This document shows, piece after piece, positions 1 through 64,000 of a stretch of 64,000 bases of DNA. The stretch's first letter is position 1. Each line of letters begins with the position of its first letter. The translations under genes were made by a program, and so were the position numbers. The notes below the pieces were generated by a model. It was not told where the DNA came from. It saw nothing but the letters and a program-made list of their open reading frames with translations, and ran no database searches. The DNA lies in assembly GCF_000473105.1 (NCBI RefSeq), contig NZ_KI421498.1, positions 992,001 through 1,056,000 of the forward strand, given 5' to 3'. This DNA is from Phaeobacter inhibens DSM 16374 (GTDB lineage Bacteria; Pseudomonadota; Alphaproteobacteria; Rhodobacterales; Rhodobacteraceae).

Positions 1-632
1 AACAACACCTCTTCCATCCGGTCCGGCTCAATGCTGGCGCAGTTTACCGTCACAAAGGGCGCTGAGGCGCGGTTCGACTGGGTATGGATATAGCGCGCGG
101 CGATTTCCTTGCCGCTGCCCGCAGGCCCGGTCAGCATCACCCGTCCGTTGGATTTGGTGACCTTATCCAGCTGGCTGACCAGGGCACGATAGGCGGCTGA
201 GGCGCCGATCATTTCGCTGGCGCCCGAGTCCTGGCGTTTCAGATCAGTGTTCTCGCGGCGCAGCTTTGATGTCTCCATCGCGCGGCGAATAACGACCAGT
301 AACTGGTCAATATTAAAAGGTTTTTCGATAAAGTCATAGGCGCCTTGCTTGATCGCAGCGACCGCGATCTCGATATTGCCATGACCTGAAATGATCACCA
401 CGGGGATCTCCGGATTGTCCCGTTTCACCACTTTCAGAATGTCGATGCCGTCCATCTGGCTATCCTTCAGCCAGATATCCAGTACCATGAGCGCAGGCGG
501 CGCCTCATTCAGCGCGGCCATGCATTCCTCGGAACTGCCAGCCTTGCGCGTCGCGTAGCCTTCATCCTCAAGGATATCAGAAACCAGCTCACGGATGTCG
601 CGTTCATCGTCAACAATCAGAATGTCACTCAT
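1..632 (-). CDS. ntrX: NtrX, nitrogen-assimilation response regulator (partial, N-terminal part)
   Basis: Response regulator of the NtrY/NtrX two-component system. The visible 210 or so residues hold a full receiver domain (acidic pocket near residues 8-9, phospho-acceptor Asp in VLDIWLKDS, conserved Lys in EKPF) followed by the start of an AAA+ domain with a Walker A motif GPAGSGKE. The rest, including the helix-turn-helix, lies beyond the left edge. ATG at 632 overlaps the ntrY stop by 4 bases (ATGA), so the two are translationally coupled. NtrX in alphaproteobacteria controls nitrogen and respiratory/redox functions and cell-envelope traits. The identification rests on the domain content and on position directly after ntrY. 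Confidence 0.95.
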   Translation of the reverse strand, partial: MSDILIVDDERDIRELVSDILEDEGYATRKAGSSEECMAALNEAPPALMVLDIWLKDSQMDGIDILKVVKRDNPEIPVVIISGHGNIEIAVAAIKQGAYDFIEKPFNIDQLLVVIRRAMETSKLRRENTDLKRQDSGASEMIGASAAYRALVSQLDKVTKSNGRVMLTGPAGSGKEIAARYIHTQSNRASAPFVTVNCASIEPDRMEEVL

Positions 633-2908
633 GTCAGACCTGCTTTCACTGTACTCTTATGATGGTCTGCCGCCTCATGTGCAGCAGGCAGGCGGATCAC
701 AGCCATGGCCCCGTGGTGGGCCTGACCGTCGAAAACCGGCGCGTCTTCCAGCACCAGCGTTCCGCCGTGTTCTTCGATAATTTTCTTGACGATCGGCAGG
801 CCGAGACCTGTGCCTTCGTCGCGGGTGGTCACATAGGGTTCAAACAAACGGGCACGGTCTTCTGGCAGACCGATGCCATTGTCGGCGATGGTGACCTCAT
901 AGCCGGATTTCGTCGGACTTACAGCGATGCGGATTTCAGGATCAAGATCCGCAACCGTGCCTTTTTGTTTCAGTGTTTCAACGGCTTCGCCTGCATTCTT
1001 GATCAAATTGGTCAATGCCTGACCAATCATCGTCGCGTCCAGATCCGCAAGCATCGGTTCCGTCGGCAGATCCGCGACAATGCGAAGATCAGGCTGACCT
1101 GCCTTTTGCAGGGTCACCGCATCGCGCAGCAGCTTCACCAGATCTTCCTCACGCCGCTCGGGTTCCGGCATACGGGCAAATTTGGAGAATTCATCAACAA
1201 TACGGCGCAAGTCGTTGGTTTGACGGACAATCACATCTGTCATGGATTGCAGGAGATCACTGTTTTCTTCGCCCAGCTTGGGCGCAAATTTGCGTTTGAT
1301 GCGCTCAGCACTCAGCTGGATGGGTGTCAGCGGGTTCTTGATCTCATGGGCAATCCGGCGCGCAACATCGCCCCAGGCCGCCATCCGCTGCGCGCTGACC
1401 AGGTCCGTAACATCGTCAAAGGCCACCACATAGCCCTCAAGCCGGTCTTCCTCGCTCCGTCGAGGGGACATCCGCACCAGAAGGTTCTCCAGCTGCCCCT
1501 GGCGGGTCACCTTGATCTCGCCCTGCACCACATCGGCGCCAGTTTCGGTCAGCTCCTGAAACAACGGCCCGAACTCCGGCACGGCCACCGCCAAGGCCAG
1601 CGACTGGCGATCACCACTCCACCCCAGCAGCCGCTCCGCAGACCGGTTCACAAAGGTGACGCGCCCCTCAGAATCCAGCCCCACCACGCCGGAGGTCACC
1701 GACATCAGCACGGAATCAAACAACCGGCGGCGGCGCTCAATCTGATGGGTGTTTTCCAGCAGCGTGTCGCGTTGTTCCCGCAGCTCAAGTGTCATCTGGT
1801 TGAAGTAGCGTCCCAGCTGCGAAATCTCATCATCGCCGTCGTCCTCCGGCACCTGCACATTCAGGTTGCCCGCCCCGACACGCCGCGCCGCAATGGTCAG
1901 CCGCCCGACCGGGCGCGACAGCCGTTCGGCAAACCACATGCCCAGCCACATCGCCGCCAGGATTAGGATCACAGCAAAGCCGAGATACAGCAGGACAAAG
2001 TCAAACAGCACCCGCCCCCGCTCGCTCTCCAACTGTTGATAAAGATGCGCGGTTTCCTTGGTGTCATCCAAGAGACTCAGCAATTCACCGTCCACATCCC
2101 GGCTGACATAGAGAAACCGGTCGACAAACGCATCCAGCCGCACCAGCGCGCGCAGCTCGCTGTTGTCCCAGTCCTGGATCAGGGTGACCCCTTCAAAAGA
2201 GGCCTGGCTGATATCCGCCGTGCGCGGCTCCTCAAAGTCGAACTCATACGACCGCTCGCCACGGGCCCGGATGGTTCCGGCGCCGTCCACCACATAGGCT
2301 TCCTGTAGGCCGCGCTGGATCTGCAATTGCCCCTGTGTCAGCACCTGACGCAACTGCCCGTCGCTGATGAAGAAATTGCGGTTTCGGCTGTTGTCGATAT
2401 AGCGTGCCAGCGCCACCGCATCCTCCGAGAGGTCACGTTGCTGCTGATCCTGATAGGCCTCCGCCGCCGCCAGAGAGCTACCCACAACCTGCCGCACCCG
2501 GTCAGAGAACCAGCCTTCAAGGCCGACATTGACCGTCAGCCCGGCAAAGAGCGCCACGATCACGGTGGGCGTCAGCGCCAGAAAGGCGAAGGCCCCGATC
2601 AGACGCAGGTGCAACCTGGAGCCTGCGGATTTGGCCCGCCGCGCGGCGATCAGACGTCCCACCTGTGTCAGCACCAGCGCCGCGACGGCCAACACATAGA
2701 TCAGATCGGCAAGCAGGATCAGCCGCAGCGACAGCGACGCCACCCCTTGCGAAAACGGGCCGATGATCAAAAATGTCGAAAGCGCCAGCACCGGGCCCAG
2801 AACAACCAGCCCGAGCGCGCCAACATTGCGAGCCCTGCGCGTTCTGCGCCACCGGTCAAGAGCCGCAAATGGCCCATATGCCGAACGGAGATGTGACCTC
2901 TGCGCCAC
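629..2908 (-). CDS. ntrY: NtrY, membrane sensor histidine kinase
   Basis: 759-residue membrane kinase paired with NtrX. The N-terminal third has hydrophobic segments near residues 30-55, 62-85 and 100-125 and a fourth near 305-325, enclosing a periplasmic sensing region. Then come a HAMP linker (about 330-385), a PAS domain (about 395-500), the HisKA phospho-acceptor block with ARRIAHEIKNPLTP (about 520) and a HATPase domain with N box and GTGLGLPIVKKI near the end. The start is GTG at 2908. The gene ends on the ntrX start codon and lies 99 bases after ntrC, consistent with one ntrBCYX unit. The signal sensed by NtrY is not evident from sequence. Confidence 0.95.
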   Translation of the reverse strand: MAQRSHLRSAYGPFAALDRWRRTRRARNVGALGLVVLGPVLALSTFLIIGPFSQGVASLSLRLILLADLIYVLAVAALVLTQVGRLIAARRAKSAGSRLHLRLIGAFAFLALTPTVIVALFAGLTVNVGLEGWFSDRVRQVVGSSLAAAEAYQDQQQRDLSEDAVALARYIDNSRNRNFFISDGQLRQVLTQGQLQIQRGLQEAYVVDGAGTIRARGERSYEFDFEEPRTADISQASFEGVTLIQDWDNSELRALVRLDAFVDRFLYVSRDVDGELLSLLDDTKETAHLYQQLESERGRVLFDFVLLYLGFAVILILAAMWLGMWFAERLSRPVGRLTIAARRVGAGNLNVQVPEDDGDDEISQLGRYFNQMTLELREQRDTLLENTHQIERRRRLFDSVLMSVTSGVVGLDSEGRVTFVNRSAERLLGWSGDRQSLALAVAVPEFGPLFQELTETGADVVQGEIKVTRQGQLENLLVRMSPRRSEEDRLEGYVVAFDDVTDLVSAQRMAAWGDVARRIAHEIKNPLTPIQLSAERIKRKFAPKLGEENSDLLQSMTDVIVRQTNDLRRIVDEFSKFARMPEPERREEDLVKLLRDAVTLQKAGQPDLRIVADLPTEPMLADLDATMIGQALTNLIKNAGEAVETLKQKGTVADLDPEIRIAVSPTKSGYEVTIADNGIGLPEDRARLFEPYVTTRDEGTGLGLPIVKKIIEEHGGTLVLEDAPVFDGQAHHGAMAVIRLPAAHEAADHHKSTVKAGLT

Positions 2909-3007
2909 GTACTGCCCTCATCCTGATGTGCGACCCTTCTGGTCGACCGCCATATATCGTGATCATCACCAGCTCAAACGCCGATCTGCCACGGTTCTGT
3001 GGCGATA

Positions 3008-4420
3008 TTACATCAGTTTGCGGCGGCGTGTCACCTCAATATCAAGATCTGTGATCTTCTTGCGCAGCGTATTGCGGTTAATGCCAAGTAAATCCGCACA
3101 TTTTGCCTGATTTCCGCCCGTCATTGCGAGCGATATTTCAATCAACGGGGTCTCAACCTCGCGCATCAGACGGGCATATAGACCTGGAGGCGGCAGCATA
3201 TCGCCGTGCAGATCGAAATAGCGCTGCAAATGTCGCGCCACTGATTCCGACAGTTTCTCACTGCTGAGTGTACTGCCTGTCGCTGCCATCGGCTCACCGC
3301 CCGATTGCGCGCCCAGCGCGGCGTTGACTTCGTCGAGGCTGATCTCTTCGCTGCGCGCAGTCAGCGCCAAACGGCGCACCACGTTTTCCAGCTGGCGGAC
3401 ATTGCCCGGCCACGGGAACTGCCGCAGCGGCTCCCGCGCCGCCTCGCTCAGCCGACGGTGCGGCGCGCCCTCGTTCTCGGCCCGAGTGAGGAAATGCGCG
3501 CACAGCAGGGAGATATCATCAACGCGGGCACGCAGCGCAGGCACCGGCAGCTCGGTGCCGCTGATCCGGTAGTAGAGGTCCTGTCGCAAACCACCAGCCT
3601 CCATCGCTGCAGTGAGATCCTGCTGACTGGTGGCGATGAACCGGGGCTGATGATCCCCCGGTGCATCCATCATCCGCACGACACGGGCCTGGGCTTCCTC
3701 CGACAGATCCGCCAGCTCATCCAGCAGAAGCGTCCCTCCACGAACCTCAGCCAGCAACTGCGCCGGACCTTCAAGTGACGCCAGATCCGCCGCCTCCGCC
3801 CGGACAAACGGCAGGGTGCGGCGGTCCGACAGATCATGCATCGACCGGGCAATCAGTGATTTTCCTGTGCCGCTTTCACCCGTGATCAACAGGGGTATAT
3901 CGGTGTTCATCACCCGCGCGATCAGCCGGTAGAGCGTTTGCATCACCTCGGTGCGCCCGACCAGCGGCAGATCCTCATGGCTCTCGCCTGCGGTCTCCGC
4001 CCCTCCCGCCGGGCCACCAGCCTGCGTAGCAGCGCGCAGCGCCCCCGGCCCGCTCCGCCTTTCGGTCAGCGCCTTGGCGGTGCGCTTCATCAGCTCCGGC
4101 AGATCAAACGGTTTGGGCAGGTAATCATAGGCTTCCGCCTCCGCCGCCTTAATCGCGGTCATAATGGTGTTCTGCGCCGAAATCACAATCACCGGCAACC
4201 CCGGCCGGTCGTCCGCGATCTTGGGCAGCATCTCCAGCCCGTTGCCATCCGGCATCATCACATCGGAGATCACGACATCGCCCTTCCCCTCGCCCACCCA
4301 GCGCATCAGCGTCGTCAGAGAGGAGGTCGCATGGACCTTGCAGCCAGCGCGCGTCAAGGCCTGGGTCAAAACCGTGCGGATTGTGCGATCGTCATCTGCG
4401 ACCAGAACAGTGCCGTCCAT
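3008..4420 (-). CDS. ntrC: NtrC, nitrogen regulation response regulator lacking the GAFTGA loop
   Basis: 470 residues: receiver domain (1-120, phospho-acceptor Asp53 in [11 protein letters not shown], Lys103 in LPKPF), AAA+ domain with Walker A GESGTGKS at 181-188 and Walker B GGTLLLDE around 228-235, and a C-terminal Fis-type helix-turn-helix (ending in [20 protein letters not shown]). The stretch between residues 200 and 228 is shortened and has no GAFTGA motif, the element that contacts sigma-54. Known precedent: Rhodobacter capsulatus NtrC lacks the same motif and works with the housekeeping RNA polymerase. The ribosome site AGGAG lies inside the end of ntrB, 6 bases upstream, so translation is probably coupled. 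It is expected to control ammonium-limitation genes when phosphorylated by NtrB. Confidence 0.95.
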
Positions 4421-4426
4421 GATGTG

Positions 4427-5569
4427 CTACTCCTGCCGTGGGGCGTTTGGGATGGGTACGGGACGCGGTGCGGTGGGCACACGCGACAGTGACAGTCGAA
4501 AAACCGTCTGGCCGGGTTCGGAATTGACTGAGATCCAGCCCTGGTGATCGGCAATGATCTTGCTGACCAGTGCCAGCCCCAATCCGGTGCCATTCTCCCG
4601 ACCAGAGACAAAGGGATCAAAGATATCATCGCGAATTGCCTCAGGCAGTCCGGGGCCATCGTCCGAAATCTCGATTTGCAGCGGCAACAGCTTACCGGAT
4701 CCATCACTGCGGCGCAGTCGGAAGGAGTGCTCGTAGAACGTACGGATCCGTATGGTGCCGCCCCCCGGATCCGCAGCCTCTGCTGCGTTCTTCAGCAGGT
4801 TCAACACCACCTGCAAAAGCTGGTCCCCATCCCCCCAGGCCATGGGCAGTGAGGGATCGTAATCCTCAATGATGGTCATATGAGCGCCGAACCCCAACAG
4901 GGCGGAGCGGCGCGCCCGATCCAATACATCGTGGATATTGACCTCCTGAAAGGCCGGGGTTGAGAGGTTTCCGAATTGTTCCACCTGCTCCAGCAGTTTC
5001 ACGATGCGTCGGCTTTCGCTGACGATCAGATCGGTCAATTCCAGATCATCGCCTGACAGCCCCATCGACAACAGCTGCGCAGCACCGGTGATGCCCGCCA
5101 GCGGGTTCTTGATCTCATGGGCCAGCATTTCTGCCATACCGATTGCGGATTGCGCGGCAGATTTGGCGGAATGGTTCTGCGTCAGGCGTCCGGCCAGCTC
5201 GCGCGGGGAGAGCAGGATCAGCATCCGCCCCTCAACACCCTGCACCCGTGCTACCTGTACATTGCATTGCAGCGGCGCCCGCCCGGGCGCCCCAACGTCG
5301 ATGTCATTGACAAACAAAGGCGTACCATTGTCGCGGGCGCGCGCCACCGCCTCGTCGATGGCGGGAGCAATGATCACATGTTGCCAGATCGCCTTGCCCA
5401 GCAGTGCCTTGCGCGAGGTATTGAGAAACCCTTCACCGGCAGAATTCACATCTTCGATCCGGGCCTCCGGATCAATCACAAAGGCCGGCACAGGCAGCGA
5501 GGCCCAAAGCGCGCTATCGGCACCGTTCCAATTCTGCGTAGCCCCTGATCCAGCCATATCCTGTGTCAT
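4427..5569 (-). CDS. ntrB: NtrB, nitrogen sensor histidine kinase
   Basis: 380-residue cytoplasmic kinase/phosphatase for NtrC. The N-terminal half is a PAS domain (about 20-120). The HisKA block with LAHEIKNPLAGITGAAQLL follows at about 150-165, then a HATPase domain with DDGPGLP and GTGLGLALVSKI (about 310-345). No membrane segment is present, as expected for NtrB, which is controlled by PII proteins. No PII gene (glnB/glnK) is in this window. The start ATG at 5569 overlaps the dusB stop by 4 bases, the classical dusB(nifR3)-ntrB-ntrC arrangement of alphaproteobacteria. Confidence 0.95.
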   Translation of the reverse strand: MTQDMAGSGATQNWNGADSALWASLPVPAFVIDPEARIEDVNSAGEGFLNTSRKALLGKAIWQHVIIAPAIDEAVARARDNGTPLFVNDIDVGAPGRAPLQCNVQVARVQGVEGRMLILLSPRELAGRLTQNHSAKSAAQSAIGMAEMLAHEIKNPLAGITGAAQLLSMGLSGDDLELTDLIVSESRRIVKLLEQVEQFGNLSTPAFQEVNIHDVLDRARRSALLGFGAHMTIIEDYDPSLPMAWGDGDQLLQVVLNLLKNAAEAADPGGGTIRIRTFYEHSFRLRRSDGSGKLLPLQIEISDDGPGLPEAIRDDIFDPFVSGRENGTGLGLALVSKIIADHQGWISVNSEPGQTVFRLSLSRVPTAPRPVPIPNAPRQE

Positions 5570-6579
5570 GCCGCCTGCCCTGCCGCGAGGTCGGGACCGC
5601 GATCCGGCCCAGCGCCACCGATCAGCGCATCAGGCAGCAGCTGCAGCACCGTTCTGGGCGCCTTAGCAGTCAGCACCTCGCGCCGCAGGGGCGCGGGCGT
5701 CGCGGCCTCATCCATATACCAGCCCAGATGCTTGCGCGCGACCCGCAGACCCAGATCGGTACCGTAGAACGCAATCATCGCCTCATAGTGAGCACTGACC
5801 ATCTGAACCAGATCCGACCCGGTCGGCACCTCGGGCGCAGCGCTGCCCCAGATGTCATGGGCCACCTCAGCCAGCAGCCAGGGTTTGCCCTGCACGCCGC
5901 GCCCGATCATCACCCCATCGGCGCCGGACTGTGCCAGCGCAGTTCGAGCGGTCGCCGTATCCACGATATCGCCATTGGCCAATAATGGCACGTTCAGCGC
6001 GCCCTTGACCGCTGCAATCGCCTTCCAATCGGCAGACCCTTTGTAGAACTGACATCGGGTGCGCCCGTGAATGGTCACCATCTGCACGCCTGCGTCCTGC
6101 GCGCGGCGGGCCACATCGGCGGCATTCAGGCTATTGTCGTCCCAGCCAAGCCGCGTTTTCAACGTGACCGGCACCGACACTGCGGCCACCACCGCCTCAA
6201 TCAGAGACAGCGCATGATCCGGCGTCTTCAGCAGGGCCGAGCCTGAATAGCCATTGGTCACCTTCTTGGCGGGGCAGCCCATATTGATATCAATGACCTT
6301 GGCACCGCGGCTCTCCACCTGTCGTGCGGCCTCTGCCATCCAATAGGCATCGCGCCCGGCAATCTGCACTGCCGTATTCTCGACATCCGCACTCAGTTCG
6401 GCCCGTTCACGCACGCCGGGTTTGGCCTGTACCATTTCCTGACTGGCGACCATCTCGCTCACCATGAGACCGGCACCAAAGCTGCGCACCAGATCACGAA
6501 AGGGGCGATCCGTGATTCCAGCCATCGGCGCCAGAGCGATGGGAGGGGTCAGAGAAGTGGAACCGAGAGTGAAGGACAA
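5566..6579 (-). CDS. dusB: tRNA-dihydrouridine synthase (DusB/NifR3 type)
   Basis: FMN-dependent reductase that makes dihydrouridine in the tRNA D-loop. The 337-residue product shows the TIM-barrel signature APMAGITDRPFR near the N-terminus and NMGCPAKKVTNG around residues 98-110 with the catalytic Cys, then GRGVQGKPW for flavin phosphate binding. The start appears to be TTG at 6579, with a good AGGATTAGG ribosome site just upstream. No ATG fits the conserved N-terminus. It is the first gene of the dusB-ntrBCYX operon, the nifR3 position known from Rhodobacter and Rhizobium. Confidence 0.93.
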   Translation of the reverse strand: MSFTLGSTSLTPPIALAPMAGITDRPFRDLVRSFGAGLMVSEMVASQEMVQAKPGVRERAELSADVENTAVQIAGRDAYWMAEAARQVESRGAKVIDINMGCPAKKVTNGYSGSALLKTPDHALSLIEAVVAAVSVPVTLKTRLGWDDNSLNAADVARRAQDAGVQMVTIHGRTRCQFYKGSADWKAIAAVKGALNVPLLANGDIVDTATARTALAQSGADGVMIGRGVQGKPWLLAEVAHDIWGSAAPEVPTGSDLVQMVSAHYEAMIAFYGTDLGLRVARKHLGWYMDEAATPAPLRREVLTAKAPRTVLQLLPDALIGGAGPDRGPDLAAGQAA

Positions 6580-6670
6580 CTGCCTAATCCTTGTGCATAT
6601 GAAGCGTTTCTAACCGAAGCAGCCTCTATGCGACAATGAAACCCCAGGCGGAAAGGCTGCATCTTTTGGC

Positions 6671-6693
6671 ATATGCCTAATTTTTAGGCATAT
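6671..6693. promoter_or_regulatory. Perfect palindrome between dusB and ispDF, probable operator
   Basis: Two perfect 10-base arms, ATATGCCTAA and TTAGGCATAT, are separated by three T. The site lies 92 bases upstream of the dusB start and 78 bases upstream of the ispDF start, in an otherwise AT-rich strip between divergent genes. Stem plus three-base loop could also fold in RNA, but there is no U-tract terminator after it on either strand. A dimeric repressor or activator site is the simplest reading. The regulator is unknown to me. Confidence 0.6.
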
Positions 6694-6770
6694 TACCCAG
6701 GGTGACCTCCTGCCATTGCCTCCCCTTGCATCACCTCCTAAACAATTGCGACCCAACAAAGAGGCGCCCT

Positions 6771-7991
6771 ATGCCGTCTGATCCCTTCCCATCCGTGCCT
6801 GCAGCCGCCACCGCAGGCACACCCGAGGTGACCCACGCCCCGAAACACCAAACCGCCGCCCTGATTGTCGCCGCAGGCAAGGGTCTGCGCGCTGGCGGAG
6901 GTCTGGCAAAGCAATGGCGCCCGCTGGCGGGACGTCGGGTGATAGACTGGACGCTGGACGCGTTCCTTGGCGCAGGCGTGGACCGGATCGCGCTGGTCCT
7001 CTCTGCCGAAGATCACGACCACTGGCAGGAGTTCTCCTCCCGTGATGGAATCTTTCTGACCACCGGCGGATCCACACGGGCGCAATCGGTGGCAAACGGT
7101 CTTGATCTCTTGGCTGAACATGGTCTCGACCGGGTACTGATCCATGACGCCGCCCGGCCTTGTGTCTCTGCCCGCGTGATCGGGGAGATGATGGCCGCGC
7201 TCGACACCCATTTGGCCGCCGCCCCGGCGCTGGCCGTGACGGATGCGCTCTGGCGCGGGCGGGATGGCTATGTCACCGGCACCGAAGATCGCAGTGGCCT
7301 GTTTGCAGCGCAGACCCCGCAAGGCTTTCACCTGCCGCAAATCCGCGCCGCTCATCACCAACTTGCAGCAGAGGGGGGTGACGCCGCCGATGATGTGGAG
7401 GTCGCCCGCGCGGCAGGGATTGACGTTGCCATCATTCCGGGCGACCCAGACAATATGAAAATCACCCGTCCGGAAGATTTCGACCGGGCCGCGCGCATAT
7501 TAGGGGGCGACATGGATGTAAGGCTTGGCAATGGCTATGATGTTCACCGGTTCGGACCGGGGGATGAGGTCGTGCTCTGCGGTGTGCCCGTAGCCCATGA
7601 TCGCGGCCTTCAGGGGCATTCTGATGCAGACGTCGGGCTGCACGCCATCACCGATGCCCTATACGGCGCGCTGGCGGAAGGCGACATTGGCCGCCACTTC
7701 CCGCCCTCGGATCCCCAATGGAAAGGTGCCGCCAGCGATATCTTCCTGCGCCACGCCGCCGATCTGACCCGCTCCAAGGGCTATCAGATCTCCAATGTGG
7801 ATTGTACGCTGGTCTGTGAATTCCCGAAGATCACCCCCCATGCGCCCGCCATGCGCGCCGCTGTGGCTCAGATCCTCTCTATCGACATCTCCCGTGTCTC
7901 GATCAAGGCGACGACCTCCGAACGGCTCGGCTTTACCGGGCGGGGCGAAGGCATCGCCGCCATCGCCACAGCCTGCGTGGTGAAATCATGA
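6771..7991 (+). CDS. ispDF: Bifunctional IspD/IspF (MEP isoprenoid pathway)
   Basis: Fusion of 2-C-methyl-D-erythritol 4-phosphate cytidylyltransferase (IspD, about residues 25-235) and 2-C-methyl-D-erythritol 2,4-cyclodiphosphate synthase (IspF, about 245-406). IspD motifs visible are [16 protein letters not shown] (nucleotide binding) and [10 protein letters not shown]. IspF shows [10 protein letters not shown] with the metal-binding D-x-H and [12 protein letters not shown]. The frame is open from 6702, but ATG at 6771 fits better because it removes a non-conserved 23-residue leader. The fusion is the normal state in alphaproteobacteria. It acts in the same pathway as dxr at 61402. The pgpA start overlaps its stop. 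Confidence 0.95.
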
Positions 7992-8494
7992 AAAAATCGC
8001 GTCTTGCTTTCCTGATCGGCACCGTGGGCGGCGTTGGCTATCTGCGACCCGCCCCCGGCACCTGGGGATCACTGGCAGCCCTTCCCATGGCGTTTGTCCT
8101 GCACCAGTTGGGCGGGTTTCTTCTGCTGGCGCTTGCGACCGTCATTTGCATGGTCGTCGGTGTCTGGGCTGCGGAGGCAATGACCCGCAACCGCGAAAAC
8201 ATGGATCCCTCCGAATTTGTACTGGATGAGGTCGCAGGCCAGTTCATCGCGCTCTGGGCAATCTCTTATCCTGCATGGGCGCATGACATTGCCATCACCG
8301 CACTCTGGCCGGGCTGGATCGCGGCCTTCGTGCTGTTTCGGCTGTTTGACATCTGGAAACCCGGCCCTGTCGGCTGGGCCGACCGCCAAAAGGGCGCAAC
8401 TGGCGTGATGATGGATGACATCATCGCTGGTATCCTCGCGGCGATCGGCGTGGCCGCCCTTGCTGGCTTCTCACATGGCGTGTTGGGAATGTGA
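7988..8494 (+). CDS. pgpA: Phosphatidylglycerophosphatase A
   Basis: 168-residue integral membrane enzyme that dephosphorylates phosphatidylglycerol phosphate. It shows the family pattern: [10 protein letters not shown] near residue 20, the acidic [14 protein letters not shown] motif at about 75-88, and [14 protein letters not shown] near 137-150, with about four hydrophobic segments. The ATG overlaps the ispDF stop by 4 bases and the next gene follows 2 bases after its stop, so ispDF-pgpA-cinA are one transcription unit. This order is common in Rhodobacteraceae. Confidence 0.93.
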
Positions 8495-8496
8495 TC

Positions 8497-8979
8497 ATGG
8501 ATGTCGCTGCTCTCATCCACAAGGCCCGTGCGAAGGGGGTCACCATTGCCACCGCCGAGAGCTGCACCGCAGGCATGATCGCAGCCGCCCTCACGGATGT
8601 TCCTGGATCCTCTTCAGTGGTTGACCGGGGCTATGTCACCTACTCCAACCGCGCTAAGCAAGACATGCTCGGCGTGCGCGAGAGCACCCTTGCCACTGTC
8701 GGCGCCGTCAGCGAGGAGGTTGCTGTCGAGATGGCCGAAGGGGCGCTGACCCGCGCTGACGTCACCCTGAGCATCGCGGTCACCGGCATCGCAGGCCCCG
8801 GCGGCTCTGAGCATAAGCCCGAGGGGCGGGTGTGCTTTGCCCTGGCACAGAAAAAGCTGCCAATCCATGTCGAGACAGTTGATTTTGGCCCGCTTGGCCG
8901 CGAACAGGTGCGCGCAGCGACATGCGACCACGCGCTGTCGCTGATCTGGCAATCCCTTACGGCAAATCCGCAAGGCTGA
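8497..8979 (+). CDS. CinA-family protein, nicotinamide-nucleotide amidase domain (PncC-like)
   Basis: About 160 residues covering only the C-terminal CinA domain, with ATAESCTAGMIAAALTDVPGSS, GYVTYSN and AVTGIAGPGG, the signature of the NMN deamidase PncC. The larger N-terminal molybdopterin-like domain of full CinA is absent, as in many proteobacteria. The likely role is recycling nicotinamide mononucleotide to nicotinate mononucleotide. ATG at 8497 is preferred over the in-frame GTG at 8491 because a GGGAA ribosome site is 8 bases upstream of the ATG and too close to the GTG. Confidence 0.88.
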   Translation: MDVAALIHKARAKGVTIATAESCTAGMIAAALTDVPGSSSVVDRGYVTYSNRAKQDMLGVRESTLATVGAVSEEVAVEMAEGALTRADVTLSIAVTGIAGPGGSEHKPEGRVCFALAQKKLPIHVETVDFGPLGREQVRAATCDHALSLIWQSLTANPQG

Positions 8980-9023
8980 CGCAAACCACAGCCCATCTGC
9001 CGCTATTTCATAGAACGGGCGCG

Positions 9024-9059
9024 AATTGAGCATCGCGCGCGCAGGACCGCTCAATTTTT
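9024..9059 (+). terminator. Probable terminator after cinA
   Basis: Arms AATTGAGC and GCTCAATT, 17 bases apart, are followed by TTT. The intervening bases are G+C-rich and can pair further. It closes the ispDF-pgpA-cinA unit. The stem base is A/T-rich, so strength is moderate. Confidence 0.45.
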
Positions 9060-9184
9060 CAGCATTTTAACAAAAGCCCGCTTTTCTGGCGCAAATTTGA
9101 AACCTGCCGCTTTTTTCAACGCCCCAGTTCCGCTTTGTCAGGCCTCAGATCAAGAAACAGCCTGACACGCGGAAGGAACGGCGG

Positions 9185-10366
9185 ATGAACGCAGCCGATA
9201 CAGCTTGGATTATTGTGGCCACGGCCCTTGTCCTCTTCATGACATTGCCGGGGCTTGCCCTGTTTTATGGCGGTCTTGTCCGCGCCCGAAATGTGCTCAG
9301 CGTGTTTATGCAATGCTACGCCATCGCCTGTTTGATGAGCGTTCTGTGGCTGGCCTTCGGCTATTCCATCGCCTTCGGAAGCGGCACCTCCGGCCTATGG
9401 GGCGGTCTGGACAAGATGTTCCTGTCCGGCGTCACCGCAGACAGCCTCTCTGGCACCCTGCCCGAGGTTCTGTTTTTTGCCTTCCAGATGACCTTCGCCA
9501 TCATCACGCCTGCCCTAATCGTGGGCGCCTATGTCGAGCGCGTGGGCTTTGGCTTTGTGCTGGTGTTTTCCGGCCTCTGGATGCTCCTGTGCTACGCGCC
9601 CGTCGTGCATTGGATCTGGGGCGGCGGCATGCTGGCCGATGGCGGCATCTTTGGCGAAGTCGGCGTGCGCGACTTTGCCGGTGGCATCGTGGTGCATGAA
9701 ACCGCAGGCCTGGCGGCGCTGATCATCGCGGTGTTCCTTGGCCCGCGCAAAAACCGCACCACACCGCCGCATAACCCCGGCTATGTCTTCATCGGCGCTG
9801 CCATGCTCTGGGTTGGGTGGTTCGGCTTCAACGGTGGCTCGCAGCTGGCCGCAGACGGTGGCGCGGCGATGGCGCTGACTGTCACCCATATCTCCGCCGC
9901 CACCGCCTCGCTGACCTGGGCGCTGTGGGAGAAGATCAAATACGGTAAGGCGTCCATGGTAGGCCTCGTCACCGGCACCATCGCGGGCCTTGCCTCCATC
10001 ACGCCTGCCTCCGGCTTTGTCGGCCCGGTCGAGGCGCTGGTGATCGGTGCTGTCGCGGGTATCCTCTGTCAGGAAGCCGTGAACGTCGTCAGAAACCTGC
10101 TGAAGATCGACGACACGCTTGATGTCTTTGCCGTGCATGGTGTCGGCGGCATCTTCGGCACCATCATGATCGCGATCTTCGGCGCGGGCAGCTGGTTCGC
10201 ACAGCTTGGCGGTCTGGCTGTGGTTGGGGTCTTCACCGTTGTTGTGACCATTGTTCTGGTCAAAGTCACCGCCGCGATCACACCGCTGCGTGTGGATCTG
10301 GAGACCGAGACCAACGGGCTTGATATCACGGTTCACGGTGAACGCGCCTACGACATGACCAGCTGA
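9185..10366 (+). CDS. amtB: Ammonium transporter AmtB
   Basis: 393-residue inner-membrane channel for ammonium with about 11 hydrophobic helices. Family marks include DTAWIIVATALVLFMTLPGLALFYGGLVR at the N-terminus, the twin pore histidines in IVVHETAG and VHGVGGIFG, and GYVFIGAAMLWVGWFGFNGGS. There is no cleavable signal peptide of the enteric type. GGAAGGAAC serves as ribosome site. Unlike many bacteria there is no glnK directly upstream. The gene has its own 205-base leader and a terminator behind it. Ammonium uptake fits the neighbouring ntr genes, although I saw no clear NtrC site. Confidence 0.95.
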   Translation: MNAADTAWIIVATALVLFMTLPGLALFYGGLVRARNVLSVFMQCYAIACLMSVLWLAFGYSIAFGSGTSGLWGGLDKMFLSGVTADSLSGTLPEVLFFAFQMTFAIITPALIVGAYVERVGFGFVLVFSGLWMLLCYAPVVHWIWGGGMLADGGIFGEVGVRDFAGGIVVHETAGLAALIIAVFLGPRKNRTTPPHNPGYVFIGAAMLWVGWFGFNGGSQLAADGGAAMALTVTHISAATASLTWALWEKIKYGKASMVGLVTGTIAGLASITPASGFVGPVEALVIGAVAGILCQEAVNVVRNLLKIDDTLDVFAVHGVGGIFGTIMIAIFGAGSWFAQLGGLAVVGVFTVVVTIVLVKVTAAITPLRVDLETETNGLDITVHGERAYDMTS

Positions 10367-10392
10367 CATCAATCAACCAGCAGCACAAAGAT

Positions 10393-10421
10393 AAACGGGC
10401 CTGCATCGCGGGCCCGTTTTT
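10393..10421. terminator. Bidirectional terminator between amtB and the RatA-like gene
   Basis: A 9-bp stem AAACGGGCC / GGCCCGTTT around a 9-base loop, with a T-run on the plus strand and A's on the other side. It sits between convergent genes and can stop both transcripts. Confidence 0.8.
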
Positions 10422-10448
10422 ATTCAACAGCTTAGCTGCCGTTGCTGA

Positions 10449-10895
10449 TCATCCATAAAGCTCCGCCGCGCGACGTTCAAAGGCGCGCACGATCCGCTGC
10501 ATCGCCTCATTGAACACCACGCCGATGATCCCCTGCAGCACGGCATTCTTGAACTCAAAATCAACAAAGAACGACACATCGCAACCACCGTCCACGCGAT
10601 CAGCGAACGCCCAGTTGGATTTCATGTAGCGGAACGGCCCGTCCAGATATTCCGTGTCGATTTTCTTGTCGTTTGGGAACAATGTCACCCGGCTGCCAAA
10701 ACGCTCGCGGAACACTTTGAAGGAGATCACCAGATCCGCCTCCATCACCTCAGCCTCCCCCAAGGGCGTGCGGCTGCGGATGCGGGCAGCGGAACACCAG
10801 GGCAGAAACTTGGGATAATCCCCGACATCAGCCACCAGATCATACATCTGCTGAGCCGTGTAAGGCATTGGCCGGGTTTCTGAATGGGTAGGCAT
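10449..10895 (-). CDS. RatA/COQ10 family START-like protein
   Basis: 148-residue polyketide cyclase/START-fold protein. Family signs are YTAQQMYDLVADVGDYPKFLPWC near the N-terminus, VISFKVFRERFGSRV in the middle and FEFKNAVLQGIIGVVF towards the end. Homologues are annotated either as RatA (inhibitor of ribosome subunit joining) or as COQ10-type ubiquinone-binding proteins. In alphaproteobacteria, usually without a RatB partner, the lipid/quinone-binding role is more likely, but sequence alone does not decide. It is divergent from hpt with a 73-base gap. Confidence 0.88.
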   Translation of the reverse strand: MPTHSETRPMPYTAQQMYDLVADVGDYPKFLPWCSAARIRSRTPLGEAEVMEADLVISFKVFRERFGSRVTLFPNDKKIDTEYLDGPFRYMKSNWAFADRVDGGCDVSFFVDFEFKNAVLQGIIGVVFNEAMQRIVRAFERRAAELYG

Positions 10896-10968
10896 AAGAG
10901 GCGCATTTCCTGCTATGATCGTCCCGCGTCATGTCATATGAACGCGCGGGAAATTCAAGGGGGCACCC

Positions 10969-11514
10969 ATGACACAGCGGCCATATGTCATCGATGTGAT
11001 GATCTCAGCCAAAGCCATTGCGGCGCGGATCGAAGAGCTTTGCGCCGAGATCCAGACAGAATTTGAAGGCACCGACAAACTGGTGGTGGTGGGGCTGCTC
11101 CGTGGCAGCTTTGTCTTCATCGCCGACTTGGTGCGGGAACTGGATCTGCCGATCGAGGTCGATTTTCTTGAGGCGTCCTCTTACGGAGACGCCATGGAAA
11201 GCAGCCGAGAAGTCCGTATTCTCAAGGACTTGCGCGGCGCAATTGAAGGCCGTGATGTGCTGGTTGTTGAAGATATCGTCGACACCGGCCATACACTGAA
11301 CCACGTGACGCATCTGTTGCGCAGCCGCCAGCCAGCCCGGCTGAAATCTATCGCGTTGCTCGACAAACCCTCCCGTCGTGAGGTCGATTTCCGCTCTGAT
11401 TGGATCGGCTTTGAGATCCCGGATGAATTTGTCGTCGGCTACGGAATCGACTACGCGCAGCGCAACCGCAATCTGCCCTTCATCGGCAAAGTCCGCTTCA
11501 CAGAAGACGGCTGA
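10969..11514 (+). CDS. hpt: Hypoxanthine phosphoribosyltransferase
   Basis: 181-residue purine salvage enzyme that converts hypoxanthine (and guanine) with PRPP to the nucleotide. The PRPP-binding loop [14 protein letters not shown] is at about 98-111, and [17 protein letters not shown] and the flexible-loop segment EASSYGD are in the expected order. Length is normal for the family. An AAGGGGG ribosome site precedes the ATG. It stands alone. Confidence 0.94.
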
Positions 11515-11730
11515 ACCTGCGCCCGGCTTCTCCCGGTCGCTATTATCCGCCGAGCAATCCGGCGTGGGGCGCAAACAACTGCGCCCTGCACACTGAAGAT
11601 TCCCCCAAACCGGCACCAGCCCGCCGATGGCCCGCTGTTGCGTCAGCGTCTTTCTGCACAGCCCGTTTGCCAAATACCCCGATCCCCTCCAAGGCTCACC
11701 CAAGCGTTGAGACCAAAAAGGAGATCGACA

Positions 11731-12057
11731 ATGAGACTGGCCTATATCGCTGCGGCCTCGCTTGCCCTTACCCCTGTCGCAGGGATCGCCGCGCCCCCGA
11801 AATGGGCGCCCGGCCACAAGAACAGCGCAGCGCAGCATGCCCCCGGTCAGATCAAAAAACAGCACAAACCGCGCCACCAAGGCTTTCAACAGCTGCGCGG
11901 TGACTGGGACTATATCGACGATCATGCCCGTTGGGGGCTGGCGCCGCCTGCTCCGGGTCACCGCTATATCCGCAAGGATGACCGAATTTACGAAGTGGTG
12001 CGGGACACGCTGGCGATTGTGGGCGCCGTTGCTCTGGTGGATGCGCTGATCGATTGA
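11731..12057 (+). CDS. RcnB-like small periplasmic protein
   Basis: 108 residues with a cleavable signal peptide (MRLAYIAAASLALTPVAGIA, cut near AAP). A basic, His-rich linker follows, then a short conserved tail containing HRYIRKDDRIYEVVRDT and a final hydrophobic stretch. This layout matches RcnB-family proteins, linked to nickel/cobalt homeostasis in E. coli. The metal role here is inference. The frame is open from 11638, but the ATG at 11731 has AAGGAGAT 6 bases upstream and begins the signal peptide. Confidence 0.75.
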   Translation: MRLAYIAAASLALTPVAGIAAPPKWAPGHKNSAAQHAPGQIKKQHKPRHQGFQQLRGDWDYIDDHARWGLAPPAPGHRYIRKDDRIYEVVRDTLAIVGAVALVDALID

Positions 12058-12107
12058 TCGCCGTTTTCCGACATCAACATGCCACATAAGAGGCTGTGAA
12101 ATCTAAC

Positions 12108-13250
12108 TTATCTCAGCAGATCATCAAGGACGGCAGTAAAAATGGACACGCCAACCGGGATCGCGTCATCGGGAAAATCATAGTCAGGATTATGAAGTTG
12201 CGGCTGCATTTCGCCTGAGCCGAGCCAGATCATCGCAGCCCGTGCCGTCTTCCCAAACTGACCGAAATCCTCGGACCAACGCTGCGGCAGATCGCGGATT
12301 TCAACCGGATGCCCGGCGGCGTCGCAGGCCGCCTGAAGGATGGTCACGGCCTCGGCGTCATTGGTGCAGGCGTCGAATACATCGTCGAAATTGATGTCGC
12401 AGCCCACCCCACTGTCCGCGCAGATCCGACCTGTCAGATCTGTGGCCTCAGCGATCAACGCCTCCATTCGCGCATCACTGACTGTGCGCAGCGTGGCCCA
12501 GACTTCGCCCTCACCGGGCGCGATACCAAATGTCGCCTCGCCAAGGCGCGCATGGGTGATCGTGACCAGCGCGTAATCCGGCCCCAGATCCTGACCTCCG
12601 GCAAGTGCCGCCAGGGCCGGGAGCAGCTGCGCCATGGCACCTGCCGGTGAAATTCCGTCCTGCGGTGCCGCCGCATGGGAGGTCTTGCCCATCAGCCGGA
12701 TGCGCATCCCGCGGGACGCACAATTGGCCGCCTCAGCACATAAGGCCACAGCCCCGACCGGCAGCCCCGGAAGATTGTGCAGGGCAAAGGCATACTCAGG
12801 AGCAATTTGCGGAAACGCAGGGTCGGCGATCACAGCGCGCGCCCCCTGCCCGGTCTCCTCCGCCGGTTGGAACAACAACACAACACGGCCCCGTGCCGGT
12901 CGCCTTGCGATCAGATCCTGCGCCAGTGCAGCCACGATGGTCATGTGCCCATCATGACCACAGAGATGGCCGCGCCCCGGGTGTGTCGAGCGATAGGGCT
13001 GATCAGAAAGCTCTTCAATCGGCAGCCCGTCCAGCTCACAGCGGATCATCACGGTCGGCCCATCTGCCGCACCGTTATAAACCGCCGCAACGCCATGGCC
13101 ACCCAGACCGGTCAGCAGCTGGTCGGGATCATGGCCACGCAGAAAGTCGGCGATCAACGCCGCAGTCTTTCCCTCGGCCCCCGATATTTCCGGGATCTGG
13201 TGCAACGCATGGCGCAGCTCTGTCAGCTGCGCCAGACGGTCCGGCGTCAT
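12108..13250 (-). CDS. M20 family amidohydrolase (hippurate hydrolase/N-acyl amino acid amidase type)
   Basis: 380-residue metallopeptidase-fold enzyme with the M20D pattern: [13 protein letters not shown], metal ligands in [12 protein letters not shown] (about 92-103), [19 protein letters not shown] (about 123-141) and [14 protein letters not shown] near the end. It hydrolyses an amide bond of an N-acylated amino acid or similar; the substrate is not readable. ATG at 13250 overlaps the lipA stop by 4 bases, so it is translated with lipA. This link is positional and I know of no functional reason for it. Confidence 0.88.
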
Positions 13251-14200
13251 GCCAGGCCGAGCTTTTTGTTGCGTGCGGCGCGCAGCTGGGCGAAATCATC
13301 GCCCGCGTGGTAAGACGACCGCGTCAGCGGCGTTGCCGAAACCATCAGGAAGCCTTTGCCATAGGCGGCTTTCTCATAGCTTTCAAATTCTTCCGGCGTC
13401 ACGAACCGGTCGACCGCATGGTGTTTCGGCGTCGGCTGGAGATACTGACCGATGGTCAGGAAGTCGATATCCGCGGCGCGCATATCGTCCATCACCTGCT
13501 TTACAGCCTGCGCGTCCTCACCCAGGCCGACCATGATGCCGGATTTGGTAAACATGGACGGATCCAGTTCCTTGACCCGCTGCAGCAGCCGCAGCGAATG
13601 GAAATAGCGCGCACCTGCGCGAACTTCCGGGTAGAGACCGGGCACCGTTTCCAGATTGTGGTTGAACACATCCGGGCGCGCTTCGACCACTTTTTCCAGC
13701 ACCGACGGATCGCATTTCAGAAAATCAGGTGTGAGGATTTCAATCGTGGTTTTGGGCGAGCGATGACGCACCGCGCGGATTGTCTGGGCAAAATGCTCGG
13801 CGCCGCCATCTTCGATGTCATCACGATCCACAGAGGTAATAACGACGTGGTTCAGCCCAAGCTTTTGCACCGCATCTGCGACCCGGCCCGGTTCAAACAC
13901 ATCAAGCGCCTCTGGCGGTTTGCCGGTGGCAATGTTGCAGAAGGAACAGGCCCGCGTGCAAACCTCACCCATGATCATCATGGTGGCGTGGCCCTGGCTC
14001 CAGCATTCGCCAACATTGGGGCAACCCGCCTCTTCGCAGACGGTGACCAGCTTATGCTCTCGCATGATCTTATGCGTTTCCGCGTAGCCCTTGCCCCCTG
14101 GCGCCTTGACCCGGATCCAGCTTGGCTTCTTCGGCTGAGCATTGTCAGGACGATGCGCCTTTTCCGGGTGGCGTTGCTCGGGGATTTTCAGATCTCGCAC
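13247..14200 (-). CDS. lipA: Lipoyl synthase
   Basis: Radical-SAM enzyme that inserts two sulfurs into protein-bound octanoate. The auxiliary cluster motif [12 protein letters not shown] (C-x4-C-x5-C) and the radical-SAM motif CTRACSFC are both intact, followed by [13 protein letters not shown] and the C-terminal [12 protein letters not shown] at 14200 is preferred: the protein then begins RDLKIPEQ, and a CAAGGGAAC ribosome site is well placed. An upstream GTG at 14263 would add a 21-residue non-conserved extension. It is co-translated with the amidohydrolase downstream. Confidence 0.95.
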
Positions 14201-14366
14201 GTCGATGTTCCCTTGCGGCAGTGGTCTTTTGGTCTTCGTAACATAGTTGCAATCGCTTGGCACGACCAGTTCTCCGCCCTGCCCACATCCTCCCTCCGGG
14301 CAACATTACCCCCTAATACACTGTTTATATTAAAAATCTGATGCAGAATGCGGATACTGCAACCCC

Positions 14367-14394
14367 GCCACCCGGTTTCGGGCAACCGGGTGGC
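14367..14394. other. Strong hairpin in the lipA / peroxiredoxin intergenic region
   Basis: In the 393-base gap between the divergent lipA and peroxiredoxin genes, a perfect 11-bp stem (GCCACCCGGTT / AACCGGGTGGC) encloses a 6-base loop. No T-run follows on either strand, so it is not a standard terminator. The rest of the gap holds AT-rich promoter-like sequence near 14305-14340 and the inverted repeat at 14533. I see no gene in it. Confidence 0.5.
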
Positions 14395-14532
14395 TGCCCG
14401 AGGATCCCTGCTGCCGAGTCGCTACGGACACGTCGCATCGCTCTCGTTAAACGACGCGAATTGGCAGCCATCTAGACCGGATTCACATCCCATCAACCGC
14501 TGCGGCATTGCGCCCGTGAAAACCCCATTGCA

Positions 14533-14559
14533 GGTGATTTAGAACTCTTATAAATCACC
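14533..14559 (+). promoter_or_regulatory. Inverted repeat in the peroxiredoxin leader
   Basis: Perfect 9-base arms GGTGATTTA and TAAATCACC are separated by 9 bases, ending 34 bases before the peroxiredoxin start. The spacing of 18 bases between arm centres could suit a dimeric regulator. A leader hairpin is also possible. A peroxide-responsive regulator is a guess from the gene it precedes. Confidence 0.45.
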
Positions 14560-14593
14560 GCGCGACGACGAATTGATCCTTAAGGAGCCGATG

Positions 14594-15142
14594 ATGAAAG
14601 CTGGCGTAAAACTGCCCGACGTGACCTTCCGCACCCGTGTTCGCGACGAATCCGTGGGCGGCCCGAACCCGTTCCGCTGGGAAGACAAAACCACCGCCGA
14701 CTATTTTGCCGGCAAGCGCGTTGTGCTGTTCTCCCTGCCCGGCGCCTTCACCCCCACCTGTTCGACCTATCAGCTGCCCGGTTTTGAAAAAGGCTTTGCC
14801 GATTTTCAGGCCGAAGGCATCGATGCGATCTACTGCATGTCGGTGAACGACAGCTTTGTGATGAACAAATGGGCCGAATCCCAGAACCTGAAAAACGTCG
14901 GCGTGATCCCCGATGGCTCCGGTGAATTCACCCGCCGTATCGGCATGTTGGTGGCCAAGGATAACCTGGGCTTTGGCAACCGTTCCTGGCGCTATGCGGC
15001 CATCGTCGACAATGGCGTGGTCGAAGCATGGTTCGAAGAGCCGGGCCTCTGCGACAACCATGGCGAAGACCCTTATGGTGTGTCCTCGCCGGAAACCGTT
15101 CTGGAGCACCTAAAGACCGCCAAGGCCGAGGTGGCCGCCTGA
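14594..15142 (+). CDS. Peroxiredoxin (Prx5 type, thiol peroxidase)
   Basis: 182-residue AhpC/TSA-fold peroxidase. The peroxidatic Cys is in PGAFTPTCSTYQLPGF (about residue 55), and EDPYGVSSPETVLEHL near the end matches the Prx5/hybrid group. A further Cys lies in EPGLCDNHGEDPYG. It reduces peroxides in the cytoplasm; the electron donor is not shown. Of the possible starts (TTG 14573, ATG 14591, ATG 14594) the last has the best spacing to TAAGGAG. Confidence 0.92.
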   Translation: MKAGVKLPDVTFRTRVRDESVGGPNPFRWEDKTTADYFAGKRVVLFSLPGAFTPTCSTYQLPGFEKGFADFQAEGIDAIYCMSVNDSFVMNKWAESQNLKNVGVIPDGSGEFTRRIGMLVAKDNLGFGNRSWRYAAIVDNGVVEAWFEEPGLCDNHGEDPYGVSSPETVLEHLKTAKAEVAA

Positions 15143-15210
15143 TCCAGAGGGTCTGAGATACCGACCGATCCGCTGGATCCCGGTATCAGGCAAAGCGATG
15201 AAAAATCCAA

Positions 15211-15239
15211 CCCGGCGCCCGATGGCGCCGGGTTTTTTT
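15211..15239. terminator. Rho-independent terminator after the peroxiredoxin gene
   Basis: Perfect 9-bp stem CCCGGCGCC / GGCGCCGGG with a CGAT loop and seven T. A's upstream allow weak function on the minus strand for the convergent DUF6456 gene. Confidence 0.92.
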
Positions 15240-15257
15240 GTGACAAATACAACGGCT

Positions 15258-16331
15258 TCAGCCGATCAGCTCATCCTGAGCCTGCTGCGCATCATAGTGT
15301 AGTTTCAACTGCTGCAGAGCGATACGCAGCACCACCTTGCCGGAGCGGGCCGACCAGCCCAGCTGGCGTTCAGCGGCTTCCAGACCTTCGAGATGGCAAC
15401 AACAGCGCATCACGATATCACTCAGCCCCTCGCCGAGCGCATTCAGCGCGGCGGCAGCTCGCTTTTTCGCCGCCGATGCGGCCTGTCCCGGCCGTCGGCG
15501 GCGGGGCGTAGTGGGACCGCAGTCCCCCTCGCGGAACTGTGCCGAGGTCTGCGCCAGATGCTCCGCCACCTGTGCCAGTTCGAAATCCTCGCGCAGACGC
15601 TCTCCCGCGCGCACCAGATCGGTGGTCAGAAACGGGGAGCCATCACGATCTGTCAGCCGCGCCAGCATATGCAGCGGCGTCTCCCCCAGCCCGTAGCGGG
15701 CGCGCCGGGGGCGCCGCCGGTTGCGGTTGGTTTTACGCGTCGCCAGGCTGGCGCTTTCCAGCCGCGACCGGGCGCGGTTTTCACGGCTGGCCACAAACTG
15801 GCTGAGCGCGCTGCGCCCCTCCGGTGTGATATGATAGCGGCTGAGCCGCCCCGGCGCCGGACAGGCGATCCAGTCGCGCAGCGCCAGTGCTTCTGCAAGG
15901 GTGCGATCCACAACGACCTTCTTGTCACCGCTTGCCGCCTCCCGCACGACCACCGCCTTCTCCATCCCGTCGGCCACAGCAAGGACCGCGCCCTGCGGGT
16001 TAAGACAGGTCAGAACTTCAACCGCCTCGCTCTCAAAGGCCTCGGCGCAGGCGGGCACGGTCCCCAACGCCAGCGCACGGGCTGACATCGGCCGGGGGCC
16101 GGGCATGTCTTCGGCATAGTGACTGGCCGCAAGCGACGCCAGCGCGCCATCAACCAGCGGATCATCGCGACGGGTTTCAACCCGTCGAACCTGTCGCAAT
16201 ACGGTAGACGGGTGGCAGCCCGCCTGTTTCGCAAGATTGCGGATCGAACGGCCCGCTTCAGTATGTTCAAGATATCGGCACGCCTCCTCAGGCACCCATT
16301 CCGGCAAGCCGGATACAGCCATAGTTTGCAT
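15258..16331 (-). CDS. DUF6456 protein with N-terminal helix-turn-helix
   Basis: About 357 residues. The N-terminus has a helix-turn-helix-like segment (GRSIRNLAKQAGCHPSTVLRQVRRV, about 25-50). The C-terminal 130 or so residues match DUF6456: TPLHMLARLTDRDGSPFL, AGERLREDFELAQ and ARSGKVVLRIALQQLKLHY. Function is unknown to me. The fold suggests a DNA-binding regulator conserved in Rhodobacterales. ATG at 16331 is chosen because GGGGTGATAAA precedes it; an ATG at 16346 is also in frame. A G+C-rich, repetitive Ala/Arg segment fills the middle. Confidence 0.8.
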   Translation of the reverse strand: MQTMAVSGLPEWVPEEACRYLEHTEAGRSIRNLAKQAGCHPSTVLRQVRRVETRRDDPLVDGALASLAASHYAEDMPGPRPMSARALALGTVPACAEAFESEAVEVLTCLNPQGAVLAVADGMEKAVVVREAASGDKKVVVDRTLAEALALRDWIACPAPGRLSRYHITPEGRSALSQFVASRENRARSRLESASLATRKTNRNRRRPRRARYGLGETPLHMLARLTDRDGSPFLTTDLVRAGERLREDFELAQVAEHLAQTSAQFREGDCGPTTPRRRRPGQAASAAKKRAAAALNALGEGLSDIVMRCCCHLEGLEAAERQLGWSARSGKVVLRIALQQLKLHYDAQQAQDELIG

Positions 16332-16564
16332 TTTATCACCCCACATGTGATCATTCGAAACTATCCTCCCACGGGCCGTCTACGTGTTATCCACAGACAC
16401 CACTCACCGTACTGGCCTGATTTTTCTGAATAGTCTCAGTCAGAACATCATTGGTTTCAAATTTTCATCAATCAATATCGAATAGACCGTTCGCCGAACC
16501 GCCCCCTTCGGCAACACCCGCAACAGTTGTGTTAAACAGCGCTATCAACGGAGCTGGAAAGGAC

Positions 16565-16867
16565 ATGACGATGCAGGATATCTTTGGTCATCTGGCCGCT
16601 TTGCGCCGCCCTCGGCTGTTGGTGCGGACAGCAAGGATCGGCGCCCGCGATTATAGCCGGCGGCGTGATCTGAAACGGGTGCTTGGGTACGGCACCTTGC
16701 CAAAGCCCGCAGCAGCCGTGATGCGGCTTCTGGATCTGGAGCGCGATCACAACCGCAGGCGTGAAACGGGAGATGCCGGATATTCGCTAACCCGCCACGT
16801 CGATGTGTTGATCGCCCTGATGGGCGAAGCAGAGGGGCTGCGCCGCCCCAATCTGAAAGCTGCCTGA
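16565..16867 (+). CDS. DUF6477 family small protein
   Basis: 100-residue basic protein beginning MTMQDIFGHLAALRRPRLL, with RIGARDYSRRRDLKRVLG and a Leu-rich second half (AAAVMRLLDLE, SLTRHVDVLIALMGEAEGLR). It resembles the short DUF6477 proteins found beside DUF6456 genes in Roseobacter-group genomes. Role unknown. The reading frame is open from 16451, but the ribosome site GGAAAGGA fits the ATG at 16565. It is divergent from the DUF6456 gene across 233 bases that hold AT-rich promoter sequence. Confidence 0.75.
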   Translation: MTMQDIFGHLAALRRPRLLVRTARIGARDYSRRRDLKRVLGYGTLPKPAAAVMRLLDLERDHNRRRETGDAGYSLTRHVDVLIALMGEAEGLRRPNLKAA

Positions 16868-16883
16868 CCGGCAGGCGCGATGA

Positions 16884-16912
16884 AAACGCAAAACGGCGGC
16901 CCCAAGGGACCG
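16884..16912 (+). terminator. Possible terminator after the DUF6477 gene
   Basis: An 11-position stem with one mismatch (ACGGCGG-c-CCC against GGG-a-CCGCCGT) lies just after the gene and before the convergent mttB-like gene. It lacks a T-run, so the call is weak. Confidence 0.35.
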
Positions 16913-16967
16913 CCGTCTGCAGCCGGCCTATGCCGACCGGTATCTGTTCAGATAAGAACCGCCGCTG

Positions 16968-18521
16968 TTACATGAACGCGTCAGGCATGGAGGCTTTCTT
17001 CTCGGCGACATAGGCTTCCAGCTTGCCCAGGATCTCAGGATCCAGCGGCGGTGCCTCATAGGCGTTCAGCAATGTCTCCACCCGATTGCTGGCCAGAGCA
17101 ACCGTATCGCGCGCGCCTTCCTCTTCCCAGGTCTCGAACGGTTTGTAGTCCAAGAGGTCGGATTTCCAGAACGCGGTTTTGAAGTTGGCCTGCGTATGTT
17201 CGCAGCCCAGATAGTGGCCACCCGGACCAACTTCGCGGATCGCACCCATGGCCAGTGTGTCGTCGTCAACCGCGACCCCTTTGGCCAGACCATGCAGCGC
17301 GCCCAGCTGATCGGCATCCATCACGAATTTCTCAAAATCCGCGACCAGACCGCCCTCAAGCCAGCCACAGGAGTGCAGCTGGAAGTTTACGCCCGACAGC
17401 AGACCCATATTGAGCGAATTTGCGGTCTCGTAAGCGGCCTGTGCGTCGGGCAGTTTAGAGCCACAGAACGACCCGGAAGACCGGAACGGCAGCCCCAGAC
17501 GTCGCGCCAACTGGCCAGCGCCATAGGTGATATGCGACGCCTCTGGCGTGCCAAAGGTGGGCGCACCGGAATTCATATCGATCGAGGTCACCATGGCACC
17601 AAAGATCACCGGCGCACCGGGGCGGATCAGCTGACTATAGGCGACACCGGCCAGAACTTCGGCCAGAACCTGAACCAGCGTCCCGGCGACAGACACCGGC
17701 GCCATCGCACCACCGACGATAAAGGGCGAGATGATGCAGGCCTGGTTATGTGCGGCATAGACTTCCAGCGCGCCCATCATCACATCGTCAAATGTCATTG
17801 GCGAGTTGATGTTGATCAGCGAGGTCATCACGGTGTTGTCGCGCACGAAATCCTTGCCAAACAGGATTTCGCACATTTCGATGGAATCCTGCGCCCGGCT
17901 AGGTTCGGTGACCGATCCCATGAAGGGTTTATCGCTCAGCGTCATATGCGCCATCAGCATATCGAGATGACGTTTGTTCACCGGTACATCGGTCGGCTCA
18001 CAAACGGTGCCACCGGAATGGTGCAGCCATTTGGACATATAGCCCAGCTTCACGAATTTCTGAAAATCATCCAGCGTCGCATAGCGGCGACCGCCTTTGG
18101 CATCGCGCACAAACGGCGGGCCGTAGACTGGCGCCAGCACCATGTTCTTGCCACCGACAACCACGGATTTTTCCGGGTTCCGAGCGTGCTGGGTGAATTC
18201 GGACGGGGCGGTTTTGCACAGTTCGCGGGCCAGACCGCGGGGAATGCGCACGCGCTCGCCATCGATGGTGGCGCCAGCCGCACGCCAGCGTTCCAGCGCG
18301 GCGGGGTTGTTCACGAAGTTGACGCCCACCTCTTCGAGGATGGTTTCGGCGTTGGCTTCGATGGCCTGCAGCGCTTCTTCGCCCAGCACCTCAAAGTTCG
18401 GGATATTGCGCTCAATGTATTTTGCGGTGTCGATCTTGACGCCGGTACGTTCTGCGCGACGGGCGGCACCACCGCCTCCACGTGCGCGACGGCGCGGTGC
18501 TGCTGGAGCTGCTTCTGTCAT
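16968..18521 (-). CDS. Trimethylamine methyltransferase (MttB) superfamily protein, non-pyrrolysine
   Basis: 517 residues of the MttB superfamily, TIM-barrel enzymes that move a methyl group from a quaternary or tertiary amine to a corrinoid protein. Family pattern: EEVGVNFVNNPAALERWRAAGA, LDDFQKFVKLGYMSKWLHHSGGTVCEPTDVP and VGPGGHYLGCEHTQANFKTAFW. No in-frame stop codon is read through, so this is not the pyrrolysine-containing trimethylamine enzyme. Known non-pyrrolysine members use glycine betaine, carnitine and similar substrates; the substrate here is unknown. The basic, Gly/Arg/Ala-rich first 25 residues look disordered. No corrinoid protein gene is adjacent, so the methyl acceptor must be encoded elsewhere. 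Confidence 0.88.
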   Translation of the reverse strand: MTEAAPAAPRRRARGGGGAARRAERTGVKIDTAKYIERNIPNFEVLGEEALQAIEANAETILEEVGVNFVNNPAALERWRAAGATIDGERVRIPRGLARELCKTAPSEFTQHARNPEKSVVVGGKNMVLAPVYGPPFVRDAKGGRRYATLDDFQKFVKLGYMSKWLHHSGGTVCEPTDVPVNKRHLDMLMAHMTLSDKPFMGSVTEPSRAQDSIEMCEILFGKDFVRDNTVMTSLININSPMTFDDVMMGALEVYAAHNQACIISPFIVGGAMAPVSVAGTLVQVLAEVLAGVAYSQLIRPGAPVIFGAMVTSIDMNSGAPTFGTPEASHITYGAGQLARRLGLPFRSSGSFCGSKLPDAQAAYETANSLNMGLLSGVNFQLHSCGWLEGGLVADFEKFVMDADQLGALHGLAKGVAVDDDTLAMGAIREVGPGGHYLGCEHTQANFKTAFWKSDLLDYKPFETWEEEGARDTVALASNRVETLLNAYEAPPLDPEILGKLEAYVAEKKASMPDAFM

Positions 18522-18760
18522 GGTTTTTCCTCACCACAGGCATTTCGTTGCGACTGTGATTATATCGCTCAGACAAAAGGCCGCCGCAGGATTACGGCCA
18601 TTGAAGTTGAAAAGCGACATTCCCGACAGGTTTCTCGCGAAAACGGCCGGGATTTTGGCTCTGCCACCGGTGCAGTGGCAGCACGCGGCAGATAGCGCAA
18701 ACGCACTCTGCGGCGCGAAAATCCCTTGCGAATTCTGCGCCACTGCCCTATGGCGCGTGC

Positions 18761-20329
18761 ATGACAGAGACATCCCACGACAGCCTTCTCATCATCGACT
18801 TTGGCAGCCAGGTGACGCAGCTGATCGCGCGCCGCCTTCGCGAGCTGAATGTCTATTGCGAAATCCATCCCTATCAGAATGTCACTATGGACTTTGTGCG
18901 CGAGATGGCGCCCAAGGCGGTGATTTTCTCCGGCGGACCCGACAGCGTGACCCGCGAGGGTAGCCCCCGTGCGCCACAGGAGATCTTTGATCTGGGCGTG
19001 CCGATCCTGGGCATCTGCTACGGCCAGCAGGTGATGATGCACCAGCTGGGTGGCAAGGTGCTGTCCGGCCATGGCACCGCCGAATTTGGTCGCGCCTATG
19101 TGACACCAACGGTCAGCAGCCTGCCCCTGCTGGATGGCTGGTTTGCCGATGACAGCGACCGCGAACAGGTCTGGATGAGCCACGGCGATCACGTCAGTGA
19201 GATTGCACCAGGGTTTGAGGTCTATGGCACCTCCCCCAATGCACCCTTCGCGATCACCGCAGATGTCAGCCGTAATTTCTACGCGGTGCAATTCCACCCT
19301 GAGGTACACCACACCCCGAACGGTGCCAAACTCTACGAAAATTTCGTAAAGATCGCCGACTTCACCGGTGACTGGACCATGGGCGCCTACCGCGAGCAGG
19401 CAATCCAGGCGATCCGCGATCAGGTCGGCGACAAGCAGGTCATCTGTGGTCTGTCCGGCGGCGTCGACAGCTCTGTTGCGGCGATCCTCATTCATGAGGC
19501 AATCGGCGATCAGCTGACTTGTGTGTTTGTGGACCATGGCCTGTTGCGCAAAAATGAGGCCGAAGAGGTCGTCACGATGTTCCGTGACAACTACAATATC
19601 CAGCTGATCCACGCGGATGAGCAGGAGTTGTTCCTGGGCGAGCTGGACGGTCAGTCGGACCCGGAAACCAAGCGCAAGATCATCGGCAAGCTGTTCATCG
19701 ACGTGTTCCAGAAACACGCCAACACGATTGAAGGCGCCGAATTCCTGGCGCAGGGCACCCTGTACCCGGATGTGATTGAATCGGTGTCGTTCTCGGGCGG
19801 CCCGTCAGTCACCATCAAGTCGCACCACAATGTCGGTGGCCTGCCGGAAAAGATGGGCCTGAAGCTGGTGGAACCGCTGCGTGAGCTGTTCAAGGACGAA
19901 GTCCGCGCCCTGGGCCGCGAACTTGGCCTGCCTGCAAGCTTTATCGGCCGCCACCCCTTCCCCGGACCGGGCCTGGCAATCCGCTGCCCAGGCGAGATCA
20001 CCCGCGAGAAGCTGGAGATTCTGCGCGAGGCGGATGCGATCTATATCGACCAGATCCGCAAACATGGTCTTTATGATGAAATCTGGCAGGCCTTTGTTGC
20101 GATCCTGCCCGTGCGCACGGTCGGCGTAATGGGCGACGGGCGCACCTATGACTATGCCTGTGCCCTGCGCGCGGTGACCTCTGTTGATGGCATGACGGCG
20201 GATTACTATCCGTTCAGCCACGACTTCCTCGGTGAAACCGCCACGCGGATCATCAATGAGGTGAAGGGGATCAACCGCTGCACCTATGACATCACCTCGA
20301 AGCCTCCGGGCACGATCGAGTGGGAATAA
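18761..20329 (+). CDS. guaA: GMP synthase (glutamine-hydrolysing)
   Basis: 522-residue enzyme converting XMP to GMP. Class I amidotransferase domain at 1-200, with [19 protein letters not shown] and the nucleophile Cys in [14 protein letters not shown]-pyrophosphatase domain at about 205-400, with the P-loop [12 protein letters not shown]-terminal dimerisation domain ending in [13 protein letters not shown]. Start and length are those of the family. It is flanked by the divergent mttB-like gene and closed by a strong terminator. Confidence 0.97.
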
Positions 20330-20341
20330 ACCAGCACCCAG

Positions 20342-20370
20342 AACCCCGGCTCATGAGCCGGGGTTTTCTT
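20342..20370 (+). terminator. Rho-independent terminator after guaA
   Basis: Arms AACCCCGGCTC and GAGCCGGGGTT with a very short loop, then TTTTCTTT. Confidence 0.92.
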
Positions 20371-20472
20371 TATAGAAGGCCCCGATTCAATCTAATTTTC
20401 ACTGATGTTTTAACGATTTGAAAAACTCTCTCTGCGAGGTTTCGGTGAACCTCTATTGGGAGCATTTCCGGA

Positions 20473-22053
20473 ATGATCATCTGCCATCCGCTCAAGCTAA
20501 TTTTCATCAAAACGAAGAAGGTTGGCGGAACCTCGTTTGAAATCGCACTGTCCAGCTATTGCGATGACGACAGCATCATCACACCAATCAGCCCAAAGGA
20601 TGACGAGAGCCGGAGAGAGTTGGGTTATCCCGGGCCTCAGAACCATCAAACCCAGACCTGGCCGGATGGAAATGAGGGCACGCAGGCTTTCTTCAATCAT
20701 ATGACCGCCGGGCAGATCCGCGCCGCTGTTCCACAGGATATCTGGGAGAGTTACACCAAGATCACGATCTGGCGTGACCCCTACGATGCGATTATCTCGC
20801 GCTACTACTGGGAGAGGATGGACAAACGCGATATTCCATTTGACCAGTTTGTCGGGCACTTCCGCAGCGTTTTGAGCGAGAACCGCCGCATCGCGCCACT
20901 GACTGGCCCGAACAGCCCCGACATCTTTCTGCGTTACGAGCATCTTGAGGAGGATGTCAACGCGCTGGGTATTGACGGCCTCTGGGCGCGGTTCTCCAGC
21001 CTGAGCGCCAAGGGCGAACTTCGCCCAAAACACGGCGCCGATCCGGCGACCGTCTTCGCCCAACACCCCGATACCGCTGATCTGATTGAGCAGGAAGCCG
21101 CGGATGAAATTGCCCGCTTCGGCTACGCCCGCCCGGTTGCAACGCCAGATCAGGTGACCCCCAACCGCACATCTGCCGCGATGTCTGGTCACCCGCCCTC
21201 AGGAAGCGGCGCCGCCCCCGGCCCGCGGCCTGATTTTATCTTCACCCTCTCTGCTGGGCGCACCGGCACGGCCTGGCTCGCACGTTTTCTCGGTGAGAAT
21301 TTGAATATTCCATCGGTGCATGAGCCTTTTGGCCTGGATGACTATGGCACCCGCCTGCCCAGTATCGGCCATATGCGGCGCTTCAATACCTACGGCATGA
21401 ACGGACCTATCTGCGATTTTTGGGAGGGCAAGCTTGGCGAGCTTCAAGCTCCCTATGCCGAAAGCAACCACACCTTGGGAAAATGCGGACTCATTGAGTC
21501 CCTTGTTGAGCATGGCCTTGCGCCTAGTAGCACCATCGTCGTTCTGCGCCGCGACTTAGCCAAACAGATCGCAAGTTACATCAACCGCAATGATTTCTTC
21601 AATATTACAGTCCCTTGGCAATGGTACCTGCATCCGACCTATCCCAACAAGATTGTGGATCCGACCCCTCTGAAGCATCTGGGAGATGTTGGCACCGCGA
21701 TCTGGTATGCGTTGGAAATGGAGGCGCGATATGCTTACTATAAAGCTCTCTACGGTGATCAGCTCCACTTTGTAGAGACAACCTTGGAAGAGGCCACTAC
21801 CCCAAATGGAGCGGCAAAATTGCTTCGGGCGCTGGGACACACACGGCACGCAAAACTACCGCCCAAGACGAATGCATCACCGCAAAATAATCATATAACT
21901 GATACGCTCATCGCTGAGGTAGAAACGCTGCTGTCACGAATAAATTTCAACGCAGAAGAGGCTGCCAAGGGCTTTATTCAGCGCGGAAACCGGCTCGATG
22001 TACCGGTCCCGCCACGCCAGGGTGGGACGATCGGGAAGGTTGCTGCCGAATAG
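20473..22053 (+). CDS. Tandem sulfotransferase-fold protein (two sulfotransferase domains)
   Basis: 526 residues that read as two sulfotransferase-like domains in one chain. Domain 1 (about 1-225) has the 5'-phosphosulfate loop IKTKKVGGTSFEIAL at 11-25 and the 3'-phosphate motif WRDPYDAIISRYYWER at about 108. Domain 2 (about 250-470) has its own loop FTLSAGRTGTAWLARFL and a second 3'-phosphate-like motif VLRRDLAKQIASYIN. An Ala/Gly/Pro-rich linker joins them. Sulfotransferases move sulfate from PAPS to a sugar, lipid or protein. The target is unknown. No polysaccharide genes are nearby. GGGAG gives the ribosome site. Confidence 0.78.
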   Translation: MIICHPLKLIFIKTKKVGGTSFEIALSSYCDDDSIITPISPKDDESRRELGYPGPQNHQTQTWPDGNEGTQAFFNHMTAGQIRAAVPQDIWESYTKITIWRDPYDAIISRYYWERMDKRDIPFDQFVGHFRSVLSENRRIAPLTGPNSPDIFLRYEHLEEDVNALGIDGLWARFSSLSAKGELRPKHGADPATVFAQHPDTADLIEQEAADEIARFGYARPVATPDQVTPNRTSAAMSGHPPSGSGAAPGPRPDFIFTLSAGRTGTAWLARFLGENLNIPSVHEPFGLDDYGTRLPSIGHMRRFNTYGMNGPICDFWEGKLGELQAPYAESNHTLGKCGLIESLVEHGLAPSSTIVVLRRDLAKQIASYINRNDFFNITVPWQWYLHPTYPNKIVDPTPLKHLGDVGTAIWYALEMEARYAYYKALYGDQLHFVETTLEEATTPNGAAKLLRALGHTRHAKLPPKTNASPQNNHITDTLIAEVETLLSRINFNAEEAAKGFIQRGNRLDVPVPPRQGGTIGKVAAE

Positions 22054-22161
22054 CTGTCCCGGCATATCCGTGTCCCGGGACTGGACCGCGCGGCGAACAT
22101 GGCTTGACCTAAGTTAAAAACTGCCCCCTTCTGCCCCGGAGAATGGCACGCGGGGGCGGTG

Positions 22162-23064
22162 ATGGAACTGAACGACCGACCAATAGGCACGGCTGCGATT
22201 TGGATGATCGGAGCGATTGTCTCCTTCTCTGCCATGGCAATTGCCGGTCGAGAGGCAGGGTTGAGCCTCGACACGTTTGAGATCATGACCTACCGCAGCG
22301 CCGTTGGTCTGGTGATTGTGGTCGCGGTTCTGACCGCGACGGGCAGTTGGCGGCAGGTACGGCGGGACCGGCTTGGCCTGCATCTCATCCGCAATGCCGC
22401 GCATTTCACCGGGCAGAACCTCTGGTTTTTTGCTGTGACCCTGATCCCGCTGGCACAGGTTTTTGCGCTGGAATTCACCTCCCCGCTCTGGGTGCTGATG
22501 CTATCACCACTGCTGCTGGGCGAAGCTCTGACAAAACCCCGCGTGCTGGCGGCGGCTCTTGGTTTTATCGGCATTCTGATTGTCGCGCGCCCCAGTCCGG
22601 AGTCCCTGAACCTAGGCGTGATCGCGGCGGCCAGCTCTGCTGTCTTCTTCGCGCTCACGATCATGTTCACCAAGCGACTGACCCGGCATGAGCCGATCAG
22701 CTCCATCCTGCTGTGGCTGACCCTGATGCAACTGGGAATGGGTCTGGCGATATCTGGCTGGGACGGGGTGATTGCAATCCCAAATGCCGCAACGGCACTT
22801 TGGCTGCTGGTGATTGGCTGCGCAGGGTTGACTGCACATTTTTGCATGACCAAGGCGCTCGCAATTGCTCCGGCCACCGTTGTGGTGCCCATTGATTTCG
22901 CCCGCCTGCCGACCATCGCTGTAGCCGGAATGTTGATTTATGGTGAAGCGCTTAACCTCTGGATCCTGTTGGGCGCGGCGGTGATCTTCTGTGCGAACTA
23001 CATCAATATTCTGGATGCGGCCGGGCGTCTGCGTGCGCATTCAGAACAACGAAGATCAGTCTGA
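22162..23064 (+). CDS. DMT superfamily (EamA) transporter
   Basis: 300-residue inner-membrane permease with ten hydrophobic helices in two EamA repeats (about 10-140 and 150-290). Typical features include FTSPLWVLMLSPLLLGE at the end of repeat 1 and PIDFARLPTIAVAGMLIYGE in repeat 2. The exported or imported metabolite is not predictable. ATG at 22162 is used; GTG at 22159 in the same frame is an alternative. It stands between the sulfotransferase gene and the FadL-type gene, with no overlap to either. Confidence 0.88.
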   Translation: MELNDRPIGTAAIWMIGAIVSFSAMAIAGREAGLSLDTFEIMTYRSAVGLVIVVAVLTATGSWRQVRRDRLGLHLIRNAAHFTGQNLWFFAVTLIPLAQVFALEFTSPLWVLMLSPLLLGEALTKPRVLAAALGFIGILIVARPSPESLNLGVIAAASSAVFFALTIMFTKRLTRHEPISSILLWLTLMQLGMGLAISGWDGVIAIPNAATALWLLVIGCAGLTAHFCMTKALAIAPATVVVPIDFARLPTIAVAGMLIYGEALNLWILLGAAVIFCANYINILDAAGRLRAHSEQRRSV

Positions 23065-23140
23065 CTTTCTTGCCCTTGATTGCCTTTGCGTCAACATTGA
23101 CCGAAAAATTCCCCCTTGCTAGCGTTTTCCAATGTTAAAA

Positions 23141-23158
23141 CCAGACGCTCAAGTCTGG
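23141..23158 (+). other. Small hairpin just before the FadL-type gene
   Basis: CCAGAC and GTCTGG flank a 6-base loop and end a few bases before the GGGAGG ribosome site. It could stabilise the leader or affect translation. Confidence 0.35.
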
Positions 23159-23171
23159 ACAGGGAGGAACA

Positions 23172-24317
23172 ATGAAACGCTATCTTGCAACGTCAGCGGC
23201 GCTGGCGCTGGCTTCCGGCTCCGCTATGGCCAGCGGTCTTGATCGGACCGGCCAGCCGATTGGCATCATCTTCGAAGAAGGCAGTTACGCCGAGTTTTCC
23301 GTGGCGACCTCATCCGTAGATCTGTCCGGCAATGACCGCGCCACCACCACCGTCGGCACCGCGGGTAACCCTTTTCAATCTGCGACCAGCGATGTCGGCG
23401 ACCGCTTCAACATGTTTGGTGCCGGTTACAAGCGGGACATCAACGAGCAGCTGTCCTTCGCAGTGATCTTCGATCAGCCGTGGGGCGTCGACGTGAATTA
23501 CCCGGTTGGAAGCTCGCTCCTTTTGGGCGGCACCACGGCAGTGGCGGATTCTAACGCAATCACTGCACTTGTTCGTTACAAGTTTAACGACAACTTCAGC
23601 GTTCATGGCGGCATTCGTTACCAAGAGATTGACGGCGCGATTAACCTGGCGGGCGGCGCCTATTCCTCTATCGGCAGCCAATATAACGTGAAGGTCAACA
23701 AGGACGGTGCATTTGGCTGGGTCGCGGGCGTTGCCTATGAAATCCCAGAAATCGCCCTGCGCGCGGCACTGACCTACAGCTCCGAAATCGAGCATGATTT
23801 CAACCTGAACGAAACCTTTGCCAATGGCGTCTCAGTAGGAACATCGACCAAGACCAAGACACCGCAGTCGGTCAACTTGGACCTTCAAACGGGCATTGCC
23901 GAAGACACGCTGCTGTTTGGCGGCATTCGCTGGGCAGAGCACAGCGTCACCAACTTGGTTGTGCCGGGCCTCAGCGGTCAGGCCGGTCGCACCGTAGACC
24001 TGATCGACCTTGATGACTCGGTCACCTACACCCTTGGCGTGGGTCGCAAATTCAACGAGAACTGGTCTGGTTCGCTTGCGGTAATCTATGCAGATGTTGA
24101 TGGCGACAACCTTGTCTCACCGCTCGCACCCACGCACGGCTATGAGGCAATCCGCCTTGGCGTGCAGTACACTCAGGACAAGATGAAGATCTCTGCCGGT
24201 ATCCGCTATACCAGACTGGGTGACGCAATTGCCGCGCCCGGTGGTGCTGTGGGCGTCGCGAACTTTCGCGACAACGATGCTGTCAGCTTTGGCCTGAAGG
24301 TCGGCTATAGCTTCTGA
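23172..24317 (+). CDS. FadL/OmpP1-type outer-membrane transport protein
   Basis: 381 residues with a signal peptide (first 20 residues, cut after AMA). The mature N-terminus starts SGLDRTGQPIGIIFEEG, the family's hatch region, followed by alternating beta-strand sequence and ending in an aromatic residue (VGYSF) as outer-membrane barrels do. FadL-like porins carry hydrophobic molecules such as long-chain fatty acids or hydrocarbons across the outer membrane. The substrate here is unknown. It has a very strong ribosome site (AGGGAGGA) and its own terminator, suggesting an abundant protein. Confidence 0.88.
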   Translation: MKRYLATSAALALASGSAMASGLDRTGQPIGIIFEEGSYAEFSVATSSVDLSGNDRATTTVGTAGNPFQSATSDVGDRFNMFGAGYKRDINEQLSFAVIFDQPWGVDVNYPVGSSLLLGGTTAVADSNAITALVRYKFNDNFSVHGGIRYQEIDGAINLAGGAYSSIGSQYNVKVNKDGAFGWVAGVAYEIPEIALRAALTYSSEIEHDFNLNETFANGVSVGTSTKTKTPQSVNLDLQTGIAEDTLLFGGIRWAEHSVTNLVVPGLSGQAGRTVDLIDLDDSVTYTLGVGRKFNENWSGSLAVIYADVDGDNLVSPLAPTHGYEAIRLGVQYTQDKMKISAGIRYTRLGDAIAAPGGAVGVANFRDNDAVSFGLKVGYSF

Positions 24318-24385
24318 TCCTGGCGTAAAACCTGCGTGCGCTTACAGGCCGCGCTGTAACAAAGACAGGGCCAGAACCAGCTTTG

Positions 24386-24413
24386 CCCCCGCACCCATGG
24401 TGCGGGGGTTTTT
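24386..24413 (+). terminator. Rho-independent terminator after the FadL-type gene
   Basis: Perfect 10-bp stem CCCCCGCACC / GGTGCGGGGG with a CAT loop, followed by five T. Confidence 0.93.
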
Positions 24414-24517
24414 CATGTCACGACCTCGCCTCAGCGCGCCATCTGCGGGCGCTGCCGATTGACCCACGCGACATTGCTCAGTAGCAAGGCAAGGAACCAA
24501 CAGGGACCGGATTTCAA

Positions 24518-25381
24518 ATGCTCTATTCGTCTGCCGAAGAGTGGCGTAAGGTGCCGCATAAGCGGGTTTTGTTCTTTGGCATGTCCGGTCTGGGCAAGAC
24601 CTATATCAGCAACATCCTGCGCGGTGCGGGCAGCTGGTTTCACTACTCTATTGATTACCGCATCGGTACCCGCTACATGGGCGAATATATCGCCGACAAT
24701 GCCAAGGCAGAGGCGATGAAGGTGCCGTTTCTGCGCGATCTTCTGTTGTCTGACTCGATCTACATCGGCTCCAATATCAGCTTTGAGAACCTGACACCGG
24801 TGGCGTCCTATCTAGGCAAGCCCGGCAATCCGGCCAAGGGCGGGCTGGCAATGCAGGAATATACCCGCCGTCAGGACCAGTTCCGCACCGCTGAGCTGAA
24901 CGCGCTGCGCGATACTGGCTATTTCATCGACCGCGCTGCGCGGCTCTATGACTATCCGAACTTCATCTGCGACACCGGTGGCAGCATCTGCGAATGGGTC
25001 GATGCAAGCGAGCCCAACGACCCTTTGCTGACAGAGCTGTCGCAGCACACGCTGATGGTCTGGATCAAGGGCGACGAAGCCCATACCCAAGAGCTGATCC
25101 GCCGGTTCGACCGCGCGCCGAAACCCATGGCCTATGAACCGGCCTTCCTCGCCCGGGTCTGGCAAGAGTATCTAAAGGAAAACACCCTATCAGAGGCCGA
25201 TGTGGATCCTGATAGTTTCATTCGCTGGACCTATGCGCAGGCGCTCGCCCATCGCCAGCCCCGCTATGCTGCGATGGCCGAAAAATGGGGCGTCACGGTA
25301 ACAGCAGATCAGATTTCGGGCATCCGCACCGAGGCTGATTTCACAGACGTGATCGCGGGCGCTCTTGAGGCGCGCGGCTAG
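24518..25381 (+). CDS. P-loop NTPase of unknown role
   Basis: 287-residue protein with a Walker A motif [16 protein letters not shown] at about 20-35. The rest has [29 protein letters not shown] and [13 protein letters not shown]. The overall shape (small ATPase with an Asp-containing strand after the P-loop) resembles kinase-like P-loop proteins annotated as ATPase in Roseobacter genomes. I do not recognise a specific function. No signal peptide or membrane segment. It lies 107 bases before metA in the same direction, and a shared promoter is possible. Confidence 0.7.
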
Positions 25382-25488
25382 GCCTTCTACATCACGAGGG
25401 CCGGATACAGGCCACCCCCCGGGGATTTGCTCCGGGTCAGAACGAGCCCGACCAGTATGGACGGGACAAACACACCAAAGGACACGAT

Positions 25489-26406
25489 ATGCCGATCAAG
25501 ATCCCTTCAGACCTCCCCGCCTATGACGTTCTCACGAACGAAGGCGTGATGGTCATGTCGCCGGATCAGGCGGCCCGTCAGGACATTCGCCCGCTGCGCA
25601 TCGGCCTGTTGAACTTGATGCCGAAGAAGATCCAGACCGAGAACCAGTTTGCCCGGCTGATCGGCGCGACGCCCTTGCAGATCGACCTATCGCTGATCCG
25701 CATGACGGAGCATCAGACCCGCAATACCGCGGCCGAGCATATGGCCGAATTCTACCGTCCCTTTCAGGAAATCAAGGATCAGCGCTTTGACGGGTTGATC
25801 ATCACCGGCGCGCCGATTGAACATCTTGAGTTCGAGGACGTCACCTATTGGGATGAGCTGTGCGAGGTCTTTGACTGGACCCAGACCAATGTGCATTCCA
25901 CCTTTGGCGTCTGCTGGGGCGGCATGGCGATGATCAACTACTTCCACGGGGTGAAGAAACACCTCTTGGATCACAAGGTCTTTGGCTGTTTCCGGCACCA
26001 GAACCTCGACCCTGCCTCGCCCTATCTGCGGGGATTTTCGGATGATTGCGTTATTCCGGTGTCGCGCTGGACCGAAATTCGCCAATCCGAGATCGACGCG
26101 CGGCCCGGACTGCGCAGCCTTCTGGGCAGTCAGGATGCCGGCCCCTGCCTGATCGAGGATCCGAGTCACCGCGCGCTCTATATCTTCAATCATTTTGAAT
26201 ACGATAGTGATACGCTGAAACAGGAATATGACCGCGACGTGGCCAGCGGGACGCCGATCAACGTGCCGATGAATTACTATCCGGATGATGATCCCAGCCG
26301 CAAACCGCAAAACAGATGGCGCAGCCATGCGCATCTTCTTTATGGCAACTGGATCAATGATATCTATCAATCCACCCCCTTCGACATGGCTGAGATTGGG
26401 CGTTAA
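25489..26406 (+). CDS. metA: Homoserine O-acyltransferase MetA, acetyl-CoA type by residue 111
   Basis: 305-residue MetA family enzyme, first committed step of methionine synthesis. Catalytic Cys142 is in [28 protein letters not shown] and the H-x-E-x-D (HFEYDSDTL) active-site region are present. Residue 111, in GAPIEHLEF, is Glu. In this family Glu at 111 is known to select acetyl-CoA, while Gly (as in E. coli) selects succinyl-CoA, so homoserine O-acetyltransferase activity is expected. AAAGGA lies at the right distance from the ATG. The leader has short hairpins but does not fit the SAM-II riboswitch pattern. Confidence 0.93.
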
Positions 26407-27388
26407 GGGTGTGGTGACCGCCGGGCTGGTTCTGGCGCTTGGCGTTGGTGTGACACTGTGGCGGGCCACTACGCGTGAGGCTGAGGCGGTGTCGGCCTAC
26501 CCGCCGCAGGGCACATTTGTGACCGTTGAAGGGCAGCAGGTGCACCTGCTGGATCTGGGACAGCCCGCCGCCCTGCCCGCAGGCGCACGCGCGCCGGATC
26601 TGGTGCTGATACATGGCGCCAGCGGTCATATCCGTGATATGACCTTTCGCCTCGCGCCAACCCTCAGCGACCGCTACCGGGTGATCATCGTCGATCGACC
26701 CGGACTGGGCTACAGTGACCGCACCCGCGGCGCACAAGCCTCGCTGAGCAGGCAAGCCGCCCTGATCCGTGGCGCGGTTGCCGAATTAGGGGCGAAGCGC
26801 CCAATCGTACTGGGGCAAAGCTACGGCGGCGGTGTTGCACTGGCCTGGGCGCTGGATGCGCCGGAGAGCCTCTCTGCCCTCGTCACCGTCGGTGCGGTCT
26901 CGCATCCCTGGCCAACCCCGCTCAGCACATTTTACAAGATTACCTCCTCACCGCTGGGTCAACGGCTGGCCGTCCCGGTGCTGACCGCCTATGTGCCGGA
27001 GACCACCATTCGCGATACGCTGACTGAGGTCTTTGCCCCGCAGCCCGTTCCGGCGGGGTATTTTGAGCATTTCGGCCCGGGTTTAACCCTGCGCCGCTCC
27101 GCCCTGCGGGCCAATGCCCGCCAGCGCGCTGACCTTCTGGCGGAAATCAAGATGATGGCGCCCCGCTACAGCGCCCTTCGCCTGCCCATTGAGGCGGTAC
27201 ATGGCAGTGCGGATACCACTGTCGGGCTGGATCTCCACGCGCGCCAGCTGGAACGCGATGTGCCCACGCTCAATCTCACGGTGCTGGAGGGGATCGGCCA
27301 TATGCCGCATCAGGTCGCCACCGATGCGGTTGCTGCGGCGGTGGACCGGGCGGCAGCGCGGGCGGCAACGGCAGAGAATTTGCGTTAA
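26357..27388 (+). CDS. Alpha/beta hydrolase with N-terminal membrane anchor
   Basis: About 343 residues. A hydrophobic N-terminus ([17 protein letters not shown]) precedes an alpha/beta-hydrolase domain with the oxyanion region [13 protein letters not shown], the nucleophile elbow LGQSYGGG (Ser), an Asp in HGSADTTVG and the catalytic His in GIGHMPHQV. The substrate is unknown. The start is uncertain: ATG at 26357 overlaps the end of metA by 50 bases, whereas GTG at 26411 or 26414, just behind the metA stop with TAAGGG upstream, would give a shorter protein that still keeps the anchor. It is probably co-transcribed with metA. Confidence 0.85.
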
Positions 27389-27449
27389 AACGATTCACAT
27401 TTCGCTGCAAAGCCCCATATAAGGGACAGAAGACAGAAGGAATTTTCGA

Positions 27450-28319
27450 ATGCCCCTGCCCTTTGACGGTGCCATCAGCGCGTTTTACGAGACCGAAGCC
27501 CCGGATGAGATCCGCACCGCCCTCAAAGGCGCGGACAAGGACGATGTGCTGGATCCAGGCTTTCCCTATGACACGCGGATGGGCCGCAAGCACTATGACA
27601 AAGAAATGAAGCGCCTGCAGATCGAACTGGTGAAAATGCAGTCCTGGGTGCGCGCAACCGGCGCGCGGATTGCCATCATTTTCGAAGGACGCGATGCGGC
27701 TGGCAAGGGCGGCACCATCAAGCGGTTCCGGGAGAACCTGAACCCACGCGGCGCCCGCATCGTGGCCCTGTCCAAACCCAGCGAACGCGAACAGACGCAG
27801 TGGTATTTCCAGCGCTATATCACCCATCTGCCGTCGGCGGGTGAAATCGTTTTTTTTGATCGCAGCTGGTACAATCGCGGCGTGGTGGAGCCGGTTTTCG
27901 GCTTTTGCACCGACGGCCAGCGCGAACGGTTTTTCGATCAGGTCAACGGGTTTGAGGAGGCGCTGGTGGAGGACGGCATTCAGGTCTTCAAGATCTGGCT
28001 CAACGTCGGGCGCGCCGAGCAGCTGCGCCGGTTCCTGTCGCGCGAAACCGACCCGCTGAAACAATGGAAGCTCAGCCCGATCGACGTGAAGGGGCTGAGC
28101 CTCTGGCAGGAATACTCCACCGCCATCGCCGACACGCTGACGCGCAGTCATTCTGAACATGCGCCCTGGACTATCGTCCGCTCGGATGACAAGCGGCGCG
28201 CACGGCTGGCCGCCATCCGTCGGGTGCTGCACGCTATCGATTATGCCAACAAAGACGCCAAAGCGCTTGGCAATCTGGATGGTGCGATCTGTGGCGGACC
28301 GGATCTTTGGGATGCCTAA
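27450..28319 (+). CDS. ppk2: Polyphosphate kinase 2 family protein
   Basis: 289-residue PPK2 enzyme, which moves phosphate between polyphosphate and nucleotides. Walker [17 protein letters not shown] at about 78-93, the lid-like [25 protein letters not shown], and Walker [21 protein letters not shown] at about 132 are all intact. The single-domain length fits the class I group, but preference for ADP, GDP or AMP cannot be read off. A good AGAAGGAA ribosome site is present. The TetR gene begins inside its last codons. Confidence 0.93.
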
Positions 28320-28929
28320 ACGCGGATATCACCACGGCAACCTGCGTCAGGCGCTGGTCGAGGCCGCATTGCACCTGATCGAGGCGAAAGGCCCGACCGG
28401 TTTCACCCTATCGGAGGCGGCCAAACAGGCAGGCGTCACCCCGGCTGCGGTGTATCGTCATTTCAAGGGGCGCGAGGATCTGATCGCCGAGGCAGGCAGG
28501 CAGGGCTACATCATGTTTGCCGATCTGATGCAGCACGCCTATGACAAATATCAGCCGTCAGCGCTGGCCGCGTTTGAGGCCACAGGCCGGGCCTATCTTG
28601 CCTTTGCCCGCAAACATCCAGGCCATTACATCGCCATGTTTGAGAGCGGTATTTCCGTGAACCGCACGCCCGAACTGGCCGAGGCCGCCAATCGCGCCCG
28701 CGCCATTCTGGAACGCGCTGCGGCAGACCTAAGCAAGCATATCCCGGTTGAAAAACGCCCCCCTGCCTCGATGTTCTCGGCCCATATTCTGGCGATGAGC
28801 CATGGGGTGGTTGAGCTTTACGCGCGGAACTCACCCGGCGCGGCCTCGCCCTTCCCGCCCGAGGATCTGCTGGAAAGCGGCATCGGCATCTACTTGCGTG
28901 GGCTGGGCCTGATCGAACCGGATAGCTGA
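28312..28929 (+). CDS. TetR/AcrR family transcriptional regulator overlapping ppk2
   Basis: 205 residues. The N-terminal helix-turn-helix ([21 protein letters not shown], then [26 protein letters not shown], about 4-60) is typical of TetR, and a C-terminal ligand domain (TetR_C, WHG type) follows. The ATG at 28312 lies 8 bases inside ppk2, so the two are likely translated together. Overlap with the polyphosphate kinase suggests, but does not prove, that it controls that gene or answers to the same condition. The ligand is unknown. Confidence 0.9.
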
Positions 28930-28988
28930 CGCTGGCGGCAGGTGACACCTGCGCCGGCTGATGCAGTCCCCAAATGGTTCAGACATAG

Positions 28989-29019
28989 AAAAAGGCCGCA
29001 GATTGCTCTGCGGCCTTTT
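28989..29019. terminator. Bidirectional terminator between tetR and rpsI
   Basis: 8-bp stem GGCCGCAG / CTGCGGCC with ATTGCT loop, flanked by five A on the left and four T on the right, so it works for both convergent transcripts. Confidence 0.92.
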
Positions 29020-29040
29020 CCAATCCATGTGATCCAGCGA

Positions 29041-29526
29041 TTAACGCTTGGAGAACTGGAACGAACGACGCGCTTTGCGGCGACCGAATTTCTTACGCTC
29101 AACGACACGGCTGTCGCGGGTCAGGAAGCCAGCAGCTTTCAACGCGCCACGCAGGGACGGGTTGTAGAGCTGCAGCGCCTTGGAGATGCCGTGCTTGACC
29201 GCACCGGCCTGACCGGAGAGGCCACCGCCCTTGACGGTTGCGTAGACGTCGAATTCGCCTTCGACACCGGCAACCTGGAACGGCTGGCGCAGAATCATCT
29301 GCAGCACAGGGCGTGCAAAATATGTGTTCAGCTCTTTACCGTTGACGGAGACCTTGCCGGAACCCGGCTTGATCCAGACGCGGGCAACCGCATCTTTCCG
29401 CTTGCCGGTTGCATAGGCACGACCCAGCTCGTCACGAACGGGTTCGCGCGAAATGGTTTCTTCGGCTACGGTTTCTACGCCTGCAACGGCGCCGAGCTCT
29501 TCGAGAGTGTTGATCTGATCAGCCAT
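29041..29526 (-). CDS. rpsI: 30S ribosomal protein S9
   Basis: 161 residues, with the S9 core [47 protein letters not shown] and the invariant C-terminus [17 protein letters not shown] that reaches into the P site. An alphaproteobacterial N-terminal extension of about 30 residues is present. It follows rplM by 5 bases, the universal rplM-rpsI pair. Confidence 0.98.
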
Positions 29527-29531
29527 CGGTC

Positions 29532-29990
29532 TCAGCTCCGGGTGTTTTTCTTGTTCATGGATTTAACATCCAGAACCTCGGGGGACTGGGCTTCATGCGG
29601 GTGCTCGGCACTTGCATAGATGCGCAGGTTGGTCATCTGCTGGCGCGACAGGCGGTTGCCGGGCAGCATGCGCTTCACAGCCTGGTAGACCACGCGCTCA
29701 GGGTGCGCGCCTTCCAGAATTTGCTGTTTGGTGCGGGATTTGATGCCACCGGGGTGGCCGGTGTGCCAGTAGAAGTGCTCTTCGCGCTTCTTGCCGGTCA
29801 TTTGGATTTTGTCAGCGTTGATCACGATGACATTGTCGCCCATATCCATGTGAGGAGTGAAGGACGGCTTGTGCTTACCACGCAGGCGCATGGCGACGAT
29901 CGATGCAAGACGGCCCAGCACCACGCCTTCGGCGTCGATGATGATCCACTTCTTCTCGATGTCTGCCGGAGTAGCAGAGAAGGTTTTCAT
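29532..29990 (-). CDS. rplM: 50S ribosomal protein L13
   Basis: 152 residues with [45 protein letters not shown] and [21 protein letters not shown], all hallmark L13 segments. It is first gene of the rplM-rpsI operon. The 296 bases upstream, up to the divergent lipoprotein gene, contain AT-rich promoter-like stretches near 30080-30140 but no gene that I can support. Confidence 0.98.
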
Positions 29991-30286
29991 ATCAGGTCAA
30001 TCCTGTTTGACGTGAAGGGCACACCAAAGCAGTGCGCCCGAATTCGATGGACGGGGTTTACGGCAGGCCCGCGCATAGGTCAACACCTGCAAACCTGATT
30101 TAATTGTTTGAAAACAATGTCTTGAAAAATAGGTATGATAATACCCCAAATTTGGATGCCGCCCGATGCGCTGCAGCCCGACCAAAAAACCGCAGCTGTC
30201 GACGCGGAACAGGCCGACGTGCCTTTTCAGCCATTGTCTCACACGTTAAAGCTGCATCAGAAAGACAAATTATAGGATCTCATTAC

Positions 30287-30811
30287 ATGTTTCGAAAACT
30301 TGCTCTGGCTGGCGCCCTGCCGCTGGCCCTTGGTGCCTGTATGCAAAACGCCGAAGTTACCACTCCCCCGGTGACGGTGGCGCTCAAGAATCAAAGCACG
30401 ACAGCGCCGCGCATTCAGGGCTACAAAGAGCTAACCTTCCGCACGCATGTCGTGCTGGACAAGGAAAAGATGAAGGCGACAGGCGGTCAGCCCAGCAGCG
30501 CCAACATGCGCGAGGTTGTTGGCGCCAGGTGCACAATCGAAAGCACCGAATTCAAGGCGACATTCATCACCCCGGCAAAAGTTAACGTGCCGGTGCTCAA
30601 ACGCCGTCCGACCCCGGCTTATGTACAGTGCAACGCAGGCGAACAGTCCGGCCGGACCACGCTTAAGCCTGAGCTGAATGGCACAGTGGTTGGCGGTGCC
30701 TCGGCTGCAGGTCTTCTGGCGGCTGCCATTACTGCAGGTATCGCTGCAGGTCGCGACAACTGGTCGTTTATCGGTAACCACACCTCGGGCGTGTCGATCC
30801 TGGTCGAGTAA
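30287..30811 (+). CDS. Predicted lipoprotein of unknown function
   Basis: 174 residues starting with a lipoprotein signal peptide whose lipobox LGAC puts the lipidated Cys at about residue 18. The mature part contains two further Cys (GARCTIESTEF and AYVQCNAGE) that could form a disulfide. It then has a Gly/Ala-rich hydrophobic stretch (GGASAAGLLAAAITAGIAAG) near residues 140-160 and ends in a short polar tail. I do not recognise the family. It sits between the ribosomal operon and the decayed transposase patch and has its own terminator-like hairpin. Confidence 0.72.
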   Translation: MFRKLALAGALPLALGACMQNAEVTTPPVTVALKNQSTTAPRIQGYKELTFRTHVVLDKEKMKATGGQPSSANMREVVGARCTIESTEFKATFITPAKVNVPVLKRRPTPAYVQCNAGEQSGRTTLKPELNGTVVGGASAAGLLAAAITAGIAAGRDNWSFIGNHTSGVSILVE

Positions 30812-30841
30812 CCGACCCCGTTGATCATGGTGTCATATATT

Positions 30842-30871
30842 AAAGGGGCTGGAATGTTCAGCCAGCCCTTT
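30842..30871 (+). terminator. Probable terminator after the lipoprotein gene
   Basis: Stem AAAGGGGCTGG against CCAGCCCTTT with one bulged G; only three T at the end. The 190 bases after it, up to the pseudogene, show nothing recognisable. Confidence 0.55.
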
Positions 30872-31059
30872 GCAATAAATGAGAAAATTAGAATTTCGGT
30901 TGGCCAGTTTCTGGCCAATCTACTCCCACAATAATAATAAGAAAAACCGGAACAACTGGGAGAACACCAGTGGGAAAAATCGCGCCAAGGTCAAACCAAA
31001 CTTTCCACGCGGCAAGGTCAGCGGTTCTGGAGACGAGAAGACATACTTTGCCCTGCGCC

Positions 31060-32387
31060 CTCGGCGGGATGCATGCACAAATGGCGAATGCACGAACCAT
31101 GGCAGGTCAGCGGCAGAGCATCCGAAGCTCTACCGTAAATCTGGCTGGACCGCCAAAGGAGCCAGCGCTGGAAGTGCAAAGCCTGCCTGACTTCGTTTTC
31201 GGTCGGATCACGCATACGCCGCCAAAAGCCAGGCAGTGCGAACAATGCTGTTCTGTGGATGATCATCAACGGCACACCAATCTCCAAGATCTGTGATTTC
31301 ACAGGGCTGTCTGCGCGCGATGTCTATACGAAGATTGATTTCATCCATGATCGGGTGATTGATATCACCGCCCGTCGAGAAGGCCTCTTCGAATAGGTGG
31401 ATTGGACCAAAGTCGGCCGACGGTTCGCCACGGATTCCCAGACGCTCCAACTCAATTGGCCAAACAAGAAGACGCGCGCGCAAATCGCGGTTCATCACCT
31501 ATGCACCGCGCATGCCAATACTGGCTACATCATGGCTGCCCATGTTGGGCTGGATCCGGTGATGGAGCTTCCTGATATCGAAGCCTAGATGGTGGCCGCC
31601 GGTGATTTCGGCCTTCCTCGCGCCTATCGGCAGCGGGCACGAGGCTGGTCAGATACCGAATTCAAGGCCTATCTGGACAGGATTACCCGGAAAATGGCTT
31701 CATCCACTGGAAGCACCAGAGGTGGATCTCGGGCTGCAGTTACCTCACAGAGAGACACTCGTGCGGCAAGACATCATGCACTTGGCACACGCCTTCATGC
31801 TGAGGAAGTTTCTCGGGAAGGGCGATGAGTGGTCCGTTTCGACAAGAACAAATCAAACGACCAGCGAAACAGCCGCGTCGCAGAAGGCAAGGCGGCACTT
31901 GAGTCGGCCTCAGGCATCAAGGCCAGCGCCTGGGCAGCAATGACGGCCGCAGAGGCCGCAGAACAAACTGATCTGGTGGTTGAGGGGCTGCTGGAAACAC
32001 ATCCGGTTGGAATGCCATTTGATTGGCCCTTCCACACCAGATCCGAGCCTGGAAGGGAGATCCGGACTCTCACGGGTCGTCCGAGTATGCCAAATGACCG
32101 CAGCGCTCGCCTGATGCGCCTGGCCACGCTACGAAGCGTCGATTACTATTCGCCACGAGGTGAGATCAAGCCTTCGCTTCGCCGCACGACCTGGGCACAC
32201 GCCAAGCGGCAACGGTCAGACCTGGGAGCGCCATTACCTACATAATCCCGAGACGATGGCAAAAATCGTCGAGATCTACCGCTTCATGCACAACTGGATC
32301 GGAAGCAGCTCAACGAAAACAATCCCAGCAATGAAGCTGGGGCTGGCGAAGGGTAAATTCCATCCGAAGGATTTATTCGGAGGGTGA
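31060..32387 (+). pseudogene. Decayed transposase-like gene with N-terminal zinc ribbon
   Basis: One ancestral protein can be followed across all three plus frames. It starts with a four-Cys zinc ribbon (CTNGEC near 31074, then after a one-base loss WKCKACLTSFSVG near 31170-31205). It continues through WMIINGTPISKICDFTGLSARD to a TAG at 31394, then VDWTKVGRRFATDSQT to a second TAG at 31586. After another shift comes PEVDLGLQLPHRETLVRQDIMHLAHA, a gap of some dozens of residues near 31825, VRFDKNKSNDQRN, a further shift near 32155, and a conserved end MHNWIG to KDLFGG at 32387. The Cys pattern and length fit an insertion-element protein. The exact IS family is uncertain. Multiple independent lesions show it is old and dead. 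Confidence 0.65.
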
Positions 32388-32660
32388 GTCCGTACTCTGC
32401 CCAATCTGGTGCTGTTCGTCTTCGGAGAAGAATTCCCGATAATTCGTTTTTTTAATGAGATATTCCTTCATGCTCCCAGATACATGATGACCTTCGATGT
32501 CTTCAGAATCAAAAATCGAGTAGAAATTTAAAGTTCCTTCGACTCGAACTTCAATGGCACATGCGGCCTCGCGAAACTCGAGGCTCTCTGCCTTCCAGAG
32601 TTTAATCATCTCGCTATCAGGTTTGCCAAGAAAGCAAAAAACATAGAGGGTGTCGGCTAA
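32373..32660 (-). pseudogene. AT-rich orphan gene fragment between two transposase remnants
   Basis: A minus-strand frame ending at TAA 32373 reads like real protein (charged, with segments such as MIKLWKAESLEFREA, VEGTLNFYSIFDSED and YLIKKTNYREFFSEDE). The local G+C is clearly lower than the surroundings. Upstream of about 32660 the frame runs into the IS1595-type remnant, so the N-terminus seems lost. No family recognised. It may be the 3' piece of a transferred gene broken by an insertion. Confidence 0.35.
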
Positions 32661-32715
32661 CCGTGTTGGTTCGCTTCGTCTTAACCTTAAGGAGCCTATA
32701 TTCCTCCGCTTTTCA

Positions 32716-33680
32716 GCGAAGGATGCTCTTGCGACACCACGACTTTCGCCGTTTTCTCGATGCCCTCGGCAAGTTGAACCCGGCCCGGATCGAGGGCGCC
32801 CAGAGGAAGATCCTGAATCTTCGGCGGAAGTCGGAGGCGATCTCGGATAATCGAAGCACGGACAAACCGGCAATACACGCGCCCATTCCGCGGCGACCCA
32901 CGACGTCAGAAGTAGGGCCGAACACGAACCAAGGTCCAGCGCTACCAATGCTGTGGCTGCCATAAGACCTATTCAGGACGAACCGGGAGCGCCACCGGCC
33001 GCATCCATCGCCCCGACCTGTTCATGGAGGCGCTGAGGGATATGCTGGACAGCCCGGCACGGCAATCGGCGCGTAGGCTCGCGAAGCAGCTCGACCTCAA
33101 CAAATACACGGTCTGGCGCTGGCGAATGCTCGTGTTCTGGATCATCGAGGAGGATGAGACATACCAACGAGAGTCCCGGAAGGGGTCGCGCGAATGGGTC
33201 CGGCACCTCGCCGATCTGAAGAATATTCCAATGCCACCACGACCACGGTGGGAGGATTTCACGACGCAAGGGCTGAAGATGATGCGCGGTCTTTCACGGT
33301 GGCAGCTCCCCGTTCTCACCGTCGCTGATCGCGGCGGGCCTCGCCTCTTCCGGCGACTGCCGAACCGCAAGAGCGCGACCGTGGAGCGCGCCATGAACCT
33401 CATCCGTGCCAGGCGACGCCCTGCTGTGCTCGGATGGAGGCAATGGCTACAAGGATCTTGCGGCTGCGCGCGACCTGGAGCACTTCGTGGTCGGGAGCAG
33501 GCCGGGCACGCCTGTCGCGGCAGGCTGCTATCATATCCAGAATGTGAACTCGCTCCACGCTCGCTACGGCAAGTTCATCGAGCCATTCTGTCAGCCGACG
33601 ACGAAGAACCTCAACGACTACATCTGGTGGCTTGAGGCTCGGATTGGCGGGGGGCAACCGGCTGACGTGATACGGGCTCC
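32716..33680 (+). pseudogene. Decayed IS1595-family (ISXO2-like) transposase gene
   Basis: The pieces follow the IS1595 transposase order: LRHHDFRRFLDALGKLNPARIEGAQ, a ribbon region, VQRYQCCGCHKTYSGRTG, PDLFMEALRDMLDSPARQ with the helix-turn-helix NKYTVWRWRM, then RGLSRWQLPVLTVADRGG. After a frameshift near 33400 comes the DDE-domain end DALLCSDGGNGYKDLAAARDLEHFVV. The first zinc-ribbon pair, normally C-P-x-C, reads R-P-F-R (near 32881-32893), and the Trp before GRTRT has become a TAG stop near 32915. At least two frameshifts and one stop make it non-functional. I could not find terminal inverted repeats. Confidence 0.78.
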
Positions 33681-33772
33681 TGAAGTCAGAGCCCGGCGGA
33701 GCAGGATATTCGGCGTGTCTGTGCCGAACGCACAGGGTCGGCGACGACGCGAGTCGTCGTTGCTGACCTGCG

Positions 33773-35380
33773 CTATGGACGCCTCGGATCTCCTGGCGCC
33801 TCGGCTGCCAGGTATCCCCGGTATCGAACCAGCAGTTGCTTCGTGACCGGCGCCAGTATCTTGACGTCGAAATGGAACTTGCCTTCGGCGACGAACTCAC
33901 GCGCGATTGACACAGGGAGCAGCCGATGCGGCAGGTGTATCGGCCCCACCCGCCCTGCCGTGACCGGATAGTGAAGCTCGCCGTCCCGAACCTCGAGACC
34001 GATCGAGAACATGAACGGGCCGAACTTCTCACGCATCCCTTCGGGACCGACGGACAGGTGGGAGCGGAACGTGCTCGAGCCAAAGCGCCGGAGCCAGGTT
34101 TCGCCGCGGGAGGTGACCGTCTTGATCACGTCGACCTCAATGTCCGGCGTCGCGGTAGGGAACCGGAAGATCGCGCAGAGCAAGTGGGGCCAGACGCCCG
34201 CGCCTCGCTGGACCTCGCATCGCCCGGCCCACCGCGAGGTGCCGAGCGTCAGGTGGGTCTCCTTCACTGCCTCAGGCAGCGCATCGAAATCCGGCCCCAG
34301 CACGCGGGGGAAGATGGGTGAGGTTGGCGCAACGCTGCGCTCGGTGACCACGCGGAGATCCGTCATCGCGGCCTCAGCCTCGGCCAGCGTGATCGCCTCG
34401 ATCGCGGGGCCGGCCCCCACCGGCAGATCGCTGCGGCGCAGCAAGGCGCGCGCCGCCACGGCTGGAATAAAGGGGCCGTCGCCATCCTCGGCCAGAAGGC
34501 TCCAGCTTCGGTGTTCGTGGCGCGTGGTGACAGATACGGACATGCCTCCGCGGCCGCTGCCGAAGGGCGCCAGGAGATCGGCCAGTACCTTGAACACCTG
34601 CACGACCGGCCGGTTCACCGGGATTGGCACGACCCGGCGCAGTCCGGCGAAGAGCGCAAGCCCATATCGCATGACGGCCAGCTCCAGCCCCGCGCGGAAG
34701 CGAACCGTTTGTGCGCCAAAATGTGCGGGAAACAGGCGCTGGTCCGGCACCTCGATCTGCCACGCCTGCCGGACCAGGCCACCCGGCAGGGTGAATCGTG
34801 CCGGCTTCGACCAACCAAAAGCCCGTTCCCACCGGCTGCCACTCCAGACCGGCATGGGGCGCCCCGCCTGGGACAGGATCGACTGCATGACCGACAGGCC
34901 TCGAGGTGCGCGGTTCCCCGGGAGGATCGCGGTGTCGATCACCACCGGCACCGCATCGCCAGCAAGGTCATGCACGGCGGCAGAGGACAGGGCCGGAACG
35001 GAAGAGAGGCCGGACAGCACGCAAACTCCGGCATCCTGTGCTTCGGCGTCCAGGGCCGAAATGCCTGCGCAGAAGTCCGCATTGTCCGAGAGATCGAGGT
35101 AGTGGACGCCGGCCGCGATTGCCGCGTGTGCGAGGCGGTAAGGATCATCTCCATAGGCGTGGAACGGCCCGGCCGCGTCGACGACGACCTCGTATGCCGC
35201 CAGCGCGTCGAGGCTGCCAGCTCGATCAAGCCGGATCGCCCGGCAGCCCAGGTCCGCCGCGCAGGACCAGGCCGCTTCCAGGTTCCGACCGGCAACGCAG
35301 ACCTCGTGCCCGTCGGCCACCAGAAGCCTCGCGAGACGTGCGCCGAAAACACCGTATCCTCCCAGCACCAAAATTTTCAA
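33773..35380 (-). CDS. Saccharopine dehydrogenase-like protein with C-terminal DUF4166
   Basis: 535 residues. An N-terminal Rossmann domain (KILVLGGYGVFGARLARLL, then VVVDAAGPFHAYGDDP) is of the saccharopine-dehydrogenase type. The C-terminal 190 or so residues match DUF4166 (VLGPDFDALPEAVKETH, FGSSTFRSHLS, KFGPFMFSIGLEV). The reaction is unknown; such two-domain proteins are predicted oxidoreductases. The start is best placed at TTG 35380, with a perfect AAGGAGG 8 bases upstream; the long frame extension to 35581 has no conserved sequence. It ends about 90 bases after an IS1595 remnant and may have arrived with that patch. Confidence 0.78.
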   Translation of the reverse strand: MKILVLGGYGVFGARLARLLVADGHEVCVAGRNLEAAWSCAADLGCRAIRLDRAGSLDALAAYEVVVDAAGPFHAYGDDPYRLAHAAIAAGVHYLDLSDNADFCAGISALDAEAQDAGVCVLSGLSSVPALSSAAVHDLAGDAVPVVIDTAILPGNRAPRGLSVMQSILSQAGRPMPVWSGSRWERAFGWSKPARFTLPGGLVRQAWQIEVPDQRLFPAHFGAQTVRFRAGLELAVMRYGLALFAGLRRVVPIPVNRPVVQVFKVLADLLAPFGSGRGGMSVSVTTRHEHRSWSLLAEDGDGPFIPAVAARALLRRSDLPVGAGPAIEAITLAEAEAAMTDLRVVTERSVAPTSPIFPRVLGPDFDALPEAVKETHLTLGTSRWAGRCEVQRGAGVWPHLLCAIFRFPTATPDIEVDVIKTVTSRGETWLRRFGSSTFRSHLSVGPEGMREKFGPFMFSIGLEVRDGELHYPVTAGRVGPIHLPHRLLPVSIAREFVAEGKFHFDVKILAPVTKQLLVRYRGYLAAEAPGDPRRP

Positions 35381-35498
35381 CGGAGCAGCCTCCTTTGGAA
35401 GGCAGGGTCCGGGATCGCGCACAGGTCCGCCCGTCCGAATATGGCGTATCTGTTCCGTGCAAGACGCTGGTAGAGCCAGTCCCGAGCCGGGCAACAGT

Positions 35499-36914
35499 TC
35501 AGACGCTGATTTGCTCCGGCGGGTTGTCGAGCAGCGCACGCAGGCGCAGCATCGCCTCCTCAAACCGTTTGGGCGAGACATGGCCGTTCACCGCGATCCG
35601 CACCGCGTTGGGCGCGCGACCATCGCGCAGGGCAAATTCATCTGCGGATCGGATCTGTACGCCCTCAGCCTCGGCAGCGCGGGTGAAGGCTGCGGCGCGC
35701 CAGCCTGAGGGCAGCTTCAGCCATAGAAACGGCACGCTGCCCGACCAGACCAGATCAAACCCGCCCAGAGTGTTGACTGCGATCCGTATATAGCTGTCCA
35801 TTTCCCGGCGCACATCGGCGACCAGTTTCCTGGTGCGCGGATCAGACAGCAGGATACGCGTCAGCTCGGCAACCGGCTGCGCAATCCCGAAGTAACTGTA
35901 TTCCGCCATCCGCCGCAGATCCCGGCCACGCCCCTTGGGGGCCAGTGCGAAACCAACCCGCAGCGAAGGTGTCAGGGTTTTAGAGATTGACGAGACATGC
36001 CAGGAGAGATCCGGCGCCAGCGCGCGGTAGCTTGGCGCGCGGGCTTCGCCCATGCGATAACAGTCATCCTCGATGATCTGCACCTCATGGCGACGTAGCA
36101 CTTCAAGGATCTGCTTGCGACGTTCCAGCGGCGTGTAAAGCCCGGTTGGATTATGCACCTCGGGACTGGTGCAGAGCACCATTGCGCCGGTTTTGCGGAT
36201 CGCCAGCTCCAGAGAGTCCGGCAGAATGCCATGCTCATCCATCGCAACGCCCACAACCCGCGCGCGCACCAGTTCAGCGGCGCGCCGGAACCCGGCGTAT
36301 GAGAGATCTTCAACCAGCACCGTCGGTTGCGGTCCCTTCAGAATGGCCTGCATCACCGTCAGAATGCCATTCTGACCGCCGTGGGTCAGCACCACATCGC
36401 GCTCATCCAGCGGACCCAACGGATCTTGCGACAGCCAGTCGACCACAGCTTCGCGCAGCGGGCGATAGGCATCCCTCGTCGGGTAATTAAGAAATTGTAG
36501 CGGATCCCCTTGAGAGACCTTGACCAGCGCCTCACGGATCGCAGCCACCTGCCCCACATCCACCAGCCGTGGGCTAAACAGGCTGACATGACCCGGATCT
36601 TTGACCTCCTTCAGGTGCAGCTGACGCGACCAGACGTCATCCTGAACCTTGGTTTCCGGTTCCGCCACGAAGGTGCCGCGCCCCACCTCTGCCTGCAACA
36701 GCCCTGCATCCGTCAGCAGAGAATACGCCCGCGCCACGGTGCCTGGGGTGATTTTCAGCTGGTAAGCAAGCTCCCGCACCGGCGGCAACTTTGTACCAAC
36801 ACAAAGCGTACCATCCTCAACCGCGTTTCGGATTGTATCGGCGACCCTCTGATATTTGGGACCGGATCGGCCAGAAAGGTCGGTTGGCAGCTCATCTGGC
36901 CAAATTGTACCCAT
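35499..36914 (-). CDS. MocR-type regulator (GntR DNA-binding domain fused to aminotransferase domain)
   Basis: 471 residues: winged helix-turn-helix of the GntR family at about 15-80 (YQRVADTIRNAVEDGTLCVGTKLPPVRELAYQLKITPGTVARAY), linker, then a fold-type I aminotransferase domain. The domain contains HNPTGLY (about 260) and SSISKTLTPSLRVGF with the PLP-binding Lys. MocR proteins such as PdxR and GabR sense PLP or amino compounds and bind direct repeats in the promoter they share with a neighbour. The divergent neighbour here is a DUF1127 gene, and direct repeats are present between them. ATG at 36914 has AAGGAAGG upstream; ATG at 36944 is less likely. The effector is unknown. Confidence 0.9.
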   Translation of the reverse strand: MGTIWPDELPTDLSGRSGPKYQRVADTIRNAVEDGTLCVGTKLPPVRELAYQLKITPGTVARAYSLLTDAGLLQAEVGRGTFVAEPETKVQDDVWSRQLHLKEVKDPGHVSLFSPRLVDVGQVAAIREALVKVSQGDPLQFLNYPTRDAYRPLREAVVDWLSQDPLGPLDERDVVLTHGGQNGILTVMQAILKGPQPTVLVEDLSYAGFRRAAELVRARVVGVAMDEHGILPDSLELAIRKTGAMVLCTSPEVHNPTGLYTPLERRKQILEVLRRHEVQIIEDDCYRMGEARAPSYRALAPDLSWHVSSISKTLTPSLRVGFALAPKGRGRDLRRMAEYSYFGIAQPVAELTRILLSDPRTRKLVADVRREMDSYIRIAVNTLGGFDLVWSGSVPFLWLKLPSGWRAAAFTRAAEAEGVQIRSADEFALRDGRAPNAVRIAVNGHVSPKRFEEAMLRLRALLDNPPEQISV

Positions 36915-36994
36915 TACAATCCTTCCTTGGACATGATGCCCCACAAATTGTACCCAAGCATTGTGATATTAACACAGGATTGTATCAATACAAT
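36901..36994. promoter_or_regulatory. MocR operator region: direct and inverted ATTGTA repeats
   Basis: The 13-mer CAAATTGTACCCA occurs twice, at 36901-36913 and 36944-36956. The first copy continues into an inverted partner TACAAT at 36915-36920. A second inverted pair ATTGTA / TACAAT (4-base spacer) lies at 36979-36994. A further half-site ATTGTG is at 36960. The repeats cover the start codon of the mocR gene and the promoter side of the DUF1127 gene, fitting autoregulation plus control of the divergent gene. Confidence 0.7.
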
Positions 36995-37005
36995 AGGAAA
37001 ATGCC

Positions 37006-37239
37006 ATGACACAGAACGCAACAACACCCTCGCCGGATATGCTCTATCTCTCCAGCCGCCCCGCCCTGCCGGTGCTGGCGGAGGTTGCAGTCTCCTTTGC
37101 GGTTCTGGTCACCAAATGGACAGTGCGCCAGCGCACCCGCCAGGCATTGCGCCAATTGCCTCCGGAACTGCTCAAAGATGTTGGGCTGACCCGTGAAGAG
37201 GCACGGCATCAAGGGACTCTTCCGTTCTGGCGCCCATGA
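37006..37239 (+). CDS. DUF1127 domain protein
   Basis: 77-residue protein. The C-terminal half matches DUF1127: RQRTRQALRQLPPELLKDVGLTREEARHQ, a short Arg-rich helical motif. The N-terminal part has a hydrophobic stretch (LAEVAVSFAVLV) that may touch the membrane. Small DUF1127 proteins in other alphaproteobacteria affect phosphate, carbon or RNA metabolism. The role here is unknown, but its promoter is shared with the MocR regulator. AGGA lies 6 bases before the ATG. Confidence 0.85.
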   Translation: MTQNATTPSPDMLYLSSRPALPVLAEVAVSFAVLVTKWTVRQRTRQALRQLPPELLKDVGLTREEARHQGTLPFWRP

Positions 37240-37264
37240 TCCCCGGGCAACGGAACCACCTTAC

Positions 37265-37290
37265 GGCCGGGGCTTGCCCCGGCCTTTTTT
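37265..37290 (+). terminator. Rho-independent terminator after the DUF1127 gene
   Basis: Perfect stem GGCCGGGG / CCCCGGCC with CTTG loop and six T. Confidence 0.95.
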
Positions 37291-37380
37291 ATGGGCTGAT
37301 CCTGTTCATTTTACAAAAAACCTCTTGATCGAATCCCGCCCCCACCATAGATGCCGCTTCACTTTCGGTACCGATCCCAA

Positions 37381-37400
37381 CCCCGGACTCTTATCCGGGG
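37381..37400 (+). other. Hairpin in the speD leader
   Basis: CCCCGGA / TCCGGGG around a 6-base loop, about 50 bases upstream of the speD start. G-rich sequence follows it. It could be a remnant attenuator or leader structure; no known riboswitch pattern was recognised. Confidence 0.3.
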
Positions 37401-37451
37401 GGGCGCTAAGGGCCGGCTGGATTGTCATCTACTGGAACGAAGGGGAGTGTC

Positions 37452-37973
37452 ATGACGGACGCCAACCTCTTCCAACTGGGGATCGGTCTGGAGACAGGCG
37501 CCCAAGAGGAAGATACCGCCCGCAGTGCAACCACTGCGATCGTAAACTCACTTGTGGATTCGGATCGCGAAGACCATTTCATCCGTCGGGATGGAAAGGT
37601 GTTTGCCGGAACCCATCTCATTATCGAGGTCATGAACGGCAGCGGTCTGGATTGCGAAACCCGCATTCAGAACGCGTTCCGCAAATGCGTCGAGGTCTGT
37701 GGCGCAACGCTGCTGCACATCCATACCCATAAATTCTCGCCGCAAGGCGTGTCTGGTGTCGCGGTACTGGCCGAAAGCCATATCTCCGTCCACACTTGGC
37801 CCGAGATCGGCTATGGCGCCTTTGACGTCTTCATGTGCGGTGATGCCGAACCGTGGAAAGCGGTTGATGTGCTGAAAGAGGCCTTTGATACGCCCACCGT
37901 TGAGGTACGCGAACTGCTGCGCGGCGAGGAATTCCTCGCCAAGGGGATCCCATCCAAGGAGGTCGCAGCATGA
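37452..37973 (+). CDS. speD: S-adenosylmethionine decarboxylase proenzyme
   Basis: 173-residue proenzyme that self-cleaves to a pyruvoyl enzyme and makes the aminopropyl donor for spermidine. The cleavage region LAESHISVHTWPE (Ser becomes pyruvoyl) is intact, as is GTHLIIEVMNGSG. ATG at 37452 with AAGGGGAG upstream is preferred to the in-frame start at 37422. The speE ATG overlaps its TGA by 4 bases. The pair supplies spermidine or a related polyamine. Confidence 0.95.
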   Translation: MTDANLFQLGIGLETGAQEEDTARSATTAIVNSLVDSDREDHFIRRDGKVFAGTHLIIEVMNGSGLDCETRIQNAFRKCVEVCGATLLHIHTHKFSPQGVSGVAVLAESHISVHTWPEIGYGAFDVFMCGDAEPWKAVDVLKEAFDTPTVEVRELLRGEEFLAKGIPSKEVAA

Positions 37974-38824
37974 GCGATCAGATCTGGAACACCGAACGCC
38001 TGCACGCGCATTACGCGCAATCCCTGCGCGTCGATGAGATGCTCTATGACAGCAATACCGAGCATCAACGCCTGAAGGTGTTTCAGAACGGCCAGTTCGG
38101 CCGCATTCTGACGCTGGATAACGTGGTGCAGACCACCGAAGGCGACAACTTCATCTACCATGAGATGCTGACCCATGTGCCGATTCTGGCCCATGGTGCC
38201 GCAAAACGCGTGCTGATCATTGGCGGCGGCGACGGCGGCATGGCCCGTGAGGCACTGCGCCACACCTCGGTCGAGCATGTGACCATGGTGGAAATTGACG
38301 CCGGCGTGGTGGATTTCTCCAAAGAATACCTGCCCATGCTGAGCGATGGCGCCTTTGATGATCCGCGCCTCAATCTGGTGATCAACGACGGTGCGCTCTT
38401 CATGAAAGAGAACACCGAGACGTTTGATGTGATCATCGTCGATTCCACCGACCCCATCGGCCCCGGCGAAGTGCTGTTCACCGACACCTTCTATGGCCAC
38501 GCGGCCCGCTCGCTGTCTGAGGATGGCATCATCGTCACGCAAAACGGTGTGCCCTTCATGCAGGGCGATGAGCTGACCGGCACCTTGCGCGCGTTCCAAG
38601 CGCTGTTTGCCGATGCCTCCTGCTATCTGGCCACCGTGCCAACCTATGCCGGCGGCCCCATGGCGTTCGGCTGGGGCAGCCATTCGGACAAGGCGCGCAA
38701 CGTGAGCCTGGCGGATGTCGAGGCGCGTTATACAGCGGCAGGAATCGATACCGGGTATTACAACCCGGAGGTTCACAAGGCCGCCTTTGCCTTGCCGAAC
38801 TATGTGAAAAAGCTGTTCCCGTAA
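37970..38824 (+). CDS. speE: Spermidine synthase (polyamine aminopropyltransferase)
   Basis: 284-residue enzyme that joins decarboxylated SAM and putrescine. Rossmann motif VLIIGGGDGGMAREALRH, acidic VEIDAGVV, and the catalytic-loop DSTDPIGPGEVLF are present; QNGQFGRILTLDNVVQTTEGDNFIYHEM is the family's N-terminal signature. It is translated in overlap with speD and ends at a strong terminator. Confidence 0.96.
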   Translation: MSDQIWNTERLHAHYAQSLRVDEMLYDSNTEHQRLKVFQNGQFGRILTLDNVVQTTEGDNFIYHEMLTHVPILAHGAAKRVLIIGGGDGGMAREALRHTSVEHVTMVEIDAGVVDFSKEYLPMLSDGAFDDPRLNLVINDGALFMKENTETFDVIIVDSTDPIGPGEVLFTDTFYGHAARSLSEDGIIVTQNGVPFMQGDELTGTLRAFQALFADASCYLATVPTYAGGPMAFGWGSHSDKARNVSLADVEARYTAAGIDTGYYNPEVHKAAFALPNYVKKLFP

Positions 38825-38837
38825 GGGACAGGCATCA

Positions 38838-38858
38838 GGGGGCTTCGGCCCCCTTTTT
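38838..38858 (+). terminator. Rho-independent terminator after speDE
   Basis: GGGGGC-TTCG-GCCCCC followed by TTTTT, a textbook UUCG tetraloop terminator. Confidence 0.97.
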
Positions 38859-39010
38859 CTTTGCTCTGCTGACAAATGATCACATCGCCCGGACATCAGG
38901 CGTTCGGGCCGTGGCGGCCCACCCCTTGCCTTGCGCTCCAAATCCCCCTTGGCCCGAGCCTCGCTTCTTGCTAGGCGCGATGGAAGCGAAACAAAATCTG
39001 GCAGGCCCCC

Positions 39011-39901
39011 ATGCAGCGCGACTCGATCCTCGTTGTTGACCGCGACACCGGCGAAACCTTTGAGGAGGTGGTGCTGGGCGAGTCATGGATCCGCTGGGCC
39101 TATCAGAACGCCAGCGCCAAGCCTGTGGAAAAACTGCTGTTCCGCTCCGCCCTGATCAGCCGCCTGATGGGCGCTTGGTTCGACTCGCGGTTTTCCAAGG
39201 GGAAGATCAAGGCCGTGGTCGAGGACCTTGCCATCGACATGAGCGAGGCAACGGAACCAACGGAAAACTATGCAACTTTCAACAGCTTCTTCGCCCGCCA
39301 TCTAAAGCCTGTGGCACGCCCCTTTCGTGAGGATCCCCGCGAGATCGTCAGCCCCGCAGATGGCCGCGTGCTGGTGTTTCCAGAGCTGGCGGAGGATGTG
39401 TTTGTCCCCGTAAAGGGCCATCCGATGTCCATTCGCACCATGCTGCCCGGCATCGCGGACCGGTTCATCGGTGGCGCATTGGCCATCGTCCGGCTCTGTC
39501 CTGCGGATTATCACCGCTATCACTTCCCCGCCTCCGGTCGGATCAGCGCCGCCAAGGATCTGCCCGGCGCGCTCCATTCGGTGAACCCGATTGCACTGGG
39601 GGCCGGGCCGGATGTCTTTGGCGAGAACAAGCGCAGCTGGACCCTGATCGACACAGACACCATTGACAGTTACGCCTTTGTCGAGGTGGGGGCCTTTGGC
39701 GTTGGCTCCATCATCAACACCCGCACCTCAGGCGCCGTGCAGAAGATGGATGAAAAGGGCTATTTCAAATTCGGCGGCTCCACCGTTGTGGTGGTGTTTG
39801 AACCGGGCCGCGTGCAGTTCAGTGACGATCTGGTCACCAATAGCGCCAAGGGCCGCGAAACCCTTGTGAAAGTCGGCCAACCGCTGGCCACCGCGCTCTG
39901 A
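39011..39901 (+). CDS. Phosphatidylserine decarboxylase family protein
   Basis: 296 residues of the pyruvoyl-dependent decarboxylase family that makes phosphatidylethanolamine. The family signature FNSFFARHLKPVARPF, VSPADGRVLVFPE, PADYHRYHFPASG (His) and the cleavage site FGGSTVVVVFEPG (in place of LGST) near residue 262 are all present. Length is close to the normal full proenzyme. Which phosphatidylserine decarboxylase of the cell this is cannot be told. No pssA lies beside it. The leader back to the speE terminator holds no gene. Confidence 0.88.
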   Translation: MQRDSILVVDRDTGETFEEVVLGESWIRWAYQNASAKPVEKLLFRSALISRLMGAWFDSRFSKGKIKAVVEDLAIDMSEATEPTENYATFNSFFARHLKPVARPFREDPREIVSPADGRVLVFPELAEDVFVPVKGHPMSIRTMLPGIADRFIGGALAIVRLCPADYHRYHFPASGRISAAKDLPGALHSVNPIALGAGPDVFGENKRSWTLIDTDTIDSYAFVEVGAFGVGSIINTRTSGAVQKMDEKGYFKFGGSTVVVVFEPGRVQFSDDLVTNSAKGRETLVKVGQPLATAL

Positions 39902-39904
39902 CGC

Positions 39905-40327
39905 CTAGCGCTCTGGCGGGATTGCATAGGTCATGGTAGAGCGCGCCACCGGTCGCGGATCCCCTTCCGAGAACAAGAGCACATCGCCCACCGCCAGCTG
40001 ACGGCCGAGTTTCAGCAGCTTGCCCTCTGCCACCAGAGGCGTGCCGCCGACCGGCTTGCGCATGAAATCGAAGGAGGCATTGGTCGTCACCGCCAGTGCC
40101 TTGCGCCCCAGTCGCGACAGAACCAGCGCGTAGACCGTAACATCCGCCAGCCCGAACATTGACGGGCCAGATATCGTCCCGCCCGGGCGCAGGTGGCGCT
40201 CATCCACCAGCAGCCGCATCGTGATGCCGTCCTCGTCCAATCTGTCGATTACAAAATCATTGGCCACCTCTGCAAATACCTCATGCAAATAGGCACCCAA
40301 TCCTTCGGCATCAAACGCCAATCCCAT
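39905..40327 (-). CDS. PaaI-family hotdog thioesterase
   Basis: 140-residue hotdog-fold protein with the PaaI layout: LRPGGTISGPSMFGLADVTVYALVLSR (helix with active-site region), then NASFDFMRKPVGG. It hydrolyses an acyl-CoA; the substrate is unknown. It converges with the decarboxylase gene only 3 bases away and is divergent from an enoyl-CoA hydratase, suggesting a local role in acyl-CoA turnover. Confidence 0.87.
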   Translation of the reverse strand: MGLAFDAEGLGAYLHEVFAEVANDFVIDRLDEDGITMRLLVDERHLRPGGTISGPSMFGLADVTVYALVLSRLGRKALAVTTNASFDFMRKPVGGTPLVAEGKLLKLGRQLAVGDVLLFSEGDPRPVARSTMTYAIPPER

Positions 40328-40455
40328 CGTGCTATCTCTCCCTTATAGTCCCGGTTCCCTGCGAGCGGATGTCGCATGGGGTGGCGGCGCAATACCGGTT
40401 CCCCCCTCGGCGCCACATGGTCTAACGTTGGCCTCAATCCGGGGAGGGACACAAG

Positions 40456-41244
40456 ATGACAATTTTGGAACGTCACGACAGCAACGGCATCGCCACACTT
40501 CATCTGAACGCGCCAGACCGGCTGAATGCGCTCTCTGACGCCATGCTGGCGGCCTTTCAGGCAGAACTCGACAGTCTGCGCGACGACCGCGAAACCCGCG
40601 TCGTCATCCTCGCCGGACGGGGCAAAGCCTTCTGCGCGGGCCATGATCTGCGTGAAATGACGGCAGGGCGTCAGGCCGAGGATGGCGGACAGACCTATTT
40701 CGCCGATCTCTTTGCCCGCTGCACCGAGGTGATGCTGGGCCTGCAACAGATCCCTCAGCCGGTAATCGCGCAGGTCCACGGCATTGCCACCGCAGCCGGC
40801 TGCCAGTTGGTCGCCTCCTGCGACATGGCTGTCGCTGCCGAGGGCACGCGGTTCGGTGTCAACGGCGTCAATATCGGCCTGTTCTGCTCCACCCCCATGG
40901 TGGCGCTCACCCGTAATATCTCGCGCAAACATGCGTTTGAGATGCTAACCACCGGTGAATTCATCAACGCCGCGCGGGCTGAGGAACTGGGCCTGATCAA
41001 CCGCATCGCCGCAGCTGAGGATCTGGAGCAGACCACAAAGGCTCTCGCCCAAACCGTGGCAGGCAAACTGGACGCCGCCGTCAAGATCGGCAAACGCGCG
41101 TTTTATGACCAGCTTCAGCTGCCCACTGCCGATGCCTATGCCCATACCGGCGCGGTCATGGTCGAAAACCTGATGCTGCGCGACACCATCGAAGGCATTG
41201 ATGCCTTTCTGGAAAAGCGCGACCCCGACTGGAAAAATTGCTGA
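40456..41244 (+). CDS. Enoyl-CoA hydratase/isomerase family protein
   Basis: 262-residue crotonase-fold protein: LNAPDRLNALSDAML, the oxyanion strand VVILAGRGKAFCAGHDLREM and VIAQVHGIATAAGCQLVASCDMAVA. At the usual second catalytic position it has the sequence NGVNIGLFCSTP, without the Glu of true hydratases at that point, so the reaction may differ (isomerase, hydrolase or auxiliary). Eukaryotic ECHDC3-like proteins share GLFCSTP. GGGGAGGGAC is the ribosome site. Confidence 0.87.
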   Translation: MTILERHDSNGIATLHLNAPDRLNALSDAMLAAFQAELDSLRDDRETRVVILAGRGKAFCAGHDLREMTAGRQAEDGGQTYFADLFARCTEVMLGLQQIPQPVIAQVHGIATAAGCQLVASCDMAVAAEGTRFGVNGVNIGLFCSTPMVALTRNISRKHAFEMLTTGEFINAARAEELGLINRIAAAEDLEQTTKALAQTVAGKLDAAVKIGKRAFYDQLQLPTADAYAHTGAVMVENLMLRDTIEGIDAFLEKRDPDWKNC

Positions 41245-41610
41245 TCCGCTCAAAAAAACCTAAAAGACGTCGAAAATTTTAGTCTTTGTTTACGATTGGC
41301 GATTTATTGTTTCCATGTCGGGTCTTTCAAACAAGGCAAGATCATGGCAAAGATTGGGCAGGGCTTGTGAGACACGGTCACAAACCCCGGCACAATTAGG
41401 GTCGCTGATGCGGACCGTCCCTCCACCGGGTCTCTCCCCCGGCCAGACAGTTCCCCAGCGACCCCAATACCCCTCCCGGTCAGCCCAATCGAGACTGCCA
41501 CTGATGGCGATGGGATTGCACAGCCCCAAAACCCCAGTTTTTCGCACCGATCAGCACAAGCAGCACCGCGCAATATTGCGTGACGGCCCCAGCTGCCCTA
41601 TGTGGCGGGC
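41245..41610. other. Intergenic stretch before trmFO without a supported gene
   Basis: 366 bases between the enoyl-CoA hydratase and trmFO. The first 80 bases are AT-rich, with a weak hairpin (AAAAGAC / GTCTTT) that may end the hydratase transcript. The remainder is G+C-rich. An 85-codon minus-strand frame at 41290-41547 has a GTG start and no good ribosome site, so I do not call it. Confidence 0.4.
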
Positions 41611-42954
41611 ATGACAAAAACATTGCATATCGTGGGCGGCGGCATGGCCGGCTCAGAGGCCGCATGGCAGGCCGCACATATGGGCGTAGAGGTGGTGCTG
41701 CATGAAATGCGCCCCAAGGTGGAAACTTTTGCCCATCAAACCGGCAATCTGGGTGAGATGGTCTGCTCCAACTCCTTCCGCTCGGACGATGATGAACAGA
41801 ACGCTGTCGGCCTGCTGCATTGGGAGATGCGCGCTGCCAATGGCCTGATCATGTCCACAGCCGAACAACACCGCCTGCCCGCCGGTGGCGCATTGGCGGT
41901 GGACCGCGAGCCCTTTGCCGAAACCGTCACCGCGCGGCTGAAAGCGCTGCCAAATGTCACCGTGTCCTATGAGGAAATCACCGAGCTGCCCGCCGATGGT
42001 CACTGGATCTTTGCCACCGGCCCGCTGACCTCTGCCAGCCTGGGTCAGGCCATTCAACAGGAGACCGGAGCCGAGGCGCTGGCCTTCTTCGACGCCATCG
42101 CCCCGATCATCTACGCCGACAGCATCGACATGTCGAAGGCCTGGATGCAGTCCCGGTATGACAAGGGCGAGACCGAGGAAGAGCGCACCGCCTACCTCAA
42201 CTGCCCGATGGACAAGGACCAGTATGAGGCCTTCATCGACGCGCTTCTGGCCGCCGACAAGACCGAATTCCACGAGGGCGAGACCGCAGGCTATTTCGAT
42301 GGCTGTCTGCCGATCGAGGTGATGGCCGAACGCGGCCGCGAAACCCTGCGCCATGGTCCTATGAAACCCGTGGGCCTCACCAATCCGCACCAGCCCGACA
42401 TTAAGGCGCACGCCGTGGTGCAGTTGCGCCGTGATAATGCGCTGGGGACGCTGTTCAACATCGTCGGCTTCCAGACCAAGATGAAATACGGCGCCCAGAC
42501 AGAAGTGCTGCGGATGATCCCGGGGCTGGAAAACGCCAGTTTCGCCCGTCTTGGTGGCATTCATCGCAACACTTTCCTGAACTCGCCCACGCTGCTGGAC
42601 AATCAGATGCGCCTGAAGTCCAGACCCAACATCCGCTTTGCAGGCCAGATCACCGGGGTTGAGGGCTATGTCGAAAGTGCTGCGATGGGTCTGCTTGCGG
42701 GCCGGATGGCAGCAGCGGAAATCCTTGGCCGGGATCTGCCCGAGGTGCCACAGGACAGCGCCATGGGCGCCCTGATCCACCACATCACCGGCGGCGCCGA
42801 GGCCAAGACCTTCCAGCCCATGAATGTGAATTTCGGCCTGTTCCGCCCGGTCGATGGCCTCAAGGGCGGACGTCGTGGCCGCAAAGACCGTTACAAGGCC
42901 TATACCGACCGGGCAAAGGCCGCCTGGCAGGACTGGCTGGCAAACTTTTCCTAG
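41611..42954 (+). CDS. trmFO: tRNA (uracil-54-C5)-methyltransferase, folate/FAD-dependent
   Basis: 447-residue TrmFO, which makes ribothymidine at position 54 of tRNA using methylene-tetrahydrofolate and FADH2. FAD-binding N-terminus [27 protein letters not shown] with the first catalytic Cys, [19 protein letters not shown] with the second, and [20 protein letters not shown] near the end are diagnostic. ATG at 41611 is used; a GTG at 41602 in frame is possible. Next to it lie other tRNA-modifying genes (gluQRS). Confidence 0.96.
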
Positions 42955-42987
42955 ACGCCTTATGCGGGCAGCGCCTAAACTGTCCGT

Positions 42988-43602
42988 ATGAGTGAAAAGT
43001 TTCTGGACAAGGCCTATGACCTTGACACACTGGAAGCGACCCAGAAACATTACGATGACTGGGCCGCTTCCTATGACGCCGAGATCGCCGAGAATGGATA
43101 TGCCACACGGGGACGCATTGCCGAGGCTTTGGCAGGCGCTCATTCTGATGCGACCGAACCGGTTCTGGATTTTGGCTGCGGCACCGGCCTGTCGGGCCTC
43201 GCCCTGCGGCGCCAGGGATTTCAGACCATCGACGGGATGGAACCCTCCAGGGAAATGCTGGAACAGGCCCGTGGCAAAGGCGCCTATCGACGACTGACGC
43301 AGATCGAGGTCACGGACCCCCAACCAATCGCCAAAGGTGCCTATCGTCTGATCACCGGCTGCGGCGTATTGGGCACCGGTGCCGCCCCACCAGCCGTATT
43401 TGACATGATTATGCACGCCCTGCCACGGGGTGGGTTATTTGTGTTTTCCTACAATGACCACGCGTTGGAAGACCCGGCCTACACCGGGAAACTCAACGAA
43501 TGGCTGGACTGTTCCGCCGCGCGATTGCTATCTCGGGAGCACGGCGATCACCTGCCCGGTATTGACCTTAAGTCCACAGTCTACGTAATTGAGAAGTCTT
43601 GA
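42988..43602 (+). CDS. Class I SAM-dependent methyltransferase
   Basis: 204 residues with the SAM motif VLDFGCGTGLSGLALRRQGF at about 56-75 and the acidic strand DGMEPSREML. The N-terminal YDDWAASYDAEIAENGY is typical of small-molecule methyltransferases of the Methyltransf_11 type. The substrate is unknown. The gluQRS start overlaps its stop (TTGA), so the two are co-translated; a tRNA-related role would be only a guess. Confidence 0.87.
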   Translation: MSEKFLDKAYDLDTLEATQKHYDDWAASYDAEIAENGYATRGRIAEALAGAHSDATEPVLDFGCGTGLSGLALRRQGFQTIDGMEPSREMLEQARGKGAYRRLTQIEVTDPQPIAKGAYRLITGCGVLGTGAAPPAVFDMIMHALPRGGLFVFSYNDHALEDPAYTGKLNEWLDCSAARLLSREHGDHLPGIDLKSTVYVIEKS

Positions 43603-44474
43603 TATTCGCCACCCGCTTTGCCCCGTCGCCAACTGGACCACTGCATCTGGGCCACGCCTATTCCGCACTTCTGGCGCATGATATGGCAAAGGCCAACGGT
43701 GGCCGTTTTCTGCTGCGGATTGAGGACATCGACACGGCCCGGTCCCGCCCGCACTGGGAACAGCAGATCTATGAGGATCTCACCTGGCTGGGCCTTAACT
43801 GGCCGCAGCCGGTGATGCGGCAATCACAGCGGCTGCCCCGCTACCGGGCCACGCTTGATCAGCTGACCGCTATGGGACTCACCTATCCCTGCCGCTGCAA
43901 TCGCCGTGATATCGAGGCCGCCGCAGGTGCGCCGCAAGAAGGTGTCCCACAATTCGGCCCCGATGGGCGCATCTACCCCGGCACCTGCCGGAACCGCCTG
44001 ATGGCGGAGGCTGGCGCCGAAGATGTGATCCGCCTCAACATGGAGAGCGCTGTAAACGCTGCTCGGCTGCGGCCCTTCACCGAGACCGGAGAGACATATA
44101 ACGGCCAATACCCAATGGACCCCCGGCGGCTGATAACAACCGTCGGCGATATCATCCTCGTGCGGCGCGGCATGGGCAGCGCCTATCATCTCTCGGTGGT
44201 GGTAGATGACGCCGACCAGCATATCACCCATGTGGTGCGGGGCGCAGATCTGTTTGAGGCCACGCAGATCCACGTGCTGCTGCAAGCGCTGCTTGGCCTG
44301 CCAACACCGACCTACCACCATCACAATCTGATCCGCGACGAGCAGGGCAAGCGCCTCGCCAAACGCGACGATGCCCGCGCTATCGCCAAATACCGCGCCG
44401 AAGGCGCTACCCCGCAGGATATCCGCGCCCTGGTTGGCCTCATTGAGGCCCGCCCCGCCCCATCTTCTGGCTAA
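43599..44474 (+). CDS. gluQRS: Glutamyl-Q tRNA(Asp) synthetase
   Basis: 291-residue truncated paralogue of glutamyl-tRNA synthetase that puts glutamate on queuosine-34 of tRNA-Asp. It has FAPSPTGPLHLGHAYSAL (HIGH-like), RIEDIDTARSR, a zinc site with C-x-C, Tyr and Cys (CRCNRRD and YPGTCRN) and KRLAKRDDA as the KMSKS equivalent, and it lacks the anticodon-binding domain. Start is TTG 43599, overlapping the methyltransferase stop. The last codons and the stop codon (PSSG then TAA) are supplied by an intergenic repeat. Confidence 0.94.
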   Translation: MIFATRFAPSPTGPLHLGHAYSALLAHDMAKANGGRFLLRIEDIDTARSRPHWEQQIYEDLTWLGLNWPQPVMRQSQRLPRYRATLDQLTAMGLTYPCRCNRRDIEAAAGAPQEGVPQFGPDGRIYPGTCRNRLMAEAGAEDVIRLNMESAVNAARLRPFTETGETYNGQYPMDPRRLITTVGDIILVRRGMGSAYHLSVVVDDADQHITHVVRGADLFEATQIHVLLQALLGLPTPTYHHHNLIRDEQGKRLAKRDDARAIAKYRAEGATPQDIRALVGLIEARPAPSSG

Positions 44475-44511
44475 AAATATCCCCGCCGGAGGCACGGCCC
44501 CTCCGGGCCGT
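44460..44511. repeat. Roseobacter-type 3'-end repeat with hairpin
   Basis: The stretch CATCTTCTGGCTAAAAATAT, then CCCCGCCGGAGGC, is a motif I recognise as common behind genes in Rhodobacteraceae. It is followed by a hairpin ACGGCCC / GGGCCGT (44494-44511) that can end both the gluQRS and the hisI transcripts. The element provides the last residues and stop of gluQRS. Copy number in this genome was not counted; a similar CCGCCGGAGGC is at 53168. Confidence 0.6.
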
Positions 44512-44530
44512 CTCCAGCTTTCAGCACGCC

Positions 44531-44890
44531 TTAGACCATCGGCTGCATCAACTCCACCTCTTCGCCATCGCGAATGGCGGTGTAGAAACAACTGCGTCGG
44601 TTGGTGTGACAGGCAGGACCGCTCTGTCGCACCACCGCCAGAAGGCAATCGCGGTCGCAATCCACCCGCAGATCCACCAGCGCCTGCACATGGCCGGAGC
44701 TTTCCCCCTTGACCCAGAATGCCTGACGGGACCGTGACCAATAGGTGACTCTGCCGCTCTCCAGTGTTTTCATCACCGCATCAGCATTCATCCAGGCCAT
44801 CATCAGGACCTCACCGCTGTCTTCCTCCTGCGCAATGCAGGGGATCAGACCGGCCTCATTATACTTTAGGCTAAGAGGATCAAAGGACAT
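44531..44890 (-). CDS. hisI: Phosphoribosyl-AMP cyclohydrolase
   Basis: 119-residue histidine-biosynthesis enzyme (third step). VLMMAWMNADAVMKTLESGRVTYWSRSRQAFWVKGESSGH and the zinc/magnesium region DCDRDCLLAVVRQSGPACHTNRRSCF are typical. HisE is not fused, the usual alphaproteobacterial state. ATG at 44890 begins MSFDPLS; an ATG at 44908 is also in frame and has an AAGG upstream. Confidence 0.95.
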   Translation of the reverse strand: MSFDPLSLKYNEAGLIPCIAQEEDSGEVLMMAWMNADAVMKTLESGRVTYWSRSRQAFWVKGESSGHVQALVDLRVDCDRDCLLAVVRQSGPACHTNRRSCFYTAIRDGEEVELMQPMV

Positions 44891-44967
44891 GGCAAAAACC
44901 TTTTGCATCTGGGAACTGGCCCCCTATGTATTGGGAACAGCGCATAAGGGAAAGCCCGAGGTACCCC

Positions 44968-45420
44968 ATGTCCGGCGAGACCGATCTGATAAAACTCTAC
45001 TCCTCACGGATCCTGGCGCTGGCCGCCGATATTCCCCATCTGGACCGGCTCGACACCCCGGATGTGACGGTGAAAAAACGCTCTCCCCTCTGTGGCTCGA
45101 CGGTGACGGTGGATCTGCAGATCAAGGAGGGCGCAATCGCCGCCTTTGGTCAGGACGTGAAAGCCTGCGCGCTGGGTCAGGCCTCCGCCGCTGTTGTCGG
45201 TGAGGTCATCCTTGGCCGCACCCTGCCTGAGATCGCGCAGGCCCGCCAGCAGCTGAAGGCAATGCTGACCGAGGATGGGCCAGTTCCCGATGCCCCCTTT
45301 GACGGGTTTGAGGTCCTGATCCCGGCGCGGGAATTCAAGAACCGCCACGCCTCGATCCTGTTGGCATTGGATGCCACCTACGAGGCGATGCAGACCCATC
45401 AGGAACAGACCTGCGCCTGA
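44968..45420 (+). CDS. NifU-like iron-sulfur scaffold protein missing the third cluster Cys
   Basis: 150 residues related to the NifU/IscU N-terminal domain. Cys42 (SPLCGSTV) and Cys67 (VKACALGQASA) match the first two cluster cysteines. At the third, where IscU has H-C-S, this protein reads RHAS (Ala128), so it cannot bind a cluster in the usual way. Such proteins are annotated as iron-sulfur scaffold homologues in Rhodobacteraceae; the true role is uncertain. ATG at 44968 is preferred over 44926. It ends in Cys-Ala. Confidence 0.8.
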   Translation: MSGETDLIKLYSSRILALAADIPHLDRLDTPDVTVKKRSPLCGSTVTVDLQIKEGAIAAFGQDVKACALGQASAAVVGEVILGRTLPEIAQARQQLKAMLTEDGPVPDAPFDGFEVLIPAREFKNRHASILLALDATYEAMQTHQEQTCA

Positions 45421-45516
45421 CAAGGCAACACCTGCACCCGCCGCCGATCCGCAGCACGCGCGCCTGCGCTGCGATCTGCCCGCCCGTATCTCACCCCGGT
45501 TTCTGTACACTCACCG

Positions 45517-45550
45517 AAAAAACCGCCGCACACCCAAGGGGTGGCGGCGG
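45517..45550 (-). terminator. Terminator for the small membrane-protein transcript
   Basis: On the minus strand an imperfect stem of CCGCCGC and GCGGCGG (with inner ACCC/GGGT pairs) is followed by six T. It lies 160 bases behind the stop of the small gene, leaving a long 3' untranslated part. Confidence 0.7.
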
Positions 45551-45710
45551 CAGTATGCTCTCTTATGCGGGACCCGAACGGGACCTGTTGACCTGAGGCA
45601 GGTCGGCCAGACCGGCAGGCAAACCGGGCAGGCTTGGGACAGGCGGCCCCGTCCGGCATAAAGAGTGCGATCAGGAAATCTGAAATCTTACGGCTGGCAG
45701 CGTCGCGGCC

Positions 45711-45833
45711 CTACAGCAGCCCGGGCAGGTGCAATCCCGCCACCAGCATCACAACCAGAGCCGCCGCGCCAATGGCGTCTTGCAGCAGTGTCGATTGGGC
45801 ATTCTGAACAGTCGTCTTGATTTGGGTCATCAT
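45711..45833 (-). CDS. 40-residue predicted membrane peptide behind LexA-type boxes
   Basis: A short frame with a perfect AGGAGG 7 bases before ATG 45833. The peptide has a polar N-terminal half (MMTQIKTTVQNAQSTLLQD) and a hydrophobic C-terminal helix (AIGAAALVVMLVAG) followed by LHLPGLL. Tandem GTTC repeats with LexA spacing lie 71-106 bases upstream. No family is recognised. The size, single helix and SOS-type promoter resemble Caulobacter SidA and E. coli TisB, small SOS-induced membrane peptides, but there is no sequence match I can claim. It lies between nifU-like and recG with no other gene in its transcript. Confidence 0.65.
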   Translation of the reverse strand: MMTQIKTTVQNAQSTLLQDAIGAAALVVMLVAGLHLPGLL

Positions 45834-45903
45834 GGTACGTCCTCCTGTCTGTCTTGCTATCGCTCTCTGGCGTCTTGTTGCCTATTTGTTCTCATATTCA
45901 GTG

Positions 45904-45939
45904 GAACCTGTAAAGAACTTTATGAGAACATTTGCGAAC
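45904..45939 (-). promoter_or_regulatory. Tandem LexA-type operator (GTTC repeats)
   Basis: Plus-strand GAAC occurs at 45904, 45915, 45926 and 45936. The first three are spaced so that GAAC-N7-GAAC occurs twice in a row; the fourth is one base closer (N6). Read on the minus strand this is GTTC-N7-GTTC, the known LexA box of Rhodobacter and other alphaproteobacteria. The only gene downstream in the right direction is the 40-residue peptide. Confidence 0.75.
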
Positions 45940-46023
45940 ACCGGGGACCATGGAACGGAACAGCAATAGAAACGCCGACAGCGGATGCCGCGTTTTCTGT
46001 GCCGCCTCTAAGCTGAGTTGAGA

Positions 46024-50393
<4,370 letters not shown>

Positions 50394-50450
50394 CTAGGTG
50401 ATAGGACGGTGACGCCATCGCGTCCAGCCGCAGCACGGCTTGCAGATGTG

Positions 50451-50472
50451 AAAAATCCCGCCGTGGCGGGAT
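50451..50472 (-). terminator. Rho-independent terminator after ctrA
   Basis: Stem ATCCCGCC / GGCGGGAT with a very short loop, followed on the minus strand by a T-run. It separates ctrA from ligA. Confidence 0.85.
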
Positions 50473-50508
50473 CGTTCGGGTGTCAATTTAGGGTGGTAGA
50501 GTGCCGTC

Positions 50509-51228
50509 TCAGGCCCCTACAGCCATCCGATGGCCACCGGACATCTGATCGTCCTGCGGATCGCGCAGCACATAGCCCCGCCCCCAGACCGTTTCGATGT
50601 AGTTGTCACCACCTGTCGCCGTGCTCAGCTTCTTGCGCAGCTTGCAGATGAACACGTCGATGATCTTCAACTCAGGTTCATCCATACCGCCATAGAGATG
50701 GTTGAGGAACATTTCCTTTGTCAGGGTGGTTCCCTTCCGCAGGCTCAGCAGCTCAAGCATCTGATATTCCTTGCCGGTCAGATGTACGGCTTTGCCGCCC
50801 ACCTCAACCGTCTTGGCGTCCAGATTAACGGAGATCTTGCCGGTGTTGATGATTGATTGCGAATGCCCCTTGGAGCGGCGGATGATGGCGTGAATACGGG
50901 CCACCAGTTCCTCGCGATGGAAGGGTTTCGTCAGATAGTCATCGGCCCCGAAGCCAAAGCCCTTGATCTTGTTCTCGGTGTCATCGGCACCGGACAGGAT
51001 CAGGATCGGCGTCTCGATACGAGCCATCCGCAGCTGCCGCAGCACCTCGTGGCCGTTCATATCGGGCAGGTTAAGATCCAGCAGGATCAGATCGTAATCA
51101 TATAGTTTGGCAAGATCGATCCCCTCTTCGCCGAGATCGGTCGAATAAACGTTGAGGTTCGCATGAGTCAGCATCAACTCAATGCTCTTCGCCGTTGTTG
51201 GATCATCCTCAACAAGAAGAATGCGCAT
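50509..51228 (-). CDS. ctrA: Cell-cycle response regulator CtrA
   Basis: 239-residue OmpR-type regulator. Receiver with [20 protein letters not shown], phospho-acceptor Asp51 ([17 protein letters not shown]) and Lys in [11 protein letters not shown]. Winged helix from about 125 with [52 protein letters not shown], nearly invariant in alphaproteobacteria. CtrA controls motility, gene-transfer agent and cell-cycle functions in Rhodobacterales and is not essential there. A candidate CtrA box and the sciP gene lie directly upstream. Confidence 0.97.
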
Positions 51229-51288
51229 ATTATTTTCTCCGCCTGTACACTGTTTCCCTCAGGTCGAATTAACCTTGCTGGAAAAAAG

Positions 51289-51304
51289 TTAATGGCCCGT
51301 TACC
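51289..51304 (-). promoter_or_regulatory. Candidate CtrA box upstream of ctrA
   Basis: Minus-strand GTAA-N7-TTAAC matches the consensus TTAA-N7-TTAAC except for one base and lies 61 bases before the ctrA start. Further TTAAC half-sites occur near 51269 and 51311. This fits autoregulation of ctrA. Confidence 0.55.
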
Positions 51305-51353
51305 ATGATGGTTAATTTGCGCGATCACCTCAAGTGTGAATGATTTTTTTGCG

Positions 51354-51632
51354 TCAGGATTTACGATAGTCTTTAAGACGGGTGGCTTTCAGGGCGTCCT
51401 CACCAAAGTCGGCAACAGCAGAAACCCAGCTGCGAAACTCCTCCTCGCTCAGGCCATAGCGGCGCAATGCCTCGCTCTGCGGGATCAAGCCGTAGAGTAC
51501 ACCGCGCACAACAGCCGCCTTGCGCGATGCCACCCAACGCCGTGTGGTCTTTGGCGGCAGGTCCGCGCGTGTCATCACCGTGCCATCCGGCAGGGTCACA
51601 GCGCGGGGGCCATCGACTTTCTTCAAGAACAT
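51354..51632 (-). CDS. sciP: SciP (DUF1153), CtrA-antagonist DNA-binding protein
   Basis: About 92 residues with the DUF1153 pattern: VTLPDGTVMTRADLPPKTTRRWVASRKAAVVRGVL, then EALRRYGLSEEEFRSWVSAVADFGEDALKATRLKDY, including a helix-turn-helix. In Caulobacter SciP blocks activation of CtrA targets. ATG at 51632 is preceded by GAAGGAAGAG; ATG at 51656 is an alternative. Placement 125 bases upstream of ctrA in the same direction supports the assignment. Confidence 0.88.
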   Translation of the reverse strand: MFLKKVDGPRAVTLPDGTVMTRADLPPKTTRRWVASRKAAVVRGVLYGLIPQSEALRRYGLSEEEFRSWVSAVADFGEDALKATRLKDYRKS

Positions 51633-51715
51633 CTTCTCTTCCTTCGTGTGGATCATCGAAATTGGTCCGTCCCCACATTTCGCGCAAACGCCTTAAGGAG
51701 GGATGAACCTGCCCC

Positions 51716-51743
51716 TTGAGGATCATTAGGATTTTCCTATATT
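51716..51743 (+). promoter_or_regulatory. Predicted sigma-70 promoter of mnmA
   Basis: TTGAGG and TATATT are separated by 16 bases, placing a transcript start about 30 bases before the mnmA ATG; GAGGAG follows as ribosome site. Confidence 0.55.
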
Positions 51744-51780
51744 CTGCGGTGTCTTTCCTACATATCCGAGGAGTCGCCTG

Positions 51781-52926
51781 ATGGCGCAGGATGCACATCC
51801 CCAACTGAATTCGCTTGGCTTTGCCAAACCACCTGCCGAAACTCGGGTGGTCGTGGCCATGTCCGGCGGCGTCGACAGCTCTGTTGTTGCTGCACATTTA
51901 GCCGATGAGGGCTATGATGTGGTGGGTGTGACCCTGCAGCTCTACGATCACGGTGCGGCACTTGCGAAGAAAGGTGCCTGCTGTGCCGGCATCGATATCC
52001 ACGATGCCCGCCGAGTCGCCGAGGAGCGCGGCTTCCCGCATTACGTGCTGGATTATGAGAACATTTTTAAGGATGCGGTCATTGATGAGTTCGCCGACAG
52101 CTATCTGGCTGGCGCAACCCCGGTGCCCTGTATCCGCTGTAATGAACGGGTGAAGTTCAAGGATCTGCTGGAAACGGCCCGCGATCTGGAGGCCGATTGC
52201 ATGGCCACCGGCCACTATATCCAGCGCAAGGATGGACCAAACGGGCCAGAGCTGCATTCCGCCGAGGACGCCAATCGCGACCAGAGCTACTTCCTGTTTT
52301 CCACCACACCAGAGCAGCTGGATTATCTGCGCTTTCCGCTCGGTCATCTGCCCTCCAAGGACGCCACCCGCGAGATGGCGTCTCAGTACGGTCTGGCCGT
52401 CGCGGATAAGCCCGACAGCCAGGACATCTGCTTTGTGCCGAATGGCGATTACGCCAGCGTGATCGAAAAACTGCGCCCCGGTGCGGCAGAGCCGGGCGAG
52501 ATTGTGCATTCCGATGGCCGGGTGCTGGGCACCCATGATGGCGTCATCCACTATACCATCGGACAGCGCCGTGGCCTTGGCATCGGCGGGCTGAGCGAGC
52601 CGCTTTACGTGGTGAAGCTGGATGTGGACACCAAACAGGTGGTGGTCGGCCCCAAGGAGCTGCTGGCCACCCGCACCATCCCGGTGCGGGAAATCAACTG
52701 GCTCGGCGATGAGCCGTTCACCAGCCGCGACGAATGGCATCTGAAGGTCAAGGTCCGCTCCACCCGGCCCCCACGTGACGCCATCATCCGCCCGATTTCG
52801 GAGACCGAAGCCGAGGTCGAACTGCTGACCCCGGAGGAAGGTATCTCCCCCGGACAGGCCTGCGTGTTCTACGCTGAAGAGGGCAGCCGTATCTTTGGCG
52901 GCGGCTGGATCTGGCGCGGCTACTGA
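51781..52926 (+). CDS. mnmA: tRNA 2-thiouridylase MnmA
   Basis: 381-residue enzyme that puts sulfur on U34 of Glu, Gln and Lys tRNAs. The ATP P-loop [16 protein letters not shown], the first catalytic Cys in [14 protein letters not shown] and the second in [12 protein letters not shown] are in place. [10 protein letters not shown] is also typical. It is divergent from sciP across a 148-base gap with its own promoter. Confidence 0.97.
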
Positions 52927-52948
52927 CACGGCCACTAACACGGTGCGT

Positions 52949-53000
52949 CTGTCAGGGAAGGCGCAGCCTCCGCGCGGAACGCGCGGCTTGTCCTTGACAG
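52949..53000. other. Nested hairpin downstream of mnmA
   Basis: Outer arms CTGTCAGGGA and TCCTTGACAG (one G-T pair) enclose a second perfect stem CCGCGCG-GAA-CGCGCGG. No T-run follows. It may end the mnmA transcript by pausing, or protect its 3' end. Confidence 0.5.
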
Positions 53001-53012
53001 ATCCTCCATAAA

Positions 53013-53062
53013 ACCAAAATCGAGATAGCGCCTGAGGGCAGACCTGCCCTTAGGCGCATCTC
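53013..53062 (-). terminator. Long hairpin ending the lpx operon
   Basis: An 18-19 bp stem (arms GAGAT-a-GCGCCTGAGGGCAG and CTGCCCTTAGGCGCATCTC, one bulge and one G-T pair) is followed on the minus strand by a T-rich stretch. It is well placed to stop the lpxB transcript. The next 130 bases, to the lpxB stop, are G+C-rich with further pairing around 53112-53165. Confidence 0.6.
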
Positions 53063-53197
53063 AGCATAACAAAATCCATCACAACACCACACCCAACGGC
53101 AAATGCTCAGCCACCCGCATTGCGGCGCGCGCCGCGCGGGTGCATAGCGCCCGCGCTACGAGAGGCCACCCGCCGGAGGCTCTGCATCCGGCAGGCT

Positions 53198-54379
53198 TCA
53201 GGAGGCGACGGAGGTCTGCGCAGACAGACGATCCAACACGGCGCGTGCCGCGCGCAGACCCGGGTCTTCGCCCCCCTCACCCAGCCGCTCCATCGTGGTG
53301 GCCATGGAAGAGGATTGCGCGGATGGCGCCGCCTTGACCTTGATCAACGCCTTGGCGATAGCCTCCGGCGTACACTCAGGACCAAGGCATTCCGGCACCA
53401 CGCGGGTATCGCTGACCAGATTGACCAGCGTGACGGTGTCAATCAACGCCATGCGCCGCATGATATGCCAGGTGAGCCACTGGAACTTATAGGCGATCAC
53501 CATTGGGGTGCGCGCCGCCGCCAGCTCCAGCGAGACCGTACCAGAAGCCGCAAGCGCCAGATCCGCCGCCGCAAAAGCCGCGCGTTTATGCGCCTTGGCC
53601 ACCTCGCCGTCCAGCGTATTGGGGTCGATCACCACCGCGGTATCCGACCATTCCGCGAGATGGCTGCGCACCAGATCGGCAACCGGACCCGCAGCAGGCA
53701 CCACGATCCGGTATTCGGGATGGCTGTCTTGAAACTGCTTCAGCGCCGCGCCGAATACCGGCGCCAGCCGTGTCACCTCAGAGCGGCGCGATCCCGGCAG
53801 CGCCAGAACAGTTGGCGTATCGTCAAGCTGATAGGCCTGGCGAAACGCGGCGATCTCCTCCGCCGTGGCCTGTGGCTCCCCCACAACGGGGTGGCCAACG
53901 AAATCACACTCCATGCCAGCCGCCTGCATATAAGGCGGCTCAAACGGCAGCAGTGCCAGCACATGATCGATGACCTTGGCCATCTTCTCCGCCCGCTTGG
54001 GGCGCCAGGCCCAGACCGAGGGCGCCACATAATGTACCGTGCGAATACTGCTTTCTTCTTTCACCAATGCGGCGACCCGTAGGGAGAAATCCGGGCTGTC
54101 GATGGTGATCATCACATCCGGCTTCATGTCCAGAACCGCCTCTGCGGTTTCGCGAATGCGGCGCTTCAGCTGGCGGTATTTCGGCAGCACCTCTGCCAGC
54201 CCCATGACCGACAGTTCCGACATATCGAAGCGCGAGACCAGCCCCTGTTCAGCCATCAGCGCGCCGCCGACCCCCTCAAAGCTAACATCCGGGCACAGCT
54301 GCCGCAGACCGGCCATCAACGCACCGCCAAGGCGATCTCCAGACGGCTCGCCTGCGAGGATGAACACCCGTAGGCTCAT
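53198..54379 (-). CDS. lpxB: Lipid A disaccharide synthase
   Basis: 393-residue GT19 glycosyltransferase that joins UDP-diacylglucosamine and lipid X. FILAGEPSGDRLGGALMAGLR at the N-terminus, APSVWAWRPKRAEKMAKVIDHVLALLPFE, LALPGSRRSEV and ASGTVSLELAAARTPMVIAY are all hallmark blocks. ATG at 54379 overlaps the lpxI stop. Last gene of the envelope operon. Confidence 0.96.
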   Translation of the reverse strand: MSLRVFILAGEPSGDRLGGALMAGLRQLCPDVSFEGVGGALMAEQGLVSRFDMSELSVMGLAEVLPKYRQLKRRIRETAEAVLDMKPDVMITIDSPDFSLRVAALVKEESSIRTVHYVAPSVWAWRPKRAEKMAKVIDHVLALLPFEPPYMQAAGMECDFVGHPVVGEPQATAEEIAAFRQAYQLDDTPTVLALPGSRRSEVTRLAPVFGAALKQFQDSHPEYRIVVPAAGPVADLVRSHLAEWSDTAVVIDPNTLDGEVAKAHKRAAFAAADLALAASGTVSLELAAARTPMVIAYKFQWLTWHIMRRMALIDTVTLVNLVSDTRVVPECLGPECTPEAIAKALIKVKAAPSAQSSSMATTMERLGEGGEDPGLRAARAVLDRLSAQTSVAS

Positions 54380-55164
54380 GCGCTGCGCAGCCAGAGAAAC
54401 AGGCCCAACCGGTTGCAAGTGGCGACCACGTCCTCCTGGTTCAGGACGATAACGCCGCCGGCTTCCAGCACAATTCCGGCAAGGCCTGCCTTGGCAGCCA
54501 GCTCAACCGTCTGTACACCAATGGTGGGCAGATCCGCGCGGCGGTCCTGCCCCGGTTTGGGCGCTTTGAATAGCAGCCCCCCGGTGCCATCGGGGCGGCT
54601 TTGCAGCGCGTTCAACATCCAGTCTGTGCCAAAGAGGTTTTCCACCGCAATCGCCTGCCCCCGGCGCACGGCACAGGACTGCCCCACATCGGCGCGGCTC
54701 ATGGCCTCAACAACCTCAGCGCCGCGCTCTGCATCCGGCTTGTCCAGCTCGCCCGGTTTGACCTCGGTCGGAATGCCCTCGGCCATCAACAGATCCGGTG
54801 CCACCTCATGGGCGGCACGTACGTTCATACCGGCCTGTTCAAAAATGCCGATGATTGCGCGCAGTGCACCATCATCACCAGCGGCCAAGGCTCCCTGCAA
54901 AACCGGCACCAACGGCAGGGTCTCGGCGTCGATTTCTGCCGGCTCAATCGCCGGACGACGCACAGCCCCGGCCAGGCAAATCTCAGTCACACCTGAGGCT
55001 GCCAACCGTGCGATAAAGCTGCCGAGTTGTTCCAGGCGAAAGGTCAGTTCCGCCTCAATATGATCCGGCTCCGAACCACGCATGGCGCAGATCAGCGGCC
55101 GATCAGACAGGCGTGCGGCCAGTTCGGCGGGCAATGCGCCCTGCCCTGCAATCAATGCCAGCAT
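54376..55164 (-). CDS. lpxI: UDP-2,3-diacylglucosamine diphosphatase LpxI
   Basis: 262 residues of the LpxI type (old DUF1009), the alphaproteobacterial replacement for LpxH. LIAGQGALPAELAARL, VTEICLAGAVRRPAI, GDDGALRAIIGIFEQAG and LFKAPKPGQDRRADLPTIGVQTVELAAKAGLAGI are conserved; Asp in the last block is part of the active site of the Caulobacter enzyme. It makes lipid X for LpxB. Starts 5 bases before the lpxA stop region. Confidence 0.95.
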   Translation of the reverse strand: MLALIAGQGALPAELAARLSDRPLICAMRGSEPDHIEAELTFRLEQLGSFIARLAASGVTEICLAGAVRRPAIEPAEIDAETLPLVPVLQGALAAGDDGALRAIIGIFEQAGMNVRAAHEVAPDLLMAEGIPTEVKPGELDKPDAERGAEVVEAMSRADVGQSCAVRRGQAIAVENLFGTDWMLNALQSRPDGTGGLLFKAPKPGQDRRADLPTIGVQTVELAAKAGLAGIVLEAGGVIVLNQEDVVATCNRLGLFLWLRSA

Positions 55165-55168
55165 GTGA

Positions 55169-55963
55169 TCAGCCTCCCGGCGTCAGGAAAGAGCGGTCGC
55201 TCTCACCGGTGATGAATTCGACGATTTCCTGCACGTATTCGCTGTCGCTTTCGGCACCCAAACGGCGCGCGCGCTCCTGAAAGGTGCCTTCGCCCTGCGC
55301 CAGCATCTGAAACGCGGCCCGCAGCGCGGTGATATCAGAGCGTTGCACGCCCCGGCGTTTCAACCCGACAAGGTTCAGCCCGTCCAGCTCCCCGCGCGGG
55401 GCCTGTACCAACCCATAAGGAATCACATCATTGGTGACCATTGTGACCGCGCCGACGATGGCACCATGACCGATCCGCACCCATTGGTGAATCCCCGAAA
55501 GCCCGCCGATAATCACGTCATCTTCCAGCACGCAATGGCCCGCGACCGCAGCAGAGTTCACAACAATCACCCGATCCCCGACCTGCGCGTCATGGGCAAT
55601 GTGACAACCAGCCATAAACAAACCATCATCACCAATCCGGGTCACGCCGCCGCCACCCTCAGTCCCGGCGTTCACCGTCACATGTTCGCGGATGCGGTTG
55701 CGCTTGCCGATCACGGTCTTGCAGCGCTCGCCCTTGAACTTCAGATCCTGCGGGATCTCCCCCAGAACAGCGAAGGAAAACACCACCGTTTCCTCGCCGA
55801 TCTCGGTATCACCGGTCACCACAACGTGGGATTTCAGCTCCACCCGATCGCCAAGCACGACGTCAGAGCCAATCAGGCAGAACGGGCCGATGACGCAATC
55901 CGCGCCAATCTTGGCCCCTTCTTCAATCACCGCGCTGGGATGGATCCGGGTCATCTGGGTCAA
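55169..55963 (-). CDS. lpxA: UDP-N-acetylglucosamine acyltransferase
   Basis: 264-residue left-handed beta-helix enzyme, first step of lipid A synthesis. Hexapeptide repeats run from residue 10 to about 190. The catalytic His lies in [48 protein letters not shown], and [11 protein letters not shown] is present. ATG at 55963 overlaps the fabZ stop by 4 bases. Confidence 0.96.
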
Positions 55964-56424
55964 TCCTTTTGCACGTCGACCATGGCAGAGAATTCAGCCT
56001 CTGCCGCCGTTTCACCATCAACAGTCGCCACGCCCTTGAACTTGAAGATCTTGCCACCGGGCTTGCCACGGGTGGTTTCGACCCGCATTTTCAGCACATC
56101 ACCGGGGATCACCTTGCGGCGGAATTTGCATTTGTCGATGTTCATGAAATAGATCAGCAGCTCGGTATCGATCATATCCATGCCAACGCCCAGCATCACC
56201 CCGGCGGTCTGCGCCATCGCCTCAACGATGGTGACGCCCGGCATGATCGGTGTGCCGGGAAAATGCCCCTGGAAATGCGGTTCGTTCATGGTGACGTTCT
56301 TGATACCACAGGCCGAGGAATAGCCATCAATCTCGACAACTTTGTCGACCAGCAGAAACGGGTAACGATGCGGCAGAATCCGCTGGATCAGGTGAATGTC
56401 GGCGCTTTTCAGCTCGGTTGTCAT
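55960..56424 (-). CDS. fabZ: 3-hydroxyacyl-ACP dehydratase FabZ
   Basis: 154-residue hotdog dehydratase of fatty-acid synthesis. The catalytic block [26 protein letters not shown] has the essential His and Glu; [18 protein letters not shown] is the family N-terminus. It sits in the lipid A cluster, where it supplies acyl-ACP. The usual neighbour lpxD is absent here. Confidence 0.96.
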
Positions 56425-56548
56425 TGCGGTTTTCCCGTTTTCTGAATGTTAGGTATGTCCTAGCAACTGCCCACAGCTTCGGCAAGCCGGTGGGCTGATC
56501 CGGACTGATCTGGTCCGATGCAGACTATGTCAGACTCACGTCTTCAGA

Positions 56549-57199
56549 TCACTCGCTGTCGGCCTCAGCCTGACTGTCGCGGCCATCGCCCAGAACTTCA
56601 TTAACCCGCGCAATCGCGAGGTCCGTCACGTCTGCAGCATCCGCACTCAGGAACACGCTGGCGTGCTCCAGAATGGCGCCGGCGCCCGCTTCCAACATGA
56701 TTTGCTGTAGCACCGGCAAGGACGCGGTGAAGAAATCGCGCCGTGCGTCTTCGCCAATCTGGTTGATTCCGCGCAGTTTCTGATCCTGATTGCGGCGGGT
56801 TTCCTGCACCTTCTTGTCAAAGGCGTCTGCCAACGCGCGAAAGGCCTCGGGATCCATGCTGCTGCGCCGCTCCGTCAGATCCAGCTCCTCCGCGCGCAGT
56901 TCCGCCTCGATCCTGCGGTTCTCCGCCGTCAGCACCGCCCCCTCGGCGTCCAACTCCTGCGTGACCCGTTGGCCAAACGCACTCTCGGCATAGAGCCGCT
57001 CGGAATGGATGGTCAACAGCCCGGTTTGTGGCGCCCCCAGCTGTAGTGTTTCCCCAATGGGAAATCCCGCTGCAGGTACCGTCGCCTCCTGCGCTGCACC
57101 GGGCTGGATCACCAGCGGCAATACCGCAAGAGAGCACAGAAAAGGCGCCAGCCAACCAGCCAGCGCCCCCCTGTGCCGTGTGTCCACAGCTTGTGTCAT
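56549..57199 (-). CDS. OmpH/Skp-family periplasmic chaperone
   Basis: 216 residues with a hydrophobic signal segment (LAPFLCSLAVLPLVIQ, cut near GAAQE). The mature part contains LLTIHSERLYAESAFGQRVTQELDAEGAVLTAENRRIEAELRAEELDL and a long charged helix with heptad character, as in the tentacles of Skp. It ends with a low-complexity acidic tail. It carries unfolded outer-membrane proteins to BamA, the gene just upstream (5 bases). ATG at 57199 is preferred to an open extension to 57313. Confidence 0.87.
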   Translation of the reverse strand: MTQAVDTRHRGALAGWLAPFLCSLAVLPLVIQPGAAQEATVPAAGFPIGETLQLGAPQTGLLTIHSERLYAESAFGQRVTQELDAEGAVLTAENRRIEAELRAEELDLTERRSSMDPEAFRALADAFDKKVQETRRNQDQKLRGINQIGEDARRDFFTASLPVLQQIMLEAGAGAILEHASVFLSADAADVTDLAIARVNEVLGDGRDSQAEADSE

Positions 57200-57204
57200 T
57201 GCGA

Positions 57205-59601
57205 TCAGAACCGCGCCTGCAACGTCAAGTCGAAGCTCTGCTCTTGGTCGAAGTCTTCTTTCTTCAGCGCCTTGGAGAAGTTGAACCGCAGGGGGCCAAA
57301 ACCGGTCGTCCACAGCAGTGAGAAGCCAACAACATGACGATAGGAGCCACCGCGCCCGACGATATTGCCACCAGCCGCGCCAGTATCAGCGTTGTTCAGC
57401 CCCCAAAGGTTGCCAACATCATAGAACAGACCACCGCGCAGACCGATTTCTTCAGGCAGACCCAGCGGGAATTCCGCATCAAAGCGCGCAGCCGCATAGT
57501 AGTTCCCGCCGAGGAAGTCGTTGTAATTCCCACCGCTTCCGTTCGGCGACTGATCCCGCGGGCCAATCCCGCCAGGTTCAAAGCCACGCAGAATGCTGGG
57601 AGACAGAACAAACCGGTCGATGGACCGGCTGAACCCGTCCCCCTGCCAGCTGAATGCACCAGCCTCGATTGTCGCTCTGAGCGTCACCTCTTCGTTGAAG
57701 ACGCGCCGCTGAGCAATAAACTTCGCGGTGCTGCGCAGATATTCGGAGTCCCCCCCAAGCCCTGCATAGTCAGCGCCGACCTGGATCAGGTAGCCCGAAT
57801 TCGGATCCAGACCGTTCAGGCGACTGTCCACCGTATAGGTAAAGCCGATGGTACTGGCGTTGATGGCGCCCTGATTGATCTCGCTTCGGACAAGAGGGCC
57901 GGCCAGCGGGAAGCCAGAAGAATCGTCGCCCCGGCTGATCATCTCATCCTCATCCCAAGTATAGCGCACCTGAAGATTGCTGTTCTCAGAGGTCTGGAAG
58001 GTCAGTGCAGGTGAGAAGAATGCCCGCTTGGTATCATACAGCGCAAAGCTGGAATCGGTCTCCGCATAGCCCAGATCCAGATCAAACCGCAGATCGCGGC
58101 CCAGCAGATAGGGCTCGGTGAAGCCGAGGGTGTATTCTTCGGCATCCTGTGCTGTCGAGATGTTGAACGACAGACGCTGGCCACGGCCCAGGAAATTGTT
58201 CTCCGACAGGCCCAGGCTGATGCCGAAACCATCGTTGACCGAGTAAGCCCCGCCAAGGCTCAGCGCGCCTGTTGGTTTCTCTTCGACGTCCACATCGACA
58301 ACCACCTCACCGGCGCTGCCACCCTCACGGACGTCCACTTCTGCGGTTTCAAAGAACCCAAGCGCTCGGATACGTTCTGCACTTTCACGGATTTCGCGCG
58401 GGTTGAACGGGTCACCTTCCACAGTGCGGAACTGCTGGCGGATCACCCGGTCCAGCGTGGTTGTGTTGCCTTCGATATCGATCCGCTCAACAAACACGCG
58501 CGGTCCGCGCGTCAGAACGAAATCGACATCCAGGGTCAGATCCCGATCGTTGCGGCTGATGCGTGGCTCCACCCGAAGGAAATCGATGCCCTTGCGGATC
58601 GCAAATGTTTCCAGACGCCGGATCGCGTTCTCGATCACGCTTGGCGAATAAGTCACGCCGGGGCGGACCTTCAGCACCTTGCGGAACTCATCGGCGTCGG
58701 CTTCCGACATCTCGCTGGTGACAGAAATCTCGCCGAACTCAAATTGCTGACCTTCGGTGATATCCACCACCAGGAAGGCTGCATCGCGTTCTTCGGTCAC
58801 CTCGGCATTGGTGCTGTTGATGCGCACATCCACATAACCGCGCGACAGGTAGAAATCGCGCAATACCTGCTTGTCGAATTCCAGACGATCCTCGATCAGC
58901 GTATCGGCCCGGATGAAGGTCCGCAGCAGACCTGCCTGTTTGGTTTCCAGAACCCGGCGCAGGCGACGGTCGGAATAGACCCGGTTGCCCACGAAAGACA
59001 CGCGCTCAACCTCGATGGTGTCGCCTTCAGAAATTTCGAACACCAGATCGACACGATTGTCGCTGCGGCGAATAATGCGCGGTGTCACGGTCGAGGCCAG
59101 TCGCCCCTGCGCGCCGTAAGCTTCGGCGAGATTGGACGCATCCCGTTCGGCAACGGTTGGATTGAACACCCGGCGCGGCGCCGATTCGATCAGCGCCAGC
59201 ATCGCGTCATCCTTGATGCGGCGGTTGCCCTCAAAGCTGATTTTGTTGATGGTCGGGAACTCGGTGACCTTGATCACCAGCGTATTGCCCTGCGGCACGA
59301 TCTCGACACTCTCAAAGACGCCGCTGTCCAGAATACGCTGGTAGGCATCGTTGAGCTGACCGGCACTGACGGATTTCCCCCGTTCAATGCCCGTATAGGC
59401 CACAATTGTTGAGGTCTGGATGCGTTGATTGCCCTCGACCTGAACGTTTGTGAAACTGTAGCTCTGCGCCACTGCGATCTCTGGCGTCAGGACAAATCCC
59501 AAAGCAATTGCCAGCGCCGCGGCAGATACGTTTCTATACAAAATATGGGCACCCAATTTGCGCCCCCCACAGGATGTACCCGTGTGCTTCCCCCGAACCA
59601 T
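57205..59601 (-). CDS. bamA: Outer-membrane protein assembly factor BamA
   Basis: 798 residues: signal sequence (hydrophobic stretch near residues 25-45, cut after AVAQ), five POTRA domains (about 47-430; VQVEGNQRIQTSTIVAYTGIERG starts the first) and a 16-strand Omp85 barrel with GGLFYDVGNLWG. The last residue is Phe (LTLQARF), as needed for barrel insertion. The first 20 residues are unusual for a signal peptide, so a later start is possible. It has its own leader behind a terminator. Confidence 0.95.
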   Translation of the reverse strand: MVRGKHTGTSCGGRKLGAHILYRNVSAAALAIALGFVLTPEIAVAQSYSFTNVQVEGNQRIQTSTIVAYTGIERGKSVSAGQLNDAYQRILDSGVFESVEIVPQGNTLVIKVTEFPTINKISFEGNRRIKDDAMLALIESAPRRVFNPTVAERDASNLAEAYGAQGRLASTVTPRIIRRSDNRVDLVFEISEGDTIEVERVSFVGNRVYSDRRLRRVLETKQAGLLRTFIRADTLIEDRLEFDKQVLRDFYLSRGYVDVRINSTNAEVTEERDAAFLVVDITEGQQFEFGEISVTSEMSEADADEFRKVLKVRPGVTYSPSVIENAIRRLETFAIRKGIDFLRVEPRISRNDRDLTLDVDFVLTRGPRVFVERIDIEGNTTTLDRVIRQQFRTVEGDPFNPREIRESAERIRALGFFETAEVDVREGGSAGEVVVDVDVEEKPTGALSLGGAYSVNDGFGISLGLSENNFLGRGQRLSFNISTAQDAEEYTLGFTEPYLLGRDLRFDLDLGYAETDSSFALYDTKRAFFSPALTFQTSENSNLQVRYTWDEDEMISRGDDSSGFPLAGPLVRSEINQGAINASTIGFTYTVDSRLNGLDPNSGYLIQVGADYAGLGGDSEYLRSTAKFIAQRRVFNEEVTLRATIEAGAFSWQGDGFSRSIDRFVLSPSILRGFEPGGIGPRDQSPNGSGGNYNDFLGGNYYAAARFDAEFPLGLPEEIGLRGGLFYDVGNLWGLNNADTGAAGGNIVGRGGSYRHVVGFSLLWTTGFGPLRFNFSKALKKEDFDQEQSFDLTLQARF

Positions 59602-59607
59602 CAGTCA

Positions 59608-59649
59608 AAACCCGATTTTTTTACAGCTTAATCCGTGCGTATCGGGTTT
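59608..59649 (-). other. Inverted repeat in the bamA leader
   Basis: Arms AAACCCGAT and ATCGGGTTT, 24 bases apart, end 7 bases before the bamA start codon. If formed in the mRNA it would lie over the ribosome-binding region and could lower translation. A regulator site is the alternative. Confidence 0.4.
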
Positions 59650-59671
59650 ATCCGCGCTTGTCAAAAACAAC

Positions 59672-59701
59672 AAAAAGGCGCGCGGGATGCCCCCACGCGC
59701 C
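59672..59701 (-). terminator. Terminator between the small membrane gene and bamA
   Basis: Minus-strand stem GGCGCG / CGCGCC with inner GGG/CCC pairs and a run of five T. It partly separates bamA from the upstream rseP unit. Confidence 0.8.
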
Positions 59702-59726
59702 AGATCGCTTGCAACGGCTTGAAAAC

Positions 59727-59852
59727 TCAGAGACTGCCGATCCAGGCACCGGCAGCGAGCGCGCCCAAAATCGTCGCCACAGACATGGCGCGATCCCAGT
59801 TGAGGCGCATAAATAGACCAAATCCAGTATTGGTAATCTGCAGGGTGCTCAT
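59727..59852 (-). CDS. 41-residue predicted membrane peptide between rseP and bamA
   Basis: Short frame starting ATG 59852 with GTGGAG close upstream. The peptide begins MSTLQITNTGFGLFMRLNWDRA and ends in one hydrophobic helix (MSVATILGALAAGAWIGSL). No known family. It could be a small accessory of the envelope operon or of the Bam machinery; there is no direct evidence. Codon use matches the neighbours. A terminator follows 26 bases after the stop. Confidence 0.5.
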   Translation of the reverse strand: MSTLQITNTGFGLFMRLNWDRAMSVATILGALAAGAWIGSL

Positions 59853-60047
59853 GGCTCCACTCTCCCACTATCAATAATGATCCCACATCCGCCGCAACCG
59901 CGCCGCGATTTGCGACGCCGCTGCCCACCGGCGGCTTACCAAAGGATTAACAAGGGAATGTGGCGACAGTTGGGCGCGCGTCCCGTTGCAGGATCCGCGC
60001 CCAGACCGTAGCACCGACCGGGTCAGCCCCGGTCGGCGAAAAAGCGC

Positions 60048-61397
60048 TTAGCAAAAAATGTCGTTGAAGAGCGCAAACATCATCAGGCTAAGGATCGCCG
60101 CAATGCCCACGCTCATCAGAATCCGCATCACCGCATCATTGGGCGGCCTGCCGGTGACCGCCTCATAGGCGTAGAACACCAGATGCCCGCCATCCAGCGC
60201 CGGGATCGGGAACAGGTTCAGCAGCCCGACAGCCGTGGACAGCACCGCGATAAACCGGATGAAGCTTTCGGCCCCTTGGCTCGCCATCGCGCCGGAGGTC
60301 TCAGCAATGCCAATCGGACCGGAAAGGTTGCAGGTGCTGATCGCGCCGGTGATCATATGCCCCAGACCAGAAAGCGACATTTCGACCACGCCCCAGACCT
60401 GCGCCGCACCGCCGCCGAGGGCCTCGCCAATACCAACCGTCTCCGTTGCCGGGTCAAAGGCAAGACCACCGGCAATCCCCATGCGCCAGCGAGTTGCAAA
60501 CCCGCCCTCTGGCTGTGGCTCATCCACGCGCCGTGGTGCCAGCGCCATCTCAAACTCTTCGCCCGCGCGCCAGACATCCAGCAGCAGGACCTTGCCTTCC
60601 GCGCTTTCAACGGCGCGTTTCAGCTGATCGAAGGCAAAGATCGGAGCGCCATCAACGGCGGTGATCACGTCCCCCGGCTGCAGATCGATATCCGCAGCGG
60701 CACTGCGCGGCGCCACACCGCGCACATGCGGCGGCCAGGGATAGGGGCCTTCAACCTCGACCTCACGTTCATCCCGCAGCACGGTGTAGGTGAGTGGCTG
60801 CTGCTCCGGCACCGCATCACGGAAGGCTGTAAAGGCCACGCCGTCCTCCAGTGAAGGCACATCGACCCCTTCGATCTGCAACAGCGCATCGCCTTCGCGC
60901 AAACCCGTTTGCAGCCCCGGCAGCGGCACCAGCCGCTCTACGGTCAGCGGATCGCGCATGGTGCCTTGCAGCATGAACACGCCAGCAAAGATCAGCGCCG
61001 ACATGATGAAATTGAACACCGGCCCCGCCGCAACCGTTGCCGACCGCGCCCAAAGCGGCGCGCCATGCATGGTGCGCCGCAGCGCCACCGGATCGGCGGC
61101 GGCATCTGCCATCGCATCCGCATCCTTGCCCGAGGCCGCATCGGCATCCCCAAGGAACTTCACGTAGCCGCCAAATGGCAGCAGCGCCACCTGCCAGCGG
61201 GTGCCGCGTTTGTCGACACGGGAGAACAGCACCGGTCCAAACCCCAGCGAGAACACCTCGGCATGGATACCGGACCAGCGCCCGACGATGTAGTGGCCAT
61301 ATTCATGCACCGCCACAATCACCGACAGCGCCACCACAAAGCTGGCAATCACATAGAGATACCCGCCAAGCTGCGGAAGAAAGGAGACGAAATCCAA
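60048..61397 (-). CDS. rseP: Site-2 protease RseP
   Basis: 449-residue membrane metalloprotease that cleaves anti-sigma factors and signal peptides in the membrane. The zinc motif VHEYGHYIVGRW is at about 29-40, one PDZ-like domain around 225-280 (ADIDLQPGDVITAVDGAPI), the second metal motif PIPALDGGHLVFY near 405, and four hydrophobic segments. Start is TTG 61397 with AAGGTAAG upstream, 4 bases after the dxr stop. Confidence 0.94.
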   Translation of the reverse strand: MDFVSFLPQLGGYLYVIASFVVALSVIVAVHEYGHYIVGRWSGIHAEVFSLGFGPVLFSRVDKRGTRWQVALLPFGGYVKFLGDADAASGKDADAMADAAADPVALRRTMHGAPLWARSATVAAGPVFNFIMSALIFAGVFMLQGTMRDPLTVERLVPLPGLQTGLREGDALLQIEGVDVPSLEDGVAFTAFRDAVPEQQPLTYTVLRDEREVEVEGPYPWPPHVRGVAPRSAAADIDLQPGDVITAVDGAPIFAFDQLKRAVESAEGKVLLLDVWRAGEEFEMALAPRRVDEPQPEGGFATRWRMGIAGGLAFDPATETVGIGEALGGGAAQVWGVVEMSLSGLGHMITGAISTCNLSGPIGIAETSGAMASQGAESFIRFIAVLSTAVGLLNLFPIPALDGGHLVFYAYEAVTGRPPNDAVMRILMSVGIAAILSLMMFALFNDIFC

Positions 61398-61401
61398 GGG
61401 C

Positions 61402-62574
61402 TTACCTTACATAGTCTAAAATTGCGTTGTCGGCTTCCATACGGGCGAGATGGTCGGTCCGGCTCACCGTATCAAGGGTCATTGCCTCATCTAGCCCGCG
61501 ATCTGCGCTGTCAAACTGCGCCAGCACCCGCGCGACCACCGCCGCCATATCCAGAAACCCGATGCGCCCGGCGATGAAATGATCCAGCGCCCGCTCCTTG
61601 GCGGCGTTGAACACCGCCCCCATAAGGCCGCCTCGGTCCATCACGTCATAGGCCAGCCGCAATGCGGGATAGCGTGCGGGATCAGGCGCGCGGAATGTCA
61701 GCTGCGCCAGCCGTGCCAGATCCAGCCGCTCGACCGGCAGCTCCCGCCGCTCAGGCCAATGCAGCGCATAGCCAATGGCGTGGCGCATATCCGGCGCGCC
61801 AAGATGTGCCATCAGCGCCCCATCGCGAAATCCGACCAGCGCATGCACGATAGATTCAGGGTGAACGACAACCTCAATCTGTTCTGGCGCAACGCCAAAG
61901 AATTCACGGGTTTCAATAACTTCCAGCGCCTTGTTGAACATGGACGCGCTGTCGATAGTGATCCGCTGCCCCATGTCCCAATTGGGATGAGAGGAGGCCT
62001 GCGCCACCGTGGCAGTCTTCAGCTGCTCCTGCGGCCAGTCCCGGAATGCTCCGCCAGAGGCGGTGATCACCACCCGCTCCACAGCGGAAATATCTTCCCC
62101 TACCAAGCCCTGAAATACTGCGGAATGTTCGCTATCGACCGGCAGCAGACGCGCATTATGGCGCCGCGCCGTATCCAGAAGCAGCGCCCCGGCACAGACC
62201 AGAGATTCCTTATTGGCCAGCGCCAGCGTTGCGCCCTGTTTCAGCGCCTCCAGCCCCGGTGCCAGCCCAGCCGCGCCGACAATGGCAGACATCACCCAAT
62301 CCGCAGGCCGCGCCGCCGCCTCAGCCAGGGCCGCCTGCCCTGCGGCAGCGGTGACACCTGACCCGGCCAATGCGGCTCTCAATGAAGGCAACTGGTCATC
62401 ATAGGCAGTGACGGCAACATCCGCCTTCAGCGCAATCGCATCCTGCGCCAGCTGGGAGATATTGGCGCCACCACTCAACGCCACCACGTCATAGTCGTCG
62501 GGAGCCCGCCGGATCAGGTCGATCGTGTTCTGACCAATGGATCCGGTGGCCCCGAAAATCGAGATCTTCCGCAT
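61402..62574 (-). CDS. dxr: 1-Deoxy-D-xylulose 5-phosphate reductoisomerase
   Basis: 390-residue enzyme of the MEP pathway that makes methylerythritol phosphate with NADPH. ISIFGATGSIGQNTIDLI, LANKESLVCAGALL, LLPVDSEHSAVFQ and ITIDSASMFNKALEVIE are hallmarks. It supplies the pathway continued by IspDF at the other end of the window. ATG 62574 shares its last base with the cdsA stop. Confidence 0.96.
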   Translation of the reverse strand: MRKISIFGATGSIGQNTIDLIRRAPDDYDVVALSGGANISQLAQDAIALKADVAVTAYDDQLPSLRAALAGSGVTAAAGQAALAEAAARPADWVMSAIVGAAGLAPGLEALKQGATLALANKESLVCAGALLLDTARRHNARLLPVDSEHSAVFQGLVGEDISAVERVVITASGGAFRDWPQEQLKTATVAQASSHPNWDMGQRITIDSASMFNKALEVIETREFFGVAPEQIEVVVHPESIVHALVGFRDGALMAHLGAPDMRHAIGYALHWPERRELPVERLDLARLAQLTFRAPDPARYPALRLAYDVMDRGGLMGAVFNAAKERALDHFIAGRIGFLDMAAVVARVLAQFDSADRGLDEAMTLDTVSRTDHLARMEADNAILDYVR

Positions 62575-63365
62575 TACATCGTCCCGCCGGGCAGACCCCA
62601 AAGGCTGAGCACCAGAAGCACCATCGCCGCTGCGCCCAGCATCCCGTCAAACCGGTCGAACAACCCACCGTGGCCGGGGATCAGCGCGCTTGAATCCTTC
62701 ACGCTCATCTTGCGCTTCAACGCGCTCTCCGCCACATCGCCTGCCTGGCTCGCCATGGAGACCAGAACCGACAGCACCACCACGCCAAGGCCAAGCCCGG
62801 CCTGTGCTGCAAAAATCGCGCCGACAATCGCCGCTGCGATCCAGCCGGCAGAGGTGCCGGACCAGGTCTTTTTGGGGCTGACACGGGGCCAGAATTTCGG
62901 CCCGCCAAAGGTTTTACCGGCAAAGTAGCCCGCAACATCCGTGGCCACCACAACCGAGATCAGCCAGACCATCCAGTCCAGGCCCAATGTGCTGCGCATC
63001 CAGATGAACGCATAGGCGGCAAACACCACCCAGAGCGCAAAGCCAAGGTAAATTCCCCGGCGAATATCCAGCGCAACCGCGCCAAGGATCGCCGGGATCA
63101 GCAACAGACCCACGGCCCAGTTGCCCGCCATCAAGGCCGCCGCCAGAACCGCGCCCATCGACAGGACACCAAGCGGCAGCGCCACCCCCTGACGATGCGG
63201 CGCCACCATGCGCAGCAACTCCCAGATCATGCCACCACCGGCCGCCGCAATCAGCAGGTCGAAAACCACACCACCGCGCCAGACCGCCCAGCCACCAACA
63301 AGGATCATCACCACGGCGGAGATCAGCCGCGGCATCAGATCGGCCCAGCGTCCTGCCCCGCTCAT
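62574..63365 (-). CDS. cdsA: Phosphatidate cytidylyltransferase (CDP-diglyceride synthase)
   Basis: 263-residue inner-membrane enzyme with about eight hydrophobic helices. It ends with the family signature SVKDSSALIPGHGGLFDRFDGMLGAA and also has the KTFGGPKFWPRVSPKKTWSG block, both diagnostic. It makes CDP-diacylglycerol. ATG 63365 overlaps the uppS stop by 4 bases; the frame is open to 63413 but the added 16 residues are not conserved. Confidence 0.94.
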   Translation of the reverse strand: MSGAGRWADLMPRLISAVVMILVGGWAVWRGGVVFDLLIAAAGGGMIWELLRMVAPHRQGVALPLGVLSMGAVLAAALMAGNWAVGLLLIPAILGAVALDIRRGIYLGFALWVVFAAYAFIWMRSTLGLDWMVWLISVVVATDVAGYFAGKTFGGPKFWPRVSPKKTWSGTSAGWIAAAIVGAIFAAQAGLGLGVVVLSVLVSMASQAGDVAESALKRKMSVKDSSALIPGHGGLFDRFDGMLGAAAMVLLVLSLWGLPGGTM

Positions 63366-64000
63366 GTTTTCACCGCGCCAAACCGGCGATCCCGCTGCCC
63401 GTAGCTGCGGCACAACCGGTCCATCTCATCCGCGGTGAAATCCGGCCAGAGCGTGTCGATGAATTCATATTCGGCATAGGCCGACTGCCACAGCAGGAAG
63501 TTGGAGATCCGCGCTTCACCACTGGTGCGGATCACCAGATCGGGGTCCGGCAGCACATGGGTATCGAGATAACGCGGCAGGGTTTCTTCATCCACATCCG
63601 CTGGATCCAGCCGCCCGGCCGCCACATCTTCGGCCAGCCGTTTGGTGGCGCGCGCCACCTCATCACGGCTGCCATAGTTCAGCGCGATGGTCAGATGGGT
63701 GCCGTCATTGCACGCCGTCTCCTGCTCCAACTGGTCCATCAGGGTCACCAGTTTCTTGTCCAGACGCACCCGGTCACCGATAAAACGGACCCGCACGTTG
63801 CGCTGCGACAGCGCCTTCATCTCCTTAGAGATATAACGACGGAACAGGCTCATGAGGCCTGCGACCTCAACCTGCGTACGCTTCCAGTTCTCCGTCGAGA
63901 AGGCAAAAATGGTAAGGTATTTCACCCCCAGCGCCGGGCAGCATTCCACCACCTCGCGGACGCGTTTGGCGCCCGCATGGTGGCCGAACAGCCGCGGACG
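63362..64000 (-). CDS. uppS: Undecaprenyl diphosphate synthase (partial, N-terminus missing)
   Basis: The visible 212 residues run from GHHAGAKRVREVVECCPALGVKYLTIFAFSTENWKR to the C-terminus, including LTIALNYGSRDEVARATKRL, PDPDLVIRTSGEARISNFLLWQSAYAEYEF and TLWPDF. The missing first 20-35 residues hold the start and the catalytic Asp region beyond the right edge. It makes the C55 lipid carrier precursor for peptidoglycan. First visible gene of the envelope operon. Confidence 0.96.
   Translation of the reverse strand, partial: RPRLFGHHAGAKRVREVVECCPALGVKYLTIFAFSTENWKRTQVEVAGLMSLFRRYISKEMKALSQRNVRVRFIGDRVRLDKKLVTLMDQLEQETACNDGTHLTIALNYGSRDEVARATKRLAEDVAAGRLDPADVDEETLPRYLDTHVLPDPDLVIRTSGEARISNFLLWQSAYAEYEFIDTLWPDFTADEMDRLCRSYGQRDRRFGAVKT

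Follow-up and report, generated by a model that had tools for sequence, protein, structure and literature searches.

SOS-induced membrane peptides and small RNAs carried by 3' untranslated regions are both known kinds of bacterial gene product. SidA of Caulobacter is reported as an SOS-induced division inhibitor of 29 residues that binds FtsW (PMC4211646, in the sections available), and the LexA box in that organism is given as GTTC-N7-GTTC (PMC12700426, likewise in the accessible part). The Klebsiella RNA DinR is described, in the accessible text of its report, as the 3' end of the LexA-controlled dinI mRNA and as a repressor of ftsZ (PMC10907235), and at the CcaF1-CcsR locus of Rhodobacter sphaeroides the 3'UTR of a small protein gene is described as yielding small RNAs (PMC8625941, accessible text).

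We describe here a locus next to recG in a 64,000-nucleotide stretch of the Phaeobacter inhibens DSM 16374 genome (the window) at which the two kinds may be joined on one transcript. Our overall reading, that this is a LexA-repressed SOS gene encoding a division-delaying membrane peptide and carrying a small RNA in its 3'UTR, stands in our estimate at about an even chance, and its parts differ in strength as set out below. Within the accessible text of the open-licence literature we found no account of a membrane peptide under LexA control that is conserved throughout a family and linked to a covarying RNA, and no SOS division inhibitor assigned to the Rhodobacteraceae. recG does not appear in the accessible part of a Dinoroseobacter LexA paper (PMC6473078) and is named only in a reference in that of a survey of 104 RNAs (PMC2864571); a further survey, whose genomes include one of the Rhodobacterales (PMC8632094), presents different motifs in the main text seen, and its supplement may list the RNA. 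A conserved peptide under putative LexA control would be a direct candidate for the SOS division inhibitor of a family to which numerous marine bacteria and the Rhodobacter models belong. As a covarying element without a match in Rfam 15, the RNA stands as a separate result, and if one SOS transcript does carry both the peptide and the structured RNA, it would tie LexA to both membrane-level and RNA-level control.

Table 1. Features of the peptide locus, in positions of the window; operators and promoter are predictions.
Feature	Position	Strand	Basis
40-residue membrane peptide CDS	45711..45833	-	family conservation; AlphaFold2 helix
Shine-Dalgarno AGGAGG	45841..45846	-	sequence; an SD-like word precedes the start in 79/90 relatives
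Proximal LexA operator, GAAC-N7-CAAC	45877..45891	-	spans inferred -10/start; 16.2 bits, LexA matrix
Promoter (inferred): TTTACA 45914-45909, 17 nt, GAACAA 45891-45886	45886..45914	-	sequence
Distal LexA operator, half-sites GTTC-N6-GTTC-N7-GTTC	45915..45939	-	18.8 bits, LexA matrix
Fourth GTTC, non-conserved	45904..45907	-	present in 2/90 loci
Structured 3'UTR RNA: closing stem, inner hairpin, CUGYC motifs	45551..45676	-	models R1 and R2, covariation
Intrinsic terminator and U run	45517..45551	-	stem 45522-45551, -25.7 kcal/mol, z -3.48; U run extends to 45517
recG, upstream neighbour, same strand	46024..48114	-	open reading frame

A conserved short gene beside recG

The 40-residue frame is a real gene. 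Used as a query it matches 169 of 198 family genomes (E up to 1), and 90 of these peptide loci were read in detail (L001-L090, with L001 the window). The frame, its AGGAGG, four upstream GAAC words and a terminator with a T-run, as pointed out in an initial annotation of the window, all lie where that annotation had placed them. The adjoining gene we take, as did that annotation, to be recG; its homologue is directly upstream on the same strand in 88 of the 90 loci and absent from the stretch read at the other two (L051 and L074). In 83 of the 90 the frame ends exactly 40 codons past the position aligned to the window start. A profile of 63 of the peptides (A1, from which those with starts mis-set beside an ATG, plus some others, were left out by hand) is invariant at M1, D19, G22, L34 and P37 across its aligned members, and at E up to 0.001 matches 343 of 394 family genomes (304 of the 347 good genomes among them); A1 does not find the peptide in the remaining 51. 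Against 385 class genomes, 28 have a match at E up to 0.1. The full-length matches all belong to the five family genomes in this set (E no higher than 7e-15), with none found outside the family; the other 23 reach 18.3 bits at most (E no better than 0.0047), and all but one of them sit inside frames of 237 residues or more.

Changes relative to the nearest relative are mostly silent (pS 0.29, pN 0.012), and the median pN/pS is 0.53 over 3160 pairs of the 80 genes, out of 90, taken into the codon test, a value obtained with synonymous sites near saturation. Searches of the peptide gave no match in Pfam, two chance-level matches of one member each in NCBIfam (E 0.055 and 0.071) and three weak matches in PHROGs, the best of which (E 0.0029, in two of the 63 members) is to an entry of unknown function; on these results placement in a known protein family was rejected, and no homologue of known function was found.

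The single hydrophobic helix noted in the initial annotation agrees with the AlphaFold2 model, which predicts one helix over residues 2-39 (mean pLDDT 82.5, pTM 0.44). Residues 1-18 average 2.5 K/R and 1.35 D/E and the C-terminus is almost uncharged, a distribution that suggests an N-in topology; the same 18 residues are amphipathic, relative to shuffles, in 62 of 63 members (hydropathy and hydrophobic-moment scales). The model and these profiles predict that the peptide very probably sits in the inner membrane with its N-terminus inside.

Two genes, at 44926-45420 and 44531-44908, face the peptide gene in the window, and the same neighbours occur in many relatives; the convergent gene facing it is presumably IscU/NifU-like and the other facing gene hisI-like. 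The possibility that the 3'UTR contains another coding frame was judged from the ORF list, and rejected. The promoter scan gave no match to the sigma-70 consensus, and a consensus sigma-70 promoter for the peptide gene was rejected on that result. The terminator at 45522-45551 was missed by a simple scan, though folding supports it.

Operators and probable SOS control

GAAC words occur at 45904, 45915, 45926 and 45936 with spacings of N7, N7 and N6, so that two overlapping GAAC-N7-GAAC units can be read. Taken alone, such boxes are weak evidence: three are present in the window versus 1.55 expected, a number reached by 22 of 100 shuffles, and GTTC-N7-GTTC occurs 89 times genome-wide versus 92 for the reversed control; the box alone was rejected as evidence. 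It is significant because it is conserved across homologous promoters. GTTC-N7-GTTC lies within 160 bases of the start in 89 of the 90, and GTTC words are spaced by N6 in 80, with all other spacings from N3 to N15 in zero to three and the reversed word at N7 in none. The conserved distal unit is GTTC-N6-GTTC-N7-GTTC, present in 80 of the 90 loci; GAAC-N7-CAAC is present in 79 and both boxes in register in 81, compared with zero and zero for the reversed patterns, and the third GTTC is 23 nt from the GAAC in 80 of 89 loci. The initial annotation had read tandem LexA-type boxes of two consecutive N7 units. The other unit, within the distal repeats, is conserved, but the second N7 unit (45904-45918) is found in two of the 90 loci, the window and one other, and is a local chance occurrence; the tandem N7-N7 design was rejected accordingly, and the proximal GAAC-N7-CAAC box had been overlooked. 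That annotation had also said that a lack of conservation, in related species, of either the peptide or the GTTC spacing would speak against it, and both are conserved. L060 (G157:C118) is the sole locus of the 90 without boxes; its frame reaches 75 residues and a match to the RNA is still present.

We also scored the loci with a LexA matrix made from 77 sites of recA, lexA and uvrA in 26 family genomes, none of them from the peptide gene. GAAC-N7-GAAC or GTTC-N7-GTTC lies upstream of recA in 26, of lexA in 26 and of uvrA in 25 of the 26 genomes. Run on both strands of the 90 peptide loci, the matrix places its top-scoring position in the peptide promoter in 89. The distal and proximal operators of the window lie 39 bases apart, and the proximal box scores up to 23.7 among the peptide loci; the training sites score from 13.3 upward (median 24.2), and about one in 100,000 of 369,178 background windows reaches 11.9. 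At 17 further loci the two best matches fall in the promoter in all 17, 39 bases apart in 16, and recG is upstream on the same strand in all 17, about 620 bases off in L220. The promoter thus carries boxes like the recA, lexA and uvrA sites, as a member of the LexA regulon would. With peptide and operators conserved together and an independent matrix choosing this promoter, the LexA-type control suggested initially is strongly supported from the sequences.

The operators have features of their own. The first distal half is GAACT in 88 of 89 loci, versus GAACA in 51 of 52 recA and lexA promoters; uvrA boxes are freer, and one of them, GTTCACATAAAGTTC, resembles that of the window. The composite GTTC-N7-GTTCTTTAC is found in 272 of 394 genomes, 13 of which were counted with two or three copies. 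Of three genomes looked at that have the composite without a profile match, two have diverged peptides under it (L227 and L228), with recG seen beside L228 only, and the third (L226) has none.

Several related arrangements were seen elsewhere. At L226 (G054:C34), a double LexA-like operator like that of the peptide lies at about 997-1060, but the 2 kb read there shows neither recG nor a recognisable peptide. In the lexA promoters (L129-L154) the known pair is followed, again after N6, by a third half-site, which is exact in four of 26 promoters and has one mismatch at most in 20. Many recA promoters (L103-L128) have a second word further upstream, GTTC-N7-GATC (a loose pattern matches in 15 of 26, at least one of these matches being elsewhere), which is a LexA activation site in Rhodobacter; LexA of Rhodobacter sphaeroides reportedly acts as both activator and repressor of recA (Tapias and others, 2002). 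The distal repeats of the peptide gene lie upstream of the inferred -35, a placement that would also suit an activator.

A structured RNA in the 3'UTR

Behind the frame lies a conserved RNA domain of its own, in the 3'UTR, and covariation leaves us all but certain of its fold. A terminator-like site lies within 400 nt of the stop codon in 86 of the 90 loci (median distance 171 nt), and CTGYC occurs 334 times in 77 3'UTRs, whereas 100 dinucleotide shuffles average 64 occurrences and never exceed 78. The first alignment of the 77 3'UTRs was discarded, its consensus fold holding the terminator only. Twelve similar sequences were then picked from 54 trimmed cores and aligned with plain MAFFT (A2), which is a chosen subset because the stem emerged after that selection. 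The A2 consensus has a long closing stem and an inner hairpin, with 91% of cells paired versus 87% when shuffled, 11 cells with a double change versus 3.2 (none of 500 shuffles reaches 11) and five pairs with a double change versus 2.2 (seven of 500 reach five); slid controls pair at 47% at most. Further pair types number 11 versus 14.5 in shuffles, so this measure is not raised.

A covariance model of the 12 A2 sequences (R1), in whose training the window had no part, matches 58 of 96 other peptide loci (E up to 0.01) and finds the window at E 6.6e-4, its sole match at E<=1 in that genome. In 43 scripted R1 matches the element starts from 1 nt before to 67 nt after the stop codon, L060 being the exception. 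In a fitted alignment of 58 distinct sequences, where the fit to the model favours structure, double changes occur in 20 of 20 pairs versus 13.8 in shuffles and in 179 cells versus 36, and the covariation score is 0.476 versus 0.10 at most when slid. A second model (R2), trained with the window, which it scores at 60.9 bits, matches 19 of the 38 remaining loci at E up to 0.05, bringing the RNA to 89 of 108 loci, including the 12 that built R1; neither model finds it in the other 19. The matches are also specific, the best in 800 kb of two genomes reaching 20.2 bits (E 1.3). Under stricter filters five of 367 class genomes match, and these are exactly the five family genomes, each with the match beside the peptide; two genomes matched in the class search, G224 and G453, belong to no RNA model. 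R1 was also run on 16 genomes, of which seven contribute a locus to it; the best match is at the peptide locus in all 16, with three extra weak matches at E 0.3-0.6. No Rfam 15 family reaches its gathering score in the window, and under relaxed settings each search returned a single match, far below threshold.

In the predicted folds most CUGYC motifs are unpaired (0.68 versus 0.42 overall); 25 of 59 matches contain four of them, within a range of two to seven. A conserved RNA domain thus follows a frame under putative LexA control and ends in an intrinsic terminator, an arrangement like that of DinR. The initial annotation had suggested that the 3' part could carry a regulatory RNA: a structured, covarying RNA is present, and it may act as a small RNA through its repeated exposed CUGYC motifs, a proposition that we consider evenly balanced.

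ftsZ is the only target gene that was fetched (26 genomes, L248-L273), and the motif set used was fixed from the RNA motif analysis, but after the ftsZ leaders had been viewed. ACAGGCGGACAG occurs in 10 of the 26 leaders, and ACAGGCGG and ACAGGCGGACAG complement CUGUCC and GCCUGU of the RNA. All 26 leaders contain at least one 6-mer complementary to the eight commonest 6-mers of the RNA, 12 hold at least 12 nt, and the total complementary cover is 241 versus 30 (maximum 68) in shuffles. One such 6-mer is present at 44 of 358 other gene starts in G073 and 34 of 337 in the window's own genome, 12 nt at five and none, and one 6-mer at 10 of 26 recA and six of 24 lexA starts (24 of the 26 lexA starts were taken in, and for G072 at least the position of the ftsZ start is uncertain). 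The leader element counts as a single feature passed on by descent and not as 26 separate events. By accessible helix energy, computed from stacking energies, ftsZ ranks only 120th of 358 in G073 and 67th of 337 in the own genome. The RNA gives -39.7 kcal/mol with its own ftsZ, -39.0 with those of other species and -35.6 when shuffled, which is no own-species preference, and whole-length duplex energies were set aside as uninformative. The own genome's leader is without the GGACAG half. The motif complementarity speaks for direct action of the RNA on ftsZ, the helix-energy rank and the lack of species specificity against it; such action is suggestive at most and seems unlikely. The ftsZ leaders have ACAGGCGG conserved just 5' of the start codon (22 of 26), within an unusual-looking ribosome-binding region.

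Proposed function and comparison with known systems

In the mechanism that we propose, LexA at two operators around the promoter would hold the gene off, and DNA damage with LexA cleavage would switch it on; judged from the operators, repression by LexA and release on damage are highly probable. The transcript would comprise a leader of about 46 nt from a putative start site, the 123 nt frame and a 3' part of about 190 nt. The peptide, inserted in the inner membrane with its N-terminus inside, would most likely bind a membrane partner, the septal synthase for example, and thereby delay division much as SidA or YneA does, and to this analogy we give slightly less than an even chance. The analogy takes in DidA beside SidA (PMC4211646) as well as YneA (PMC13396833), and suggests a brake on the late division machinery. 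The initial annotation had proposed that the gene may stop division or act on the membrane, which is plausible in view of such precedents and of the single predicted helix. The 3'UTR domain would act as a small RNA through its exposed CUGYC motifs. An extended version, a two-armed SOS checkpoint in which the peptide blocks the septal machinery and the RNA shuts off translation of ftsZ and of other mRNAs with AGGCAG or GGACAG leaders, is improbable in our judgement, but if true would make the transcript a dual-function SOS RNA that dates back to the origin of the family.

The main alternative to a division brake is a DinQ-like effect on membrane energy, the damage-induced peptide lowering the membrane potential and slowing growth, as would TisB or DinQ, with no binding to the division machinery. 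The predicted peptide, a single helix of similar size under putative SOS control and with an amphipathic first half, would suit such a role. Toxin genes are typically patchy in distribution, whereas this gene is single-copy, syntenic and present in most genera of the family. DinQ is reported to depolarise the membrane, although type I toxins pair with an antisense RNA (both from the accessible text of PMC3567139), and here the inferred leader is short, at about 46 nt, and an unsystematic search noticed no antisense gene; on balance we regard a membrane-energy effect as unlikely. The proposal that the RNA is the main product, with the peptide a minor passenger or merely setting RNA release, draws on the strong covariation, the motif enrichment (334 versus 64) and the precedent of DinR from the dinI 3' end (PMC10907235, accessible text), but the peptide is found in more loci than the RNA (108, all chosen by the peptide, versus 89), its length is nearly fixed, and its changes relative to the nearest relative are mostly silent (pS 0.29, pN 0.012), which together make this fairly improbable.

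The 3'UTR fold could also serve purely in cis, either protecting the mRNA or governing how the frame ahead of it is translated. It starts at the stop codon or just past it and, in the matches seen, never away from the peptide, as such an element would, but a multi-stem fold with repeated unpaired CUGYC (0.68 versus 0.42) exceeds the needs of stability, and pairing with the leader, judged by eye, failed to hold across species; we consider a purely cis role somewhat unlikely. As to control, LexA might be replaced by another regulator, for example an activator on the GTTC direct repeats, which have a 10-11 base period and precede the inferred -35. The GAACT reading of one half and the wide occurrence of the composite (272 of 394 genomes, 13 with more than one copy) would fit a separate protein, but a matrix from recA, lexA and uvrA only puts this promoter first in 89 of 90 loci and the proximal box reaches 23.7, near the true-site median of 24.2, and we hold replacement of LexA to be very unlikely.

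The reading that we prefer, a LexA-repressed membrane peptide that may delay division, most resembles SidA, in that both would be very small, single-helix inner-membrane peptides under LexA, a likeness that rests on prediction and comparison. SidA, compared here by description, has 29 residues and the present peptide 40, and a structured 3'UTR is present here whereas none is mentioned for SidA in the accessible sections (PMC4211646). YneA, SosA and ChiZ are likewise described as damage-induced single-pass membrane proteins acting late in division, but YneA and ChiZ bear an outside LysM domain (PMC13396833, accessible text), whereas the peptide here stops at the membrane. DinQ and TisB, SOS-induced small single-helix membrane peptides, resemble the predicted product here, but each is described as part of a type I toxin-antitoxin locus that includes an antisense RNA (PMC3567139, accessible text). 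The RNA is like DinR in coming from the 3' end of an mRNA under putative LexA control; the accessible text presents DinR as Klebsiella-specific, processed and Hfq-dependent (PMC10907235), whereas here the fold is family-wide and the frame encodes a membrane peptide. CcaF1-CcsR offers, within the same bacterial family, a small protein gene with an RNA-bearing 3'UTR, but CcsR is described as four RNAs from the mRNA of a small RNA-binding protein, induced by oxidative stress (PMC8625941, accessible text), and its motif and regulation, so far as that text gives them, are unlike those of the RNA of the peptide gene.
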